Shown here piece by piece: positions 1 to 64,000 of a stretch of 64,000 nucleotides of DNA. How positions within the stretch are numbered: position 1 is the stretch's first letter; every line of letters starts with the position of its first letter. The position numbers and the translations under genes are program-made. The DNA lies in assembly GCF_036997485.1 (NCBI RefSeq), contig NZ_JAWLPU010000001.1, positions 682,001-746,000 of the forward strand, written 5' to 3'. Under the pieces are notes generated by a model that was given only the letters and a program-made list of their open reading frames with translations, was not told the origin of the DNA and did not search any database. The DNA comes from Brachyspira pilosicoli (GTDB taxonomy: Bacteria > Spirochaetota > Brachyspiria > Brachyspirales > Brachyspiraceae).

Positions 1-657
1 AAAACAGATAAAATAAAAACAGCTAAAATATTAGATACTTCTGTAATAGTAGACGGAAGGGTATATGATATAGCAGAGAAAAAATTCTTTGACGGACTTT
101 TAATACTTCCAGAGTTTGTAATAAAAGAAATACAATTTTTAAGCGATTCAAGAGACAATCAAAAAAGAATAAGAGGAAGAAGGGCATTAGAAATATTAAA
201 TAAAATGAAATCTTCAAAAAACATACTGCTTTCTGTAACAGATATAGATTTTCCAAACATCAAGGAAGTGGATTTAAAACTCATAGAGCTTGCCAAAAAA
301 ATGGACGCTAAAGTTATTACTAATGATTTTAACTTGATGAAGGTAGCTTCTATTCATGGAGTTGATATATTAAATATTAATGATTTAGCTAATTGTTTAC
401 AAGTAGTTGTGCTTCCTGGAGAGACTATAAAGATAGATTTGATAAGAGAGGGAAAAGATAAACAGGCATTAGGTTATTTAGAAGACGGCACTATGATAGT
501 TGTAGATAATGCTAAACATTTAATAGGCAAAACTGTTGATATAGAAATAGATAATGTACTTCCTAAAGAGGCAGGAAGAGTAATATTTGCTTCTTTGGTG
601 AGTAAACAAAATAATCAGCAAAACAACAAGAAAAAACAAAACCGAGAGCATAAATAA
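1..657 (+). CDS. PIN-TRAM domain protein (YacL-like), 5' truncated
   Basis: The reading frame is open from base 1, so the gene starts upstream of the window. The first visible residues hold a PIN nuclease core: LDTSVIVDGR supplies the first catalytic Asp, FVIKEIQ the Glu, and VITNDFNLMK a later Asp. The last 70 residues form a TRAM RNA-binding domain (VVVLPGETIKIDLIREGK). Family members such as Bacillus YacL have four membrane helices before the PIN domain; those would lie outside the window. By family it is a putative membrane-anchored RNase. The exact substrate is unknown. The C-terminus is a Q/N/K-rich tail. The gene is convergent with mreD, and a repeat element lies between them. Confidence 0.85.
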   Translation, partial: KTDKIKTAKILDTSVIVDGRVYDIAEKKFFDGLLILPEFVIKEIQFLSDSRDNQKRIRGRRALEILNKMKSSKNILLSVTDIDFPNIKEVDLKLIELAKKMDAKVITNDFNLMKVASIHGVDILNINDLANCLQVVVLPGETIKIDLIREGKDKQALGYLEDGTMIVVDNAKHLIGKTVDIEIDNVLPKEAGRVIFASLVSKQNNQQNNKKKQNREHK

Positions 658-696
658 TTTTTTATTGATTTTTTAACTTAGTTTTTAGATATATAA

Positions 697-815
697 TCAA
701 GTTTTTTCATACATCTACGCACACCTAAAGGTGCTCAATTTTGTCGCCCTAAAGGACTCACTTATGTCGCAAAAAAGTGGGGCTTGCAAAACACGCATAG
801 CGGTTGAAAACACAC
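697..815. repeat. Intergenic GC-rich hairpin repeat with two tandem ~24-bp units
   Basis: A GC-rich island in an AT-rich gap between two convergent genes. It holds two tandem units, 724-747 and 748-770. Each begins CCTAAAGG and ends TGTCGC. The flank AAAAAAGTGGGG followed by TTGCAAA matches the end of the other type-1 modules in this window (9463, 30705). No coding function is evident. Confidence 0.7.
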
Positions 816-884
816 AAGATATCAAAATGAAAATACAACATTAATTTTTGACAAAATATAGTTGTTTAAGTATGCATTAAAAAA

Positions 885-1424
885 TCAATCTTCGTAGGTT
901 TTGGTGCTGTCATCTACATGTATTTTGTTTTTGTCATACACTATAGGAGCAATCTTTTCAAACAGTATAAACAATGGTGAAGAAAGTATTACTGTGAGCG
1001 GAAGACCTATAAATAATTCTGAGCGCATAAGCACAGCAACACTTGACAAATCTGCATATATTGCCATTACCAAAAATAAAGCAATAATCTTTATTAAATA
1101 TCCAATTAAAGTAACAAATATTCCAGCTGCAATTTGTTTAATAAATATTCTGCTGTTAAAGAAGCCAACAACCAAACCAATATTAAGAAATATTATAGCA
1201 TAAGAACCAAATGTAGAACTCGAAACAATATCCTGCATTATTCCTATAAAAAATCCGTATATTATTCCCTCAAAAGAACCGTATCTAAATGATAAAAATA
1301 CTAAAAATATAAGAAGCAAATCAGGCTTAGCACCCAATGTTATTCTAATCAAATCATAAGCAGGGGAAGATTGTATTATTAAAAGGATTAATGAGCTTAT
1401 TATAACAGTTATTACTCTTTTCAT
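885..1424 (-). CDS. mreD: Rod shape-determining protein MreD
   Basis: A 179-residue, very hydrophobic protein with about five membrane helices, the size and topology of MreD. The segment FRYGSFEGIIYGFFIGIMQD matches the family pattern in which a charged helix end precedes a glycine-rich helix. Its ATG overlaps the mreC stop as ATGA, so translation is probably coupled. MreD works with MreC and MreB in the elongasome that directs lateral peptidoglycan synthesis. No mrdA (PBP2) or rodA follows; the next gene is convergent. Identification rests mainly on position after mreC and on topology. Confidence 0.88.
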   Translation of the reverse strand: MKRVITVIISSLILLIIQSSPAYDLIRITLGAKPDLLLIFLVFLSFRYGSFEGIIYGFFIGIMQDIVSSSTFGSYAIIFLNIGLVVGFFNSRIFIKQIAAGIFVTLIGYLIKIIALFLVMAIYADLSSVAVLMRSELFIGLPLTVILSSPLFILFEKIAPIVYDKNKIHVDDSTKTYED

Positions 1425-2308
1425 TTATTTGTAACTTCACCCTCTTCATATTCTTCATTAGCAAGCATAATAATTTCTCTGTCTGGAATCTTTTTTATCA
1501 CATACACATTTTCTAAAGTTGAAAAATCAACTATAGGCTCAATATACAAATCGTGAAAGAGTCCATAATTCTTTTTCTCAACTTTAAACACATTTCCAAC
1601 CAATATTCCGCTTGGGAAAACTCCTCCCATTCCGCTAGTATAAACTTTTTCACCCTCTTCAACATCAATCTGCAAATCAATATACTGCAAATGTGTTTGA
1701 GTGGAACGAGGATTCTGACCGCTCATAATACCAGTAGCCTTAGAACTCTCAAGCATAACAGATATTTGAGACCTTTCATCTATGAGAGATAAAACCCTAC
1801 TATTATATTTTCTCACTTCTACAACCTTGCCAACAAGCCCCTTGTATCCGCTTTTATATGATATTACAGGCATACCCACAACAATACCATGAGCCCTTCC
1901 TTTGTTAATCACTATAGTGTTGTAGAAGTTTTGAGGGTCTTTTGAAACTATCTCAGCATATTCTAATGGATATTCATCAGTAGGTGCTTCATTTAATAAT
2001 GCTCTTAATCTTGAGTTCTCCTGACGAAGCTGTTCATATTCTAAAGCTGTGCCGTTTAATTCTGCTATTCTATCTCTAAGTGCCTGAAGCTGACTTTGAA
2101 GTGTAAATATATCTGTAATGCTTGTATAAAGATAAACAAAAGCCTTTGATATATTTTGCGTAGCATTTTGCACAGGATATACACCAAGTGCATATATAGA
2201 ACGCAAGTCAAAAACAAAATTACTCCTATTAAGAACCATAAATATTGACGCTATAAGACTAAGCGTAATATAAAGTATAAGTAATTTGTGTTTTAATATA
2301 TTATTCAC
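1421..2308 (-). CDS. mreC: Rod shape-determining protein MreC
   Basis: A 295-residue protein with a short cytoplasmic start, one membrane helix near residues 10-30, a coiled coil near residues 60-95 (LQSQLQALRDRIAELNG) and a periplasmic beta domain. The motifs VINKGRAHGIVVGMPVIS and GVFPSGILVGNV are typical of MreC. MreC links cytoplasmic MreB to the periplasmic cell-wall enzymes. It begins 3 bases after mreB and overlaps mreD, so the three genes are clearly one transcript. The acidic C-terminal tail (EEYEEGEVTNK) follows the conserved domain. Confidence 0.93.
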   Translation of the reverse strand: MNNILKHKLLILYITLSLIASIFMVLNRSNFVFDLRSIYALGVYPVQNATQNISKAFVYLYTSITDIFTLQSQLQALRDRIAELNGTALEYEQLRQENSRLRALLNEAPTDEYPLEYAEIVSKDPQNFYNTIVINKGRAHGIVVGMPVISYKSGYKGLVGKVVEVRKYNSRVLSLIDERSQISVMLESSKATGIMSGQNPRSTQTHLQYIDLQIDVEEGEKVYTSGMGGVFPSGILVGNVFKVEKKNYGLFHDLYIEPIVDFSTLENVYVIKKIPDREIIMLANEEYEEGEVTNK

Positions 2309-2311
2309 TTT

Positions 2312-3337
2312 TTAAGAAAATCTTCTATAATTTTTTAAATTTCTAGTCTCTTCTATAAACTTACCGCAGCCAATAGCCACACAAGTAAGAGGACTTTCAG
2401 CAAGTATAACAGGAACACCAGTCTCTATAGATATTAAATCTGTAAAGCCAGGAAGTAAAGAAGTACCGCCACTCATAACAATACCTCTCTCAACAATATC
2501 AGCAGCTATCTCTGGAGGTGTTTGATTAAGCACATATTTTACAGCCTCCAATATCTCAAGCAATATATCAGATATAGCATCTTTTACTTCAGCACTGTTA
2601 ATAGTTAAAGTTTTAGGAAGACCAGATACAGAATCTCTTCCTCTTATGTCCATAGTCTTAGATATATCACCCTTATAAGCATGCCCAATATTAATCTTAA
2701 TCTCTTCAGCAGTTTTTTCACCAATATATAAGTTGTGGGTTCTTTGCATATATTTGATAATAGCATCATCAAGCTCATCGCCGCCCACACGTATAGAAGC
2801 ACTGCGTACCATACTACCAAGTGAAAGTACAGCAACCTCAGTAGTACCGCCGCCTATCTCTATAATCATATTACCATGAGGTTCATTAATAGGCATGTCC
2901 GCTCCAATTGCAGCAGCCCTCGCCTGCTCTATTAAAAATATAGTTCTCGCTCCCGCCTGCTCGCAGCTTTCACGTACAGCACGCCTCTCAACTTCTGTAA
3001 TGCCTGTAGGAATACCTATTGCAATCCTCGGTTTTACCAAAGTTTTTTTATTGTGAACTTTATTGATAAAATATCTTATCATCTTTTCAACAGTTTCAAA
3101 ATCTGCAATAACTCCGTCTCTCATAGGTCTTATAGCAGCTATAGAATTTGGTACTTTACCAAGCATTCTTTTAGCCTCATTACCAACAGCTATAACATTC
3201 CCCGTGCTTTTCTCTATAGCAACCACAGAAGGCTCTGCTAAAACAATCCCCTCTCCCTTAACATAAACTAAAGTGTTTGCAGTACCTAAATCTATTCCCA
3301 TATCACTTGAGAACATATTATACAACCAACTAAACAT
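2312..3337 (-). CDS. mreB: Rod shape-determining protein MreB (bacterial actin)
   Basis: A 341-residue actin-fold ATPase of normal length. Phosphate-binding loop 1 is seen as [19 protein letters not shown], phosphate loop 2 as [17 protein letters not shown], and the adenosine motif as [13 protein letters not shown]. It polymerises under the inner membrane and positions the cell-wall synthesis machinery. The ATG has a good AAGGAG ribosome site 10-12 bases upstream. The gene sits between a TPR membrane protein and mreC in one minus-strand operon. Confidence 0.97.
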
Positions 3338-3342
3338 ATATA

Positions 3343-4281
3343 CTATAATCTCCTTAATGCGTCCCTAGCGGGTTTATAGTTATTATCTATTTTTAATGCT
3401 TCTCTAAACATAGCAATCGCTTCATTAATTCGCTTTGTTTTTCTAAATAATTCCCCTATACTATAATATAAATCAGGATTTTTGTCATCTAATAATAATG
3501 CTTTTTTGTAAAAAAATTCGCTTTCTTTATACAAGCCCTGCCTATAATATAAATCCCCAAGCTTAGAATATGATTTCGCTTCCAACTTATAATCATTATT
3601 AAACTTGCCGTCTATATAAGAAAGTATTTGTATTGCTTTGGTGTAGTTTTTATTTCCCTCATAAGCAATAGCAAGCTCATAATATAATTCTAAATTCAAA
3701 AACTCTTTATTATTCTCTGTATCTCTTTTTATAGCATATTCTAAATTCTCTATCGCCTCTTCGTAGTAACCAATCCTATAACATATCTTAGCAAGCTCTA
3801 TAACAGTAGATACCCTATTATCGCCATTTTTTATAGCCTCTAAATAAGAATTATAAGCATCTATATAGTAAGAACTTCCAAGTCTCTGAAACCCATAAGC
3901 TAATCTCTGATATATTATGTATTTATTTTTTATAAACTTTGAAGTTAATAACATTTGCTTTGCATATTTAGTAATATTTTCACTTGCTGTTGTTATAACA
4001 TCTCTATCTGTAGTTATTAGAAGAATATTATAATATAAATCAATACCCGCCATTAATATATTTTTATTTAACGGCTTTCGGCTATGAAGGTCTTTAAATA
4101 TAAAAGAAGCATTATCATAATCTTCTAAAGCTATATAATCATAAATATATCTAATTCTCTTTTTTTCTATATAATTTGAAATAAATAAATAAGACAATAT
4201 AACCGTTAAAATAATACCTGCCAAAGTTGCAATAATGATTCTTGCATTAATTTTTCTTTCAACATCGTATAAATAAGGCAT
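3343..4281 (-). CDS. Membrane-anchored TPR repeat protein
   Basis: A 312-residue protein with one N-terminal membrane helix (about residues 17-37) and then TPR-type helical repeats. The last three are clear: [40 protein letters not shown], and a final partial repeat. The repeats probably face the periplasm or cytoplasm as a protein-protein scaffold; topology was not determined. Only 5 bases separate it from mreB and 8 from the bactofilin gene. Its own ATG lacks a clear Shine-Dalgarno, which suggests translational coupling to the bactofilin gene. Position suggests a role in cell shape or envelope assembly; this is inference. Confidence 0.75.
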
Positions 4282-4289
4282 ATTAATTA

Positions 4290-4691
4290 TTATTGATTAT
4301 TATTTGTAGAACCGTATAAATTAAGTATAGTTTCTTTAGGGTTAGTTTTAGGGTCAGGTGATACTATACAAACACCCTCAAGTATAACGCCATTTTGTAT
4401 GATAAGTTCAGGAGTACGAATCTCGCCAAGAACTCTGCTTGTAGGCATAAGCATTACTCTATTTTTTGCCTCAATATTCCCTATCACTATTCCTTCTATA
4501 ACTGCTGAATTAGTTTTAATATTAGATTTTACCTTTCCGCTGTTTCCTACTGTAAGGCTGTCAACTTCAAGATTATCTCCTTCATAACAACCATCTATTC
4601 TTAAACTGCCATTAAGTGTAAACTCGCCTCTAAAATATGAACCTTCACCTATTATAGAATTTGATTCTGATATTTCATTTTTTCTAAACAT
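4290..4691 (-). CDS. Bactofilin (polymer-forming cytoskeletal protein)
   Basis: A 133-residue protein made of short glycine-rich beta-strand repeats: GEGSYFRGEFTLNGSLRIDG, then GNSGKVKSNIKTNSAVIEG, then TSRVLGEIRTPELIIQNG. This is the right-handed beta-helix of bactofilins. These proteins form filaments and often anchor cell-wall modifying enzymes; in helical bacteria they affect curvature or pitch. The start codon has a strong GAGGAGG site. It overlaps the cheR stop by one base (TAATG) and is followed 8 bases later by the TPR gene. Confidence 0.92.
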   Translation of the reverse strand: MFRKNEISESNSIIGEGSYFRGEFTLNGSLRIDGCYEGDNLEVDSLTVGNSGKVKSNIKTNSAVIEGIVIGNIEAKNRVMLMPTSRVLGEIRTPELIIQNGVILEGVCIVSPDPKTNPKETILNLYGSTNNNQ

Positions 4692-5521
4692 TAAAATACC
4701 TCCTCGCTTTTGGTATATACAATCGAATTATCTATATTATTAAATTTAAATTTCGTATCAAGTCCGAATAAAGACTCGCTATGACCTATAAATAAAAATC
4801 CATGCTTATTTAATATATCATAAAATCTATTAACAGTCAATTTAACAGACTCATTATCAAAATATATAAGTACATTCCTGCAAAAAACAACATCTATATT
4901 TAAATATTTGCTGTTCGGATTAATAAGATTATGATATTCAAAACTAACCATGCTCTTTATTTCATCTTTAACTTTATATTTATTATTAGGAAGCTCATCA
5001 AAATATTTAGATAAATACTCAGCACTTATATTAGAAACTTTATCCTTATCATAAATCCCTTTCTTAGCAACCTCCAAAGACTGCATAGAAATATCCGTAG
5101 CATATATTTTAACATTTGATGAATATATCTTCGGAGTCTCTAAACATGTCATCGCTATAGAATATGGCTCCTCCCCTGTAGAACAACCAGAACTCCATAT
5201 ATATATATTATCCGAATATCTTTTATTATTTAATATGATAGGCAGAACTTTATTTTTTAATAGCTCAAAATTGCTCTCTGTTCTAAAAAATTTGGTAAGG
5301 TTTGTAGTGATATTATCTAAAAATAATTTTAATTCATTTTTATCATTTGAAATAAGATGAAAATAATCTCCTACATTAAGAATATTTCTCTCTTTCATAG
5401 AAGACTGTATTCTTGATTCTAATATTACCTGATTGATAAGATTAAACCGAATCCCGCTTTTATTATATATAAACTCCTTGAATAATTCTAAATATTCTTC
5501 ATTTAAACTGCTACTATTCAA
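4691..5521 (-). CDS. cheR: CheR-type chemoreceptor glutamate methyltransferase
   Basis: A 276-residue SAM-dependent methyltransferase. The N-terminal helical domain contains TNLTKFFR. The SAM site is WSSGCSTGEEPYSIA, and a later VVFCRNVLIYF motif is typical of CheR. CheR methylates glutamates on chemoreceptor signalling domains. No in-frame ATG exists near the expected N-terminus; TTG at 5521 gives the expected domain start, and no convincing Shine-Dalgarno precedes it. It may be translated by re-initiation after the cheY-like gene 25 bases upstream. Its place in front of a bactofilin and mreBCD is unusual. Confidence 0.9.
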   Translation of the reverse strand: MNSSSLNEEYLELFKEFIYNKSGIRFNLINQVILESRIQSSMKERNILNVGDYFHLISNDKNELKLFLDNITTNLTKFFRTESNFELLKNKVLPIILNNKRYSDNIYIWSSGCSTGEEPYSIAMTCLETPKIYSSNVKIYATDISMQSLEVAKKGIYDKDKVSNISAEYLSKYFDELPNNKYKVKDEIKSMVSFEYHNLINPNSKYLNIDVVFCRNVLIYFDNESVKLTVNRFYDILNKHGFLFIGHSESLFGLDTKFKFNNIDNSIVYTKSEEVF

Positions 5522-5546
5522 ATTAATGATACCGTATTTTATTAAA

Positions 5547-5963
5547 TCATTTCTTGTCTAGAACCATTTTTATACGCTCTAAAACTTTTTTTCTATCCAA
5601 AGGCTTAGTAATATAATTTTTAGCACCAGCAAGAAGTGCCTTCTTAACCATATCTTCTTTACCTAAAGCACTAACCATAACAACTTTAGCATTTTTATCA
5701 AACTCTATTATTTTTGTAAGAGCTGTAATACCGTCCATTTTTGGCATAGTGATGTCCATAGTAACCAAATCAGGCTTTAGTTCCTTATACATCATAACAC
5801 CCTCTTCTCCATTTTCTGCTGTGCCTACTACTGTATACTGCTCTGATACTAATATCTGCTGCAATTGTTTTACTACAAAAGCTGAATCATCTACCAATAA
5901 GACTCTAAAAGATTTACCAAATTCATTTATTCCATCTGCTGCTTTTTTATTTATATCAGACAT
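5547..5963 (-). CDS. CheY-like single-domain response regulator
   Basis: A 138-residue receiver domain with an 18-residue N-terminal extension. The acidic pair is in VLLVDDSAFV (residues 25-26), the phospho-acceptor is Asp70 in VTMDITMPKMDG, and the conserved Lys120 is in YITKP. No output domain follows, so it acts by protein-protein contact. By motif style (VDDSAFV, KMDGITAL) it resembles CheY and the receiver of CheB. It is the first gene of the cheR-bactofilin-mre operon. A TAAGGAG site precedes the ATG. Which kinase phosphorylates it cannot be told from this window. Confidence 0.9.
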   Translation of the reverse strand: MSDINKKAADGINEFGKSFRVLLVDDSAFVVKQLQQILVSEQYTVVGTAENGEEGVMMYKELKPDLVTMDITMPKMDGITALTKIIEFDKNAKVVMVSALGKEDMVKKALLAGAKNYITKPLDRKKVLERIKMVLDKK

Positions 5964-6215
5964 ATTATATTACTCCTTAAAAACTCTAAAAGATATTATC
6001 GTATTAGAACTTATTATAATTTAAATTAAAATTATATCAGTATATATTGTCATACATTTTTACATGTGTCTATTTTATCAAAATAATAATTTTTTGCAAG
6101 TAAAGATTTACATTTACATTATTATTTTAATAAAATATTAATAACTTTATTAAAAAATATTATATATATGTATAAAAAATAATACTAAAAATACTAATAT
6201 ACACTTTCTTGTACT

Positions 6216-6253
6216 TATATATCTAATTTTTTATAAGAAAAATTAGATATATA
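6216..6253. other. Orphan perfect 16-bp A/T hairpin
   Basis: Arms 6216-6231 and 6238-6253 are exact inverse complements (TATATATCTAATTTTT) around a 6-base loop. It lies between the starts of two divergent genes, so it is not at the end of either of them. It could terminate a small unannotated RNA or insulate the two promoters. No function is shown. Confidence 0.6.
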
Positions 6254-6384
6254 AACCTTTATACAACGAAAAACATATTAATATTCACAATAAATACATT
6301 AAACAATAAAATAACTAAATGATTTTAGCTCTTTATAAAGATAATAATTATCTCGTATTTTTATTAACTTTAAATTAATTTAAT

Positions 6385-6413
6385 TTGCTATTTTTTTACT
6401 AATAAAATATAAT
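6385..6413 (+). promoter_or_regulatory. Sigma70-type promoter of efp
   Basis: TTGCTA, a 17-base spacer, then a perfect TATAAT at 6408-6413. It lies 54 bases before the efp start. The efp ribosome site is AGAGGA, 9 bases before the ATG. Confidence 0.65.
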
Positions 6414-6466
6414 GCTTAAACTAATATCAATATTAAAAATATATTATAATTAGAGGATTTATATTT

Positions 6467-7027
6467 ATGGACGTTAATGATTTAAGAAAAGGCGATGCTA
6501 TTATATTAGACGGCGAAACTTACTTAGTAATAGATGCTCACTTTCATAGAGCTCAGCAGAGAAAAGCTAATGTAAGAACTAAATTAAAAAATATGATTAA
6601 AGGCAACATGGTTGAAAAAACTTTTGCTTCTACTGAAACCGTTGAAGAGGCTGATATTGCATACAAAAAAGCTCAATACCTATATAACGAAGGAAATGAG
6701 TATATATTCATGATACTTGATAACTATGAACAAGTACATGTTAATGAAGATATACTCGGAGATAACAAATACTATCTATTAGATAATAGTGAAGTTGATT
6801 TGCAATATATAAACGATGAAGTTACAGCTATAAGGTTTCCTATACATGTGATTTTAGAAGTTACATATACAGAGCCCGGTTTTAAAGGAGATACTACAGG
6901 AAGTACTTTAAAGCCTGCTAAATTAGAAACTGGAATAGAAGTTAATGTACCATTATTCATAAATATTGGAGATAAAATTAAAGTAGATACTAGAGATGAT
7001 AGCTACGTTGAACGCGTAAATAAATAA
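6467..7027 (+). CDS. efp: Elongation factor P with atypical tip loop
   Basis: A 186-residue protein with the three beta-barrel domains of EF-P (KOW-like N-domain, then two OB folds; GSTLKPAKLETGIEVNVPLF is in the C-terminal domain). EF-P relieves ribosome stalling at proline runs. The loop that normally carries the modified residue (PGKG with Lys34 in E. coli, SGR with Arg32 in Pseudomonas) reads FHRAQQRKANVR here. Aligning the following RTKL to RVKL puts Gln31 at the modified position. Length is normal. The next gene starts one base after the stop. Confidence 0.93.
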   Translation: MDVNDLRKGDAIILDGETYLVIDAHFHRAQQRKANVRTKLKNMIKGNMVEKTFASTETVEEADIAYKKAQYLYNEGNEYIFMILDNYEQVHVNEDILGDNKYYLLDNSEVDLQYINDEVTAIRFPIHVILEVTYTEPGFKGDTTGSTLKPAKLETGIEVNVPLFINIGDKIKVDTRDDSYVERVNK

Positions 7028-7028
7028 T

Positions 7029-7604
7029 ATGCTATATATAGCTTCTATAATATTAGCTTTATTCTTATTCATAATCATTTTTACTGTAAAAGTAAATATA
7101 TTAATATATATAGCAGTAGCCTTATTTATAATTCATATAATACTTACAAAGTCTTTATATAAAACTATAAAAAGGCTATTGCATCTTATACCTTACTTTT
7201 TAGCTGTATTCATTATTCAAGGATTAAACTCAAGAGGAGAATATTATAAAATATTAGGTTTCTACATAGATAAAGTGGGAGCCAATTTTACAATAATATA
7301 CTTCATTAGAATATTAAGTTTATTATATTTCTTATCTATATTTTTTATTCTTATAAAGAAAATTAAAATACCAAATGGAATATTTTTTGATGAAATGATA
7401 AGAATTAATATATTTATGAATATAGTAAAAAAATCATTTTTTTTGGAGTTTAAAAAAATAAGAGATAAAAATAAAACTTTTAAAGAAAAAATAAATTTAA
7501 TTAAAAAACTATTAGAAAATGTTTATAGAGATTCTTTTAAGAGATATCCATACGACAACTTTATTGATAATTATAGGAAATATCAAAATATAAAAACTCA
7601 TTGA
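7029..7604 (+). CDS. Membrane protein, possibly EcfT/CbiQ-like
   Basis: A 191-residue protein with about four membrane helices in the first 115 residues, then a basic, lysine-rich cytoplasmic tail. It starts one base after the efp stop, so it is probably translated from the efp transcript. The layout (short hydrophobic helices, a FIRILSLLYFLSIFFIL segment, then an amphipathic basic region) is loosely like the EcfT/CbiQ transmembrane subunit of ECF transporters, but no diagnostic motif was found. It should be treated as an unknown integral membrane protein. Its last bases overlap the convergent gene that follows. Confidence 0.5.
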   Translation: MLYIASIILALFLFIIIFTVKVNILIYIAVALFIIHIILTKSLYKTIKRLLHLIPYFLAVFIIQGLNSRGEYYKILGFYIDKVGANFTIIYFIRILSLLYFLSIFFILIKKIKIPNGIFFDEMIRINIFMNIVKKSFFLEFKKIRDKNKTFKEKINLIKKLLENVYRDSFKRYPYDNFIDNYRKYQNIKTH

Positions 7605-7960
7605 CCTCCAAATAAAAATTGAGCACAATTACTGCATAAATGATTTTTAAGTAAAACAGCTACAACAATAGTATCTTCTCTGTTTTCAGTCATAAATATG
7701 CCGTTATTATTTTTGTAATATTTATATTTTAACATCTTATTTTTGCCGTCTTTCAATTCCACATTAATAGAAATATAGTTCTCTTTAAAATTATTGTTTA
7801 CCATATTCTTATATTTAGGCTTTATTCTAATATGCAAACTCGATATAGAATGCACATTAATAGTTATGGTATTATCATTGATGTTAAAATAGGCTTCAAA
7901 TATATGATAATAATCTGTATCGCCTTCAATACATTTTGGAGGAACTATTGCATATATCAT
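7598..7960 (-). CDS. Hypothetical small protein, possible beta-sandwich
   Basis: Not recognised. A 120-residue soluble protein with alternating hydrophobic residues (NTITINVHSISSLHIRIKP, YISINVELKDGKNKMLKYKY), which suggests beta strands. There is no signal peptide or membrane helix. The end holds a CSNC pair that could bind metal or form a disulfide. The start has a strong AAGGAG site 7 bases before the ATG, which supports expression. It stands alone on the minus strand and overlaps the end of the preceding gene by 7 bases. Confidence 0.65.
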   Translation of the reverse strand: MIYAIVPPKCIEGDTDYYHIFEAYFNINDNTITINVHSISSLHIRIKPKYKNMVNNNFKENYISINVELKDGKNKMLKYKYYKNNNGIFMTENREDTIVVAVLLKNHLCSNCAQFLFGGQ

Positions 7961-8321
7961 ATAAAAACTCCTTATATATTAATAATAATAAAAATTTATA
8001 TTCTGTCAATTTTTACATTTTTGTGAATATAATTATTATTTTTATGTAATTTTATTATTATTTCATAAGCAAACAATATCTAAAATCAACATAAAATATT
8101 TATTTAACTTACAAGAAGCCAAATTACATCTAATTAAAAAAACAATATAATATACATGCATAAAACTTATACTATTTTATATGTTTTAATAATTATTAAA
8201 ACAATTTATAGTTCATCTTTTACATAAATTTATACAAAAACCATTAAAAGTTTGAAAACAAATTATTTATAATATATACTAAAATAATAATTAAGATAAT
8301 CATTTTTAAAAAGAGAATAAA
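7961..8321. other. AT-rich divergent intergenic region
   Basis: About 360 bases between two divergent genes. Apart from the promoter at 8252-8280 I see no gene or repeat in it. Confidence 0.6.
8252..8280 (+). promoter_or_regulatory. Sigma70-type promoter of the MoxR-type ATPase gene
   Basis: TTGAAA, a 17-base spacer, then TATACT at 8275-8280, 41 bases before the start codon at 8322. Confidence 0.55.
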
Positions 8322-9422
8322 ATGCCAAATAATAACAATCAACATCAAAAGCCATTAATGGAAGAACTTTACAAAGAAGAATTAGAAATATTAAAAAGCA
8401 GAGATAAAAACCTAAAGCCAAAAAATTGGAAACTATCCCCTCAAGCTGTGAGAGATTTTATACTTGGCAAAGAGTTTGAAGACGGAACGATTATTAAAAA
8501 GAAGTTTTACGGAGACGATGCTTTAGTTGAAAGGGCAATAATAACTTTAGCAGGCAACAGAGGCTTAATGCTTGTAGGAGAACCGGGAACTGCAAAAACA
8601 ATGCTAAGCGAACTATTATCTGCAGCTATAAGCGGAAACAGCACTATCACAATACAAGGAACTGCAGGAACTAATGAAGATAATATAAAATATTCTTGGA
8701 ACTATGCTTTGCTATTTGCCAAAGGTCCTGTTGATGAAGCATTAATCCCTTCACCTATTTATACAGGTATGAGCAATGGATTTATAACAAGATTTGAAGA
8801 GATTACAAGATGCCCTATTGAAATACAAGACTCTTTAATAAGTATATTAAGTGATAAGATAATGAATATACCAGAACAAAATAGAGTATTATTTGCAAAT
8901 GCTGGTTTTAATGTAATAGCTACGGCAAATACAAGAGATAAGGGTATTAATGAAATGAGCAGTGCTTTGAAGAGAAGATTTAATTTTGAAACTGTTGAAC
9001 CTATAAAAGATATAAAATTAGAATCTGAAATAATAACTAATCAATGCGAAAGTTTATTTGAGCTTGCTAATATTGATATAAATATAGATTATGATGTGGT
9101 TAATGTACTTGCCACTACTTTTAATGAACTTAGAAACGGAATAAGCGAGGATAATACCAAACTTCAGGAGCTTAATTCTATAATGAGTACAGCTGAGGCG
9201 GTATCAGTTTATTATCAGTCGGCACTTCATTCATACTATTATGCCGATGGAAATATTAATATGTCTACAGTAGTAGAAAATCTTATTGGAAGCGTTGCAA
9301 AAGAAAACAGAGATGATATATCAAAACTTAGGCACTATTTTAATAATGCTGTAAAAATAAAAGCACAAAAATTCGGCCGCAGATGGCAGGAATATTATGA
9401 GAGCAGGAATATTATTAAATAA
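8322..9422 (+). CDS. MoxR/YehL-like AAA+ ATPase (AAA_5 family)
   Basis: A 366-residue AAA+ protein. Walker A is GEPGTAKT near residue 87. The Walker B region is FITRFEEITRCP, sensor 1 is VIATANTRDKG, and the arginine finger is in SSALKRRFNFETVEP. This is the MoxR/dynein-related class, chaperone-like ATPases that usually act with a VWA-domain partner encoded next door. No VWA gene is adjacent here: the next gene is an Fe-ADH homologue beyond a repeat, and the previous gene is divergent. It is an orphan in this window, so the target is unknown. Confidence 0.85.
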   Translation: MPNNNNQHQKPLMEELYKEELEILKSRDKNLKPKNWKLSPQAVRDFILGKEFEDGTIIKKKFYGDDALVERAIITLAGNRGLMLVGEPGTAKTMLSELLSAAISGNSTITIQGTAGTNEDNIKYSWNYALLFAKGPVDEALIPSPIYTGMSNGFITRFEEITRCPIEIQDSLISILSDKIMNIPEQNRVLFANAGFNVIATANTRDKGINEMSSALKRRFNFETVEPIKDIKLESEIITNQCESLFELANIDINIDYDVVNVLATTFNELRNGISEDNTKLQELNSIMSTAEAVSVYYQSALHSYYYADGNINMSTVVENLIGSVAKENRDDISKLRHYFNNAVKIKAQKFGRRWQEYYESRNIIK

Positions 9423-9462
9423 TTGAGTTTATATATAAAACTATATTCTAAGCTTTTATTTT

Positions 9463-9562
9463 AGGCTAAAAAATGCAGCCTTTTTGGTTCTTTGTGGCAC
9501 GCCGCAAGGGCACTTCCTTCGGTCGCAAAAGAACTGGGGTGCGGGGCAAAGCCCTGCAAACA
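9463..9562 (+). repeat. Type-1 hairpin repeat with one inserted unit
   Basis: AATGCAG, then a stem TTTTGGTTCTTT / AAAAGAACTGGGG, then GGGGCAAAGCCC followed by TGCAAA. Between the stem arms lies an insert (9502-9526) that begins CCGCAAGG and ends CGGTCGC, a relative of the units at 724 and 28614. A matching element without that insert is at 30705. A 62-codon frame crosses it, but this looks incidental. Confidence 0.75.
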
Positions 9563-9696
9563 AAAAACTCAAAAATATTTTCACAAACTACTAAATATTT
9601 ACTATATGCACAAAAAATAATATTTAATTTAAACAATAAACATACTTTTTCCGAGTATTAATACAGTAAAATTAATTTTTATTATGATGAGTAAAT

Positions 9697-10848
9697 ATGG
9701 CTATAATAGAGTTTAAACTACCAACAAAAATAAAATTCGGCGTTGATTCTATAGAATCTCTTCAGGAAACCATCAAACAATATGGCGGAAGAGTTGTTAT
9801 AGTAACAGATGGAAATTCTTTTAATCAAATAGGCGTAATAGATAAAATCGTTAGTAAATTAGAAGATAGTCTAATGAATGTTATGGTTTACTCTAAGGTT
9901 AATTCAAACTCAAACAGTGATGAATCGGATATTATAGCCAATTTAATAAGATACAGCAAAGCTGAATGCATAGTTGCTATAGGAGGCTTTAAAGTACAAA
10001 ATATAGCTAAAGGAGCTTCTGTTGTAGTTACTAATAGCGGTGAAGCTTCAGATTATGTATCAGGGCAGACTGTATATCATAAACCATTTCCATTAATATC
10101 TGTGCCTACAATACTCGGGTCTCTATCAGAGATTACTACAGGAATGTATTTAGTAGATAAATATGACGGAATATGCAAAGAATCAACAGATAAAAATATA
10201 TATGTTAGTGATTGTATAATAGACCCTGCATTATATACAACAGTGCCTGTAAAATATTCTATAAGCAGTGCTTTAAGTGTATTTGCCATGGCTTTTGATT
10301 TGTATATGAGTACTACTATAAATGAAATTAATGCTCCTATTATTAAAAATGCTATGAAGGTTAGTATAAAAGGACTAAGTAAGCTTATATTAGACAGCTC
10401 AAATGTAGACAATATATCAAATATAGCTATGGCTAATATGATGTGTGCTATGGCTGCCTCTAATGCCAATCTTGGTGCTTCAAGGGCTTTATCTATTGCT
10501 ATTAATAATATGTATAATGTTAATAAATCTATTATTGCTTCAATGCTTCTTCCGCATATTATGGAATATTATATACCTGTTGTACCTGATAAATATACTA
10601 TACTTGCAGACTTCATTAATGGAGTTGACCCAGAAATGACTCCTTTTGAAATAGCAAGCCAAAGCGGTGAATATATTAAAAAGCTTCTTCATGACCTAAA
10701 CTTGCCTCGAAGACTTAATGAAATAAATATAGACAGAAGTAAATTTAATGATGTTGCAGGTATAGCTCTAACTTATAGCGGTATGGACAAGTTGCCAAAA
10801 CCTATGGCTCATGATGCTATTACAACAATATTAGACCAAGCTTATTAA
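9697..10848 (+). CDS. Fe-ADH-family protein lacking metal ligands (pseudoenzyme candidate)
   Basis: A 383-residue protein with the full iron-alcohol dehydrogenase fold: N-terminal Rossmann-like half (KIKFGVDSIESL), a dinucleotide-loop region, and a helical C-terminal half. The usual GGGS(x)D cofactor loop is GGFKVQNIAK. The normal GMDALxHAxE helix reads ALSVFAMAFD, so the metal Asp and His become Ser and Met. The normal GAVHAMAHxxGxxYxxxHG helix reads GASRALSIAINNMYNVNKS, so all three histidines are lost. Flanking residues (LLPHIMEYY) are well kept. It is unlikely to be a metal-dependent dehydrogenase. Function is unknown. Confidence 0.82.
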   Translation: MAIIEFKLPTKIKFGVDSIESLQETIKQYGGRVVIVTDGNSFNQIGVIDKIVSKLEDSLMNVMVYSKVNSNSNSDESDIIANLIRYSKAECIVAIGGFKVQNIAKGASVVVTNSGEASDYVSGQTVYHKPFPLISVPTILGSLSEITTGMYLVDKYDGICKESTDKNIYVSDCIIDPALYTTVPVKYSISSALSVFAMAFDLYMSTTINEINAPIIKNAMKVSIKGLSKLILDSSNVDNISNIAMANMMCAMAASNANLGASRALSIAINNMYNVNKSIIASMLLPHIMEYYIPVVPDKYTILADFINGVDPEMTPFEIASQSGEYIKKLLHDLNLPRRLNEINIDRSKFNDVAGIALTYSGMDKLPKPMAHDAITTILDQAY

Positions 10849-10867
10849 AAATCAAATAATAAAAATT

Positions 10868-11761
10868 TTAATCATCACTCTTAGGTGAATATTTATGCGG
10901 GTGTTTGTGAAGATAGTCTATTAATTTTTTATTAGGCTTATAATTACTTACAGAAGGAAGCTCTTTATATTCTAAAAGTGTAGTATTATATTTCTCTGCA
11001 TATTTATTGTATGCAAGACATAATAAATATTCCAAATCAATAGTATCAAGCAAATTATAATGTATGAGAGAATCTATTGCTGTTTCATCTTTAGTGTCTA
11101 AGTAATAATTCCAAAGCAAAACGGCGGTATAGCCATTAACACCAAGCATATCGTCTCCCCTATCAATGCCGACATCTTTCTCTATTTTTTTTAATCCGCC
11201 GGTATATCCCAAATCCTTTAACACAAAACGTAAATCTATCTGAGCGCATTTTATTTTTGTATTAAAATACCTCTCCAAAAATGGTATATCAAAACAAGAA
11301 CCATTAAAAGTAACAACAATGGAATAATTTTTTATGTAATCTAAAAAATCTCTTTCATTTTTGCCATGAACAAATACCTGCATATCCTTGCCGTCATAAC
11401 ATCCTATCACTGTAACATAAGACTTTGCAGGCTTCATACCTGTAGTTTCTATATCCAAAAAAACAACCCTATCCATAAACATAGGATAAAGTCTATATAA
11501 TATTTGATTTGGAAACTTCTTTAAAAAATAATCATAATTTTTTGAGTTTAAATTATATATAGATTTTGGAAGCTCATCTTTTAAAGCTTCTCTTATAGAA
11601 TTAGGCATAGCATAATAATTAATATTTTTTATTACACTTTGCCAATCTGTTAAACCTTCTTCCCAGAGTAAAGCTTCTTTTTTAGGACCAATACCGCTTA
11701 TATGCTGATAAGTATTAGTAATTAAATCTATTATATTATTTTCTTTTCCATTTAACGCCAT
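10868..11761 (-). CDS. YprB-like RNase H-fold exonuclease
   Basis: A 297-residue protein. A helix-hairpin-helix-like start (HISGIGPKKEALLWEEGL) is followed by a DEDD exonuclease domain. FLDIETTG gives the first Asp and Glu, VVTFNGSCFDIPFLERYF the second Asp, and YNLLDTIDLEYLL the last. This is the ribonuclease H-like YprB family; substrate in vivo is unproven. Its start lies 26 bases inside the 3' end of cysS, so the two are cotranscribed. It converges with the Fe-ADH gene, separated by only 19 bases. Confidence 0.85.
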   Translation of the reverse strand: MALNGKENNIIDLITNTYQHISGIGPKKEALLWEEGLTDWQSVIKNINYYAMPNSIREALKDELPKSIYNLNSKNYDYFLKKFPNQILYRLYPMFMDRVVFLDIETTGMKPAKSYVTVIGCYDGKDMQVFVHGKNERDFLDYIKNYSIVVTFNGSCFDIPFLERYFNTKIKCAQIDLRFVLKDLGYTGGLKKIEKDVGIDRGDDMLGVNGYTAVLLWNYYLDTKDETAIDSLIHYNLLDTIDLEYLLCLAYNKYAEKYNTTLLEYKELPSVSNYKPNKKLIDYLHKHPHKYSPKSDD

Positions 11762-13145
11762 TTGGTGTATCCATTATCTCTATTCCCATACTGTTAAGCT
11801 CATCTCTTATCTCATCTGCTCTTTTATAATTCTTCTCTTTTTTAGCTAAAGTACGTTCTTCTATGAGTTTATTAATTTTCTCTTCATCTTCGCTTTCTAT
11901 TTCTTTTTCACCATTCATATTAAAACAATTTATTATATTATTTACTCTATCTATAAACTTCATTATAGCATCTCTTGAACTAACATTAATAGAATCAAAA
12001 GAAATATTTATGCTCTTTATAAAACTAAAAAATACTCCCAAAGCCTCAGAAACATTTAAATCATCATAAATAGATTCAAAGAAATTTTTATTAGCCTCTT
12101 CAAGTTCTTTCATTACAGCACTATCATCAGCATCAGTTTTATTAATGTCTTTGAGTCTAAATATAAGGTCATTAACTCTGTCTATTGCACTTTGAGATTG
12201 ATTAATGCCTTCTATAGTAAAGTTTAATTGTTTTCTGTAATGAGAGTTCATAAGCGAATATCTTATAGCCTCAGCAGATAAACCTTTATTAAGCAAATCT
12301 CTAAGAGTATAGAAATTTCCTTTAGATTTTGACATCTTCTCACCATCAACAATTAAATGCTCGCAGTGAAGCCAATAGTTAACAAACTTCTCATTAAAAG
12401 CAGCCTCATTCTGTGCTATTTCATTTTCATGATGAGGAAATTTATTATCAACTCCTCCCGTATGTATATCAAAATGCTTGCCCAAATATTTACAGCTCAT
12501 AGCAGAACATTCTATATGCCAGCCGGGTCTGCCTTTTCCAAAAGGAGAATCCCAATAAACATCGCCGTCTTCTTCTGTATATGCTTTCCAAAGTACAAAG
12601 TCGCTTGCATTTTCTTTATCATATTCATCGCTTGAAACTCTTCCTGAAGCTCCCTCTTTTAATTCCTGCTTATCAAGGTTAGCTAATTCACCATACTCTG
12701 GAAATGTGCTTATTTTAAAATATATAGAACCATCTGCCTCATAAGTATGACCATTTTTTTCTAAAAGTTGTATGATATCTATCATCTCTTTTATATGCTC
12801 TGTAGCAGAAGGGTTTACTGTTGCAGGTTTTATCCTCAAAGTTTTTATATCTTCAAAAAAAGCCTCTTTATATTTTTTTGTATATTCATTTAATGATATA
12901 TGATTTTCTTTTGAGTTTCTTATGGTTTTATCATCAACATCTGTTAAGTTCATTACTAACTTTACATTATATCCATAATCTTCTAAAACTCTTCTTACTA
13001 AATCACTAAATATATAAGCTCTAAAATTACCAATATGAGCATAATTATAAACAGTAGGTCCGCAAGAATACATTCCCACTTCTTTATCATTCATAGGTTT
13101 AAACTCTTCTTTTTGCCTCGTTAATGAATTATAAAATTTAATCAT
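11736..13145 (-). CDS. cysS: Cysteinyl-tRNA synthetase
   Basis: A 469-residue class I aminoacyl-tRNA synthetase of normal length that charges tRNA-Cys. The HIGH motif is YAHIGN, the KMSKS motif is EKMSKSKGN. Zinc ligands are in MYSCGPTVYNYAH, WHIECSAM and HHENEIAQ. The C-terminal anticodon-binding domain ends with KRADEIRDELNSMGIEIMD. The ATG has an AAGGAA site. It overlaps the following exonuclease gene by 26 bases. Confidence 0.98.
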   Translation of the reverse strand: MIKFYNSLTRQKEEFKPMNDKEVGMYSCGPTVYNYAHIGNFRAYIFSDLVRRVLEDYGYNVKLVMNLTDVDDKTIRNSKENHISLNEYTKKYKEAFFEDIKTLRIKPATVNPSATEHIKEMIDIIQLLEKNGHTYEADGSIYFKISTFPEYGELANLDKQELKEGASGRVSSDEYDKENASDFVLWKAYTEEDGDVYWDSPFGKGRPGWHIECSAMSCKYLGKHFDIHTGGVDNKFPHHENEIAQNEAAFNEKFVNYWLHCEHLIVDGEKMSKSKGNFYTLRDLLNKGLSAEAIRYSLMNSHYRKQLNFTIEGINQSQSAIDRVNDLIFRLKDINKTDADDSAVMKELEEANKNFFESIYDDLNVSEALGVFFSFIKSINISFDSINVSSRDAIMKFIDRVNNIINCFNMNGEKEIESEDEEKINKLIEERTLAKKEKNYKRADEIRDELNSMGIEIMDTPNGVKWKRK

Positions 13146-13310
13146 AAAAAATTATTTCCTTAAAGAAAAATACATTTCACAAAAATATTTCTAACATTTT
13201 ACTTAAAAGACTCTATTTGTCAAGGTTTTTATAGGGTATTTTTACAAACTTATATAATTTCAATAATTGAAACAATACTGTCAAATTAAGAAAAAATCCA
13301 ATTTTTGCTC

Positions 13311-13339
13311 TTGACTTTTTTTATAGCCTATTATAAAAT
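13311..13339 (+). promoter_or_regulatory. Promoter of tRNA-Met
   Basis: TTGACT at 13311-13316, a 17-base spacer, then TAAAAT at 13334-13339, about 28 bases before the tRNA. Confidence 0.6.
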
Positions 13340-13367
13340 AGAATAATCAAAACAAATAAAAATATAG

Positions 13368-13441
13368 GGGCCAGTAGCTCAGTCGGTTAGAGCAGATGAC
13401 TCATAATCATCGGGTCCGGGGTTCAAGTCCCTGCTGGCCCA
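13368..13441 (+). tRNA. tRNA-Met (CAT), elongator type
   Basis: A 74-base cloverleaf. The acceptor stem GGGCCAG pairs with CTGGCCC, with discriminator A. The anticodon stem GATGA/TCATC holds loop CTCATAA, anticodon CAT. The T arm has TTCAAGT. The anticodon stem lacks the three G-C pairs of initiator tRNA, and the acceptor is fully paired, so elongator Met is favoured over fMet; lysidine-type tRNA-Ile is less likely. CCA is not encoded. Confidence 0.93.
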
Positions 13442-13469
13442 CTTATTTCCCCTTAAAAATCACTAAATC

Positions 13470-14675
13470 TCACATATTAGCAAAGAAAAATGGTAAAACA
13501 AAACATATAATTAAAAACCATACTAAATAAACATAAATAAATATCATATTCTTAGTATTGTCTATACATATATCTTTCATCACAATACACTCTTCAAATG
13601 AAATCTTAAATGTTTTTACAACGTTAATCGCAATGTAAATAAGATGCGCTAAAAATAATATACAATTTATTAAAAGTATAAACTTACTCATAGAAAAACC
13701 ATAAGCTATTATCCTATACAAAACACTGCTAAATACAATCAAATCCAATAACGATATAGAAATTACTGATAAACAATATATTATCTTAGTTAATATAGTA
13801 GCCTTTTTATCTAATCTTGTAAAAAAAAGATTTATCATCATAAGAGAAAGTGCTATATTATAAACTACAAAACTAACTGTATTTGTATAAGGTCTAAGCT
13901 CTGCAGATAATAATAAAATAAAAAATATAAATATAATTATCAAGCTAAATATCATAATCATTCTTGATAAATATATTGATATAATAGACTTAGTTTTTTT
14001 GTATAAGAAATAAGATACAAATAAAGATAGGCTATACAAAAATATTATTAAAGAAATGGCAATTTTTGCAAATATAAATCCAGCCTCATCATAAGAATAA
14101 ATTAATGAAGCTAAAGAAGCACCCACTATAAAAATAGAAAAATACGCTATTGAAATTAAAACGCTGCTTGCAGTATTAATGATAAAAAGCCAAGAGAGAG
14201 TTTCACCAACCATAGTAAAAAACTCAGCTATATTTTGTGTATCTTTCAAATTAAAATTAATATAAGAAATAATCATTATAATAAAAAATATAAAAGGCAC
14301 AAATACTAAATTATTTATAATGATATAAAAATCTTCAGAATCATACGGCGGCATTGCAACATAATTAAAAATGAAATGAAAAGAAAATAGCAAAAGGCTT
14401 ATTAGCAAAAATGATAAAAAGCTCATCAGTATTATTTTAATTCTTAATACATCTGTATGAAATAATATACTAAAGCAAAATAAATAAAAAAATAAAAATG
14501 GATAGCCTTTTATAATAAATAAAAGTAAAGTTTCTGATTCTATTATATCAATACTAAAAAGATATATGTATAACGGCACATTTGAAAATAGTATTGCAAA
14601 TATACTAAGTAATATTTTTAAGTTTTTATTTAGAGTGATGTCAGTATTTATTATATTTAAAATTTTTTTATACAT
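13470..14675 (-). CDS. Polytopic membrane protein (possibly DUF4153)
   Basis: A roughly 400-residue protein with about ten to twelve membrane helices and very short loops. The longest loop is near residues 105-125 (NYVAMPPYDSEDF). The layout resembles DUF4153 membrane proteins of unknown function, but I cannot confirm this by motif. The frame is open to 14720; ATG at 14675 (GGAAACA before it) or 14684 are better starts than the upstream codon. The gene is alone on the minus strand, between tRNA-Met and the ECF-like gene. No transport motif was recognised. Confidence 0.7.
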   Translation of the reverse strand: MYKKILNIINTDITLNKNLKILLSIFAILFSNVPLYIYLFSIDIIESETLLLFIIKGYPFLFFYLFCFSILFHTDVLRIKIILMSFLSFLLISLLLFSFHFIFNYVAMPPYDSEDFYIIINNLVFVPFIFFIIMIISYINFNLKDTQNIAEFFTMVGETLSWLFIINTASSVLISIAYFSIFIVGASLASLIYSYDEAGFIFAKIAISLIIFLYSLSLFVSYFLYKKTKSIISIYLSRMIMIFSLIIIFIFFILLLSAELRPYTNTVSFVVYNIALSLMMINLFFTRLDKKATILTKIIYCLSVISISLLDLIVFSSVLYRIIAYGFSMSKFILLINCILFLAHLIYIAINVVKTFKISFEECIVMKDICIDNTKNMIFIYVYLVWFLIICFVLPFFFANM

Positions 14676-14889
14676 TGTTTCCATAGACAAATATATTATA
14701 TTATAAACAAAAAAATTCAATTGATAATATTTTTAGTATATTAATAAAAATTTTTAAGTTTATCAATCTTGAGTTTTTCAATAAAATAAAAATTGAAAAA
14801 ATTCAATCACTTTACTATATTTAAAAAAACTCTATATTATGATATATTATTTATAACTTAAAACAAAAAACAATTTAAGGAATAATGCT

Positions 14890-15390
14890 ATGATTGGTAG
14901 TTTGTCTATAAAAAAAATAAAATCAGAAAGTTTAATTCTTATATCTTTAATAGCTGTAAGTATAATATCTCCTATTGCTGTACACTTTGTAGGACTTAAA
15001 GGCACAGAATTTCTTCCTATATTTTTTGCTTTATCTATAGGCACTTTTATTTTAAACCCAATTTACTTAATAGCTCTTTCAATATTCTCACCAATTTTAA
15101 ACTATTTAATATTTCAAATGCCGAATATACCTGTTTTGTATTTTTTAATGTTTGAAGGAATAGTTTATTCTTTGCTAATATCAGCTATTAAACATTTTTT
15201 TAAAAATAGTAATTATGTTATTGTGTTATCTATTCTATCTTTTATTGCATCAAGATTTTCATCTATTTTGCTTTTAAATATTTTTAATTATGATATGTGG
15301 TTTAATTCTTTAATTAATAGCTATAAAGGAATAATTCTAAACTCTATCTATATAGCTTTAACATATATTATAATAAATAAAAAAAGGTAA
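14890..15390 (+). CDS. ECF transporter S component-like membrane protein
   Basis: A 166-residue protein with about five or six membrane helices. The segment HFVGLKGTEFLPIFFALSIG, followed by ILNPIYLIALSIFSPILNYL and MPNIPVLYFLMFEG, matches the pattern of ECF S components (a small-residue first helix, G-x-x-LP loop, then a proline-rich pair of helices). S components bind a vitamin or similar ligand and work with a shared EcfA/EcfT module. No EcfA ATPase is in the window. The ligand is unknown. AAGG precedes the ATG by 9 bases. A ComF-like frame begins at the stop codon. Confidence 0.7.
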   Translation: MIGSLSIKKIKSESLILISLIAVSIISPIAVHFVGLKGTEFLPIFFALSIGTFILNPIYLIALSIFSPILNYLIFQMPNIPVLYFLMFEGIVYSLLISAIKHFFKNSNYVIVLSILSFIASRFSSILLLNIFNYDMWFNSLINSYKGIILNSIYIALTYIIINKKR

Positions 15391-15395
15391 TAAAT

Positions 15396-15914
15396 ATTTT
15401 TAAACCATACAAAACTTTTTATTTAAATGATATAAAATGCTCAGCACTTGGAGATTTAGATTTAGAGCTTGGAGATGAACTTAGAGCATTTAAAAAAGGC
15501 AATATAAATAATACTCCTCTAATATTTGAAAGTTTTTTTAATTGCTATAAATATTTAAATATAAATTTTGATTTGCTTTTATATGTGCCGTCAAATAAAA
15601 ATAATAATGTTATGAATTTTTTTGCTGACACCATATCAAAAACACTCAATATAAAAAAATCTGATGATATTCTATTAAATAAAAACATAAAAGAGCAAAA
15701 ATTTTTAGAAACATTAAAAGAAAGAGAAGATAATATAAAAGATGCATTCACCATCAAAAATATAGAAAATCTTCAAAACAAAAGACTTCTTATTATAGAT
15801 GATGTTTATGCATCAGGAGCTACATTAAAAGAGCTTATAAAATTATTAAAAGAATATAATTTAAATAGCAGTATAGAAATAATAGTATTTTGTTATAGAA
15901 ACCATTATTTATAA
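15396..15914 (+). CDS. ComF-like phosphoribosyltransferase, no canonical start
   Basis: The PRPP-binding motif LLIIDDVYASGATLKEL and the preceding FDLLLYVPSNK identify a short ComF/PRT-family protein; the N-terminal zinc finger of full ComF is absent. Family-like sequence (LELGDELRAFKKGN) extends upstream to about 15400, but between the in-frame stop at 15378 and TTG at 15573 there is no ATG, GTG or TTG. An AAAGG site (15383-15387) sits 8 bases before an ATT codon at 15396, taken here as a possible start. Starting at 15573 would remove conserved sequence. A run of seven A's (15379-15385) could also allow slippage from the preceding gene. Confidence 0.7.
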   Translation: MFKPYKTFYLNDIKCSALGDLDLELGDELRAFKKGNINNTPLIFESFFNCYKYLNINFDLLLYVPSNKNNNVMNFFADTISKTLNIKKSDDILLNKNIKEQKFLETLKEREDNIKDAFTIKNIENLQNKRLLIIDDVYASGATLKELIKLLKEYNLNSSIEIIVFCYRNHYL

Positions 15915-17353
15915 TTTAATTCATGAGCATAAGCCATTTTAAACATAGAAGCTTCATCAAACTGCTTAGCTATAAACTGTATACCTATAGGCATATTATT
16001 TTTATCATAACCGCAAGGCACACTCATAGCAGGAAGACCAACTAAGTTAATGTTTGAAGCATAACTATCTGCTAAGAAACCTAAAGCACTGTCTGTTTGG
16101 TCTCTTGTACCTAAAAGACCTGCAGTTATAGGTGAAGTAGGAGATATTATGATATCAACATTTTTGAATGCATTGTCGAAGTCCATTTGCATTAACTTTC
16201 TCACCTTTAGGGCATGCTGATAATGGCTGTAGAAGAATTTTTTACCAGTCATTAAAGTACCAAATAATATTCTTGCTCTAGTTTCAAAAGCAAGCCCCGC
16301 ACTTCTTGAAGCATAATAATATTCATCTAAATTAAAATCGCCTTTAGGGTGATAACCATATCTTATACCGTCATATCTACCCATATTAGAAGCAACCTCA
16401 ACCGCCATAACCGCAGTATAAACCCTTGAACCATATTTAGCATTAGGCAAAGATATATCTACTATCTCAGCACCCTGAGCTTTAAGATTATCTATAGCCT
16501 TCATTACATTCTCTCTCACTTCATTATTTAACAAATCAGTTTCATAATACTCTTTAGCAAGGCCAATTCTCATGCCCTTAACATTTCCGTCTAATAAAGA
16601 ATTATAATCAGGTACAGGTATGTTTAAAGTAGTAGATTCTTTAGGGTCAAAACCAGCAATAATCTTAGTCATTAAAGCAGCATCTTTAACATCTTTAGCA
16701 AGAGGACCAACTTGGTCTAAACTGCTCGCCATAGCCACACATCCAAGTCTTGGAACTCTTCCATAAGTAGGCTTAACCCCAACTATACCGCAGAAAGAAG
16801 CAGGCTGTCTGATAGAACCGCCTGTATCGCTTCCTAAAGCACCAAAAGCAAAATTAGCAGCAACCGCAGCAGCAGAACCGCCTGAAGAACCGCCTGGAAC
16901 ATGCTTTCTATTAACAGGGTTTCTTGTAATTCCATAATTAGAAGTTTCTGTAGTACCGCCCATGGCAAACTCGTCCATGTTAGTTCTTCCTATTATAATA
17001 GCACCATTGTCTATTAATCTCTGAACTGTAGGAGCTGTGTATGGAGCTTTGTAGCCTTCAAGCATCTTTGAAGAAGCTGTCATTAAATGGTCTTTATAAC
17101 ATAAATTATCTTTAATAGCTAAAGGAACTCCAAGAAGAGGTAAGTCTTCACCTTTATTAATTCTCTCTTGTGCTTTTTTTGCTTGTTCTATTGCTTCATC
17201 TTTAAAAATTTCTAAATAAGCATATATTTTATCTTCTCTTTTATCATCTTCTTCTATTTTCTTTATAATAGATTCTGTTAAACTAACAGCATCTATTTCT
17301 TTATTTTTTAATTTCTCTCTTATTTGAATTATACTCAATTCATTTAAATCCAT
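15905..17353 (-). CDS. gatA: Glutamyl-tRNA(Gln) amidotransferase subunit A
   Basis: A 482-residue amidase-signature enzyme. The Lys of the Ser-cisSer-Lys triad is in GVPLAIKDNLCY, the cis-Ser in PGGSSGGSAAAVA and the nucleophile in GSDTGGSIRQPASF. GatA releases ammonia from glutamine for transamidation of misacylated tRNA. The frame is open 27 codons further upstream, but ATG at 17353 has an AAGAGG site and gives the standard N-terminus (MDLNELSIIQIREKL). gatB and gatC are not next to it. It overlaps the convergent ComF-like gene by 10 bases. Confidence 0.97.
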   Translation of the reverse strand: MDLNELSIIQIREKLKNKEIDAVSLTESIIKKIEEDDKREDKIYAYLEIFKDEAIEQAKKAQERINKGEDLPLLGVPLAIKDNLCYKDHLMTASSKMLEGYKAPYTAPTVQRLIDNGAIIIGRTNMDEFAMGGTTETSNYGITRNPVNRKHVPGGSSGGSAAAVAANFAFGALGSDTGGSIRQPASFCGIVGVKPTYGRVPRLGCVAMASSLDQVGPLAKDVKDAALMTKIIAGFDPKESTTLNIPVPDYNSLLDGNVKGMRIGLAKEYYETDLLNNEVRENVMKAIDNLKAQGAEIVDISLPNAKYGSRVYTAVMAVEVASNMGRYDGIRYGYHPKGDFNLDEYYYASRSAGLAFETRARILFGTLMTGKKFFYSHYQHALKVRKLMQMDFDNAFKNVDIIISPTSPITAGLLGTRDQTDSALGFLADSYASNINLVGLPAMSVPCGYDKNNMPIGIQFIAKQFDEASMFKMAYAHELNYK

Positions 17354-17624
17354 TGTAGGAAACCTCTTAAATAAATAATAAATTTTGAGTTTCATTATAT
17401 CATATATATATTTTTTTGCAAAAACTATACACAATAAAATATTTGAATTGTTATTTAAGTGTTTAATAACCCTTAAATAATTTTCTAATCAATGTATTTA
17501 ACAATTTTTTTATTTTTTATAAATATTTAGTAGCAATTATATTCTATACTCATTTTAGAGAAATATGTGAAAGGCTTAATTTTTAAACAAAACATATTTA
17601 AAGGATTAATAAAAATATAATATA

Positions 17625-17658
17625 AAATAGGGTATAATATTTTATTTATACCCTATTT
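17625..17658 (-). terminator. Hairpin terminator after the NhaC gene
   Basis: Arms 17625-17636 and 17647-17658 are a perfect 12-bp inverted repeat (AAATAGGGTATA) around a 10-base loop. It lies 8 bases past the minus-strand stop of the NhaC-family gene, and the minus-strand sequence after it is T-rich. Confidence 0.8.
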
Positions 17659-17666
17659 CATAATTA

Positions 17667-19133
17667 TTACTTATTTAATTCTAAATATTCTTGATAAGAA
17701 TCACTTTTTTCATTAATTTTAGCAATACCAAATCCTGTAAATCCCCAAATTATAGCAAATATAACACCTGTGTAACACAATACAGCCCAAGGAGCATACT
17801 GAGCGGTAGCAACACCTAATGTAGAAGACATATACACACCAGCCAAAGACCAAGGAACTAATGGCTCTACAACTGTAATACTGTCTTCCAAAGAGCGGGA
17901 AAGATTTTTGCTTTCCAAACCTCTTTTAATATATTCACCTCTGAATAAACTTCCTATCATTAAGAAAGTAACAGATGCTTCACCTATAACAGTAATTACT
18001 AATACTCCAAGCAAAATAGTTAAAGTAATTAATTTACCAGTGCTGTCAATATGTTTCATAATAGATGAAATTACAACTTCCAAACTTCCAGATATTGTAA
18101 GAGCACCTATAAAAGAGAAAGCACAAAAAGCCATTAAAGCACTATTCATCATAGATGACATACCACCTCTTTGTAAAAGATTAGGTACTTCTTTTACCAA
18201 AGAATTTATATCTACTTCAGGATTTACAAACATATCCATTTTAAACCCATTAACCATACTATTAGCACAAGCTGAAATAGAAAAACCTTGTATAAAAATA
18301 GCTATAAGAACAGCAACTAAAGATGATATCATCATAACAGGAATAGTTGGTTTTTTTAGAAGTGAGCCGGCAATTACTATAACTGGAGGAATAAGTAAAA
18401 TTAAACCAACAGGCATAGTTAAATTAAATAATTGAGATAAAGAACTTATAATAACATTTATTTGTTCTATTTGACCAGAACTAGAAAAATGAAAACCTGC
18501 TACTAAATATACTATACAACTTACTATAAAACCAGGAACTGTAGTATACAACATGTGACCTATATGCTGATATAAATTTGTATTTGTGGCTATAGCTGAC
18601 ATATTAGTACTATCAGAAAGAGGAGACATTTTGTCGCCAAAATATGCTCCGGCAACTATTGCTCCAGCCACAGCAGGTAATGGAGCTCCCATTCCAGCTG
18701 CTACACTAATCAATGCAGCACCAACAGTTCCTGCAGAACCCCAAGAAGTTCCTGTACTTACAGATAATATTACTGTAACTAAAAATGAAGTTATAATAAT
18801 AAACTTAGGGTTAATAATTTTAAGACCTATATAAACCAAATATGGTATTGTACCGCTTATTACCCAAGCTCCTATCATCAAGCCAACAGATATTAAAATC
18901 ATAATAGCAGGAAAAGCTCTTGCTAATTTAGCAATAATTTCTTCTTCTATATCTTTCCATGTATATCCTAATTTGAGAGATATACAAATTGTAAAAGCAG
19001 CACATAAAATTAATAATATTTTAATATCTATATGCAATACTAAAAGACCTACTATTAAAACTATAAACATAAAAATTAAAGGCAGTAAAGCCAAAAAAAG
19101 CGTAGGCTTTTTTCTTTGTTTTGTAGTATCCAT
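17667..19133 (-). CDS. NhaC-family Na+/H+ antiporter
   Basis: A 488-residue protein with about eleven to twelve membrane helices. The family signatures are STGTSWGSAGTVGAAL and AGAYFGDKMSPLSDSTNMSA. NhaC proteins exchange sodium for protons; related MleN-type members exchange organic acids, so the substrate may be larger. It sits 29 bases after the trans-sulfuration enzyme gene and is probably cotranscribed with it. That pairing hints at transport of a sulfur amino acid or product, but this is inference. The start has a TAGGAG site. Confidence 0.88.
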   Translation of the reverse strand: MDTTKQRKKPTLFLALLPLIFMFIVLIVGLLVLHIDIKILLILCAAFTICISLKLGYTWKDIEEEIIAKLARAFPAIMILISVGLMIGAWVISGTIPYLVYIGLKIINPKFIIITSFLVTVILSVSTGTSWGSAGTVGAALISVAAGMGAPLPAVAGAIVAGAYFGDKMSPLSDSTNMSAIATNTNLYQHIGHMLYTTVPGFIVSCIVYLVAGFHFSSSGQIEQINVIISSLSQLFNLTMPVGLILLIPPVIVIAGSLLKKPTIPVMMISSLVAVLIAIFIQGFSISACANSMVNGFKMDMFVNPEVDINSLVKEVPNLLQRGGMSSMMNSALMAFCAFSFIGALTISGSLEVVISSIMKHIDSTGKLITLTILLGVLVITVIGEASVTFLMIGSLFRGEYIKRGLESKNLSRSLEDSITVVEPLVPWSLAGVYMSSTLGVATAQYAPWAVLCYTGVIFAIIWGFTGFGIAKINEKSDSYQEYLELNK

Positions 19134-19162
19134 AATTAAATCATCTCCTAAATTATATGAAA

Positions 19163-20341
19163 TTATATTTTATTTAAAGCTTGCTTCAAATCATTTATTA
19201 AAATTTCAGCACCTTCCAAACCGCAATGAAGCCTTACTATGTTTCTGCTTAGTTCATGGAATTTTAATTCTTCTTCTGACCAATTATATGTAAATGCTAT
19301 AGCTAAACTTTCAAAACCTCCCCAAGAGCATCCCTTCTCAAATACTTTTAGGTTATCTACAAAAGTTTCAACATTTTTAACATCTCCATCTATTTCAATA
19401 CTTAGTAAACCGCACTCACCTTTTTGCTGTTTTCTTGCCAATTCATATTGAGGATGAGACGGCAAGCCAGTATAAAATACTTTTTTTACTTTTGGATGTC
19501 CCTCTAAAAATTTTGCAACTTCCATTGCTGTTTCATAGTGTCTTTGCATTCTCAAATCTAATGTTCTTAACCCCCTAATAGCCAACCATGCTTCCATAGG
19601 ACCCATAACACTGCCAAACCAATCTCTTTGAACCATAAGTCTTTTCATTAACTCATCATCTTTAGAAACTAAAACTCCTCCTATCAAATCACTATGACCT
19701 CCTATATATTTAGTCATAGTATGCATAACTATATCTATACCCATATCTAATGGTTTTTGGAAAATAGGTGTTGAATAGGTATTATCTATATATGTCTTTA
19801 TATTATGTTTTTTTGCTATTTCAGATACTTTCACTAAATCTACAACATTACAAACTAATGTTGATGGACTTTCTAAAATAATCATATCTGTATTTTCTTT
19901 TATTGCATCTTCAAATTCTTTTGGGTCTTTTCCAACCACATAAGTTACTTCTATATTCATTTTATCTTTTAAAAAGTCATTTAAAAGATGCTGAACAGGA
20001 CCATAACTTTCTCTTATACATATTATATGGCTTCCTGTTTTACATACGGCAAATATAGCTGCTGAACAAGCCGCCATACCGGCAGAAAAAACAACTGCTC
20101 TGCTGCCATGCTCTAATGCCGCTATTTTCTTCTCCAAAATATTAACTGTTGGATTAGAAGCTCTTCCATAATAAAATTGATCTTTAAATATATCTACATC
20201 AAAATATTCTTTAACTGTATTAAAAACATGTAAAGAATTCATAAAAACAGGCGGAACAACTGCTTTCATATATTGTTCTGGATTTTCTCCAAGATGTGTC
20301 ATAGTAAAAAGATCTTCATTTTTTGAGTCCATTGATTCCAT
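19163..20341 (-). CDS. Trans-sulfuration (Cys/Met metabolism) PLP enzyme
   Basis: About 392 residues. Family motifs: YGRASNPTVNILEKKIAALE, VFSAGMAACSA, the PLP lysine in HTMTKYIGGHSDLIGG, and SWGGFESL near the C-terminus. The family includes cystathionine gamma-synthase, beta/gamma-lyases and methionine gamma-lyase. The methionine gamma-lyase cysteine (YGC) is replaced by YGP, so that assignment is doubtful; the precise reaction is left open. The frame is open to 20356, but ATG at 20341 follows GATGAGG at good spacing. It is upstream of the NhaC-family gene. Confidence 0.88.
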   Translation of the reverse strand: MESMDSKNEDLFTMTHLGENPEQYMKAVVPPVFMNSLHVFNTVKEYFDVDIFKDQFYYGRASNPTVNILEKKIAALEHGSRAVVFSAGMAACSAAIFAVCKTGSHIICIRESYGPVQHLLNDFLKDKMNIEVTYVVGKDPKEFEDAIKENTDMIILESPSTLVCNVVDLVKVSEIAKKHNIKTYIDNTYSTPIFQKPLDMGIDIVMHTMTKYIGGHSDLIGGVLVSKDDELMKRLMVQRDWFGSVMGPMEAWLAIRGLRTLDLRMQRHYETAMEVAKFLEGHPKVKKVFYTGLPSHPQYELARKQQKGECGLLSIEIDGDVKNVETFVDNLKVFEKGCSWGGFESLAIAFTYNWSEEELKFHELSRNIVRLHCGLEGAEILINDLKQALNKI

Positions 20342-20410
20342 AACAAACCTCATCAAAATTTTATTTATATTCTGTTAGTATATAAATAAATTAATCAAAA
20401 TCAATAATAA

Positions 20411-20458
20411 AACATATTTTTGTTTATTTTTTTAAAAAATAAAACAAAAAATATATTT
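20411..20458 (-). promoter_or_regulatory. Long A/T hairpin in the leader of the PLP-enzyme gene
   Basis: Imperfect arms of about 22 bases (20411-20432 and 20435-20458) built on AACATATTTTTGTTTATT and its complement. It lies 70 bases upstream of the minus-strand PLP-enzyme start. A further copy of the word ACATATTTTTTTAT is at 20478. It may be a leader structure or simple A/T bias. Confidence 0.35.
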
Positions 20459-20560
20459 TCTCAAAATAAGAAACAAAACATATTTTTTTATCAATATAAA
20501 TATCTTAATATAGTAAAAATTTATTAAACATTTTTAAATTATACCGAGAAAATAAGGTAG

Positions 20561-20566
20561 TATAAT
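20561..20566 (+). promoter_or_regulatory. Candidate -10 box of murA
   Basis: A perfect TATAAT 19 bases before the murA ATG, with no clear -35 box at the right distance. A GGGGGAAG ribosome site follows at once, so the leader would be very short. Confidence 0.35.
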
Positions 20567-20584
20567 ATAAAAATAGGGGGAAGA

Positions 20585-21862
20585 ATGTATAAATACACTA
20601 TAGAAGGCTCTAAAAATATTAATGGAACAGTAAAAATTTCTGGTTCTAAAAACGCCTCACTTCCTCTTTTGGTAGCTTCTATACTCACTGACGAACCTAT
20701 AACACTTCATAATGTACCAGATTTGGTTGATGTACAAGTATTAATAAATATATTAGAGCCGTTGGGAAAGAAAGTTGATTTTAAAAATAACACTACTGTA
20801 ATAATATCTCAAAACGGCAAAAGCGATGAAGCTCCTTATAAGCTCGTAAAAAAAATGAGAGGCTCTATTATAGTGCTTGGACCATTACTTGCAAAACGCA
20901 AACATTGTAAGGTTTCCTACCCCGGCGGCTGTGCTTTTGGTCCAAGGCCAATAGATTTGCATCTGAAAGGAATGGAAGCATTAGGTGCTAAGATTGATAT
21001 CACCGCCGGTTATATAGATGCCACTGTAAAAGATAATTTAGTAGGTGCTGATATAAACTTGTCTGGTAAAAATGGACCTACTGTTTTGGGTACAGATAAT
21101 GTTATGATGGCTGCTACTTTAGCCAAAGGTACAACAATCATAAGAAATGCCGCAAGAGAGCCTGAATGCACTAACTTAGCAGAGTTATTAAAAGCTATGG
21201 GGGCAAAAATAGAAGGTATAGGAACTTCTACTCTCACAATAGAAGGCGTTGATTATTTGAAAGGTGTAGAGTTTGAAGTAATACCAGACAGAATAGAAAC
21301 AGGTACTTTTTTAGCAATGGCTGCTGCAGGAAGAGGAAAATTAAAATTAGAAAATACTAATCCAGAACATTTAACTTATGTATTAGATTTGCTCTCTTCT
21401 ATAGGCTGCGATATAAAAACAACAAAATCAACTATAGAAATAGATGCTTCAAATAAAGAATTAAAGCCTTTTGAAATAGAAACTCTTCCATACCCAGGCT
21501 TTCCAACAGATTTGCAGGCAATATTCACAACTTTAGCCTGCACAATAAAAGGCTCAAGCAAGATAAAAGAAACTATTTACCCAGACAGATTCAGCAATGT
21601 ACCAGAATTAATTCGTATGGGTGCTGATATAGAATTATATGAGCCAAGCATTGTTGTAAATGGAGGAAATAAACTTTCTGGTGCCGATGTACAGGCTAGC
21701 GATTTGCGTGCAGGTGCTGCATTAGTTATTGCAGGTGCCGTAGCAGAGGGCATTACAGACCTTCACAGAATATACCATATAGAAAGAGGCTATGAAGACT
21801 TTGTAAGCAAATTAAACAAAATTAATATAAAAACAACAAAAGAAAATGATGATATATTATAA
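20585..21862 (+). CDS. murA: UDP-GlcNAc 1-carboxyvinyltransferase MurA
   Basis: A 425-residue enzyme of normal length that transfers enolpyruvate from PEP to UDP-GlcNAc, the first committed step of peptidoglycan synthesis. The substrate Lys is in GSKNASLPLL. The active-site loop is PGGCAFGPRPIDLH with the Cys that fosfomycin attacks still present. The C-terminus shows DLRAGAALVIAGAVAEG. The flagellar rod gene begins 20 bases after the stop, so the two are likely cotranscribed. Confidence 0.97.
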   Translation: MYKYTIEGSKNINGTVKISGSKNASLPLLVASILTDEPITLHNVPDLVDVQVLINILEPLGKKVDFKNNTTVIISQNGKSDEAPYKLVKKMRGSIIVLGPLLAKRKHCKVSYPGGCAFGPRPIDLHLKGMEALGAKIDITAGYIDATVKDNLVGADINLSGKNGPTVLGTDNVMMAATLAKGTTIIRNAAREPECTNLAELLKAMGAKIEGIGTSTLTIEGVDYLKGVEFEVIPDRIETGTFLAMAAAGRGKLKLENTNPEHLTYVLDLLSSIGCDIKTTKSTIEIDASNKELKPFEIETLPYPGFPTDLQAIFTTLACTIKGSSKIKETIYPDRFSNVPELIRMGADIELYEPSIVVNGGNKLSGADVQASDLRAGAALVIAGAVAEGITDLHRIYHIERGYEDFVSKLNKINIKTTKENDDIL

Positions 21863-21882
21863 ATAAAGGGGGATATATATAA

Positions 21883-22731
21883 ATGGTTAGAGGAGTTTAT
21901 ACAGGCGCAAGCGGAATGATAGCAGAACAATACAGACTTGATGTTGTAGCTAATAATTTGGCTAATGTTGATAAACCTGGTTTTAAAAGAGATACTGCTA
22001 CTTTCAAAGCTTTTCCAGAGATGATGGCAGCAAGAACTGAAGATGATGGAGTTGTAATATTTCCTCTTGGTTCTACAGATATAAGACCTTATGTTGGAAG
22101 ACTTGGTACTGGTGTGGAAGTAAATGAAGTTTTTACAGAATGGGAGCAAGGCTCTTTAAGAGAGACTGGAAATCAGCTTGATATAGCTTTGGGCGATAAG
22201 GGGTTCTTTGCAGTTGAAACACCTCATGGCGAGAGATACACAAGAAACGGAAGCTTTTTAATTGACAAAGATAATTATCTCGTTACAAAACATGGATATA
22301 AAGTAATGGGTGAAAATGGTTATATACAAATAAAAACTAACAACTTCAATATAGACGAAGAAGGAAGAATCAGCATTAATAGAAGATATCAAGACAATGA
22401 AGACTTTGTTCAGTTTAATGATAATGAATGGGAAGATGAAGAAATACTTGATACTTTAAAAATAGTTCGCTTTGAAAATGAAAGATATCTTAAAAAAGAA
22501 GGAGAATCATTCTGGGTAGATACTGACATCAGCGGTCCTGCCTATATAGCTCAAAAAGGCGTAGACAGACCTAAAGTATTATCAAGATTCTTAGAAATGA
22601 GCAACGTTAACCCTATAAATGAAATGGTTAGAATGATAGAAGTTCAGCGTGCCTACGAATTAAACTCAAAAACTATATCAACTCATGATACATTAATAGG
22701 AAGAGTAGTTAATGAGGTTGGAAGAGTGTAA
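21883..22731 (+). CDS. Flagellar basal-body rod protein, FlgF/FlgG family
   Basis: A 282-residue axial protein. The N-terminal rod signature is GVYTGASGMIAEQYRLDVVA followed by NNLANVDKPGFKRD. The C-terminal helix ends SNVNPINEMVRMIEVQRAYE. These ends polymerise as coiled coils in the flagellar rod. Size is between FlgF and FlgG; spirochetes commonly carry two such genes (named flgF/flgG, flgG1/flgG2 or flhO/flhP). Only one is present here, so the symbol is left open. A GGGGGA site precedes the ATG. The rod spans the periplasm, where spirochete flagella lie. Confidence 0.9.
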   Translation: MVRGVYTGASGMIAEQYRLDVVANNLANVDKPGFKRDTATFKAFPEMMAARTEDDGVVIFPLGSTDIRPYVGRLGTGVEVNEVFTEWEQGSLRETGNQLDIALGDKGFFAVETPHGERYTRNGSFLIDKDNYLVTKHGYKVMGENGYIQIKTNNFNIDEEGRISINRRYQDNEDFVQFNDNEWEDEEILDTLKIVRFENERYLKKEGESFWVDTDISGPAYIAQKGVDRPKVLSRFLEMSNVNPINEMVRMIEVQRAYELNSKTISTHDTLIGRVVNEVGRV

Positions 22732-22740
22732 ATTAATATT

Positions 22741-22769
22741 TTGATAAAAATTGTACGATAATGTATAAT
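22741..22769 (+). promoter_or_regulatory. Sigma70-type promoter of the chemoreceptor gene
   Basis: TTGATA at 22741-22746, a 17-base spacer, then a perfect TATAAT at 22764-22769, starting 10 bases after the flagellar gene stop. Confidence 0.6.
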
Positions 22770-22810
22770 AGTATCTAAAATTATATAATATAAAAGGAAT
22801 GGATTATTCT

Positions 22811-25744
22811 ATGGCTGTGGATAAATATCAACAAAAAATTATATTCTCCCTAAAAATGCAGCTTATTTTTACATATATAATAATAAATTTGCCAATATGG
22901 TACCTTATACTATACTTTTTTGTATACAGTCATAAGATTCCTTTCTTCGGTATAAAAATAATAGCAACCGTATTTTCTGTAGTATCAATATTAAAATACT
23001 TCGATATATGGAAAAATGGATTAAATATACAAATAGCCAGAAAAACTATAAGGTTATTTACAGCAACTTCTATAATTAGCTCATTATTAGAAATAGTACT
23101 GTATAATATTTTCAATAAAGATGTTTTTATATATACATCTATTATAGCTATGATAGCATGTCTATTAATAAATGGAGGGGCAGTTTCTTTAACTTTACTT
23201 TCATTCAAAATAGCTACACTAAAATTAGATTTAGAAACTAATATTAATACATTCTATATCCCTATTACAACTAAAATTCTATATACTATCTATTTCTTCT
23301 TCTTCTCTGTTGTATTAGTATTCTTAATCTATTCAATCAACGTAAATGAAAACCTATATATCAATAACTATATTAATTCAACATTAAATGAAATAATAAA
23401 AATAGATGATAATATATATTCATTAAACAATAGTATAAAAAATGATTTAAATATCTATAATAGAGTTATTAATAATATTTACTCAAATAGATATACTCAA
23501 AATAGAAATATTTTAAAAACAGAAATAGAAAATAGATTATCTTATATAGATAGAATATCAAAAAACAATTATAAATCAATTTATATAAATATAGACAGAG
23601 AATTTTTAGATTCAAACCTACCATATTCAATAAGTATAACTAAAAGCACATCCTCTAATAGTAATACTTATACAGTAAGAACAGCGGATAGTTTAACTAC
23701 ACACCCTATATTAGAAAATAATGCTACAAGAAGAGATTTTTATAAATTAATAATAGTTAATGATAGAAATAATATTAATATATCTTCACATTATCCAATC
23801 ACTTTAAATGATATTCAAGCTGGATATATAATATCAGATATAGATATCAATAACTATTACTCAAATATGATAACCAATACTTATCTCTCAGATTTATCAT
23901 ATATATATTATGATTTTAATACAAAAGAAATACTATTAAGTTCGGACTTAGGAAACAAATTAGAAAATGCTAATTTAATATTAAGAAGAAAATCTGCCGA
24001 CTTAATGAAATATATTAATAATTTTGAAAATCAATTAAACAATAAATATTTCTATGTTCCCCCAATACTTAATATAGATGGAAGCAGGAATATGGTTATT
24101 ATGTACTATATGAAAGATTTAGACATTATAGCTGTATATTATAAAGATCTTACAAGTATAATAAAGAGTTCTGCTATAGAAAGAGATATATCAATAATAT
24201 TATCTATAGTTATAGTAATATTCTTAGTAGTTTCAGGTACTTATTTATATATTATAAGACAATTATTTAAGCCTATAGATTCAGCTACAGAATCTGCTAA
24301 AGGTCTTATAGGCGGTAAAGGTGATTTAAGAAAGAGAATATACTCTAAAAATAATGATGAAATTGGGGTATTAGTATATAATTTTAATTTATTTCTTAAT
24401 GGGTTAGATAACATCATAGGAAATTTAAAAGCGGAAAGTAACAATGTATTTAATGAAATAAAGTTAATAGATAAAGCAATAGAGTCTAATGCTCAGATGG
24501 TAAATGATCAAAGTGCAAGTATTACACAAAATATAGCAAGTGTAAATAATATTATTAATTCTATCAAAAACGTTACAAACTCTTCAGAGCAGCAGAAACA
24601 TGCATTCTCATCAGCTTCCATTGCTGTAGAAGAATTATTACAAACAATTTATAAAATAAGCGATAACATGGAAAAACAAGCCTCTGCTGTAGAGCAAACA
24701 TCTTCTTCTATAGAAGAGATGATTTCCAACATTACAAGTGTGGCAAAAAGTATTACAAAAGCACACTCATTCTCCAAAAAATTGCTTATAGATGCTCATG
24801 ACGGCGGCGACATGGTAGATGAAGTGATAGAAGCTGTTAGAGGTATTGAGGAGAGCTCTGACCAAATTAAAGAAATAGTTAACGTTATTCAAGGCATTGC
24901 TGAGCAAACAAACCTTTTGGCTATGAATGCAGCTATAGAAGCAGCACATGCCGGCGAACAAGGTAGAGGTTTCTCTGTGGTTGCTGATGAAATTAGATTG
25001 CTCGCAGAACACACAGCAGATAACACCAAAACCATTACAAACATTATCAAAACTATTACTAAAAGAATAGATGAAACAGTAGAGCTTGCAAATAACAGCG
25101 GAAAATCACTTGAAAATATACTTGATATGTCTGAAAATACTTCAAGGGTTGTTGCTGAAATTAATACTGCAAACAGTGAACTTGAAATAGGCGGAAGAGA
25201 TATACTTGAAACTATTAAGCACTTAAATAATATTACTATGGGTGTTAAAGAAAATGTACGTGAGCAGATTAATAGCGGTGACGTGGTAGACAGCCAAATT
25301 ACTTTGTTAGACCAAATTAATAAGGAAGTTGCTGAGATTATTCAAGCTAATAGTGTTGGAGCTGCTGAAGTTGTAAGCACTATGGCTTTCTTAAATGAAT
25401 TATCCGTAAAAACTGCTAAAAGTAATCATGAATTCTTTATGGTTACAAGTAAATTAAGTGAAAGTTTTAATAAATTCCAATCTCTTATGTCTGGATTTAT
25501 TACAAATGTTGATAATGTTGAAACTGAAAAACCTGATGATATCATACTTAATTTAGATACTGAAGAATTTAATACTAATGATATAGACATTAGCAAAATG
25601 AGTGAAACAGAAAATAAAATAGATATAGAAATAAAAGAATTAGAAGAAGAATTATCAAATAGTAAACATGATGCTTTTACTAAAGATGATAAAGTTCTTG
25701 AAACATTGAAAGAAGATTTTAAAAACCCTGATATGTTTTATTAA
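22811..25744 (+). CDS. Methyl-accepting chemotaxis protein with multi-helix N-terminus
   Basis: About 977 residues. Five membrane helices lie in the first 185 residues, followed by a roughly 270-residue sensing region, one more helix ([20 protein letters not shown]), a HAMP segment and a long cytoplasmic coiled coil. The signalling tip is [20 protein letters not shown], followed by [19 protein letters not shown]. It should signal to CheA/CheW. An acidic tail of about 80 residues follows the methylation region. Most receptors have just two helices, so the N-terminal bundle is unusual. AAAAGGA directly abuts an ATG at 22799; ATG at 22811 has more workable spacing and is used here. Confidence 0.93.
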
Positions 25745-25845
25745 TATACAAAAATATTATATTATTATATTAATTTTACTTTTTATCTAAAAATTAATTA
25801 TATTTATTAATAATATATGTTTCACAATAACAATCATTATATGTA

Positions 25846-25873
25846 TTGACAATAATAAATTAACATATATACT
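25846..25873 (+). promoter_or_regulatory. Promoter of alr
   Basis: A perfect TTGACA at 25846-25851, a 16-base spacer, then TATACT at 25868-25873, 27 bases before the alr start. An AGGAGATGAG ribosome site follows. Confidence 0.7.
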
Positions 25874-25900
25874 AAAATTTAGATATGCTTAGGAGATGAG

Positions 25901-27010
25901 ATGTCTTTATGCAACAACATAGCAGAAATAGATTTAAAAGCATTAGAAAATAATATAAGAATAATTCGTTCTATGACAGGAAATATTAAATTACTCACAA
26001 TAGTAAAAGCTAATGCTTATGGCCATGGGATTGTAGAAATATCTAAAGAGTTAGAAAAATTGAATGTGGATGCACTTGGAGTTGCTACTGTAGAAGAAGG
26101 TATAAAGATAAGAGAAAGTGGAATCAAAATACCAATAGTTATTTTATTTCAGCATTTTAGAAATGAATCAGAGTATGTATGCAGATATAATTTAACGCCG
26201 ATTATAAGCAATGCCGAATGTTTAGATGATTATGATAAGTTTTTAAAAAAGAATGATAAAAAGTTAAAGTTGTATATCAAAGTAGATACTGGTCTAAACA
26301 GAATGGGAGTTAAACCAAAAGATGTGTTAAACTTAGCAAAAAAAGTTTTGTCATATAATACTTTAGAAATAGAAGGAATTAACACTCATTATGCTGCTTC
26401 GGATATGTTTGATGATGCTTCCAAGGAATTTACAGAAAATCAAATAAGAATTTTTAACGAGGTACTTAATAACTTAAAAACAAACGGCATAAAAATAAAC
26501 AATGCTCATACTGCTAATTCTGCTGCATTGCTTTATTACAAAAATGCCTATTTTGATATGGTTAGAGCGGGGATAGTGGTTTACGGGTATACAGATAAAC
26601 TGCATGACTTTGGATTTAAACCAATACTAAATTTAAAATCTAAAGTTATTCTAATTAGAAAAATAAAGAAAAATGAAACTGTTTCTTATGGTATGACATG
26701 GAAGGCCGATAAAGATACTAATATAGCCGTGATACCGATAGGATATGCAGACGGACTTTCAAGAAAGCTTTCTAATAATTGGGAAGTAAAAATAAATGGT
26801 AAATATTATCCTATAATAGGGAAGATATGCATGGATATTATGATGGCAGATATAGGCAATACAGATAATATAAAAGAAGAAGATGAGGTTTTAATATTTG
26901 GAGATGATGAGAAGCTTAATGCTAATACTATGGCAAAAAAAATAGAGAGTATAAGTCATGAGGTATTAGTACGTATTGGTGAAAGAGTTAAAAGAGTTTA
27001 TAAAGATTAA
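25901..27010 (+). CDS. alr: Alanine racemase
   Basis: A 369-residue PLP enzyme that interconverts L- and D-alanine for peptidoglycan. The PLP lysine is in IVKANAYGHG. Further motifs are KVDTGLNRMG, the catalytic tyrosine region VSYGMTW, AVIPIGYADGLSRKL and GKICMDIMMADIG. Length is normal. The alanine/glycine symporter gene follows after 75 bases on the same strand, which fits uptake plus racemisation of alanine. Confidence 0.96.
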   Translation: MSLCNNIAEIDLKALENNIRIIRSMTGNIKLLTIVKANAYGHGIVEISKELEKLNVDALGVATVEEGIKIRESGIKIPIVILFQHFRNESEYVCRYNLTPIISNAECLDDYDKFLKKNDKKLKLYIKVDTGLNRMGVKPKDVLNLAKKVLSYNTLEIEGINTHYAASDMFDDASKEFTENQIRIFNEVLNNLKTNGIKINNAHTANSAALLYYKNAYFDMVRAGIVVYGYTDKLHDFGFKPILNLKSKVILIRKIKKNETVSYGMTWKADKDTNIAVIPIGYADGLSRKLSNNWEVKINGKYYPIIGKICMDIMMADIGNTDNIKEEDEVLIFGDDEKLNANTMAKKIESISHEVLVRIGERVKRVYKD

Positions 27011-27085
27011 AAAATCTTTTAGATAAAAATATTTTTCAAGGAGTACATCAAAATTTAAATAAACTACATAAAAAAGGAGATTATT

Positions 27086-28459
27086 ATGGTTGATATGATA
27101 GCAAAAGTCAACGGCATTATTAATGGTTTTGTATGGGGACCTATAATGCTCACCCTATTGGTTGGAACTGGAATATTCTTAAGTATTAGAACTGGTTTCT
27201 TGCAAATTACACAAATACCTTTATGGGTAAAACATACTTTTGGTTCTTTAGCAAAAAAACAAGATGCTGATGATAATATTACCCCTTTTCAAGCGGTGAG
27301 CACAGCATTAGCAAGTACAGTTGGTACTGGAAACATTGCTGGGGTTACTACTGCAATAGTGGCAGGAGGACCTGGAGCTTTATTTTGGATGTGGTTTGCT
27401 GCTTTTTTTGGAATGGTTACAAAGTATTCTGAGGTTATATTAGCTGTTCATTATAGGGTTAAAGATGATTTAGGTCATCACCATGGCGGACCTATGTATT
27501 ATATATCTAAAGGTGCTAATTTACCTTGGCTTGGAAGTATATTCGCTGCTTTTGCCGCTTTAGCTTGTTTTGGTGCTGGAAATATGACTCAAACTAATGC
27601 TATGGCAGCTGTTGTTTATCAAAATTTTGGAGTACCTAAAATTATTACAGGAATTGTTGTTGTTGCTTTAACTGCTGTTATAATAATAGGCGGTATTAGA
27701 AGAATTGCTACTGTTACAGAAAAGTTAGTTCCTGTTATGTGTGTTATATATTTAGTTGCTGGTATTATTATTTTAGCTTTAAATTTAGATAAAATTCCTC
27801 ATGCTTTTCAAAGAATATTCTCTGAAGCTTTCAACTTAAAACAAGTCGGTGCTGGTTTCATGGGATATTCAATAATGATAGCTATGAAATTTGGTTTTGC
27901 AAGAGGCGTATTTTCAAATGAGGCTGGTTTAGGTACTGCTCCTATGGCTCATGGTGCAAGTAATTCTAAAAACCCTATAGAGCAAGGTTTATGGGGTATA
28001 TTTGAAGTGCTTATAGATACTTTCTTTGTTTGTACTTTAACAGGACTTATGGCTATTATGTTCTTAGAGGCTAATCAAGGTACTAAATTAAACGGTGCTG
28101 AATTAATATCTGCTTCTTTTGGTGCTAACTTAGGACATGCTGGTTCTATAATACTTACTGTATCATTAATATTATTTGCTTTCTCAACTTTTGTTGGTTG
28201 GTCGCATTATGGAGTTGTTGCTTTAGGTTATCTCACTAAAAGAAATAAAATAGCTTCTTATGCTTATAGAATTATATTTTTAATTATTGGTATAATTGGT
28301 GCAGTTGCTCAATTAGATTTAATATGGTCTATAGCAGATACTTTAAATGGTCTTATGGCCATACCAAACTTAATAGGTCTTTTAATTTTATCTCCAAAAG
28401 TAGCTAAACTAACAAGAGATTATTTACAGGACCCTACTTCAACAATTATGAAAGACTAA
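27086..28459 (+). CDS. Alanine/glycine:cation symporter (AGCS family)
   Basis: A 457-residue membrane protein with about eleven helices. The family signatures are STALASTVGTGNIAGVTTAI and GARGVFSNEAGLGTAPMAH-like sequence (here FARGVFSNEAGLGTAPMAHG). Members import alanine, glycine or sometimes glutamine with sodium or protons. It follows alr and is followed by a clear terminator, so alr and this gene probably form one unit. An AAAGGAG site precedes the ATG. Confidence 0.95.
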   Translation: MVDMIAKVNGIINGFVWGPIMLTLLVGTGIFLSIRTGFLQITQIPLWVKHTFGSLAKKQDADDNITPFQAVSTALASTVGTGNIAGVTTAIVAGGPGALFWMWFAAFFGMVTKYSEVILAVHYRVKDDLGHHHGGPMYYISKGANLPWLGSIFAAFAALACFGAGNMTQTNAMAAVVYQNFGVPKIITGIVVVALTAVIIIGGIRRIATVTEKLVPVMCVIYLVAGIIILALNLDKIPHAFQRIFSEAFNLKQVGAGFMGYSIMIAMKFGFARGVFSNEAGLGTAPMAHGASNSKNPIEQGLWGIFEVLIDTFFVCTLTGLMAIMFLEANQGTKLNGAELISASFGANLGHAGSIILTVSLILFAFSTFVGWSHYGVVALGYLTKRNKIASYAYRIIFLIIGIIGAVAQLDLIWSIADTLNGLMAIPNLIGLLILSPKVAKLTRDYLQDPTSTIMKD

Positions 28460-28483
28460 AAACGATATAAAAAAATAAAAAAG

Positions 28484-28512
28484 CACTCGCTTAAAAAAGC
28501 GGGTGTTTTTTT
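28484..28512 (+). terminator. Rho-independent terminator after the AGCS gene
   Basis: Stem CACTCGCTT (28484-28492) pairs with AAGCGGGTG (28497-28505), followed by seven T's. Confidence 0.9.
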
Positions 28513-28534
28513 ATTTGAAGAAGAGTTAAAATGT

Positions 28535-28680
28535 TTGCACTTTCGCAAAGCATTCCTAAATATTGAAAACTTTGACGAAGTCCGCAAAGCGGACGAAGGA
28601 AGTGCCTGTGGGTGCGACTGAAAGGAGTCCTTCAGGGCGACTGAAAGAAGTACCTTCAGGTGCGTAGCTGCGGGAAAAGA
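28535..28680 (-). repeat. Type-2 hairpin repeat carrying tandem ~24-bp units
   Basis: The outer parts TTGCACTTT, ACTTTGACGAAGTCCGC and GCTGCGGGAAAA match the type-2 elements at 28896 and 34184 in reverse orientation. Between them are tandem units: a divergent one at 28589-28613, then 28614-28636 and 28637-28660. The last two start GCGACTGAAAG and end CCTTCAGG. In reverse complement they read CCTGAAGG...TCGC, the same pattern as the units at 724-770. Confidence 0.75.
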
Positions 28681-28758
28681 ACAACAAAATTGATAAAATC
28701 AATGTATTCTAAATATTTTTTAAGTTTATCAATTTTTGTTTTTAAATTTTATTATATT

Positions 28759-28827
28759 CGGGGGCTAGCCCCCGTACCCCCACTTCTTTTATTGGTATAA
28801 AAGAAGCAAAAGAACTATATTTTTTAG
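28759..28827 (-). repeat. Type-1 hairpin repeat with a 16-bp perfect palindrome
   Basis: The palindrome CGGGGGCTAGCCCCCG (28759-28774) is followed by ACTTCTTTT / AAAAGAAG arms around ATTGGTAT, then AAAAGAACTATATTTTTTAG. It is a reversed relative of the elements at 30705 and 36443. Confidence 0.75.
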
Positions 28828-28895
28828 CTCAGATTTAGGTATTACGTTATATTTAATATATATTCATTACATATATAAATATATGATATTTATAA

Positions 28896-28970
28896 AGCTA
28901 AAACACTTGCACTTTTTGCAACTTTGACGAAGTCCGCACCGCGAAGGCGGGAAAAAGTTGAATAAAACAA
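28896..28970 (-). repeat. Type-2 hairpin repeat
   Basis: GCTAAAACACTTGCACTTTT, then GCAACTTTGACGAAGTCCGC, then GCGAAGGCGGGAAAAAGTTG. The CAACTTT / AAAGTTG arms bracket a GC-rich insert. It is almost identical to the element at 34184. Confidence 0.75.
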
Positions 28971-29043
28971 AAATTTAAATTATAAAATATAGTTGTTTAA
29001 CATATCCTAAAATAATTTAAGTTTTTAATTTGTTTTATTTTTT

Positions 29044-29100
29044 CGGGGACTAGTCCCCGTACCCCTACTTCTTTTGCGACCGAAGGAAGTGTTGAAAACT
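29044..29100 (-). repeat. Short type-1 hairpin repeat with a variant palindrome
   Basis: The palindrome CGGGGACTAGTCCCCG (29044-29059) is followed by ACCCCTACTTCTTTTGCGAC and CGAAGGAAGTG. It differs from the palindrome at 28759 by one pair of compensating changes. Confidence 0.7.
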
Positions 29101-29127
29101 TTTAATAAATAAGATTTTAAAAAAATG

Positions 29128-29658
29128 TTAAACCTTTAAAGCACTATCCCCATTAGAATCTATTGCTACTATTAGCATCATGTCTTCAACATAAAGCTCT
29201 CTAATAGCCTCAGTACCTAAATCTTCAAAAGCTATTACTTTGCATCTCTTTACACAATGAGCCATGTATGCAGCAGCTCCTCCTATCGCACAAAAATATA
29301 CAGCTCCATATTTTTTTATAGAGTCAATAACATCTTTAGACCTTGCACCTTTACCTATTGTAGATAAAACTCCTAATTCTGTAAGCTTTGGAGTGTAGGC
29401 GTCCATTCTATAGCTTGTTGTAGGTCCAACGCTTCCTATCACTTCATTTGGTTTATTTGGTGAAGGGCCTGCATAAAATATTGTTTTATTTTCTAAATCT
29501 AATGGCAACTTTTCTCCACTATTTATCATGTCTATTAATCTTTTATGTGCAGCATCTCTTGCAGTATATATATTGCCTGTTAAGCTTATCATGTCGCCTG
29601 CTTTTAATGTTGATAGTATTTCTTTTGTTAGAGGGGTGTTTATTTTTTTTATTTCCAT
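29128..29658 (-). CDS. Class I fumarate hydratase, beta (C-terminal) subunit
   Basis: A 176-residue protein matching the C-terminal domain of class I fumarase. Motifs are DMISLTGNIYTARDAAHKRL, IFYAGPSPNKPNEVIGSVGP, TSYRMDAYTPKL and AIGGAAAYMAHCVK. It pairs with the alpha subunit encoded 36 bases upstream to hydrate fumarate to malate. The related L-tartrate dehydratase has the same two-subunit layout and cannot be excluded by sequence reading alone. The ATG start is MEIKKINTPL. Confidence 0.9.
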   Translation of the reverse strand: MEIKKINTPLTKEILSTLKAGDMISLTGNIYTARDAAHKRLIDMINSGEKLPLDLENKTIFYAGPSPNKPNEVIGSVGPTTSYRMDAYTPKLTELGVLSTIGKGARSKDVIDSIKKYGAVYFCAIGGAAAYMAHCVKRCKVIAFEDLGTEAIRELYVEDMMLIVAIDSNGDSALKV

Positions 29659-29694
29659 AAAACCTAATACCTTAAAAATTTTTTATTAAACTAT

Positions 29695-30537
29695 TTATAA
29701 AACAATTTCTCTGTGCCTTGTTGCATGACAGCCTGTACATACGCATACAGGAAGCGATGTTATATGAGTAGCATACATATTTATATGCACGCATAAAGCA
29801 GTAGTCTTTCCTCCAAAACCAGAAGGACCAATATTAATTTTATTTATTCCTTCAAGTAACTCTTCTTCAAGTTCTTGTAAACGTTCATCATCATTTTTTG
29901 AGCCCACCTCTCTAAGTAAAGCCCTCTTAGCAATATCAACGCATTTCTCCATATTACCTCCAATACCAATACCCACAATCATAGGAGGACAAGCATTAGC
30001 ACCAGCAGTTTTTATTGTATCATAAACAAACTTTTTTATTCCATCTATTCCAGCAGAAGGAGGAAGCATAGCAACCTTCCCCATATTCTCACTTCCAAAA
30101 CCTTTTGGTGCTACTATAATCTTTACTTTATCACCTTCAACTATATTATAATGAATAATAGCAGGAGTATTATCATTTGTGTTTTTTCTCTCTAATGGGT
30201 CATTTACAACAGACTTTCTTAAATAACCTTCTTTATATCCTATTGCAACACCTTTATTAATAGCATCTGTTAAACTGCCTCCTATAAAATGAACGTCCAT
30301 TCCCACATCAACATATATAATAGCCATTCCTGTATCTTGACATATTGGCTTTAATTCTTCTTTGGCAATTTCTGAATTTTTTATAAGTACATCAAGTATA
30401 TTTTTTGGAAGGCTTTCTTCTTCTTTTGCTAAAGATTTTTCTAATGCATTTTTTATATCATCGTTTAAATAAATATTAGAATCTATGCAAAGTTTAGCAA
30501 CATTTTCTGTTATAACATTAACATCAATTTCTCTCAT
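29695..30537 (-). CDS. Class I fumarate hydratase, alpha (N-terminal) subunit
   Basis: About 280 residues, the iron-sulfur half of a class I fumarase. The three cluster cysteines lie in PICQDTGMAIIYVDVG, NACPPMIVGIGIGGNMEK and CVCTGCHATRHREI. This enzyme class is oxygen-sensitive, which fits an anaerobe. The frame is open to 30579, but ATG at 30537 gives the standard start MREIDVNVITENVAKLC. The two subunits form a transcription unit. The last residues (RHREIVL) are a normal family end. Confidence 0.92.
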   Translation of the reverse strand: MREIDVNVITENVAKLCIDSNIYLNDDIKNALEKSLAKEEESLPKNILDVLIKNSEIAKEELKPICQDTGMAIIYVDVGMDVHFIGGSLTDAINKGVAIGYKEGYLRKSVVNDPLERKNTNDNTPAIIHYNIVEGDKVKIIVAPKGFGSENMGKVAMLPPSAGIDGIKKFVYDTIKTAGANACPPMIVGIGIGGNMEKCVDIAKRALLREVGSKNDDERLQELEEELLEGINKINIGPSGFGGKTTALCVHINMYATHITSLPVCVCTGCHATRHREIVL

Positions 30538-30704
30538 ATATTTATGCCTATTAATAGTTTTTATATATGTATAATACAAAATAAAAATTTAATTGTCAAT
30601 TTTAAAAGTAAATTTAAAATCTAAAAATAACTATTTAAATGTTTAGATAATGTTATAGCTAATATCCTAGGAATATATAAAAAGATAATACCAACATTTT
30701 AAAT

Positions 30705-30798
30705 TAAACAATGCAGTTCTTTTGGTTCTTTTATACCAATAAAAGAACTGGGGTGCTACCCTAAGGGCACGCTTCGCATGGGGCAAAGCCCTGCAAAT
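30705..30798 (+). repeat. Type-1 hairpin repeat
   Basis: AATGCAGTTC, then TTTTGGTTCTTTT / AAAAGAACTGGGG arms around ATACCAAT, then an insert TACCCTAAGGGCACGCTTCG, then GGGGCAAAGCCC and TGCAAA. The insert position is free of sequence in the copy at 9463. Confidence 0.75.
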
Positions 30799-30865
30799 AA
30801 TAAAAATAAAAAAAGTTAAAAATTTTCAGTATATTCTGAAATAAGTATATTTTGTTATATGATTT

Positions 30866-30935
30866 TTTTATTCAACTTTTTCCCGCAGCAAAAAGTTTTT
30901 ACCCTCCGGGTACGCTTTGCGAAAAGTGCAAGTAT
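30866..30935 (+). repeat. Type-2 hairpin repeat
   Basis: CAACTTTTTCCCGCAGC / AAAAAGTTTT arms, then an insert TACCCTCCGGGTACGCTTTG, then CGAAAAGTGCAAG. The gap 30538-31107 holds this element, the one at 30705 and otherwise AT-rich sequence with no gene seen. Confidence 0.7.
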
Positions 30936-31107
30936 ATTTTGTCAAACCTATATGAATAATAAGTATAACTAGTACCCATAAATAATTAGAATAAAAAGAA
31001 CTATAGTACTTAAAACAACTATTTTTTATGAATTTAATTATTGCAAAATAGAATAAATAATTTAATATTATATTATAAAATTATCAATTATATAATTGAG
31101 TACAAAA

Positions 31108-32373
31108 ATGAAAGAATTATACAAATTAGATAATGCCGCAAAACTTTTTGTATCTATAAAAAATAAAAAAAATATTCCTATATTTAGAGTATCAGCTCTG
31201 CTAAAAGATAAAGTAAATGAAGCAACACTTCAAAATGCCTTAGACATCACAATGAAAAGATTTCCAACATTTGCTTTATCCATAAAAAAAGGATTGTTCT
31301 GGAACTACTTTGAAGAAAACAATAGAAGACTATTAGTTGAAGAAGAGAAATATTACCCTTGCTACAATATAAATTATAAACTCAATAATGGTTATTTGGT
31401 TAGAGTGGTTTATTATCAATATAGAATATCTGTAGAAGTTTTTCACTCTCTTGCAGATGCTACTGCTTTAATAAGTTTCCTAAAATCTCTGCTTTATCAT
31501 TATCTCACATTATCTGGAAAACAAATTAACGACCCTAATGAAGATGTATTTAAAGACAGCATACACACAACTCGTGACTATGATGACAGCTTTAAAATGC
31601 ATACACAAAATAAAAAGACAACAACAAAAGAAAAGAAAATTAAAAATGTTTATTTAATAAAAGGCAAGCAATTAAAAATATACGGAAACAATGTTGTTCA
31701 TGGAATTGTTAGTGTAGAAAATATTAAAAAAGAAAGCAAAAAATATAATGTTACTATCACAGCCTACATCGCTTCGCTTTTGGCATACTCTATATATGAA
31801 GTAAAAATAAAAAATAGATTAGACGGCAAAAATATAGTAGTATGCATTCCTGTTAATCTAAGAACAATATTTCCTTCAATATCTTTAAAAAACTTTTTTG
31901 GTGTAATTAATATAAAAATAAACACTTCCAATAAACTAACCTTTGATGATATTATAAAAATAGTTTCTGATGAAATGAAAGAAAAACTTCAAAAAGAAAA
32001 ATTAGAAAACTTTATTTATCAAAACACAAAATTAGAAAATAATATATTAACAAAATTTATTCCATTGTTTATAAAAAACTTTGTGGTTAATTTGGATTTT
32101 GAGTTATTTGAAGATAAATTAAAAACTCTCACATTATCAAACTTTGGAAATATTATTCTTCCACAAGACATGAAAGAATATATTAATCATTTTGAGGCTG
32201 TGGTTTATAATACAATAAATAGCCCTTTAAATGTAGGTTTATGCAGCTTTGATGACAAATTATCTGTTACATTCAATAGAACAATTATAGAAACAGATAT
32301 TATAAAACACTTCTTTCAAAATATTTCAAAAGTTACAAAAACAGAAATTTATTCTAATGATTTTGGAGTGTAA
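31108..32373 (+). CDS. Condensation/alcohol acetyltransferase-like protein
   Basis: About 421 residues. The motif EVFHSLADATALISFLKSLL matches the HxxxD-type active site of the CoA-dependent acyltransferase (condensation/BAHD-like) fold, and a second half (VCIPVNLRTIFPS, NFFGVINIKI) matches the family's bridging region. It resembles bacterial alcohol acetyltransferase-like proteins. Substrates are unknown. TTG at 31096 opens the frame, but ATG at 31108 has TTGAG before it and is preferred. The zinc-ribbon membrane gene starts 3 bases after the stop, so these form an operon. Confidence 0.75.
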   Translation: MKELYKLDNAAKLFVSIKNKKNIPIFRVSALLKDKVNEATLQNALDITMKRFPTFALSIKKGLFWNYFEENNRRLLVEEEKYYPCYNINYKLNNGYLVRVVYYQYRISVEVFHSLADATALISFLKSLLYHYLTLSGKQINDPNEDVFKDSIHTTRDYDDSFKMHTQNKKTTTKEKKIKNVYLIKGKQLKIYGNNVVHGIVSVENIKKESKKYNVTITAYIASLLAYSIYEVKIKNRLDGKNIVVCIPVNLRTIFPSISLKNFFGVINIKINTSNKLTFDDIIKIVSDEMKEKLQKEKLENFIYQNTKLENNILTKFIPLFIKNFVVNLDFELFEDKLKTLTLSNFGNIILPQDMKEYINHFEAVVYNTINSPLNVGLCSFDDKLSVTFNRTIIETDIIKHFFQNISKVTKTEIYSNDFGV

Positions 32374-32376
32374 AAA

Positions 32377-33033
32377 ATGCCTTATTGCAATAATTGTAAA
32401 TTAGAAATAAAAACAAACAAATGCCCATTATGTTTTAGTGAATTAGAAAATAAAAATACTTATAATGAAGAATATCCTTCTTATGATTGGTATTATAAAA
32501 AAATAAAAAAAGTTAATGCTAAAAAAATAGTTTCTTTAGTTGCTGTAAGTGCTGTCATCATTATAATGCTTGTTAATATATCAACTTCTTCAAAATATAA
32601 TTGGGCTATGATATCTATAGTGTCTGTTACCTCTGCATATTTTACCTATATATGTTTTACAGCTTCAATATTTTATTTGAGGCAAAAATTATTAATAGAG
32701 TTTTTTATACTTCTTCCTTTAGTTATAATAATAGATATATTCAGCGGATTTTATAAATGGTCTTTTAATTATGTGATGCCTTTTTTATCGCTTGGCTTAA
32801 ATCTTTCAATGCTTATAATAGGTATTATAGACCATAAATATTTTAATGAATATGTTTCTTATATAATTTCTGCTGCTTTTATATCTATGCTTATGATTGT
32901 TTTACCGCTATTTAATTTTCTATATTGGACTAGTTTGGCTGCTTTTGGTTCTGGTATAATTGTTATTCTTACTATGATTATATTATTTAGAAATGAGTTT
33001 ATTTTATCTTTGAAAAAAATTTTTAATGCATAA
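32377..33033 (+). CDS. Zinc-ribbon membrane protein (DUF6320-like)
   Basis: A 218-residue protein. It opens with a zinc ribbon, CNNCKLEIKTNKCPLC, then has about six membrane helices from residue 48 on (IVSLVAVSAVIIIMLVNI first). This layout matches DUF6320 proteins as I recall them; function is unknown. It sits directly between an acyltransferase-like gene and an alpha/beta hydrolase gene, with 3 and 34 base gaps, which suggests one pathway acting at the membrane. It may anchor or supply lipid substrates to its neighbours; this is inference. Confidence 0.72.
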   Translation: MPYCNNCKLEIKTNKCPLCFSELENKNTYNEEYPSYDWYYKKIKKVNAKKIVSLVAVSAVIIIMLVNISTSSKYNWAMISIVSVTSAYFTYICFTASIFYLRQKLLIEFFILLPLVIIIDIFSGFYKWSFNYVMPFLSLGLNLSMLIIGIIDHKYFNEYVSYIISAAFISMLMIVLPLFNFLYWTSLAAFGSGIIVILTMIILFRNEFILSLKKIFNA

Positions 33034-33067
33034 AAAAATATTATATAAAAATATTAGGAGTTTTTGT

Positions 33068-33949
33068 ATGGATAAAAAAATAAAAAAGACAAAAAAAAAT
33101 AAAAACTTAATAAAAGAATATTTAAGCTATCCTGTAATGGCTATTAATTTTATTAAGGCAGATAAAAAAATTAAACCCGCTAAATTTAAATACGACAAAA
33201 ACAAAAGACAATATATTTTATATTTCCCAGCACAATTAAAAGAAAATGAAAAACCAAAAAAACAATTAATAGTATATATACATGGAGGCGGCTGGAGAGA
33301 GGGAAGTGCTGATTTATATAGATTTGTTGGAAGGAGATTTGCTAAAGAAGGTTTTAATGCAATATTATTAGGTTATAGATTAAGCAAAAAAGCTAAATAT
33401 CCAGCACAGATAGAAGATGTATTTAATGGTTTTAATAAAGCACTTTCTATATTAAAAGAAAAGAATATAGATTATTCTGATATAGTTGTAGTAGGTTCAT
33501 CTGCAGGTGCTCATTTGGGAGCTTTACTTGTTTATAATAAAGATATGCAAAAAAAATATAATGTTGATATAAATAATTTTAAAGGATACATATCATTAGG
33601 AGGACCAACAGATTTAAACGTATGCACTAATGAAATTATCACACCAATGCTTAATCAGCTTTTTGAATGGAATTACAACAGAGATTTAGCAAACCCTTAT
33701 AACTATATAGATGGCAGCGAAAAAAATAAAGTATTATGCATACACTCAGGATTAGACCCTATTTGCGATGTTCAAAACTCAATTAATTTTTCAAACAAAG
33801 TTAATAGTTTTAATGATGGTTTAGCTAAATGTATTGTGTTTGAAAACAAAGAAATTTATCATAACAATTTAGTTAACGGCATATTCTTTGAGACTATGGA
33901 CAGCAACAATATAATGGACGAAGTTTTTAAGTGGATTGAAACATTATAA
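33068..33949 (+). CDS. Alpha/beta hydrolase (esterase/lipase-like)
   Basis: About 293 residues. The oxyanion motif is VYIHGGGWREGSADLYRF and the nucleophile elbow is VVGSSAGAHLGALL. A candidate catalytic Asp is in SGLDPICDVQ and a His in IYHNNLVNG. It belongs to the HGGGW-type (hormone-sensitive-lipase-like) esterases; the natural substrate is unknown. The frame opens at 33026, but ATG at 33068 follows AGGAG at 7 bases. A lysine-rich start (DKKIKKTKKNKN) follows. No signal peptide is seen. It is the third gene of the cassette. Confidence 0.85.
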   Translation: MDKKIKKTKKNKNLIKEYLSYPVMAINFIKADKKIKPAKFKYDKNKRQYILYFPAQLKENEKPKKQLIVYIHGGGWREGSADLYRFVGRRFAKEGFNAILLGYRLSKKAKYPAQIEDVFNGFNKALSILKEKNIDYSDIVVVGSSAGAHLGALLVYNKDMQKKYNVDINNFKGYISLGGPTDLNVCTNEIITPMLNQLFEWNYNRDLANPYNYIDGSEKNKVLCIHSGLDPICDVQNSINFSNKVNSFNDGLAKCIVFENKEIYHNNLVNGIFFETMDSNNIMDEVFKWIETL

Positions 33950-34009
33950 ATAATATAAAATAAGAAAAAAATAATTTTTAAGTTTGTCAAAATATTTTTG
34001 ACTTTTTTT

Positions 34010-34132
34010 ATTTGTAGCGGCTTTGCCCCTGCGAAGCGTGCGCGTATGGTAGAACCAGCACTTCTTTTATTGATATAAAAGAACCTTATATCCTTCGGAT
34101 ACGCTTCGCGAAGAACTGCATTTTTTTAGATT
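34010..34132 (-). repeat. Type-1 hairpin repeat with inserts
   Basis: GTAGCGGCTTTGCCCC, then an insert with GCGAAGCGTGCGCG, then ACTTCTTTT / AAAAGAAC arms around ATTGATAT, then a second insert TATCCTTCGGATACGCTTCG, then AAGAACTGCATTTTTTTAG. It is in reverse orientation to the copy at 30705. Confidence 0.75.
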
Positions 34133-34183
34133 AAAATAAATTTATTATTTTATACTAATACATATTCCAACATATAGAGTTAA

Positions 34184-34243
34184 GATGTTTGCACTTTTTG
34201 CAACTTTGACGAAGTCCGCAAAGCGAAGGCGGGAAAAAGTTGA
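34184..34243 (-). repeat. Type-2 hairpin repeat
   Basis: ATGTTTGCACTTTTTGCAAC, TTTGACGAAGTCCGCAAAGC and GAAGGCGGGAAAAAGTTG. It is nearly identical to the element at 28896. The rest of the gap 33950-34384 is AT-rich with no gene seen. Confidence 0.75.
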
Positions 34244-34384
34244 TAACATGTTTATAAACAATTACGAAATATAATTATTTAGCTGCACACTATTTTCTAA
34301 TCAATAACCCCTATGCTTGTATATATTTCGTTATAATATATAATAAATTTCCAACTTCTAAATAAAGGTTTTTTTATATTTTTT

Positions 34385-36376
34385 ATGGCATTAATGTTAA
34401 ATGAAGAGCAAAAAAAAGCTGTAGAGCATATAGATGGTCCTATGCTTGCATTAGCTGGAGCAGGAAGCGGTAAGACTAGAGTAATCACAGAGAGAATTGC
34501 ATATTTAATAAAAAATGGAATAGACCCTAGTAATATACTTGCTGTTACTTTTACAAATAAAGCTGCTAATGAAATGCGTGAGAGAATAACTGCTTTGCTT
34601 AAAGAGAAACCCAAACAATTAGTAATCAGTACTTTTCATTCTTTTTGCGTGAGAGTGCTTAAACTTGATATAGATAAACTTGGATACAAAAAAAACTTTA
34701 GTATATACTCTTCTTCAGACAGTAGAACTCTTATAAGAAACATTTTGAGAGAGGTTAAAGTAAATACTCTTAATTATGATGAAAACCTTTTTGCTTGGTA
34801 TATAGACAGGTACAAAAACAATTTAATGAAGCCAAATGAAGTAGTGCCTCATGATGATTTGGAAAAGATTGCTAAAAGAGTTTATGAGGTTTATCAGAAT
34901 TATTTGAAAGGGTATAATGCTGTTGATTTTAATGACCTTATTAATTTAACTATTGATTTATATATTAATTTTCCTGATGTTTTAGACAAATATCAAGAGA
35001 GATTTAAATATATTATGGTTGATGAATATCAAGACACCAATTTAGCACAATATAAACTCACAAGCCTTTTAGCATCAAAATATAAAAACATTGTTGTAGT
35101 GGGTGATGATGACCAGAGTATATATGCTTTTAGGGGGGCTGATGTATCAAATATACTTTCTTTTGAAAACGAATATCCAGAAGCTAAGATAATCACATTA
35201 AACAAAAATTATAGAAGCACTAAGGCGATACTTGAAGCGGCACATGCTGTAATAAGCAACAATACACAAAGAAAAGCAAAAGAGGTTGTTGCTGTTAATG
35301 ATGAAGGTATACCTCCTGTTATTATGCCTTGCGAAGATGAAAGAGATGAGGCACAGTTTATAGCAGAAAATATCACACAAACTGCAATAAACAAAAATTT
35401 AAACTACGAAAACTTTGCAATACTTTTTAGAATGAACTCTCAGTCGCGTATTTTTGAAGAGGCTTTAAGATTTCGAGGCATTCCATATACTGTTGTTGGT
35501 GCTTTTCAGTTTTATGAGAGAAAAGAGATTAAAGATATACTTGCATATTTAAACTTGTTTGTTAATCCAGAAGATGAGGTTTCTCTTTTGAGGGTTATTA
35601 ATATACCAAAAAGGGGAATTGGTGCTGTTGCAATTAATAATCTCAATGAAATAAGTATAAAAAACGGAGTATCATTATATCAAACATTACTTGACTATGA
35701 GAATATAGATGATATACCTCCAAAGGCAAAAACAGGTATAAAGGATTTTTTAGATATTATTCATCATTATAATGAAATATTCACTGTTGATAAAAACACA
35801 TTAGAAAAACCAAAGCTCTACGAAAACATTAATAAATTTTTGGATACAATTGCATATCATAATGAAGTATTAAACTCAAGCGATACAAAAGAACAGGGAA
35901 GCAAAAAAATAGAAAACATTGAATCTCTAATGAATGGTATAGCAGAATATGAGAAAGGGAATAAAAACGCAACTCTAAAAAATTATTTAGACAGAATACT
36001 TTTAATGAGTATAGAGGAAAATAATGAAGAAGAGAAAAAGAAAGGCGTAATGCTTATGAGTATACATGCAGCAAAGGGTTTAGAGTTTCCTTATGTTTAT
36101 ATATGCGGTATGGAAGACGGCATACTTCCGCATCATAAAAGTTCATCAGAAAGAGAGATAGAAGAAGAGAGAAGACTTTGCTACGTTGCTATGACGAGGG
36201 CAAAAAAGCATCTCACATTAACATATTGTATGAAAAGAAAAAAGCAAGGCAGAGATGTGGAATGCACCCCGTCAATATTTTTGGAGGAGATGAGAAAGGG
36301 GCTTCCAGAAGATATGGCGATGGACGAAGAGGAGTTTTTCTCAAACCTCAAAGCAACATTGAAGAGAGATGCTTAA
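34385..36376 (+). CDS. UvrD/PcrA/Rep-family superfamily 1 DNA helicase
   Basis: A 663-residue 3'-5' helicase. Motif I (Walker A) is LAGAGSGKTRVITERIAYL, Ia is AVTFTNKAANEMRER, II is MVDEYQDTN, III is VGDDDQSIYAFRGAD, IV is LNKNYRST and VI is RLCYVAMTRAKKHL. It should act in DNA repair or removal of bound proteins. Whether it is UvrD, PcrA or Rep cannot be decided from motifs. Length is a little shorter than PcrA (about 730), mainly at the C-terminus. The ribosome site is poor: AAAGG lies about 15 bases before the ATG. Confidence 0.95.
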   Translation: MALMLNEEQKKAVEHIDGPMLALAGAGSGKTRVITERIAYLIKNGIDPSNILAVTFTNKAANEMRERITALLKEKPKQLVISTFHSFCVRVLKLDIDKLGYKKNFSIYSSSDSRTLIRNILREVKVNTLNYDENLFAWYIDRYKNNLMKPNEVVPHDDLEKIAKRVYEVYQNYLKGYNAVDFNDLINLTIDLYINFPDVLDKYQERFKYIMVDEYQDTNLAQYKLTSLLASKYKNIVVVGDDDQSIYAFRGADVSNILSFENEYPEAKIITLNKNYRSTKAILEAAHAVISNNTQRKAKEVVAVNDEGIPPVIMPCEDERDEAQFIAENITQTAINKNLNYENFAILFRMNSQSRIFEEALRFRGIPYTVVGAFQFYERKEIKDILAYLNLFVNPEDEVSLLRVINIPKRGIGAVAINNLNEISIKNGVSLYQTLLDYENIDDIPPKAKTGIKDFLDIIHHYNEIFTVDKNTLEKPKLYENINKFLDTIAYHNEVLNSSDTKEQGSKKIENIESLMNGIAEYEKGNKNATLKNYLDRILLMSIEENNEEEKKKGVMLMSIHAAKGLEFPYVYICGMEDGILPHHKSSSEREIEEERRLCYVAMTRAKKHLTLTYCMKRKKQGRDVECTPSIFLEEMRKGLPEDMAMDEEEFFSNLKATLKRDA

Positions 36377-36442
36377 AAGATTTTATTATATTTAAAAATT
36401 TTTAAATAGTATTTTTATATTTAAAATATTTGCAGGATTTTA

Positions 36443-36520
36443 ATCTAAAAAATGCAGTCCTTTTGCTTCTTTGGGTCACCAAAAGAAGTGGGGGCGTGGG
36501 GGCAAAGCCACCACAAATAA
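36443..36520 (+). repeat. Type-1 hairpin repeat
   Basis: AAAAAATGCAGTCC, then TTTTGCTTCTTT / AAAAGAAGTGGGG arms around GGGTCACC, then GGGGGCAAAGCCACCAC. No long insert, so this is close to a minimal form. Confidence 0.75.
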
Positions 36521-36551
36521 AAAACTATATATTACCATATAGTTTTTGTTT

Positions 36552-36648
36552 TATTCAACTTTTTCCTGCCGCAAAAAGTTGCAAAAAGTGCAAGGGTTTT
36601 GCTTTATATGTAGGTATGCTTCGCAAAGTGGTAAAGCCACCACAAATA
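36552..36648 (+). repeat. Type-2 hairpin repeat
   Basis: CAACTTTTTCCTGCC / GCAAAAAGTTG arms with no insert, then CAAAAAGTGCAAGGGTTTTG, then ATGCTTCGCAAAGTGG and TAAAGCCACCAC. The tail repeats the AAAGCCACCACAAATAA end of the neighbouring type-1 element. The gap 36377-36682 has no other feature. Confidence 0.75.
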
Positions 36649-36682
36649 ATAAAATTTAAAAAATTAAAATAAACAAATTTAA

Positions 36683-37195
36683 TTATGGTATGGCTATAGT
36701 TTGTGGGTCTGTTTCTTTTTTCTCTACATACCAATCTTCTTCATTGTTCGGGTCCATTTCTGCTATTTGCTCTAAACTCATGCATATATAATTGCCTTTT
36801 GCTGTTACTGCTACAGTGTCATCATTAAGAAGTATATAACCTTCTCCTTCATACATTCTGCCGTTGCCGTAAGTAATTTTTCCAATTATTCTAATCTCTT
36901 CATTTATAGGTACAGGTTTTTTATATTTTGTTGTAAGCGTTGTTGTTACTCCCCATTTATCTTCCCCGGTGTATGGCATCATAGCTCTTCCTATAGTCTC
37001 ATCTAAAATAGCAGCAAGTATTCCTCCATGCACTCTTCCGGGGTATCCTTGATGATAATCTTTAAAAGTTACCAAAGCACAAAGCGATTTATCTTCAAGT
37101 TCAAAAAACTCTGCCTTTAAACTTAAATCATTTTTAAATCCGCATACCAAACACATTCTTGAATTATTTTGTTTATTCAATACTTTTAATTCCAT
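36683..37195 (-). CDS. PaaI-type hotdog-fold thioesterase
   Basis: A 170-residue protein. The hotdog motif GRVHGGILAAILDETIGRAM carries the typical HGG and acidic residue of PaaI-like acyl-CoA thioesterases. The start RMCLVCGFKN holds a CxxC pair that is common in this subgroup. The substrate is unknown. The start has a GGGGGA site 5 bases before the ATG. It is a monocistronic-looking minus-strand gene, separated from feoB by a terminator. Confidence 0.88.
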   Translation of the reverse strand: MELKVLNKQNNSRMCLVCGFKNDLSLKAEFFELEDKSLCALVTFKDYHQGYPGRVHGGILAAILDETIGRAMMPYTGEDKWGVTTTLTTKYKKPVPINEEIRIIGKITYGNGRMYEGEGYILLNDDTVAVTAKGNYICMSLEQIAEMDPNNEEDWYVEKKETDPQTIAIP

Positions 37196-37280
37196 AAAAA
37201 TCCCCCTTGAGCATAAATATAATTATAATATTATACACTAAAAAATTAATTAACAATATACTAAACTACTTTGCTTTTAT

Positions 37281-37320
37281 AAAAAAATATAGATACCCAA
37301 GCATTAAGCTCAGGTATCTA
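37281..37320 (-). terminator. Terminator after feoAB
   Basis: TAGATACC (37290-37297) pairs with GGTATCTA (37313-37320), with an inner AGC/GCT pair. On the minus strand the hairpin is followed by ATATTTTTTTAT. Confidence 0.82.
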
Positions 37321-37353
37321 TGATTTTAATAAAAATAGGTTATATTATGAAGT

Positions 37354-39846
37354 CTAGATAATTCCAGCTATTCTTCCAGCAATTTGGTAGAATGCGAAAC
37401 TAACTATCCAAGCCACCGCTAAAGTATAAACAATTAAGAAAGGTATCCAAGCCTTGCCTATTTCAGAGCCAATAACAGCTATTGATGCAAAGCAAGGGAA
37501 ATATAATAATACAAATAAAAGCAAAGCATAAGCTACTATAGGATTAAATACAGGGTCATTTCTTAAAGCCTCTATTAAAGTAACTTCATCTTCTTCTATA
37601 GATTTTATCTGTGCTATTGTTGAAACAAATACTTCTTTAGCAGCTCCTCCTGCTATAAGAGCAATACTTATTCTCCAATCAAAACCTAAAGGCTTCATTA
37701 CAGGCTCTATAAATGTTCCTAATTTACCAGCAAAACTATGTTTCAAACCTTCAGAAGCTACAAGTCTATCATATTCAGCATTTAAAGCCTCTTCATCATT
37801 TATATCTATATTTTCTGATACTAATACAGTTTTTGCTCTATCCATTAATTCAGCAGATTCTTCTTCTGTAGGATTGTATTGAGGGAAAGTCATTAATGCC
37901 CATATTAAAACAGAAGCAGCAAATACATAAGTACCAGCTTTTTTTATATACATCCAACCTCTGTCAAACATGTGTCTTAAAACAGTTTTTACGCGAGGTA
38001 CTCTATACGGAGGAAGCTCCATAACAAAAGGAGTTTCATCGCCTTTGAAAAATAATTTTCTTAATATAAATGCCACAAGAAAAGCCATTATTACGCCAAT
38101 TATATATATGCTAAACATTACAGTAGGAGCCATTTTTGGTGAGAAGAAAGCTGCAGTAAATAATACATAAACAGGAATTCTCGCACCGCAGCTCATAAAT
38201 GTAGTTATAAGTACAGTTACAATTCTGTCTTTTTTGTTTCTCAAAGTTCTTGCCGCCATAGTAGCCGGTATAGTACAGCCAAAACCTAAAAACATAGGTA
38301 TAAAAGACTGCCCATGAAGCCCAAATTTATGCATAACCTTATCCATTAAAAATGCAGCCCTTGCCATATAACCGCAGTCTTCAAGAAAAGATATACCAAC
38401 AAATAGTATTAAAACTAATGGGAAGAAAGAAAGCACAGCCCCAACGCCACCTATTACACCATCAACTACAACAGATTGTAATAAACTTCCTTCAGGCAAA
38501 AGATTTGATACGAAAGATGCTAATGCACCAATACCCATCTCAATCCAGCCTTGAGGATAAGCTCCAAGAGTAAAAGTAACTTTAAATATTAACCATAACA
38601 CACCTAAAAATATTGGTATACCAAGCCATTTGTTTAAAAATACTACATCGGCAGCATCTGTAAAATTGAATGCCTGTATATCATCTCTTTTTATAACTTC
38701 TTTTAAAGCACCCCTAATATATGAGTATCTTTTATCTGCCATAATAGAGTCTGTTTTAGAATTCTCTTTTGTCTCTAATCTTATAATTTCTTTATTTATT
38801 GTCTCTATTACATCTCCAGCATTGTTGCATTCGCGTCTTACAGAGTGTATTGCCCTTTCATCTTTTTCTAATGACTTTATAGCAAGCCATCTCTTATGAA
38901 GCTCTGATACATCACCCTGCATAGAGCTAACTATATTTCTTATAGATTCCTCAACATCTGCTCCATATTCTAAAGCAGCCTCTCTATGCAGTTTGTTTCC
39001 AGATTCATAAATTTTTTCTATTTTATCTAATATTAAAAGTACACTTTCATGTTTGTTCCCATGAACTTTCATTACAGGAAGTCTAAACAGCTCTTCTAAT
39101 TTAGCTTCATCTATATTTATACCCTCATTTTCTGCATGTTCATACATATTAAGTACACATAAAATAGGTATACCCAATTCCACTAACTGTAAAGTAAGAT
39201 AAAGATTTCTCTCTAAATTTGTAGAGTCAATAACATTTATAATAAAATCAGGTTTTTCATTTAGAAGTACATCGCAAGCTACAACCTCATCTTGAGAATA
39301 GGCACTTAAACTGTACACCCCCGGTAAGTCCATCAAATCATAAGTGTATCCGTTGTATAGCATAGAGTATTCTCTCTTTTCAACCGTTACACCGGGGTAG
39401 TTAGCAACTTTATAATTAGCACCAGTTAAAGCGTTAAATATTGTTGTTTTACCGCAGTTTGGGTTACCAGCTATAGCTACTTTTAATTTTGTATTGTTTG
39501 AAGGAACTTTGAACTTTTTACTAATCTCTTCTTTATCTTCTAAAAATAAATCACAGGCATTGTTTTTTTTCTCTCTTTTTACTTTGCCTGTTTTTATATC
39601 AGCCATTTTTTTTATTTCAACATCTGCCTTAGAAACTTCAATTCCATTTGCCTCAGATTTTCTTAAAGATATTTCATAGTCCATAATATGAACTTGAATA
39701 GGGTCTCCAAGAGGGGCTTTTCTTACAATCCAACCTTTAGCACCAGCCGTAAAACCCATCTCTATAATTCTTTGTCTTATCTCACCCTGTGTCTCCACAT
39801 TATCCACAACAAAACCTTCTTCTATATCAAGTTCTGTTAGTTTCAT
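37354..39846 (-). CDS. feoB: FeoA-FeoB fusion ferrous iron transporter
   Basis: An 830-residue protein. Residues 1-75 form a FeoA (SH3-like) domain (RQRIIEMGFTAGAKGWIVRK, APLGDPIQVHIMDYEISLRK). The FeoB G domain follows: G1 GNPNCGKTTIFNALTG, G2/switch VANYPGVTVEKRE, G3 DLPGVYSLSAYS. The G4 position reads LNMYE where most family members have NxxD. The membrane part contains SCGARIPVYVLF and ends near residue 828. FeoB imports Fe2+, mainly under anoxia. The start has an AAAGGAG site; no Fur box was recognised. Confidence 0.97.
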   Translation of the reverse strand: MKLTELDIEEGFVVDNVETQGEIRQRIIEMGFTAGAKGWIVRKAPLGDPIQVHIMDYEISLRKSEANGIEVSKADVEIKKMADIKTGKVKREKKNNACDLFLEDKEEISKKFKVPSNNTKLKVAIAGNPNCGKTTIFNALTGANYKVANYPGVTVEKREYSMLYNGYTYDLMDLPGVYSLSAYSQDEVVACDVLLNEKPDFIINVIDSTNLERNLYLTLQLVELGIPILCVLNMYEHAENEGINIDEAKLEELFRLPVMKVHGNKHESVLLILDKIEKIYESGNKLHREAALEYGADVEESIRNIVSSMQGDVSELHKRWLAIKSLEKDERAIHSVRRECNNAGDVIETINKEIIRLETKENSKTDSIMADKRYSYIRGALKEVIKRDDIQAFNFTDAADVVFLNKWLGIPIFLGVLWLIFKVTFTLGAYPQGWIEMGIGALASFVSNLLPEGSLLQSVVVDGVIGGVGAVLSFFPLVLILFVGISFLEDCGYMARAAFLMDKVMHKFGLHGQSFIPMFLGFGCTIPATMAARTLRNKKDRIVTVLITTFMSCGARIPVYVLFTAAFFSPKMAPTVMFSIYIIGVIMAFLVAFILRKLFFKGDETPFVMELPPYRVPRVKTVLRHMFDRGWMYIKKAGTYVFAASVLIWALMTFPQYNPTEEESAELMDRAKTVLVSENIDINDEEALNAEYDRLVASEGLKHSFAGKLGTFIEPVMKPLGFDWRISIALIAGGAAKEVFVSTIAQIKSIEEDEVTLIEALRNDPVFNPIVAYALLLFVLLYFPCFASIAVIGSEIGKAWIPFLIVYTLAVAWIVSFAFYQIAGRIAGII

Positions 39847-39957
39847 AAATAACTCCTTTCGGTAATTTTAATAATCTAATAAAGTGTTAGTATAGTCTAA
39901 CATATATACTAAATTTGTCAATATAACTCTATATAAAAAAGTGTTTATTTAGTAAAA

Positions 39958-40245
39958 TTAATGAGAAAAAAGCTGCCTATATATATCATCTTGCTCTTTT
40001 AGATGCACCACAAAGCCTACAGCTATTTTGTTTTCAGTAGCCTCTATTATTTTTTTAGCTCCTTCCTCTCTAAAACCTCCGCAAAGTTCTATGCAGTCAA
40101 TACCTTCTTTTTGTAAGTTTTTGGATACCTCAATAGCTTCTTCTATATTTGATACACCAATTATTTGCGATACTCCATTATGTATTGAAGCTTTATCTTT
40201 ACTGCTATCAAAAATTTTATCCATTATCAAATAAGCGAATTTCAT
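39958..40245 (-). CDS. Small DUF6506-like protein
   Basis: A 95-residue soluble protein. Sequence features are FAYLIMDKIFDSSKDKASIH, GVSNIEEAIEVSKNLQKEG and ELCGGFREEGAKKIIEATE. It fits DUF6506 as I recall that family, which has no known function. A GGAG-type site precedes the ATG (AGGAGTTATAC). The gene is upstream of feoAB on the same strand, with a 111-base gap, so cotranscription is possible but not shown. Confidence 0.75.
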   Translation of the reverse strand: MKFAYLIMDKIFDSSKDKASIHNGVSQIIGVSNIEEAIEVSKNLQKEGIDCIELCGGFREEGAKKIIEATENKIAVGFVVHLKEQDDIYRQLFSH

Positions 40246-40333
40246 TTTTGTATAACTCCTAATATATATATATTTTTATATTATAGCATAGAAGATTAAT
40301 TTATAAAGTTTTAAAATAATTTTAGCTTATTTT

Positions 40334-40420
40334 CACGCACGTTAAAAAATGCATTTGTTTATTAGTAAGATTATAATTGTTATTTAAATTATGTTTATAA
40401 ATATTTTTAAACGTGCGTTG
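40334..40420. repeat. Inverted-repeat element, short member of the CGCACG family
   Basis: Arms CACGCACGTTAAAAAAT (40334-40350) and ATTTTTAAACGTGCGTTG (40403-40420) are near-complements 52 bases apart. The CGCAC core recalls the longer elements at 41300 and 56507. Confidence 0.55.
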
Positions 40421-40536
40421 AGTAGATTAAATACTTAAATAATATTTTTGTGTTTTAATTTTATTATTTATAATGATAGTGATTAATAGTTATACTAAAC
40501 AAGTGAAATAATATAGATTTGTTTATAGGTTTATAG

Positions 40537-40571
40537 TATACTCTATTTGAAGAAGAAATTTTTAGAGTATA
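40537..40571 (+). promoter_or_regulatory. Hairpin overlapping the leader of the DinB-like gene
   Basis: TATACTCTA (40537-40545) and TAGAGTATA (40563-40571) are a perfect 9-bp inverted repeat. The purine-rich GAAGAAG is in the loop. The start codon is 8 bases after it, so the structure could affect initiation. Confidence 0.4.
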
Positions 40572-40578
40572 ATTGATT

Positions 40579-41235
40579 ATGAATAATACATGGTCACAAT
40601 TAAATAAAGAAATACAATCTAAAATCAAAAAGAAAGATAGCTATAAAGAAGGTATTATTGCATTATTTGATTTGAGAAACATTCTAATAGAAACCCTAAA
40701 ATCATTTTATAAAGAATTAAGTAGAAAAGATTTTGATGCGATTCCATTTGTAAATTCAGATGGATATCATAATAAAACTATTGCATATTCAATTTGGCAT
40801 ATTTTTCGTATTGAAGATATAGTTGCACATACATTAATAGCAGACAATGAGCAAATATTTTTTTCTAGTAATTATCAAAAACGTATCAATTCACCTATAA
40901 TTACAACAGGAAATGAACTTATAAAATCTCAGATAGACGACTTTTCAAGAAAACTTAACTTAGATGAACTTTATTCGTATATTTTTGATGTAAAAAACAG
41001 CAGTGAAAATATAATTAATAGTTTATCTTATGATGAATTAAAAAAGAAAATACCAGAAAAAAGAAAAGAAAAGTTAAAATTATTGAATGTGGTAAGCAAT
41101 GATAAAGATGCAATTTGGCTTATTGATTATTGGTGTAAAAAAGATATTCGAGGTTTAATACAAATGCCATTTTCAAGGCATTGGATTATGCATATAGAAG
41201 CAAGTTTACGCATAAAAAATAAAATATATTCATAA
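40579..41235 (+). CDS. DinB-family protein
   Basis: About 218 residues. The four-helix DinB fold is suggested by metal-ligand-like histidines in IWHIFRIEDIVAHTLI and in FSRHWIMHIEASLRI. DinB-like proteins are metal-binding; some are thiol transferases, but function here is unknown. TTG at 40573 opens the frame; ATG at 40579 is preferred. The ribosome site is weak. The gene is isolated between two inverted-repeat elements (40334, 41300), and is the only plus-strand gene in this stretch. Confidence 0.75.
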   Translation: MNNTWSQLNKEIQSKIKKKDSYKEGIIALFDLRNILIETLKSFYKELSRKDFDAIPFVNSDGYHNKTIAYSIWHIFRIEDIVAHTLIADNEQIFFSSNYQKRINSPIITTGNELIKSQIDDFSRKLNLDELYSYIFDVKNSSENIINSLSYDELKKKIPEKRKEKLKLLNVVSNDKDAIWLIDYWCKKDIRGLIQMPFSRHWIMHIEASLRIKNKIYS

Positions 41236-41299
41236 TTAATAAAATAATATATAACATTAAAAGAATTGAGTTTTTTATTATAATTAAATTTTAATAACA

Positions 41300-41500
41300 T
41301 ACCCCGCCCTTTATTTTTGATAGCTTATTTTAAAATTTTAGTTTAAATTATTTTATTGTATATTTAGAAATGTTAACGCCCACCCAAGATTTTTTAAATT
41401 TAAAACTTCACTCTACGCACGGTTAGCTGATATTAGTTTTTTGTTTTATTGCAATTGTTAATAAAATTTATGCTTTTGCCTTGTTTACCGTGCGGTGTAT
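41300..41500. repeat. Nested inverted-repeat element (CACCCAAG / CGCACGGT family)
   Basis: It holds ACCCCGCCCT (41301-41310), then GCCCACCCAAGATTTTTTAA starting at 41378, then CGCACGGT (41416-41423) and its inverse ACCGTGCG (41487-41494). The same words in the same order are in the element at 56507, with its last arms missing here. No frame is apparent. Confidence 0.65.
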
Positions 41501-41515
41501 TTTATAAAACTATTA

Positions 41516-42871
41516 TCAAACATTCCAATTTTCTGGGTCTTTGTTCCACTCTAAAGCTTTCTTCAATTCATCTTCGCTTATATACTTCTCATCTTTTGCT
41601 ATTTCCATTAATGAAGAGAAATTAGAAAGAGAAGAGAATTTTATATTTGCTTCTTCAAAGTTTTTCTTAGCCTTTTCAAACTCATAAGAAAATATTGAAA
41701 TTATCTCAAGACCAATAGCTCCTTCTGCTTTAGCTGCCTCAAATGCTTTTATAGAACTTCCGCCTGTTGAAATTAAATCTTCTATAAGTATTAATCTTTT
41801 GCCGTTACAATCAGCTCCTTCAATCTGCCTTCCTCTGCCATGCTCCTTTTTCTCTGCTCTAATATAACACATAGGCTTATCAAGTTCATACGCTATAAAT
41901 GATGCCCAAGGTATACCAGCAGTTGCAGTACCTGCTACTATATCAAAGTCTTTTAATTTTAATATATTTACAAAAGATTCAACTATCACTTTCCTATATT
42001 CTGGGAAACCTATTACATATCTGTTGTCGCAATATATAGGACTTTTTATTCCAGATACAAAAGTAAAAGGCTCTTTAACATTAAGTTTAACAGCTTGAGA
42101 TGAAAGCAAAGCAACTGCAATTTTTTGAGCCTTACTTTTTTTATTATTTTCCATTCCCTCAGCAATCTCTTGAACAACCATTCTGCAAGCTTTAACTCTG
42201 TCTTCGCTTCTTGTGATAGGGCGTCCAACTACAAGATAATCGCATCCGTTTTCTATGGCTTCTTTTGGTGTCATAATTCTCTCTTGGTCGTCAACACTAG
42301 CCCACTTAGGACGCACGCCCGGACACACCGTTCTAAATCTCTCACCGCATTCTTTTTTGATGATAGCAGCCTCTCTTGGTGAGCATACAACTCCATCAAG
42401 TCCAGCCTCTTTTCCAAGTTTCGCCCAATTAACAGCCAAGTCTTTTAATGCTATATTTGAAGTGAACATATTCTTTACATCGTTTTCTGAAAGACTAGTT
42501 AAAACTGTTACACCTATTATTAAGTTTTCTTTGTTTAATTTCTTTATCTCTTCAACAGTCTTTTCCATCATCTTTTTTCCGCCGCTTGTATGCACATTAA
42601 ACATAAAGACATTCTGCTTAGCAGCAAAAAGTGAAGCCATAGCTGTTGTGTTTGGTATGTCATGAAATTTTAAGTCCAAAAATACTTTTTTATTTTTATT
42701 AGCCAAATATTCTATTATCTCGCCTTTAGTATATAAAAATAATTCAAGCCCCACTTTATAAAACACAGCCTCATCGCCAAGTTCATCTATTAAAGCCACC
42801 GCCTCAGACATAGAATTAAAATCTAATGCCACTATAAGCCTATCTTTTGGATTGTTGTCTGCTATCATCAT
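41516..42871 (-). CDS. pyrF: PyrF-PyrE fusion (OMP decarboxylase / orotate phosphoribosyltransferase)
   Basis: A 451-residue bifunctional enzyme. The first 265 residues are orotidine-5'-phosphate decarboxylase (VFLDLKFHDIPNT with the catalytic Lys/Asp set, CPGVRPKW, YLVVGRPIT). The rest is orotate phosphoribosyltransferase (FTFVSGIKSPIYCDNR, LILIEDLISTGGSS as PRPP loop). It catalyses the last two steps to UMP. The order F-E is the reverse of animal UMP synthase. Its start overlaps the pyrD stop by 4 bases, so it belongs to the pyrK-pyrD-pyrFE operon. Confidence 0.96.
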   Translation of the reverse strand: MMIADNNPKDRLIVALDFNSMSEAVALIDELGDEAVFYKVGLELFLYTKGEIIEYLANKNKKVFLDLKFHDIPNTTAMASLFAAKQNVFMFNVHTSGGKKMMEKTVEEIKKLNKENLIIGVTVLTSLSENDVKNMFTSNIALKDLAVNWAKLGKEAGLDGVVCSPREAAIIKKECGERFRTVCPGVRPKWASVDDQERIMTPKEAIENGCDYLVVGRPITRSEDRVKACRMVVQEIAEGMENNKKSKAQKIAVALLSSQAVKLNVKEPFTFVSGIKSPIYCDNRYVIGFPEYRKVIVESFVNILKLKDFDIVAGTATAGIPWASFIAYELDKPMCYIRAEKKEHGRGRQIEGADCNGKRLILIEDLISTGGSSIKAFEAAKAEGAIGLEIISIFSYEFEKAKKNFEEANIKFSSLSNFSSLMEIAKDEKYISEDELKKALEWNKDPENWNV

Positions 42872-43785
42872 AAATGTGCTACTCCTATTAAATCTTTTAT
42901 ATTGTTTATATTATTTTCTTCAAGATAATTATTTATTTGTTTTATTATTTCTATAGGGAGTGTTGGGTTAGAAAATATTGCAGAGCCTATAGAAATAACA
43001 GAAGCACCAGCCATTATAAACTCTAAAGCATCTTCATATTTTTGAATGCCGCCCATTCCAACTATAGGTATATTAATAGCCTTGTAAACTTGATAAACCA
43101 TTCTCAAAGCAATAGGCATTATAGCAGCACCTGAAAGACCTCCGAAAGTGTTACCCAATAATGGTTTTTTTGTTTTTATATCTATCTTCATAGCTAAAAA
43201 AGTATTAACTAAAGAAACACTATCCGCACCCGCATACTCCACAGATTTGGCAATGCTCACAATATCAGTAACATTCGGAGATAGTTTTACTATTAAAGGC
43301 TTTTTTGTTAATACTTTTTTTACTTCTTTTGTAGTTCTCTCAGCACTTTCACAGCTTGCCCCAAAAGCCATACCCCCATTTTTTACATTAGGGCAAGATA
43401 TATTAAGCTCTATAAAATCAACTCTCTCTATTTCATTAGCAATCTCTGCCACTTTAACATACTCTTCTAATCTGCTTCCGTTAATATTTAAAATAATAGG
43501 CGTTGAGTATTTTATATTTTTTATAATTTCATCTCTAAAATATTCTATCCCAGGATTTTCTAAGCCTATACAATTAATCATTCCGCTTGGTGTTTCTGCA
43601 ATGCGAACCCCGCTGTTTCCATCTTTTTTATTTAATGTTATTCCTTTTAAGTTTACAGCACCAAGTTCATTAACGTCAAAATAATTATTATACTCTTCTC
43701 CAAAGCCAAAACAGCCAGATGAAGTTATCACTGGGTTTTTTAATTCTTTACCTAAAAATTTAATATTAAGTCTGTTATTATTCAT
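42868..43785 (-). CDS. pyrD: Dihydroorotate dehydrogenase, catalytic subunit (class 1B)
   Basis: About 305 residues. Motifs: NPVITSSGCFGFG, NISCPNVKNGG with the catalytic region, IVKLSPNVTDIV and VGMGGIQKYEDALEFIMAGA. It oxidises dihydroorotate to orotate. The adjacent PyrK subunit makes it class 1B, which uses NAD+. The frame is open to 43812, but ATG at 43785 gives the normal start (NNNRLNIKFLGKELKNP) and overlaps pyrK by 8 bases. Confidence 0.95.
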   Translation of the reverse strand: MNNNRLNIKFLGKELKNPVITSSGCFGFGEEYNNYFDVNELGAVNLKGITLNKKDGNSGVRIAETPSGMINCIGLENPGIEYFRDEIIKNIKYSTPIILNINGSRLEEYVKVAEIANEIERVDFIELNISCPNVKNGGMAFGASCESAERTTKEVKKVLTKKPLIVKLSPNVTDIVSIAKSVEYAGADSVSLVNTFLAMKIDIKTKKPLLGNTFGGLSGAAIMPIALRMVYQVYKAINIPIVGMGGIQKYEDALEFIMAGASVISIGSAIFSNPTLPIEIIKQINNYLEENNINNIKDLIGVAHL

Positions 43786-44545
43786 TTTTAATCCATAAAT
43801 ATTTAGCATCAAATACAGGTCCGTCAGAACAAGCCTTTTTTAATACTACAGTTTTATTGTCATAACTCACTTCAACATTGCATCCCAAACAAGCATTAAC
43901 TCCGCAAGCCATTCTCCTCTCAAGAGAAGCATAGCATAATATGTTGTTTGTTAATGCTATTTTTATTATTCCATTCATCATAATGGTAGGGCCGCAAGTA
44001 TATATTATATCAAACTTTTCTTTTTTTATTATTTCATTTGTTTTCTCTACAGCATTACACTTATCACCAACAGAGCCATCATCTGTAACTATATGTAAGT
44101 TAATATCATTAGTATCAAATCTCTCCATTATGTTGAGGGCGTCTTTATTTGCTCCGCCCATTACAAGAGTGATGTTATTATTATTTACTAATTTTTCTAT
44201 TAATAGCTTTATAGGAGCAATGCCCATTCCGCCTGCTGCTATAAGCACTTTTTTATTATTAATATTAGTATCAAATCCGTTTCCTAAAGGTCCTTGTATA
44301 TTAACTTTGTCTTTTAAGTTAGATAAATATTTTGTGCCTTCGCCTTTTACCTGATAATAAAACTCTACCATATCATTAGAAACATAATGAACACTTATAG
44401 GTCTTCTTAAATATGTGCTGCTTTTTAGCATAAAAAATTGCCCTGCCTTAATATGCTTAAAAGCCTCTTTGGATTTTATTTTGAGAATATACTTATCCTC
44501 TGCTATTTTTTTGTTTTCTACTATCTCGCAATCTTCTAAAAACAT
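43778..44545 (-). CDS. pyrK: Dihydroorotate dehydrogenase electron-transfer subunit
   Basis: About 255 residues. The FAD site includes YLRRPISVHYV, the NAD-binding region is VLIAAGGMGIAPIKLL, and the [2Fe-2S] cysteines are in RRMACGVNACLGCNVEV and LKKACSDGPVF. It passes electrons from PyrD to NAD+. TTG at 44557 opens the frame and ATG at 44545 is preferred, but AGGA is only 2 bases away from it, so the start is uncertain. It lies 12-24 bases after the coiled-coil DinB-like gene. Confidence 0.94.
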   Translation of the reverse strand: MFLEDCEIVENKKIAEDKYILKIKSKEAFKHIKAGQFFMLKSSTYLRRPISVHYVSNDMVEFYYQVKGEGTKYLSNLKDKVNIQGPLGNGFDTNINNKKVLIAAGGMGIAPIKLLIEKLVNNNNITLVMGGANKDALNIMERFDTNDINLHIVTDDGSVGDKCNAVEKTNEIIKKEKFDIIYTCGPTIMMNGIIKIALTNNILCYASLERRMACGVNACLGCNVEVSYDNKTVVLKKACSDGPVFDAKYLWIKNE

Positions 44546-44569
44546 AATCCTATACAACCAGTAATAAAA

Positions 44570-45412
44570 TTAAATTATAGTAATTAAATTAGAATAATCA
44601 TTTGTATAACCCATCATATCAAGCATAGCAGATATTTCTCCTCTATGATGAGTATTATGATTTAATTCATGCATTATTATATGATAGATTGGCTTTTTTA
44701 CCACATCATCAGCAAAATCTATTTTTATTATTACATTATAATCATCTATACTATTTATTATATCTATTATTATATCATCTAATTTTTTTCTAATATCAAA
44801 TAAGTTATCCAAATTAGCATCTATTGGTTTATTGAATAAAAAATTATCATTAAGGTACGTTAATATCTCTTCGTTTGCTATTATTTTTTTGCTTGAATAC
44901 TTTCTTAAAATAGAAAAGAAATAAATATCTGCTTTTATAATATGAGTAAAACTATTTATTAATGATTTAAAATAAGTTCCTGTTTCTTTATATAAATCTG
45001 ATTCATTAATTTTTTGTATATCTCTAAAAATACTTATAAGCATTCTATTAGCTTTTCTGTTATATTCTGCCATAAGAGTAAGAACTCTTTGTGATGTGAT
45101 TGTTTTTATAATATTTTCTGAGGTTTCAGATTGTTCTTTATTAAGTTTTTTATGATTATTTTTTTTATTAGTTTTTTTATACTCTTTTTTTATTTCTGAA
45201 AAATCTTTTCTTAATTCTAATAAATTATCATATATTATTTTTTTTTCTTCTCTTAATTTTTTTAATTTTTTGCTTTTTAACTCTTTTAGATTTTTATTTA
45301 GATTGTTTATAATACTTGATTTTAATATTTCAATTTCTTCTGACTTTTTATTTAACCTATTTAATTCTGAGTTTATTTTTTTTTCTAACAAATTGATTTT
45401 ATGGTCTATCAT
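44570..45412 (-). CDS. DinB-like protein with long N-terminal coiled coil
   Basis: A 280-residue protein. Residues 1-100 are charged and helical (KKINSELNRLNKKSEEIEIL onward), typical of a coiled coil. The C-terminal half looks DinB-like, with IMHELNHNTHHRGEISAMLD carrying several candidate metal-binding histidines. Function is unknown. It lies directly upstream of pyrK and appears to be the first gene of the pyrimidine operon. It is not closely similar to the other DinB-like protein at 40579. An AGGAATC site precedes the ATG. Confidence 0.75.
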   Translation of the reverse strand: MIDHKINLLEKKINSELNRLNKKSEEIEILKSSIINNLNKNLKELKSKKLKKLREEKKIIYDNLLELRKDFSEIKKEYKKTNKKNNHKKLNKEQSETSENIIKTITSQRVLTLMAEYNRKANRMLISIFRDIQKINESDLYKETGTYFKSLINSFTHIIKADIYFFSILRKYSSKKIIANEEILTYLNDNFLFNKPIDANLDNLFDIRKKLDDIIIDIINSIDDYNVIIKIDFADDVVKKPIYHIIMHELNHNTHHRGEISAMLDMMGYTNDYSNLITII

Positions 45413-45608
45413 AAACGATTCCTTTTTGCTGATATAGTAAAAACAGCAATTAACTAATAGTAATAGAGAAATTTATTTTTGTCAAATATTATTATAAAGT
45501 TTTTAAATATTATTAATTATTAAAGTTTTATTTTTAGACATAAAAATATTTATTTTTTATAGATGAGTTTATTCTAAATAAAATGTTTGAATTTTAATCA
45601 TAAATTAA

Positions 45609-45640
45609 AAAGCCAAAGTATAAAAAATATACCATGGCTT
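45609..45640 (-). terminator. Terminator after the SDR gene
   Basis: AAGCCA, GTATA / TATAC, TGGCTT form an imperfect hairpin with a short A-rich loop. On the minus strand it is followed by TTTTTAATTT. Confidence 0.7.
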
Positions 45641-45648
45641 AATATTCA

Positions 45649-46368
45649 TTAGTCTATTTGTTTCGTCTTTGCTATAACTAATTCTCTTACACATATATCC
45701 TGCGGCATATTATAAGCGAATTCTATACAATTAACTATATCAGAAGCATTTAAACCATTTCCTATGCTCTTTTTCCATTCAATATAATCAGCTTTTATAT
45801 TTTCATCTGTTGTATGTTCTAAAAGATGAGTTTCCACAACTCCCGGTGCTAATACTATAACTCTTACATTTTTATCAGCTACTTCTTCTCTAATACTTTC
45901 AGTTATGGCATGTACAGCAAATTTACTTCCGCAATATACTCCATGATTTTTAAATGTTTTTCTTCCTGCTATTGAACTTATATTTATAATAGTGCCTTCA
46001 TTTCTCTTTATCATATCTGGAAGTATTATATTTGTAGTTGTTAGTATTCCATTTATATTAACATCTATCATATTCTTCCATTCTTCATAGCTTTGTTTAT
46101 CAATATTACCAAGAAGCATTACTCCCGCACAGTTTATAAGCAAATCAGTTTTTCCGTATTTATCTTCTGCCATTTCTATTGCCGTTCTTATTTCTTCAAA
46201 ATTTGTAACATCTGCTTTTACGCTTATAGAATTTGGTAATTTTAAATTATCCATTATTTCTTTACGTCTTGATATTAAAAGTGTAGGGTATCCATTTTCT
46301 GAGAATCTTTTTGCTGTTTCCATTCCTATTCCAGAGCTTGCTCCCGTAATAACTACTAATTTTTTCAT
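45649..46368 (-). CDS. Short-chain dehydrogenase/reductase
   Basis: A 239-residue classical SDR. The NAD(P) motif is TGASSGIGMETA, the NAG motif is LLINCAGVML, Ser is in INISSIAGRK and the catalytic Tyr-Lys in GVYCGSKFAVHA. The substrate is unknown. It is divergent from an HxlR-family regulator across a 124-base gap containing a 15-bp dyad, so it is a likely target of that regulator. The start has an AAAGGAG site. Confidence 0.93.
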   Translation of the reverse strand: MKKLVVITGASSGIGMETAKRFSENGYPTLLISRRKEIMDNLKLPNSISVKADVTNFEEIRTAIEMAEDKYGKTDLLINCAGVMLLGNIDKQSYEEWKNMIDVNINGILTTTNIILPDMIKRNEGTIINISSIAGRKTFKNHGVYCGSKFAVHAITESIREEVADKNVRVIVLAPGVVETHLLEHTTDENIKADYIEWKKSIGNGLNASDIVNCIEFAYNMPQDICVRELVIAKTKQID

Positions 46369-46445
46369 AATAAAAAACTCCTTTATAAAAAATAATTATG
46401 CCTTATAATATATTAATAAATTGCTTACACAAGAACGGAAATGAT

Positions 46446-46460
46446 TGTTATTAAGTAACA
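46446..46460. promoter_or_regulatory. Candidate operator for the HxlR-type regulator
   Basis: TGTTATTAAGTAACA is a near-perfect 15-bp dyad (TGTTA and TAACA arms, 5-base centre). It lies in the gap between the divergent SDR and HxlR-family genes, 33 bases before the regulator's ATG. Confidence 0.45.
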
Positions 46461-46492
46461 TTTATTTCACTATCAATTAATAGGATAATTAA

Positions 46493-46840
46493 ATGAAAAA
46501 AATAAAAGTAGCATCAGAAATAGGAGTTACACTTTATATGATAGGAGGTAAATATAAACCTCTTATACTAAATTATCTTATAGAAAATAAAACAAAAAGA
46601 TTTAATGAAATGCTTAGATATATGAAACCCATATCTCAAAGAACTCTAACTAATCAGCTTAGAGAATTAGAAGAAGACGGACTTATAAACAGAAAAGTGT
46701 ATGCAGAAGTTCCACCAAAAGTAGAATATATTATAACTAAAAAGGGCAAATCATTATCAAAAATATTAGAAGCTATGTGTGAATGGGGAGAGAAAAATAT
46801 TGATGAAAGGTTTGAAATTACTAATCCTCAATGTTTATAA
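46493..46840 (+). CDS. HxlR-family transcriptional regulator
   Basis: A 115-residue winged-helix protein. The family core is LYMIGGKYKPLILNYLIENK, then FNEMLRYMKPISQRTLTNQL with the recognition helix, then a wing and KGKSLSKILEAMCEWGEKN. Many HxlR proteins have a conserved Cys just before this core (the sensing Cys in HypR); here that region reads KVASEIGVTLYMIG without Cys. The only cysteines are near the C-terminus. It is divergent from the SDR gene, and probably regulates it. A TAGGATAATTAA stretch precedes the ATG. Confidence 0.9.
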   Translation: MKKIKVASEIGVTLYMIGGKYKPLILNYLIENKTKRFNEMLRYMKPISQRTLTNQLRELEEDGLINRKVYAEVPPKVEYIITKKGKSLSKILEAMCEWGEKNIDERFEITNPQCL

Positions 46841-47020
46841 TAAAAAATATTTTTTAAAAATTTATTAACTACTTATTCATTATTTGAAATATTAGTATAG
46901 TTTGTTTTTTGTTTTACTTTTTTTAGCATTAAACATATAAAACACCTATATACTTAATCATTTCATTAAAATTATAATCAAAAAAAGTAGTAGAAACATT
47001 TACAGAAAATAATTTTTAAT

Positions 47021-47068
47021 TATTTAAATAAAGCCATAATCTTTTAAGACTATAGCTTTATTTTTTTA
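47021..47068. terminator. Terminator between HxlR gene and purL (bidirectional)
   Basis: TAAAGC (47029-47034) pairs with GCTTTA (47055-47060), with an inner TCT/AGA stem and two mismatches. T-rich sequence follows on both strands. It lies 16 bases past the purL stop. Confidence 0.65.
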
Positions 47069-47083
47069 ATAACTTTTATATTT

Positions 47084-50000
47084 TTACTTAAAGTAATTTA
47101 CACCATTTTCAAATATATTGTAAATATCTTTAGTAATGATGTTCTTGTATAGGTTATTTCCATATCTCTCACTATGACCCATTTTACCGAATACTTTTCC
47201 ATCTTCTGAAAGTATACCCTCAATAGCATAAACTGAACCATTAGGATTGAATCTAAACTCATTAGTAGGTTTTGATTCAAAGTTAACATACTGAGTGGCA
47301 ACCTGACCTTTTTTGATTAATTCTTTTATTATATCGTCATCAGCAAAAAATCTTCCTTCACCATGAGAAACAGGAACAACTAACTCACTTCCAACAGGTA
47401 TATTGTATAGCCAAGGAGAATTATTTGACACGACTTTTGTTGTTACCATTTGAGAAATATGTCTTCCTATTTTATTGAAAGTAAGGGTAGGAGATTTTTC
47501 TGTGATGTTTCCTATCTTTCCATAAGGAAGAAGCCCTGATTTTATTAATGCTTGGAATCCGTTACATATACCCAAAACAAGCCCGTCGCGTTCTAAGAGT
47601 TTATGTATAGATGTTTTTATTTTTTCATTTGTAAGTATTGCAGAAATAAACTTTCCGGAACCGTCAGGCTCATCTGCAGCACTGAATCCTCCAGGTATCA
47701 TAAATATTTGAGAATTATCTATTTTTTTAGACATTTCTTCGATTGATTCTTTTATGTATTCTGGCTTAATGTTTCTAAATACAAAAATATCAGTATTGGC
47801 ACCAGCATCAGAGAATGCCTTTTGAGTATCATATTCGCAGTTAGTGCCGAGGAACGAAGCTATTAATACATTAGGTTTAGCTGTTTTATTTTTGCATATA
47901 AATGGTGCTTCTCTTTTATATTCAGCTAGCTTGTAAGTTTCTATATCTTCATAAGTTTTATAAGGGAATACTGGAGATAATTTATCAAGCCATAATTTTT
48001 CTATTTCTTCTAAATCTACTATTTCACCGCATACTTTTATTTTATATTCATTTATAGTTTTGCCTATAAGTATAGCATTTTTATAATTTAACTCTTCTTT
48101 AGTTTCTACTATAAATGAAGCAGGCATTAAGTTAAAGAAATAAAGCTCATCTTTTATATCAACACCTATTCTGTTGCCGAAAGACATTTTTGTTAAAGCC
48201 TCAGCAATACCTCCGAATTTAATTGTATAAGCTGATAATATTTTTTTGTCTTTTATATTTTTATGTACGAATTCAAAATTATCTTTTATTTCTGTAACAT
48301 TAGGTATGTAGTTTTCAAGCATATTATGTTTTACTAAATACACATAATTATTAGCTGATTTGAACTCTGGAGATATAACATCATTACTGTCAACAGTTGA
48401 TACTGCAAATGATATTAAAGTTGAAGGCACTGATATATTATTAAAAGTACCGCTCATAGAGTCTTTACCTCCTATAGCAGGTATATCAAATTCAGTTTGT
48501 GCATATATTGTGCCGAGTAATGCAGAATAAACCTTACCCCATTTTTTAGCATCATTTCCTAATTTCTCAAAATACTCTTGAAATGATAATCTTATTTTTT
48601 TATAATCAGCACCAATAGAAACAAGCTTTGACATTGATTCTATTACAGAATATATTCCTCCATGAAACTCTGACCATTTCATTATAGAAGGATTATAACC
48701 CCAAGATATAGCAGAAGCTGTGTTTATTTGTTTTGCATTGTTGTCAAATATTGGTATTTTTTGAATGCTTACATCGCTTGGAGTCATTTGATATTTTCCA
48801 CCGAAAGGCATAAGCACAGTAGTAGCTCCTATTGATGAGTCAAACATTTCAATGAGTCCCTTTTGAGAAGCAACATTTAAATTTTCTGCCATATTAAACC
48901 AATGAGAAGTTAGAGAGCATGCATTTTTTGTATTAAATGGATTATTGTCAAAATTGATATCTTTAAGAACAGCATTAGTCTCTTGCTTAGCTCCGTTTGT
49001 GTCTAAAAACTTACGGCTTATATCTACAATCTTTTTGCCTTTTAAATACATTACAAGTCTGTTAGTGTCTGTTATAGTGGCAACCTTTGTAGCTTCAATG
49101 TTTTCTTTGTTGGCAAGTTTTATAAAATTATCTGCATCCTTACTCTCTACAACAACAGCCATTCTCTCCTGTGATTCTGATATTGCTAGTTCAGTGCCGT
49201 TTAATCCTAAATATTTAACAGGCAATACATCAAGGTTAATGTCAATTCCGTCTGATAATTCACCTATAGCAACAGAAACTCCTCCCGCACCAAAGTCATT
49301 ACATTTTTTTATTAGTTTTGTAACTTCTTTATTTCTGAAAAGTCTTTGAATCTTTCTCTCTTCTGGGGCATTACCTTTCTGTACTTCAGCACCGCAAAGT
49401 CTTAAAGATGTATCAGTATGGCTTTTTGATGAACCTGTAGCACCTCCGCAGCCGTCTCTTCCTGTTCTTCCCCCAAGCACTATAACTATATCGCCTGCCT
49501 TTGGCTTTTCTCTACGCACATAGTCCACAGGAACAGCTCCAACAACAGCACCAACCTCAAGCCTTTTTGCCTTATAGCCTTCATCATATATTTCATTAAC
49601 TAAACAAGTTGTAAGCCCTATTTGATTACCATAAGAAGAATATCCTGCAGCTGCAGTTGTAGTAATTTTCTTTTGAGGAAGTTTTCCTGCTAAAGTATCT
49701 TCCAATTTTTCTAATGGATTAGCACTTCCTGTAACTCTTATAGCCTGATATACATAGCTTCTTCCAGAAAGCGGGTCTCTTATAGCTCCGCCCAAACATG
49801 TAGAAGCCCCTCCGAAAGGCTCTATCTCTGTAGGGTGATTATGAGTTTCGTTTTTAAACATCAATAAATATTTTTCTGTTTTGTTTTTTCCATTTTCATC
49901 AACAGCATCAACATCTATATAAATAGAACAAGCGTTTATCTCATCAGAAACCTCTAAATCTTCAAGCTTTCCTTTTTTCTTTATGTATTTTGCAGATACT

Positions 50001-50830
50001 GTTGCCATGTCCATTAAATTAATATCTCTTTTGCTATCAACATCTTCTCCGTAAAGCTCTTTTCTAATGTTATAATATCTGTTAATAACATTAAGTATAA
50101 CTTCTGAAAAATTGCTTTTATCATTTTCTAATTTTACATCATTAATCTTTGTCATAAATGTTGTATGCCTGCAATGGTCAGACCAATATGTATCAAGAAC
50201 TTTTATTTCTGTTTCGGTTGGGTTTCTCTTTTCTTCATTTTTGAAATAATTCTGTACAAACTCTATATCTTTATAAGTCATTGCTAAGTCAAGATTATCT
50301 CTATATTTATGAAGTTCATCTATATTTAAATTAATAAAGTTTTCTACGTCTTTAATGTCATCAGCTTTTTGATGAGGTTCTATTTCTAATTTGCTTAAAT
50401 CTTTTTCTCTGCTTTCTACTGGGTTAATATAGAACTTTTTTATTTTTTCTATTGTGCTGTCATCTACATTACCGCTAAAAACTATCACCTTCCCGCTTAC
50501 TATAGTTACTTCTTCAATATCATTATAAATAAGCTTCAAACATTGTAATGCAGAATCAGCCCTCTGGTCAAATTGTCCGGGCAAATATTCAACAGCAAAA
50601 TGTTTTAAACTCTCAAAATCTTTTTTTTCAACTACCCTATCTGTTGGAGGCTCTGAAAATATTACATTAATAGAATTAGTTAATTTACTTTCTTCTATAT
50701 TAAAAATGTCATAAACATTAAGAAGTCTTACACTGCATTTTATTTGGAAATTCTCTTTTAATTGACTTTCTAATCTTTTCGCCTCTAAATCAAAGCCCTC
50801 TTTTTTCTCTATAAAGATACGATAGTTCAT
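47084..50830 (-). CDS. purL: Phosphoribosylformylglycinamidine synthase (single-chain PurL)
   Basis: A 1248-residue enzyme of the long, single-chain type that converts FGAR to FGAM with glutamine. The N-terminal region covers the PurS-like part. Synthetase motifs include ETHNHPTEIEPFGGASTCLG and GGRTGRDGCGGATGSS. The C-terminal glutaminase has IPGGFSAADEPDGSG and the Cys nucleophile in LGICNGFQAL. No separate purQ or purS is needed. nadR lies 85 bases upstream. It is followed by a terminator. Confidence 0.97.
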   Translation of the reverse strand: MNYRIFIEKKEGFDLEAKRLESQLKENFQIKCSVRLLNVYDIFNIEESKLTNSINVIFSEPPTDRVVEKKDFESLKHFAVEYLPGQFDQRADSALQCLKLIYNDIEEVTIVSGKVIVFSGNVDDSTIEKIKKFYINPVESREKDLSKLEIEPHQKADDIKDVENFINLNIDELHKYRDNLDLAMTYKDIEFVQNYFKNEEKRNPTETEIKVLDTYWSDHCRHTTFMTKINDVKLENDKSNFSEVILNVINRYYNIRKELYGEDVDSKRDINLMDMATVSAKYIKKKGKLEDLEVSDEINACSIYIDVDAVDENGKNKTEKYLLMFKNETHNHPTEIEPFGGASTCLGGAIRDPLSGRSYVYQAIRVTGSANPLEKLEDTLAGKLPQKKITTTAAAGYSSYGNQIGLTTCLVNEIYDEGYKAKRLEVGAVVGAVPVDYVRREKPKAGDIVIVLGGRTGRDGCGGATGSSKSHTDTSLRLCGAEVQKGNAPEERKIQRLFRNKEVTKLIKKCNDFGAGGVSVAIGELSDGIDINLDVLPVKYLGLNGTELAISESQERMAVVVESKDADNFIKLANKENIEATKVATITDTNRLVMYLKGKKIVDISRKFLDTNGAKQETNAVLKDINFDNNPFNTKNACSLTSHWFNMAENLNVASQKGLIEMFDSSIGATTVLMPFGGKYQMTPSDVSIQKIPIFDNNAKQINTASAISWGYNPSIMKWSEFHGGIYSVIESMSKLVSIGADYKKIRLSFQEYFEKLGNDAKKWGKVYSALLGTIYAQTEFDIPAIGGKDSMSGTFNNISVPSTLISFAVSTVDSNDVISPEFKSANNYVYLVKHNMLENYIPNVTEIKDNFEFVHKNIKDKKILSAYTIKFGGIAEALTKMSFGNRIGVDIKDELYFFNLMPASFIVETKEELNYKNAILIGKTINEYKIKVCGEIVDLEEIEKLWLDKLSPVFPYKTYEDIETYKLAEYKREAPFICKNKTAKPNVLIASFLGTNCEYDTQKAFSDAGANTDIFVFRNIKPEYIKESIEEMSKKIDNSQIFMIPGGFSAADEPDGSGKFISAILTNEKIKTSIHKLLERDGLVLGICNGFQALIKSGLLPYGKIGNITEKSPTLTFNKIGRHISQMVTTKVVSNNSPWLYNIPVGSELVVPVSHGEGRFFADDDIIKELIKKGQVATQYVNFESKPTNEFRFNPNGSVYAIEGILSEDGKVFGKMGHSERYGNNLYKNIITKDIYNIFENGVNYFK

Positions 50831-50915
50831 TTTAAATATACCTCATTGTTATATGGAGTTTTTATATTAATAGATTATATATTATATCATTAGTTTTATA
50901 AAGATATTTTTATTA

Positions 50916-51929
50916 TTAAAAATGTTTTTCAAGAAGACTATCAACAATAGAAACAGCTTTTTTAAATCTTTTTTGATAATCTCCGCTTACAGAATGATAT
51001 TTTATATTTAAATCATTTAATATATCTTTTATTTTATCGCTGTATTTTATTCTGTCATTTTTTATAACTTCGCTTCTGTCGCCGTCCTGAATAAAATCAA
51101 CATCAGGCTCTAAAAATAATATAGCATCATATTTATTTATATGTATAATTGCCTTTGCAAGTCTTTCATTATCAATAATATTTTCATCTTCCAAAAAATG
51201 CATATAAAAGTTTGTAATTATTGCATCGGTATCAACAAACAATATTTTGTTGCTATGCTCTATTGCTTTTATTTCATTTAATTTATGAGTAAGAAGTATC
51301 TCTGTAAAATCTTCTGAAAGCATAAGTAAATCAGTTCCTGATTTCTCTGATAATTCTCTTCCTGCCTCTTCTATATAATTGGTATTATAATAATTTGCTA
51401 AATTAATTGTGAGAGTTGACTTGCCTGTGCTTTCGCTTCCTAAAAGCAAAACCTTTTTTGTATAATACGGCTTTACTATATTAGGTAAATAATCCCAATA
51501 CTTGTAAACATTATCTCTAATCTTTGAAGAGCTTATTTCATCTCTCTCTATAAATATTAACTCTGAATCTTTATAATATCTTGTGTAAAAAGAATCTTTA
51601 TTTTTATAATCATCTCCGCAAAATACTGCGTCAATTTTTTCACCTATTGCATTTTTTATTTTTATAGAATCCTCTTCCCATAAATCTTCAGTGTAGTCTT
51701 CTTTTGTGTTTGCATTATCCTCTATAAATATAATCTTCACATTTCCAATATGCTTTGTTAATTGATAAAGCCATCTGTATCTTATTTTTTTATCAATTTC
51801 ATTTCTATTATTTCCAACAGCTAAAACAATATAAAGCTTTTTACATTGATTAGCAGCTTCTATTATGCATTTTACATGCCCAAGATGAAGAGGATTAAAA
51901 GAACCGCCATACATTCCTACATTATACAT
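50916..51929 (-). CDS. nadR: NadR-like NMN adenylyltransferase / ribosylnicotinamide kinase
   Basis: A 337-residue two-domain protein. The N-terminal nucleotidyltransferase has YGGSFNPLHLGHVK and ISSSKIRDNVYKYW. The C-terminal kinase has a P-loop, LLGSESTGKSTLTINLA. The DNA-binding domain of enterobacterial NadR is absent, so it is an enzyme only. It phosphorylates nicotinamide riboside to NMN and adenylates it to NAD+. It begins 19 bases after pnuC, and together they form an uptake and salvage unit. Confidence 0.94.
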   Translation of the reverse strand: MYNVGMYGGSFNPLHLGHVKCIIEAANQCKKLYIVLAVGNNRNEIDKKIRYRWLYQLTKHIGNVKIIFIEDNANTKEDYTEDLWEEDSIKIKNAIGEKIDAVFCGDDYKNKDSFYTRYYKDSELIFIERDEISSSKIRDNVYKYWDYLPNIVKPYYTKKVLLLGSESTGKSTLTINLANYYNTNYIEEAGRELSEKSGTDLLMLSEDFTEILLTHKLNEIKAIEHSNKILFVDTDAIITNFYMHFLEDENIIDNERLAKAIIHINKYDAILFLEPDVDFIQDGDRSEVIKNDRIKYSDKIKDILNDLNIKYHSVSGDYQKRFKKAVSIVDSLLEKHF

Positions 51930-51948
51930 AAAACCTCCGAATAATTTT

Positions 51949-52647
51949 TTAGTTTATCTGCTGATTTTTATTATTTGCCTCTCTATACCACTTAATAAAC
52001 ATAAACACTGCATTAACTAAATAAACACTCCACATAAGCAAAGTAGCTATATTGTCCCCCCCGCTTGCAAAATTAATATACCATATAGAAATATTTAAAA
52101 TGTTTACAAGTATCCACATTATCCATTGTTCAGTACATCTCTTTACACATAGTATCTGTGCCGTTATGGCAAACACAGTACTTGCACTATCAACAAAAGG
52201 AAGAGAACCTCCTAATTTTTTTAGTATAAAGCCATAAATAAATATTGATATAAAAGAAAAACCAAATATTATAATTTTATATTTATTATTTAATTTTGTT
52301 TTTATTACCTCTTGATTTTCATTATTCATATTTCTGCTCCATAATATAAAACCCGCTATATTCATAGGTATATAGTAGAATACATTGAGCATAAACTCGC
52401 CATAGTATTTTGCGCTAAAAGCTATAATAGAATAAAGAATAGTATTAATCATTCCAAATACATACGAAGATAATTTTCCTTTTCCCGTAAGTATAACACA
52501 TAATATACCGCTTATTGATGACACTATGCCAATAATATTTTCCTTCCAATATATAGAAAGCGATAATATTATACTGCATGCTATTATAATCCACGCCACT
52601 TCTATAGGTTTCCAATTTTGAAACTCATTTTTGATAATTATTTTCAC
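51949..52647 (-). CDS. pnuC: Nicotinamide riboside transporter PnuC
   Basis: A 232-residue membrane protein with about seven helices. Family features include EIAWIIIACS-like first helix (here VAWIIIACSIILSLSIYWKE), FGMINTILYSIIAFSAKYYG, and the tryptophan-rich QWIMWILVNILNISIWY. PnuC imports nicotinamide riboside, trapped inside by NadR kinase. It is the first gene of the pnuC-nadR pair. I saw no riboswitch-like structure in its short leader. Confidence 0.92.
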   Translation of the reverse strand: MKIIIKNEFQNWKPIEVAWIIIACSIILSLSIYWKENIIGIVSSISGILCVILTGKGKLSSYVFGMINTILYSIIAFSAKYYGEFMLNVFYYIPMNIAGFILWSRNMNNENQEVIKTKLNNKYKIIIFGFSFISIFIYGFILKKLGGSLPFVDSASTVFAITAQILCVKRCTEQWIMWILVNILNISIWYINFASGGDNIATLLMWSVYLVNAVFMFIKWYREANNKNQQIN

Positions 52648-52754
52648 AATGAATCCTTTAGAAAATAAATTTTCCTTATTATATTACTACTTTATGTAAA
52701 ATCAATATAAATTTATTTTTATAAAAATAGATTTGAAAATATTAATTTTTAATA

Positions 52755-52815
52755 ATGACTTGCCTGCAAAAATAAATATTAAAAATAGTTGTTAATATAT
52801 TTTGCAGCAAGTCAT
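52755..52815. terminator. Strong hairpin between pcp and pnuC
   Basis: ATGACTTG-C-CTGCAAAA (52755-52772) pairs with TTTTGCAG-CAAGTCAT (52800-52815): 16 pairs with one bulged C, and a 27-base A/T loop. It lies 15 bases past the pcp stop, so a pcp terminator is likely, but the T-tract on the minus strand is poor. Confidence 0.6.
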
Positions 52816-52829
52816 ATTACAATTTTTTA

Positions 52830-53438
52830 TTAATTATTATTCACTGTAGTTTTTATAATTGTCTCAAGAGCTTTTACTATCATTTCTTTTGGCATATAGG
52901 CTGTATTAGGCTTATCAAGTATTTGCTCTATTATATAAGGAACATGTATAAAACCGCCTTTGATATTTAAATTATTTTTGTTTATATAATATAACAAAGA
53001 ATACATTATATGATTGCATACAAAAGTACCTGCTGTATTTGATATTGATGCTGGTATAGGAATGGTTTTTAATTCATCTCTAATTGCCTTTATAGGAAGT
53101 GTAGAGAAATAAGCACTATCTCCGTCATTAAATATAACTTCATCTACAGGCTGATTACCTTCATTGTCTTTTATTCTTGCATCGTCTATATTTATGGCTA
53201 CTCTTTCTAATGATATCTCATATCTTCCGCCAGCCTGACCTACACATATAACTACATCAGGTTTAAGATTTTTTATATTTTCAAAAAGTTTTTCTGCAGA
53301 TTTTTTAAATACTGTTGGAAGCTGTAATTTTATTATTTCATTGCCTTCTATATAATTAGGTAAGCTATTAACTGCCTCCCATGAAGGATTAACTTTTTCT
53401 TTATCGAATGGGTCAAATCCTGTTATTAATACTTTCAT
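52830..53438 (-). CDS. pcp: Pyroglutamyl peptidase I
   Basis: A 202-residue cysteine peptidase that removes N-terminal pyroglutamate. The catalytic Glu is in [14 protein letters not shown], the Cys in [14 protein letters not shown] and the His in GFIHVPYI. Length is normal, and there is no signal peptide, so it is cytoplasmic. It follows DUF979 by 79 bases on the same strand, after the DUF969 gene. This arrangement suggests a role in pyroglutamate or pyroglutamyl-peptide use. A good AAAGGAG site precedes the ATG. Confidence 0.96.
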
Positions 53439-53517
53439 TTTATTAGCTCCTTTTATAAAAATAGTTTTTAATATTTCTGTAATTATCTTTTTAATAATAA
53501 TTTTTTAATCTTAATTT

Positions 53518-54435
53518 TTATCTAAAAGCAAGTAAATACATTATAGTTGTGTTTATTGCAAGAAGTATTAAAGCTACTGGTATCTGCTCTAATATAACTC
53601 CGTTTTTATTCTCCATTTCCAATATAGAAGCAGGTATCATATTAAAATTGGCAGCCATAGGCGTCATTAATGTGCCGCAAAAACCTGCTGTTAAACCTAA
53701 AGCAGAAACAATATTAGGATCTCCTCCTAAACCAATAACAAAAGGTATGCCTATTCCAGCAGTTATAACAGCGAAAGCAGCAAAAGCATTTCCCATTACT
53801 ATTGTAAATATAGCCATAGATACACAATAGCCAATAACCCCAAAAAGCTTATTATCTGCAGGTATAACACCTTTCATTATATTCGCTACTATCTCACCCA
53901 CTCCAGCCTCTGCAAACAATCCTCCCAATGAAGCTAACAGCTGCGGAAGAATAACGCTTGGCCCCATTTGCTGAAGCATTCTTGATGATTCATAAGGAAC
54001 AGTTGAAGCTTTTTCTTTTGTTATTATCATACATAAAACTAATGATGACATTGCTCCTATACCTAATCCTATTAATCCGCCTAATTTTGTAAATTGTGCA
54101 ACCAAAAATGCTATTAAGCCTATTGATATAGCCGGTATAAAAAGTAAGTTTTTAAATAGCTTTTCTTTTTCTTCTCTGTATGCATCAGACACGGGTTTTA
54201 AAGATTGTAATGATACGTTTTTTGTAGCTGTTAATAATGCTAACACTATTAAAAGAAGCCCAACAACAAATGAAGGAATAATTTTACCAAAAATAAATAT
54301 AAACCCTAATATTATCCAAAACAAAGCACTTCCTATTCTTTTTTTATTTTCTTTATTTTTATATGCATATATACCGCATACAACTATTATAATTCCAGAA
54401 ATTATATATAAAACTTCTAAAAGATTATTTACCAT
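53518..54435 (-). CDS. DUF979 membrane protein
   Basis: A 305-residue protein with about nine membrane helices. Family-like segments are FGKIIPSFVVGLLLIVLALL, GNAFAAFAVITAGIGIPFVI and LGLTAGFCGTLMTPMAANFN. DUF979 and DUF969 genes usually occur as a pair, commonly next to pcp; the likely role is a two-part transporter, perhaps for pyroglutamate. That function is inferred from context. It lies 30 bases after the DUF969 gene. A GGAG site precedes the ATG. Confidence 0.88.
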   Translation of the reverse strand: MVNNLLEVLYIISGIIIVVCGIYAYKNKENKKRIGSALFWIILGFIFIFGKIIPSFVVGLLLIVLALLTATKNVSLQSLKPVSDAYREEKEKLFKNLLFIPAISIGLIAFLVAQFTKLGGLIGLGIGAMSSLVLCMIITKEKASTVPYESSRMLQQMGPSVILPQLLASLGGLFAEAGVGEIVANIMKGVIPADNKLFGVIGYCVSMAIFTIVMGNAFAAFAVITAGIGIPFVIGLGGDPNIVSALGLTAGFCGTLMTPMAANFNMIPASILEMENKNGVILEQIPVALILLAINTTIMYLLAFR

Positions 54436-54465
54436 AAATTTATATTCTCCATAAAATTATATTTC

Positions 54466-55149
54466 TTAATTTTTATTTTCTTTTAATGCATTTATTAATT
54501 TTTTTAATTTCAAATCAAATAAATAATTTCTTATAATAGAGACTATCATAGCAACTATTGCCATTGGTATGCTTGAAATGGCTATAGAATATGCATCTAT
54601 ATTTTCTATTCCCAATTCTTGCAAAGTGCTTAATACTAATAACACCCCAGCAGAAGCTATAAACACATTCTGTCCAAAAAAGTTTCCATAGTTTTCAACA
54701 CTATTTGATATTGCTTTCACTTTTTCATCTAATTGCTTATCATAAACGCCATATTTCTCTAAAGCTCCCCTTGCCATAGGATAAATTAAAGGTCTTATAA
54801 AATTAACATGCCCTCCTATTCTAAGGGATAATGCCGATGCAATAGTTCTTATAATTACATAAAGACTCAATATCTTTCCGCAAGTAGCTCCTCTTATACC
54901 CATAATACATTTGGTAGCTCTTTCTCTTAATCCATTTCTCTCTAATATGCCTATAGTAGCTAAAGTTAAAACTAATAATGTGGCAAATCTGTTGGCAACG
55001 AATGCATTTCCTAAAAATGATAATATTTCAATAATACCCATTCCAGAAACAATGCCTGTTATTATTCCAGCAAGTAAAACTATGCTTATAGTATCTAACT
55101 TTAAAGCAAAGCCTAGTATTATAACTAATATGCCGATAAGTTTAATCAT
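54466..55149 (-). CDS. DUF969 membrane protein
   Basis: About 227 residues with six or so membrane helices. Family-like segments are AGIITGIVSGMGIIEILSFL, IGILERNGLRERATKCIMGI and LRIGGHVNFIRPLIYPMARG. It pairs with the DUF979 gene that follows. The frame is open to 55161, but ATG at 55149 has GGAG at 6 bases and is preferred. It is the first gene of the DUF969-DUF979-pcp unit. Transport function is inferred. Confidence 0.88.
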   Translation of the reverse strand: MIKLIGILVIILGFALKLDTISIVLLAGIITGIVSGMGIIEILSFLGNAFVANRFATLLVLTLATIGILERNGLRERATKCIMGIRGATCGKILSLYVIIRTIASALSLRIGGHVNFIRPLIYPMARGALEKYGVYDKQLDEKVKAISNSVENYGNFFGQNVFIASAGVLLVLSTLQELGIENIDAYSIAISSIPMAIVAMIVSIIRNYLFDLKLKKLINALKENKN

Positions 55150-55322
55150 AAAATACTCCATAACCTATTTGTTTAATATGTAATATTATTATGGTCTAAT
55201 ATATAATATTTAAATAATAATTGTAACTATTAATTTATGTTTTTTTATTATTTTTAATATTTATTTTTATAATTTATAATTATTAATGTTATAATATTAT
55301 AAAAATGTTATGAGGTTATAAA

Positions 55323-55706
55323 ATGAAAATATCTCATGTTGCCGTTTGGGTAAAAAATTTAGAAAATATCAAAAACTTTTATATTAAGTATTTTAACTGT
55401 AAATGTAATGATAAATACATTAATGAAAAAAAAGGGTTTGAATCATATTTTCTCATATTTGAAGATAATTGCGGATTAGAAATTATGAATAGAAAAGATA
55501 TAAAAGAAATAAATACTAATGATGAAATATACGGTTTTGCTCATATATCAATATCAGTAGGAAGCAAAGAAAAAGTGGATAGCCTTACAAAAGAATTAGA
55601 ACAAGACGGTTTTCAAATTGTATCATACCCAAGAACCACAGGCGATGGATATTATGAGAGTGTTGTACTTGATAGTGAAAACAATAGAATAGAAATAACT
55701 ATATAA
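55323..55706 (+). CDS. VOC-superfamily (glyoxalase-like) protein
   Basis: A 127-residue protein with two beta-alpha-beta-beta-beta halves. The first half starts KISHVAVWVKNLENIKNFYI, the second YGFAHISISVGSKEKVDSL and ends NNRIEITI. The candidate metal ligands His5, Glu (in LEIM), His (in AHISI) and the terminal Glu are all present. Members are lyases, isomerases or dioxygenases; no substrate can be assigned. The SDR gene follows after 22 bases, so they are probably cotranscribed. Confidence 0.87.
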   Translation: MKISHVAVWVKNLENIKNFYIKYFNCKCNDKYINEKKGFESYFLIFEDNCGLEIMNRKDIKEINTNDEIYGFAHISISVGSKEKVDSLTKELEQDGFQIVSYPRTTGDGYYESVVLDSENNRIEITI

Positions 55707-55728
55707 ATAAATTTAAAGGTCATAAAAA

Positions 55729-56478
55729 ATGAAAAATAAAGTTTGTGTTATAACAGGTGCTTCTAATGGCATAGGAAAAGAAATAGCATTACATTTTGCT
55801 AAAAATAATTGCAGCATAGCTTTTGTTGATAAAGATAAAAAAAATGGGATAAAAGTAGAAGAAGAAATAAAAAAACTTAAAAGAGAATGTTTATTCATTA
55901 ATGATAATATAGACAATGAAAAATCTGTTAATAATTTTACAAATGAAATAATAAAGAAATTTGGTAATGTTGACTATTTAATAAATAATGCATGCTACTC
56001 AAATAAGGGCTTATTAAGCAATTGCAGCTATGATGACTTTTTAGAAATTTTTAAAGTATCAGTTGCATCAGCATATCAAATAACAAAAAACTTAATAAAT
56101 AATTTTAATAAAAATGCCTGCATTATAAATATAGCTTCCACAAGGGCTTTTATGTCACAAAAAGACAGTGAAAGCTATAGTGCTTCAAAAGGTGCTATTA
56201 TAGCTCTTACTCATTCTATGGCTATTAGTTTATCTCATAAAGTACGTGTAAACTCAATAAGCCCCGGTTGGATAAACACTTCTAATGATTCTAACTTTAG
56301 CAAAGAGGACATACTTCAGCATCCATCTGCTAAAATAGGCGATGCGTCAGATATAGCAACTACTGCTTGGTTTATTTGCAATAATAATTTTATAAATGCT
56401 CAAAACATTACAGTAGATGGCGGTATGACAAAGCTAATGATATATCATAATGATGAAAACTGGACTTTAAATATATAA
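55729..56478 (+). CDS. Short-chain dehydrogenase/reductase
   Basis: A 249-residue classical SDR. The cofactor motif is TGASNGIGKEIA, followed by Asp in IAFVDKDKKNG, which favours NAD+. The NNA-type motif is YLINNACYSN, Ser is in INIASTRAFM and the catalytic Tyr-Lys in ESYSASKGAIIALTHS. A proline-glycine motif is in NSISPGWINTSND. The substrate is unknown. It follows the VOC gene by 22 bases. It differs clearly from the SDR at 45649. Confidence 0.92.
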   Translation: MKNKVCVITGASNGIGKEIALHFAKNNCSIAFVDKDKKNGIKVEEEIKKLKRECLFINDNIDNEKSVNNFTNEIIKKFGNVDYLINNACYSNKGLLSNCSYDDFLEIFKVSVASAYQITKNLINNFNKNACIINIASTRAFMSQKDSESYSASKGAIIALTHSMAISLSHKVRVNSISPGWINTSNDSNFSKEDILQHPSAKIGDASDIATTAWFICNNNFINAQNITVDGGMTKLMIYHNDENWTLNI

Positions 56479-56506
56479 TAATTTAATATATAAAAAATTT
56501 TTTTTA

Positions 56507-56823
56507 CACTCCCCACCCTCTATGTTTTTTATATTCATTATTATTTTCACTTATTTTTTCTTTTTGTTTAATACTCTAATTTTAGCTCCCACCCAAGCTT
56601 TTTTTAAATTTAAAATCTACTCACCGCACGGTAAGAAAAATAAAGAATATAAATTATATTGAAATTAAAATTGAAATTATATTTCTAAATCTGCACACCG
56701 TGCGGTATAATAAATTTTTTAAGATAATAAAATCTTGGGTGGGCATGCTTTTTTAATTCAGCATTATAAAAAATTAAAGCAATAATATTTTAATTAATAC
56801 AAAAAACTTAATAGGGCGGTGTA
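56507..56823. repeat. Nested inverted-repeat element, largest copy
   Basis: Three nested arm pairs. Outer: ACACTCCCCACCCT near 56507 and AGGGCGGTGT (56813-56822), imperfect. Middle: CCCACCCAAG (56588-56597) and CTTGGGTGGG (56734-56743), perfect. Inner: ACCGCACGGT (56623-56632) and ACCGTGCGGT (56697-56706), perfect. The middle and inner arms match the element at 41300. It lies in a 437-base gap with no gene. Confidence 0.75.
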
Positions 56824-56854
56824 TGTAAATAAATTTCATAGAAATGTAATTAAT

Positions 56855-56882
56855 TTGCAATAAAGATATTTTTTATTATAAT
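56855..56882 (+). promoter_or_regulatory. Promoter of purE
   Basis: TTGCAA at 56855-56860, a 16-base spacer, then TATAAT at 56877-56882, 33 bases before the purE start. Confidence 0.65.
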
Positions 56883-56915
56883 TATTCGTAAAAAAATTTA
56901 TTTATAGGAGTATAT

Positions 56916-57404
56916 ATGAAAGTAGCAATTATTTTTGGAAGCAGAAGCGATACTGATAAAATGAAGAATGCCGCTTTATGTTTAAAAGAGTTTGGTATAG
57001 AGTATAAAGCTTTTGTATTATCTGCACACAGAGTTCCAGAACATCTTGAAAAAACTATTAAAGATATAGAAGAAAAAAACTTTGAAGTAATTATTGCAGG
57101 TGCTGGTCTTGCCGCTCATTTACCAGGAGTTATAGCTTCTAAAACTATACTTCCAGTAATAGGAGTTCCAATTAGTGCAAGCGTGCTTGATGGAATGGAC
57201 GCTTTACTTTCTATAGTTCAAATGCCAAAACCTATAACAGTTGCTACTGTTGGTATAAATAACTCTTATAACGCTGGTATGCTTGCTGTTGAAATATTGT
57301 CATTAAAATATGATAGTATAAAAAGCAAATTAATAGAATATAGAAAAAAGATGAAAGAAGATTTTATTTCTGATAATGAAAAAGAAATAGATTTTGGTAT
57401 TTAA
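56916..57404 (+). CDS. purE: N5-CAIR mutase / AIR carboxylase PurE
   Basis: A 162-residue protein. The phosphate-binding motif is FGSRSDTDKMKNA, the active-site His is in LSAHRVPEHLEKT, and a conserved loop is AGAGLAAHLPGVIASKT. It carries CO2 onto C4 of AIR in purine synthesis. SAHR points to the class I (N5-CAIR mutase) type, where a PurK partner is expected; none is in the window. The T of the usual SAHRTP is V here. An ATAGGAG site precedes the ATG. It ends at a strong terminator. Confidence 0.95.
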   Translation: MKVAIIFGSRSDTDKMKNAALCLKEFGIEYKAFVLSAHRVPEHLEKTIKDIEEKNFEVIIAGAGLAAHLPGVIASKTILPVIGVPISASVLDGMDALLSIVQMPKPITVATVGINNSYNAGMLAVEILSLKYDSIKSKLIEYRKKMKEDFISDNEKEIDFGI

Positions 57405-57431
57405 TTAATTTTATTAAAGAAATATAAATAA

Positions 57432-57470
57432 AAAAGGTCATGCATTTATATAAGCATGACCTTTTATTTT
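57432..57470. terminator. Bidirectional terminator between purE and the LysM gene
   Basis: AAAAGGTCATGC (57432-57443) pairs perfectly with GCATGACCTTTT (57454-57465). T-rich tracts follow on both strands, and both convergent genes end within 30 bases. Confidence 0.9.
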
Positions 57471-57483
57471 TTAGAGTTTATTT

Positions 57484-59178
57484 TTATTCTTGTGTTTGAG
57501 TATTATTGTTGTTTTGCTGTCTTAACTGCATAACCTCATCATAAGTCAAATACTCTAAATCAGGATTATAATCACCGCTTCTCTCTTCACCATTAAGACT
57601 AGGTATTATTAATCTTTGACCAGGAAGTATTAAATCAGGGTTATCAGGGTCTCTAAGTACATTTCTATTAGCTTCGTATATTCTGTACCATTCGATAGGG
57701 TTGTTGTATATGTAGCTGTATCCTGCAATTCTCCATAGAGCATCAGTTAAAGGCACTCTTCTTACTACAACATAATATTGAGGCAATACAGTAACTTTTC
57801 CTTCTGTGTTTACTTCTTGACCAGTAGTAGCATCAATTATTTGACCAGTTTCATTACCGCCCATATCTCCTGGTATAACTTGTCCGTCAATAGGTCCTCT
57901 CTCTTCTATAGCATTCATAGCTAAATTAGCTTCCTGCATTTTTTGATCAGCTAAAGTATAATCATTATTATTTAAAGCATCTTCAGCTTCCTGAATAGTT
58001 TTAGATAGATTTTGCTCTTCTTCGCTGTCTTTTGTTAAATAGCCTTCGCTTATAAGTCTGTCTCTTCTTGCTTTTAATTGCTCTAAATTTTTAACAGCCT
58101 CTTCTTTTTTCATCTGACCAACATTAGCAACTATATCGTCCATAGTTTTAGAAGCCTCTAAAGCTTTATCGCTTGCAGTTTGAGGAGTGTTTTGTAAAGC
58201 ATTATTAGCATCAGTTAAAAGTTTTGATACGTTTTTATCATTATCATCGCCTTTAGCTATCACTTGCTCATTAACTAAATTATTATATTTATTTTGTGCA
58301 TCTTCTATATCTTTTTTAGCTTTAGCTATTGCATCAGCTTTTGCTTTAGCCTCTGCTTCAGCTTTTGCCTTAGCGGCAGCGGCAGCTTTTGCTTTAGCCT
58401 CTGCTTCAGCTTTCGCTTTAGCTTCTGCAGCAGCCTTTGCTTTAGCCTCTGCTTCAGCTTTCGCCTTAGCATCTGCTATAGCTTTATTTATGCCAGCTAA
58501 TGCAGCAGATACATTCTGTTGAACACTTGCAAAATTATCATTGCTAAGTGCTTCATCAGCTTTAGTTAAAGCACCAGTAATATTTTTATCATTAGCATCG
58601 CCTGCTTTTACACTCTTTCCTAACTCTGCCTGATATTTGCTTCTTGCATCATTAATAGATTTTGAAGCTATTGCTCTTTCTCTATTAAGATAACCCTCTT
58701 TTACACTGTTAGCAGATTGTAAAGCATTATTAAAAGAATTATATACTGTTGTAAATGTGTTTGAAGAAGCAGTAAACTCTTCATCTGTAGGAGGAGTTTG
58801 AGGTTCTGGAGGAAGAGTATTTACAGCATTATTTCCCTCTTCAAAAAATTTAAGAGCCTCTTCATATTTTGCTTTAAACTCATTATCAGTAGAAGCGCCT
58901 AATTGTTCTATTTCATTAATAGTATTGCTTGCATCATTTTTTGCTTTTGCTATTCTTAAACTCATTAATCTGTAAAATAATGATACAGTAGTTTTATCTA
59001 TAGAATCAGAAGCCTCCTGAGATTTATCATAAGACTTTTGATATTCTCCGTCATTTTGCAAAGTCTCAGCTTCTCCAGTAATTCTAGCTGCATCATCATA
59101 AGTTTGAGCAGGTAATACGCTAAAACTAAAAGAGATTAAAGCTATATAAGCTACGATTTTTTTTATTAAAGTACTCAT
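57484..59178 (-). CDS. Exported alanine-rich coiled-coil protein with C-terminal LysM domain
   Basis: A 564-residue protein. A signal peptide (KKIVAYIALISFSFSVLPAQ) is followed by long helical repeats, an A/K/E block near residues 235-285 (AKAKAEAEAK repeated), further helices and a C-terminal LysM-like module (TDALWRIAGYSYIYNNPIEW, ANRNVLRDPDNPDLILPGQR). LysM binds peptidoglycan, so the protein probably ties periplasm or outer membrane to the wall. It begins 31 bases after the lipoprotein gene. An AAGGAG site precedes the ATG. It is otherwise of unknown function. Confidence 0.85.
   Translation of the reverse strand: MSTLIKKIVAYIALISFSFSVLPAQTYDDAARITGEAETLQNDGEYQKSYDKSQEASDSIDKTTVSLFYRLMSLRIAKAKNDASNTINEIEQLGASTDNEFKAKYEEALKFFEEGNNAVNTLPPEPQTPPTDEEFTASSNTFTTVYNSFNNALQSANSVKEGYLNRERAIASKSINDARSKYQAELGKSVKAGDANDKNITGALTKADEALSNDNFASVQQNVSAALAGINKAIADAKAKAEAEAKAKAAAEAKAKAEAEAKAKAAAAAKAKAEAEAKAKADAIAKAKKDIEDAQNKYNNLVNEQVIAKGDDNDKNVSKLLTDANNALQNTPQTASDKALEASKTMDDIVANVGQMKKEEAVKNLEQLKARRDRLISEGYLTKDSEEEQNLSKTIQEAEDALNNNDYTLADQKMQEANLAMNAIEERGPIDGQVIPGDMGGNETGQIIDATTGQEVNTEGKVTVLPQYYVVVRRVPLTDALWRIAGYSYIYNNPIEWYRIYEANRNVLRDPDNPDLILPGQRLIIPSLNGEERSGDYNPDLEYLTYDEVMQLRQQNNNNTQTQE
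58313..58482. repeat. Low-complexity coding repeat (AKAKAEAEAK block)
   Basis: Within the LysM gene the DNA repeats words such as GCTTTAGCCTCTGCTTCAGC several times with small changes. This encodes alternating Ala with Lys or Glu. Such a tract could change length by slippage or recombination. Confidence 0.8.
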
Positions 59179-59208
59179 TTTCTTTTATACTCCTTAAAAT
59201 ATTAAAAA

Positions 59209-59829
59209 TTAGCTTTGTTGCTCTTGCTCTAAAGTTTCAAGCTCTTTTACCATAGCTTCAAGTTCAGCTAAACGCTCTTTTACTTTAGTTAAAGCTTCAT
59301 CACTTTTATCAAATTGTTCTTTTGTTTTATTATATAAAGCTAAATAAGCTTCTTTTGCTGTATAAAGTTTATCTACTAATACTCTATAATCTTTAGTTTC
59401 AGCGGTATACATAGCGTTTGCTTCATTATATATTGCCTCTGCCTGAGCATACTCTTCGCCATACATAACATTAGCTTTAATTTGACTTGCATTAGTATAA
59501 TTTTCATCAGTCTGTTTTTTTAGTATCTCAGAATAAGGCGGCAAACCTTTATCTAAAACTAAATTATAATTAGTTTCAGCTGTAAGAAGCAGTTCTTTAG
59601 CCTTTTCCGCTTCATCTTTATTTTCTGCCTTCATAATGATATCTGCCTCTGCATATCCTTTCTCAGCGATATCATAATCGTTTTGAGCAAAAGTTTTAAT
59701 TTCAGTATACTTGTTTACAGTCTCTCTTAAAGCAGTAACTCTCTCATAATCTTTTGTAGGTAATCCTCCGCAAGACATTACAAAGAAAGATAATGCTATT
59801 ATTAGAGCTTTTTTCCCTTTTAAACTCAT
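59209..59829 (-). CDS. Lipoprotein with helical repeats
   Basis: A 206-residue protein. The signal peptide ends in a lipobox-like FFVMSCGG, so Cys20 is probably acylated. The mature part is helical and rich in Glu, Lys, Ala and Tyr (EKGYAEADIIMKAENKDEAE, LLTAETNYNLVLDKG), and the end is a coiled coil (KVKERLAELEAMVKELETL). It is the first gene of a two-gene unit with the LysM protein, and probably forms part of the same envelope structure. Its AGGAGGA ribosome site is strong. Confidence 0.85.
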   Translation of the reverse strand: MSLKGKKALIIALSFFVMSCGGLPTKDYERVTALRETVNKYTEIKTFAQNDYDIAEKGYAEADIIMKAENKDEAEKAKELLLTAETNYNLVLDKGLPPYSEILKKQTDENYTNASQIKANVMYGEEYAQAEAIYNEANAMYTAETKDYRVLVDKLYTAKEAYLALYNKTKEQFDKSDEALTKVKERLAELEAMVKELETLEQEQQS

Positions 59830-59897
59830 ATTAATACAATTCCTCCTATTTTTTAATTATGTAAAAAAAATATATAAAAAAATAATATGTTAACAAC

Positions 59898-59925
59898 ATT
59901 ATCGCTTAAATAATTAAAAAGTCAA
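59898..59925 (-). promoter_or_regulatory. Promoter of the lipoprotein-LysM unit
   Basis: On the minus strand: TTGACT (59920-59925), a 16-base spacer, then GATAAT (59898-59903), about 70 bases before the lipoprotein start. A TGTTAACA palindrome sits near the expected start site (59888-59895). Confidence 0.65.
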
Positions 59926-60065
59926 GTTATTTTAATTATAGAGAGCGTACAATAAAATTTAAAGTAATACTAAAATCTACTATTATTATAAATTGTTTAA
60001 AGATAAAAAAGTAAAATGATTAAATTATAAATTAGTAAAAATATTAAATGTTTTAAAAATACTAC

Positions 60066-60093
60066 TTGCATTTTTTTTATTATATAGTATAAT
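60066..60093 (+). promoter_or_regulatory. Promoter of tRNA-Thr
   Basis: TTGCAT at 60066-60071, a 16-base spacer, then TATAAT at 60088-60093, 15 bases before the tRNA. Confidence 0.75.
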
Positions 60094-60107
60094 GATTAAA
60101 TCATTTT

Positions 60108-60180
60108 GCTGGTGTAGCTCAATTGGCAGAGCAGCTGATTTGTAATCAGCCGGTTGCGGGTTCAAGTCCCATCACCAGCT
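60108..60180 (+). tRNA. tRNA-Thr (TGT)
   Basis: A 73-base cloverleaf. The acceptor GCTGGTG pairs with CACCAGC, with discriminator T. The anticodon stem GCTGA/TCAGC holds loop TTTGTAA, anticodon TGT. The T arm has GGTTCAAGTCCC. CCA is not encoded. Confidence 0.95.
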
Positions 60181-60276
60181 CATTTTTTTTAACGCTTTCT
60201 TTTTTCATATTAATAAATCAATTTTTATTTTCGATAATTACTTTATATATATTTTAATTCTTGTTGGGAAATTATT

Positions 60277-61314
60277 ATGCCAAATTTTAAATTAAAAGAC
60301 CTCATTAAAAAAAATAATTTTTTTGTAATTGCAGAATCAGGTTCAAATCATGAAGGCTCTATAGATGATGCTATTCAATTAATTAGAGAAGCTGCTAAAG
60401 CAGGAGCTGATGCTGTTAAGTTTCAAAGCTTTACTTCAAAAACTTTATTTGCACATAAAGAATATACTAAAATACTAAAAATACCAGAAAATGCTTTGGA
60501 TAATGTTGATGATATAGTGTTAAAAAAAGAGTGGTATGAAACTCTATACAAAGAAGCTAAAAAAAATAAAATTATTTTAATGAGCACGCCATTTTCTGTT
60601 GAGGCTGTTGATGACATGGATAAATATGTGCCTATATACAAAATAGCTTCTTGTGATATAGACAATATTCCTCTTTTGAGAAAAGTTGCTTCTACTAAAA
60701 AACCTGTGATACTTTCTACTGGTTTAGCTACAAATAAAGATATAAAAAATGCATTAAATATCTTAAAAAATAATGAAGTAGCTTTGCTTCATTGCTCTGT
60801 GGAATATCCTACACCGTTAGAAAATGCAAGATTGAATAGAATAACTGTTATGAATAAACTTTTCAAAAAAAATATTATAGGCTATTCTGACCATACTATA
60901 GGTATAGATGCTCCTATTATAGCATATACTCTTGGTGCTAAAATTATAGAAAAACATTTTACAATAACTCCAGAAAAAAAATCAGGCGACCATATAATAA
61001 GTTTAGACACTAATTCTATGAAAGAGATGATTTCTAAATTAAAAGATACTTGCAATATGCTTGGAGGAGATGAAGCACTAAAAACAGAAAAGAAAATGAG
61101 CAAGCAAGAGAAAAAAGAGCTTGTTTATGCTAAGAGAGGAATATATCTTAATCATAGTATGCTTAAAAATGAAGTGATAACAGAAAAAGATTTAGTAACT
61201 TTAAGACCATCTGTGGGAATACCTGCTAAAGATTATGACAAGGTTGTTGGAAAAAAATTAAAACTTGATAAGAAATCTTTTACAGCTTTAAATTATAAAG
61301 ATTTAAAAAAATAG
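60277..61314 (+). CDS. NeuB-family sialic/nonulosonic acid synthase
   Basis: A 345-residue enzyme. The N-terminal TIM barrel has VIAESGSNHEGSIDDAIQLI, ADAVKFQSF, the metal and PEP motifs LLHCSVEYPTP and GYSDHTIGIDAP, and EKHFTITPEKKSGDH. The C-terminal SAF (antifreeze-like) domain has AKRGIYLNHSMLKNEVITEK and TLRPSVGIPAKDYDKVVG. It condenses PEP with an N-acetyl-sugar to make a nonulosonic acid. The precise product (sialic, legionaminic or pseudaminic type) cannot be told. No other nonulosonate gene is next to it. Confidence 0.92.
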   Translation: MPNFKLKDLIKKNNFFVIAESGSNHEGSIDDAIQLIREAAKAGADAVKFQSFTSKTLFAHKEYTKILKIPENALDNVDDIVLKKEWYETLYKEAKKNKIILMSTPFSVEAVDDMDKYVPIYKIASCDIDNIPLLRKVASTKKPVILSTGLATNKDIKNALNILKNNEVALLHCSVEYPTPLENARLNRITVMNKLFKKNIIGYSDHTIGIDAPIIAYTLGAKIIEKHFTITPEKKSGDHIISLDTNSMKEMISKLKDTCNMLGGDEALKTEKKMSKQEKKELVYAKRGIYLNHSMLKNEVITEKDLVTLRPSVGIPAKDYDKVVGKKLKLDKKSFTALNYKDLKK

Positions 61315-61376
61315 TAATTAATATAATTTATTTTCTATAAATAAATTAAAAATACCACAAAGTAAACATAATCTAT

Positions 61377-61404
61377 TTGATTTAATTCTTCAATATAGTA
61401 TAAT
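61377..61404 (+). promoter_or_regulatory. Promoter of the exported protein gene
   Basis: TTGATT at 61377-61382, a 16-base spacer, then TATAAT at 61399-61404. A second TATAAT is at 61414-61419. Confidence 0.5.
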
Positions 61405-61443
61405 AAATAATAGTATAATAATAAAAATTTGGAGAATGAAAAA

Positions 61444-62331
61444 ATGAAAAAATTGCTAGCAATATCTTTGTTTATATCTATGAGTATTGCCCTTCATGCT
61501 TATGAAACTATACCTTATATGTTTAATAATATTGTTCCTTACGGTGTATCTCCCGATGAAGTAAATCAAATACTTATGTCTAATAGTTTTATAACAACAG
61601 AGGGACAGGCTGTAAGTGGTACTTTTTATATATCTTCATATCCTGATCCAGATTTAGCTTGGTATAATCCTCAAACTTTGAAATGGGTTAATATAAAATT
61701 TACTACTAATAATATGTCTGATTTATTTAAAAGAGATTTAACTCTTTTGTATTTTAATTATACATTAGATGATGAGTTTAAATGTATGACTATAACTGCT
61801 GAAAACTTATCTGACGACAGCACTTTAGCAGGAAAAAATACTAAATGGGTTTATAAGTTCTTCTTCCACAATGATAAATTATTTGCAGTAAGTTCTCTAT
61901 ATCAGGGAGACGCTGCTTTAGAACAATATAAGCAAAGAAACCCTGATAATGAATATGCAAATCCTGGATATGTTATGTCTTCAGGTTTATTTAATAGAAC
62001 TTTAAATGGTTTTATAACAAAATACGGCGGATTTAATAATAGCCTTGTAAAAACTTTAGATGATTTCACTTCTATGTATTATGGAAATTATATTAATGGA
62101 CAGGCTGATACTTCTTTATCTGTATTTTACGCTAAATATGCTATGAAAAATATTAACTTTGTTGCTTCTTATGTTGATAATTATAGAATGAGACCTATCT
62201 ATTACAGATTCCAAAATAAAATTTATGAAGATGTTAATGATATAGCAGATGTTCCTGTTGGAATACCGCCTGAAGTAAAAAAATTAAATAAAAATAATAA
62301 CCAAACTGCTGCTGCTGAAAATAATCAGTAA
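61444..62331 (+). CDS. Exported protein of unknown function
   Basis: About 295 residues; not recognised. A clear signal peptide (KKLLAISLFISMSIALHAYE) predicts export to the periplasm or surface. The mature part is rich in aromatic residues and Asn, with strands such as ITTEGQAVSGTFYISSYPD and KWVYKFFFHNDKLFAVSSLY, and it ends in an Asn/Ala tail. There is no lipobox. TTG at 61429 opens the frame, but ATG at 61444 follows GGAG by 9 bases and begins the signal peptide. It has its own promoter and terminator. Confidence 0.8.
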   Translation: MKKLLAISLFISMSIALHAYETIPYMFNNIVPYGVSPDEVNQILMSNSFITTEGQAVSGTFYISSYPDPDLAWYNPQTLKWVNIKFTTNNMSDLFKRDLTLLYFNYTLDDEFKCMTITAENLSDDSTLAGKNTKWVYKFFFHNDKLFAVSSLYQGDAALEQYKQRNPDNEYANPGYVMSSGLFNRTLNGFITKYGGFNNSLVKTLDDFTSMYYGNYINGQADTSLSVFYAKYAMKNINFVASYVDNYRMRPIYYRFQNKIYEDVNDIADVPVGIPPEVKKLNKNNNQTAAAENNQ

Positions 62332-62353
62332 CATTAATAATTTTGTAATATTT

Positions 62354-62384
62354 AAGAGAGGCTATAATAGAGCCTCTCTTTTTA
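62354..62384 (+). terminator. Rho-independent terminator
   Basis: AAGAGAGGCT (62354-62363) pairs with AGCCTCTCTT (62371-62380) around a 7-base loop, followed by TTTT. Confidence 0.92.
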
Positions 62385-62474
62385 TATATCATCGATACAT
62401 TTTTTAGCGTATAACATAAAATATATATGCATTATCTTAATATAAAATTACATAAATAAAATAAAAAATTATGC

Positions 62475-62502
62475 TTGTACTATAAATATTTTTTGTTATA
62501 CT
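62475..62502 (+). promoter_or_regulatory. Promoter of purM-purN
   Basis: TTGTAC at 62475-62480, a 16-base spacer, then TATACT at 62497-62502, 42 bases before the purM start. Confidence 0.6.
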
Positions 62503-62544
62503 TAAGAGCATCTCAATCTATAATATAAAAAAGGAATAAATTTT

Positions 62545-63555
62545 ATGTCTGTTTCTTATGAAGAAAGCGGTGTAAGCAGAGAAGAAGGTTATAAAGCCGT
62601 ATCTCTTATGAAAGAAGTAGTTGCTAAAACTATGAACAACAATGTATTAAACAACATTGGAAGTTTTGGGGCTATGTATGAACTTGGTAAATATAATAAC
62701 CCTGTTTTGGTATCTGGCACTGACGGAGTGGGCACCAAATTAGAGATTGCATTCTCTATAAAAAAATATGATACTGTTGGAATTGATGCTGTAGCTATGT
62801 GTGTTAATGATGTTCTTTGTCATGGAGCTAAGCCTATTTTCTTTTTGGATTATCTTGCTTGCGGAAAACTTAACAGTGAAACCGCTGCTTTAATAGTAAA
62901 AGGAATAGCTGATGGGTGCTACGATGCTGGTGCTGCTTTGATTGGAGGGGAAACTGCTGAGATGCCAGGTTTTTACAAAGAAGGCGATTATGATATTGCT
63001 GGTTTTTGTGTGGGTGTTGTTGAAAAAGACAATATTATAGACGGAAGTAAAGTTAAAGAAGATGATGTTATATTAGGTATAGCTTCTTCTGGTTTTCACA
63101 GTAATGGTTTTTCACTTATAAGAAAATTAGTAAGAGATTATAATGCTACATTTGAAGATAAAAAAATCGGTGAAGTACTGCTTACTCCTACTAAAATATA
63201 TGTTAAGCCTATTCTTAAATTATTAGAAAAATATAATATTAAGGGTATGGCTCATATTACAGGGGGAGGATTAATAGAAAATGTTCCAAGAGCTTTCAAA
63301 AAAGATTATAAGGCTGTAATAAATAAAAATAGTTTTAATACGCCTGAAATATTTAAGTATATTCAGTATCTTGGAAACATAAAAGAAGAAGAGATGTATA
63401 ATACTTTTAATATGGGTATTGGTTTTGTAATTATTGTTGATAAAAATGAAAAAAATAGTATTATAAATGAATTAAAAGAAATGAAAGAAACTGTTTATGA
63501 AATAGGACATATAGAAAAAAATAATGGAGAAAACAGCGGAATATGTTTAATATAG
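62545..63555 (+). CDS. purM: Phosphoribosylformylglycinamidine cyclo-ligase (AIR synthetase)
   Basis: A 336-residue ATP-dependent enzyme of normal length that closes FGAM to AIR. Motifs: SGTDGVGTKLEIAF, DAVAMCVNDVLCHGAKPIFF, ALIGGETAEMPGFY, GIASSGFHSNGFSLIRKL and AHITGGGLIENVPRAF. It starts with a plain AAGGAATAAA site. Its last 13 bases overlap the start of purN, so the two are cotranslated. Confidence 0.97.
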   Translation: MSVSYEESGVSREEGYKAVSLMKEVVAKTMNNNVLNNIGSFGAMYELGKYNNPVLVSGTDGVGTKLEIAFSIKKYDTVGIDAVAMCVNDVLCHGAKPIFFLDYLACGKLNSETAALIVKGIADGCYDAGAALIGGETAEMPGFYKEGDYDIAGFCVGVVEKDNIIDGSKVKEDDVILGIASSGFHSNGFSLIRKLVRDYNATFEDKKIGEVLLTPTKIYVKPILKLLEKYNIKGMAHITGGGLIENVPRAFKKDYKAVINKNSFNTPEIFKYIQYLGNIKEEEMYNTFNMGIGFVIIVDKNEKNSIINELKEMKETVYEIGHIEKNNGENSGICLI

Positions 63556-64000
63556 CAGTATTAATTTCTGGAGGCGGAAGCAATTTAAAATCATTGATAG
63601 ATAATCAAAAAGAATACTATAAAATAAATATAGTAATTGCTGATAGAGATTGCGGAGGGTTAAATATTGCTAAAAGTGCTAATATAGATGCAGTTTTAAT
63701 AGATAGAAAAAAATATAAAGAAAAGTTATCAGAAAGAATTTATGAAGAGCTTAAAAAATATAATATTGATTTAATAGTTCTTGCTGGTTATTTATCTATA
63801 GTAGATAGTAATTTTATATCTAAATGGAAAAACAAAATAATAAATATTCACCCATCGCTTTTACCAAAATATGGCGGTAAGGGAATGTATGGAATGAAAG
63901 TTCACGAAGCAGTTATAAAAAATAAAGAAAAAGAATCAGGCTGCACAGTGCATTATGTAACAGAAATGGTAGACGGAGGCGACATCATAATGCAAAACAA
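63543..64000 (+). CDS. purN: Phosphoribosylglycinamide formyltransferase, 3' truncated
   Basis: About 152 residues are visible; the window ends before the stop. The start is MFNIAVLISGGGSNLKSLID, with the substrate loop SGGGSNL. The catalytic motifs IINIHPSLLPKYGGKGMYGM and GCTVHYVTEMVDGGDIIMQN follow. It formylates GAR with 10-formyl-THF. ATG at 63543 lies inside purM, overlapping by 13 bases. Confidence 0.95.
   Translation, partial: MFNIAVLISGGGSNLKSLIDNQKEYYKINIVIADRDCGGLNIAKSANIDAVLIDRKKYKEKLSERIYEELKKYNIDLIVLAGYLSIVDSNFISKWKNKIINIHPSLLPKYGGKGMYGMKVHEAVIKNKEKESGCTVHYVTEMVDGGDIIMQN

Follow-up and report, generated by a model that had tools for sequence, protein, structure and literature searches.

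A gene of Brachyspira pilosicoli that retains the full-length fold of a group III Fe-type alcohol dehydrogenase (Fe-ADH), and none of its metal ligands, belongs to a family of metal-less proteins found across the Spirochaetota, most of whose members are encoded directly after flgM. FlgM is the anti-sigma factor of σ28 (FliA), which serves the late flagellar genes. We propose that the protein is an ancient pseudoenzyme recruited into the σ28 late-flagellar regulon, where it is likely a partner in the FlgM/FliA circuit or in filament assembly, and we assign this reading a probability of roughly 0.7. Loss of the enzyme and membership of the regulon are well supported by sequence comparison; the binding partner and the biochemical step are what we infer from them.

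An Fe-ADH fold without metal and cofactor sites

The gene lies in a 64,000-nt stretch of the genome, hereafter the window (Table 1). Its reading frame translates into 383 amino acids with zero internal stops, in agreement with the intact, full-length frame reported in an initial annotation. Pfam families PF00465 (Fe-ADH, E = 2.1e-29) and PF25137 (ADH_Fe_C, E = 9.5e-23) together span the entire protein, and an AlphaFold2 model (pLDDT 82.5, pTM 0.83) has the Fe-ADH fold, with a TM-score of ~0.9 against 1,3-propanediol oxidoreductase (3bfj), ADH2 (3owo) and FucO. Thus, by Pfam, AlphaFold2 and TM-score, the protein shares the complete two-domain fold of the group III enzymes (FucO, 1,3-propanediol oxidoreductase, Zymomonas ADH2) at an identity of ~20%.

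Table 1. Features of the metal-less Fe-ADH-like gene and its surroundings (window coordinates, unless a contig is named)
Feature	Position	Strand	Basis
Metal-less Fe-ADH-like protein, two-domain group III Fe-ADH fold, 383 aa	9697..10848	+	ORF, Pfam, AlphaFold2, TM-score
σ28-like promoter TAAA-N16-TCCGAGTA, -35 TTAAA, -10 core CCGA, 67 nt 5′ of start codon	9630..9657	+	predicted; position and core conserved in 26/26 Brachyspira
GGFKVQN, codons 96-102, at cofactor loop GGGSxxD (FucO GGGSPQD)	9982..10002	+	alignment
Ser194 codon, at FucO ligand Asp196	10276..10278	+	alignment
Met198 codon, at FucO ligand His200	10288..10290	+	alignment
Arg263 codon, at FucO ligand His263	10483..10485	+	alignment
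Ile267 codon, at FucO catalytic His267	10495..10497	+	alignment
Lys277 codon, at FucO ligand His277	10525..10527	+	alignment
rsmI + flgM pair of the window's genome (G000); Fe-ADH-like gene missing from the post-flgM place held in other spirochaetes	L185 6648-7713; contig C1 ~770,650-771,710		

Ligand positions were read against annotated E. coli FucO (b2799), whose metal ligands we take to be D196, H200, H263 and H277, and in a second alignment against solved Fe-ADHs. The protein has none of the four ligands of the group III enzymes, and neither their catalytic His nor their GGGSxxD loop. The replacements are exactly those first described, with Ser, Met, Arg and Lys at the ligand positions, Ile in place of the catalytic His and GGFK in place of GGGS. 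The flanking residues, which had been called well conserved, are conserved, but only moderately so, and identity to FucO is 19% over the alignment. The metal site is missing from all 26 Brachyspira genomes, while the other alignable Fe-ADHs in the window's genome retain D-H-H-H; the substitutions S194, M198, R263 and K277 are therefore neither chance nor sequencing noise. Among Brachyspirales orthologues the four ligand positions hold, in order, S/A, M/L/S/Y, R/Q and K/M/V/P, and GGF and N102 of the loop are invariant.

The initial annotation had raised the case of ligands placed elsewhere in the fold. We looked for them by His columns and found no conserved alternative His, and no replacement His-rich site, among 64 metal-less members; the commonest His column, H287 (52%), is the ordinary LPH of Fe-ADHs. 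A relocated metal site was accordingly rejected. At the level of sequence the protein lacks the catalytic-metal residues altogether, and a dehydrogenase role is unlikely.

A conserved gene and a phylum-wide clade

Each of 26 Brachyspira species carries one full-length orthologue per genome, and the frame is intact and full length in 30 of the 31 genomes of the order Brachyspirales, in every case without a metal site. A pseudoenzyme under selection had been suggested from the window's gene, and dN/dS among Brachyspira orthologues (Nei-Gojobori) agrees with that suggestion, at 0.054–0.105 in the window's own group and at a median of 0.059 over 187 other Brachyspira pairs. Purifying selection acts on the gene. 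The family-wide loss of the metal site and the single metal-less group described below point the same way.

Homologues were recovered across the Spirochaetota with two profiles, A1, built from the orthologues, and then the broader A2, which rules out an oddity confined to Brachyspira. Wherever the sequence of an flgM-linked match was read, the metal site was absent and its replacements varied, and the best matches read from flagellin-less genomes (L116, L121 and L125) are ordinary D-H-H-H enzymes. We built a tree of 94 proteins, all from spirochaetes, by a quick search, after masking the columns of the ligands and of GGGS and without inferring a root. A single branch with an SH-aLRT of 100 parts 63 metal-less from 31 ligand-bearing proteins, and the window's protein falls on the metal-less side. 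On this tree the metal-less and ligand-bearing states are separated by one change, versus 26.2 in shuffles. We propose that the metal-less Fe-ADH-like proteins of spirochaetes are one clade, for which adjacency to flgM is the usual context and not a defining sequence feature.

The family is wider than the A1/A2 search showed. When the search was started from FlgM, divergent homologues, again with no metal site, were found 3′ of flgM in several families that lack a strong profile match. Very divergent Fe-ADH-like genes lie immediately 3′ of flgM in L131, L208, L146, L206, L210, L211, L221, L137 and L212, and the metal-less profile gives each of these nine roughly double the score of the ligand-bearing profile, or more.

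Linkage to flgM and co-occurrence with flagella

Of the 54 full-length metal-less loci outside Brachyspirales, 50 sit immediately 3′ of flgM in the same orientation, frequently with rsmI in front, whereas none of six ligand-bearing matches adjoins flgM (Fisher p 4e-6, kinship ignored). The identity of the upstream neighbour as FlgM was confirmed by PF04316, and independent FlgM searches yield the same adjacency to the metal-less gene. This linkage is no proof of physical interaction. Adjacency to flgM was not seen in the window's genome or in other Brachyspirales, where rsmI and flgM are still paired and the metal-less gene is located elsewhere. There, the neighbourhood in Brachyspira (a YprB-like nuclease and cysS downstream, varying genes upstream) is uninformative taken alone. 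A G+C-rich segment at 9500–9565, inside an A+T-rich intergenic region and present as a single copy within the window, may represent an intergenic repeat scattered over the genome.

Strong profile matches occur in 160 of 351 flagellin-bearing genomes versus 0 of 42 flagellin-less ones, a comparison that ignores kinship and whose flagellin-less set comes mainly from one or two families. The flagellate family f37, with genomes of ~1 Mb, has no strong profile match, and FlgM is absent from 15 of 15 of its genomes tested. This family would seem to be Borrelia-like, and its lack of both is in line with the absence of σ28 from Borrelia (PMC12655853). Several FlgM-bearing flagellates of families f43, f35, f51 and f53, together with genome G081, have no recognisable copy near flgM, so the metal-less protein is not needed everywhere. 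Three genomes of family f44 (G237, G265 and G317) show the odd combination of a FlgM match without a flagellin match.

T. denticola probably carries the cluster as well, with TDE0202 as its expected member, because TDE0200 bears the annotation tetrapyrrole methylase (PMC3914990), which is RsmI's Pfam family, and TDE0201 is FlgM (PMC9481697).

Predicted σ28-type promoters

Most of the 50 flgM-linked loci have a predicted site of the TAAA-N15-GCCGATAA type ~45–60 nt 5′ of flgM. Measured against shuffles, 33 of the 50 flgM promoters reach p<0.05 and 21 reach about p<=0.01, and the match is perfect (12/12) in four loci. A site directly before the Fe-ADH-like gene was found in only 1 of the 50, so that a promoter of its own is not the rule where flgM precedes the gene.

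In Brachyspira, a site of the TTAAA...TTCCGA type is conserved before the metal-less gene in 26 of 26 genomes; similar sites precede the gene in L047, L048 and L049, and none was seen in L046. The window's own -10 element, CCGAGTA, is an imperfect match, and on its own the σ28 pattern is found at three places in the window, which equals the chance expectation and is not significant. The predicted site owes its significance to cross-species conservation only. The σ28 promoter of T. denticola, mapped as TTAA/CCGATAA (PMC9481697), is of the same type as the spirochaete sites predicted here. Relative to the FlgM/FliA unit of that organism (TDE0201/TDE2683, PMC9481697), the addition in most families is a metal-less gene right 3′ of flgM and, by prediction, under the same σ28-type promoter. 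The role in binding or regulation that the initial annotation had offered as an example gains specific support from the flgM linkage and these predicted promoters.

Elsewhere in the window, genes read from their sequences as cheY-like, cheR-like, bactofilin-like, TPR, MreB-, MreC- and MreD-like run in one direction on the minus strand (885–5963), with the chemotaxis genes adjoining the cell-shape genes. A σ28-like site, TAAATTATAATAAGTTCTAATACGATAA, lies 60 nt upstream of the cheY-like gene.

Discussion

In the scheme that we favour, a group III Fe-ADH fold would have been recruited into the σ28 regulon, apparently once and early in the Spirochaetota. In most families the gene is encoded right after flgM behind one shared, predicted σ28-type promoter, and in Brachyspira behind its own predicted σ28-like promoter. 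The most likely role of the two-domain scaffold is that of a binding partner in the cytoplasm, either within the FlgM/FliA circuit or in a filament-assembly step under that circuit's control; the scaffold could, for example, hold or protect FlgM or FliA and so tune late flagellar gene expression. A retained small ligand might serve as a signal, although the scheme does not require one.

Such a ligand is central to the alternative that fares best, a sensor in which the former cofactor cleft takes up NAD(H) or a different small molecule and links flagellar gene expression to metabolic state. Its precedent for a regulatory Fe-ADH-like protein is Pseudomonas ErcA, which takes part in the regulation of ethanol utilisation, as cited in PMC12997753. 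ErcA (NF041833) is also the best NCBIfam match of the window's protein; however, the score of 145.3 bits is far under the curated cut-off of 550 bits, and ErcA belongs with sensor kinases and ethanol oxidation rather than with flagella. None of the members read keeps the GGGSxxD loop, and from family to family the cleft shows free variation; we regard a sensor as rather unlikely.

Less probable is a metal-independent enzyme that uses the same fold on a new flagella-related substrate, for instance in flagellin modification. The fold is kept, many members have Lys or Arg in place of the fourth ligand, and a maleylacetate reductase of the Fe-ADH fold depends on His and Lys (PMC5741723). Such reductases (PcpE; 3hl0, 3w5s) share the fold at a TM-score of ~0.8, but neither of the catalytic residues they need is conserved at >=85% in the 64 metal-less members. 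The positions that do reach this level are Gly, Pro, Asp, Ser, Leu and Ala, structural in type (e.g. G96, P137, D154, D176, S205 and P286), and His, Lys, Arg, Cys and Tyr are all missing from them, which makes a conserved new active site unlikely. Moreover, three residues that never vary among the ligand-bearing proteins, G98, S99 and K160, have disappeared, and no replacement residue is conserved in the pocket of the members read.

We give similarly little credence to the idea that the flgM link reflects nothing more than conserved gene order, devoid of functional meaning, and that the protein has a general housekeeping role. A housekeeping gene, rsmI, does share the cluster and remains linked to flgM. 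The Brachyspirales gene, however, sits apart from flgM and yet has its own predicted σ28-like promoter, and strong matches are absent both from the flagellin-less genomes and from the FlgM-less flagellates of f37. A decaying gene or an annotation artefact, which the loss of all catalytic residues might bring to mind, is effectively ruled out by the confident AlphaFold2 fold, the frame intact in nearly all genomes of the order, complete conservation in Brachyspira and a dN/dS of ~0.06–0.1, which marks purifying selection.

Within the proposed recruitment into the σ28 regulon, a bolder version can be put forward tentatively: the dead alcohol dehydrogenase might bind FlgM or FliA directly as a third core component of the FlgM–σ28 checkpoint in spirochaetes, and so help to explain why their FlgM is unlike that of enteric bacteria. 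In T. denticola, FlgM is reported to stabilise FliA, and cells that have lost FlgM to express less flagellin and to show disturbed flagellar polarity (reviewed in PMC12655853). A second protein encoded with FlgM would be an attractive part of this unusual behaviour, and if flgM deletions in T. denticola are polar on the metal-less gene, part of the flgM phenotype may belong to that gene. Our literature search, which did not cover the main paper on T. denticola FlgM (J Bacteriol 2023, 205:e00463-22), found no link between FlgM and an Fe-ADH and no FlgM–FliA circuit that includes an Fe-ADH-like protein.

As a family, the metal-less proteins make a clear and ancient case of an enzyme fold put to another use, masked by its annotation as an alcohol dehydrogenase. 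Spirochaetes swim by means of periplasmic flagella, and these are not regulated in the textbook manner; a phylum-wide family derived from a dead metabolic enzyme and encoded with flgM makes a strong candidate, as yet unstudied, for one of the regulatory parts still missing.
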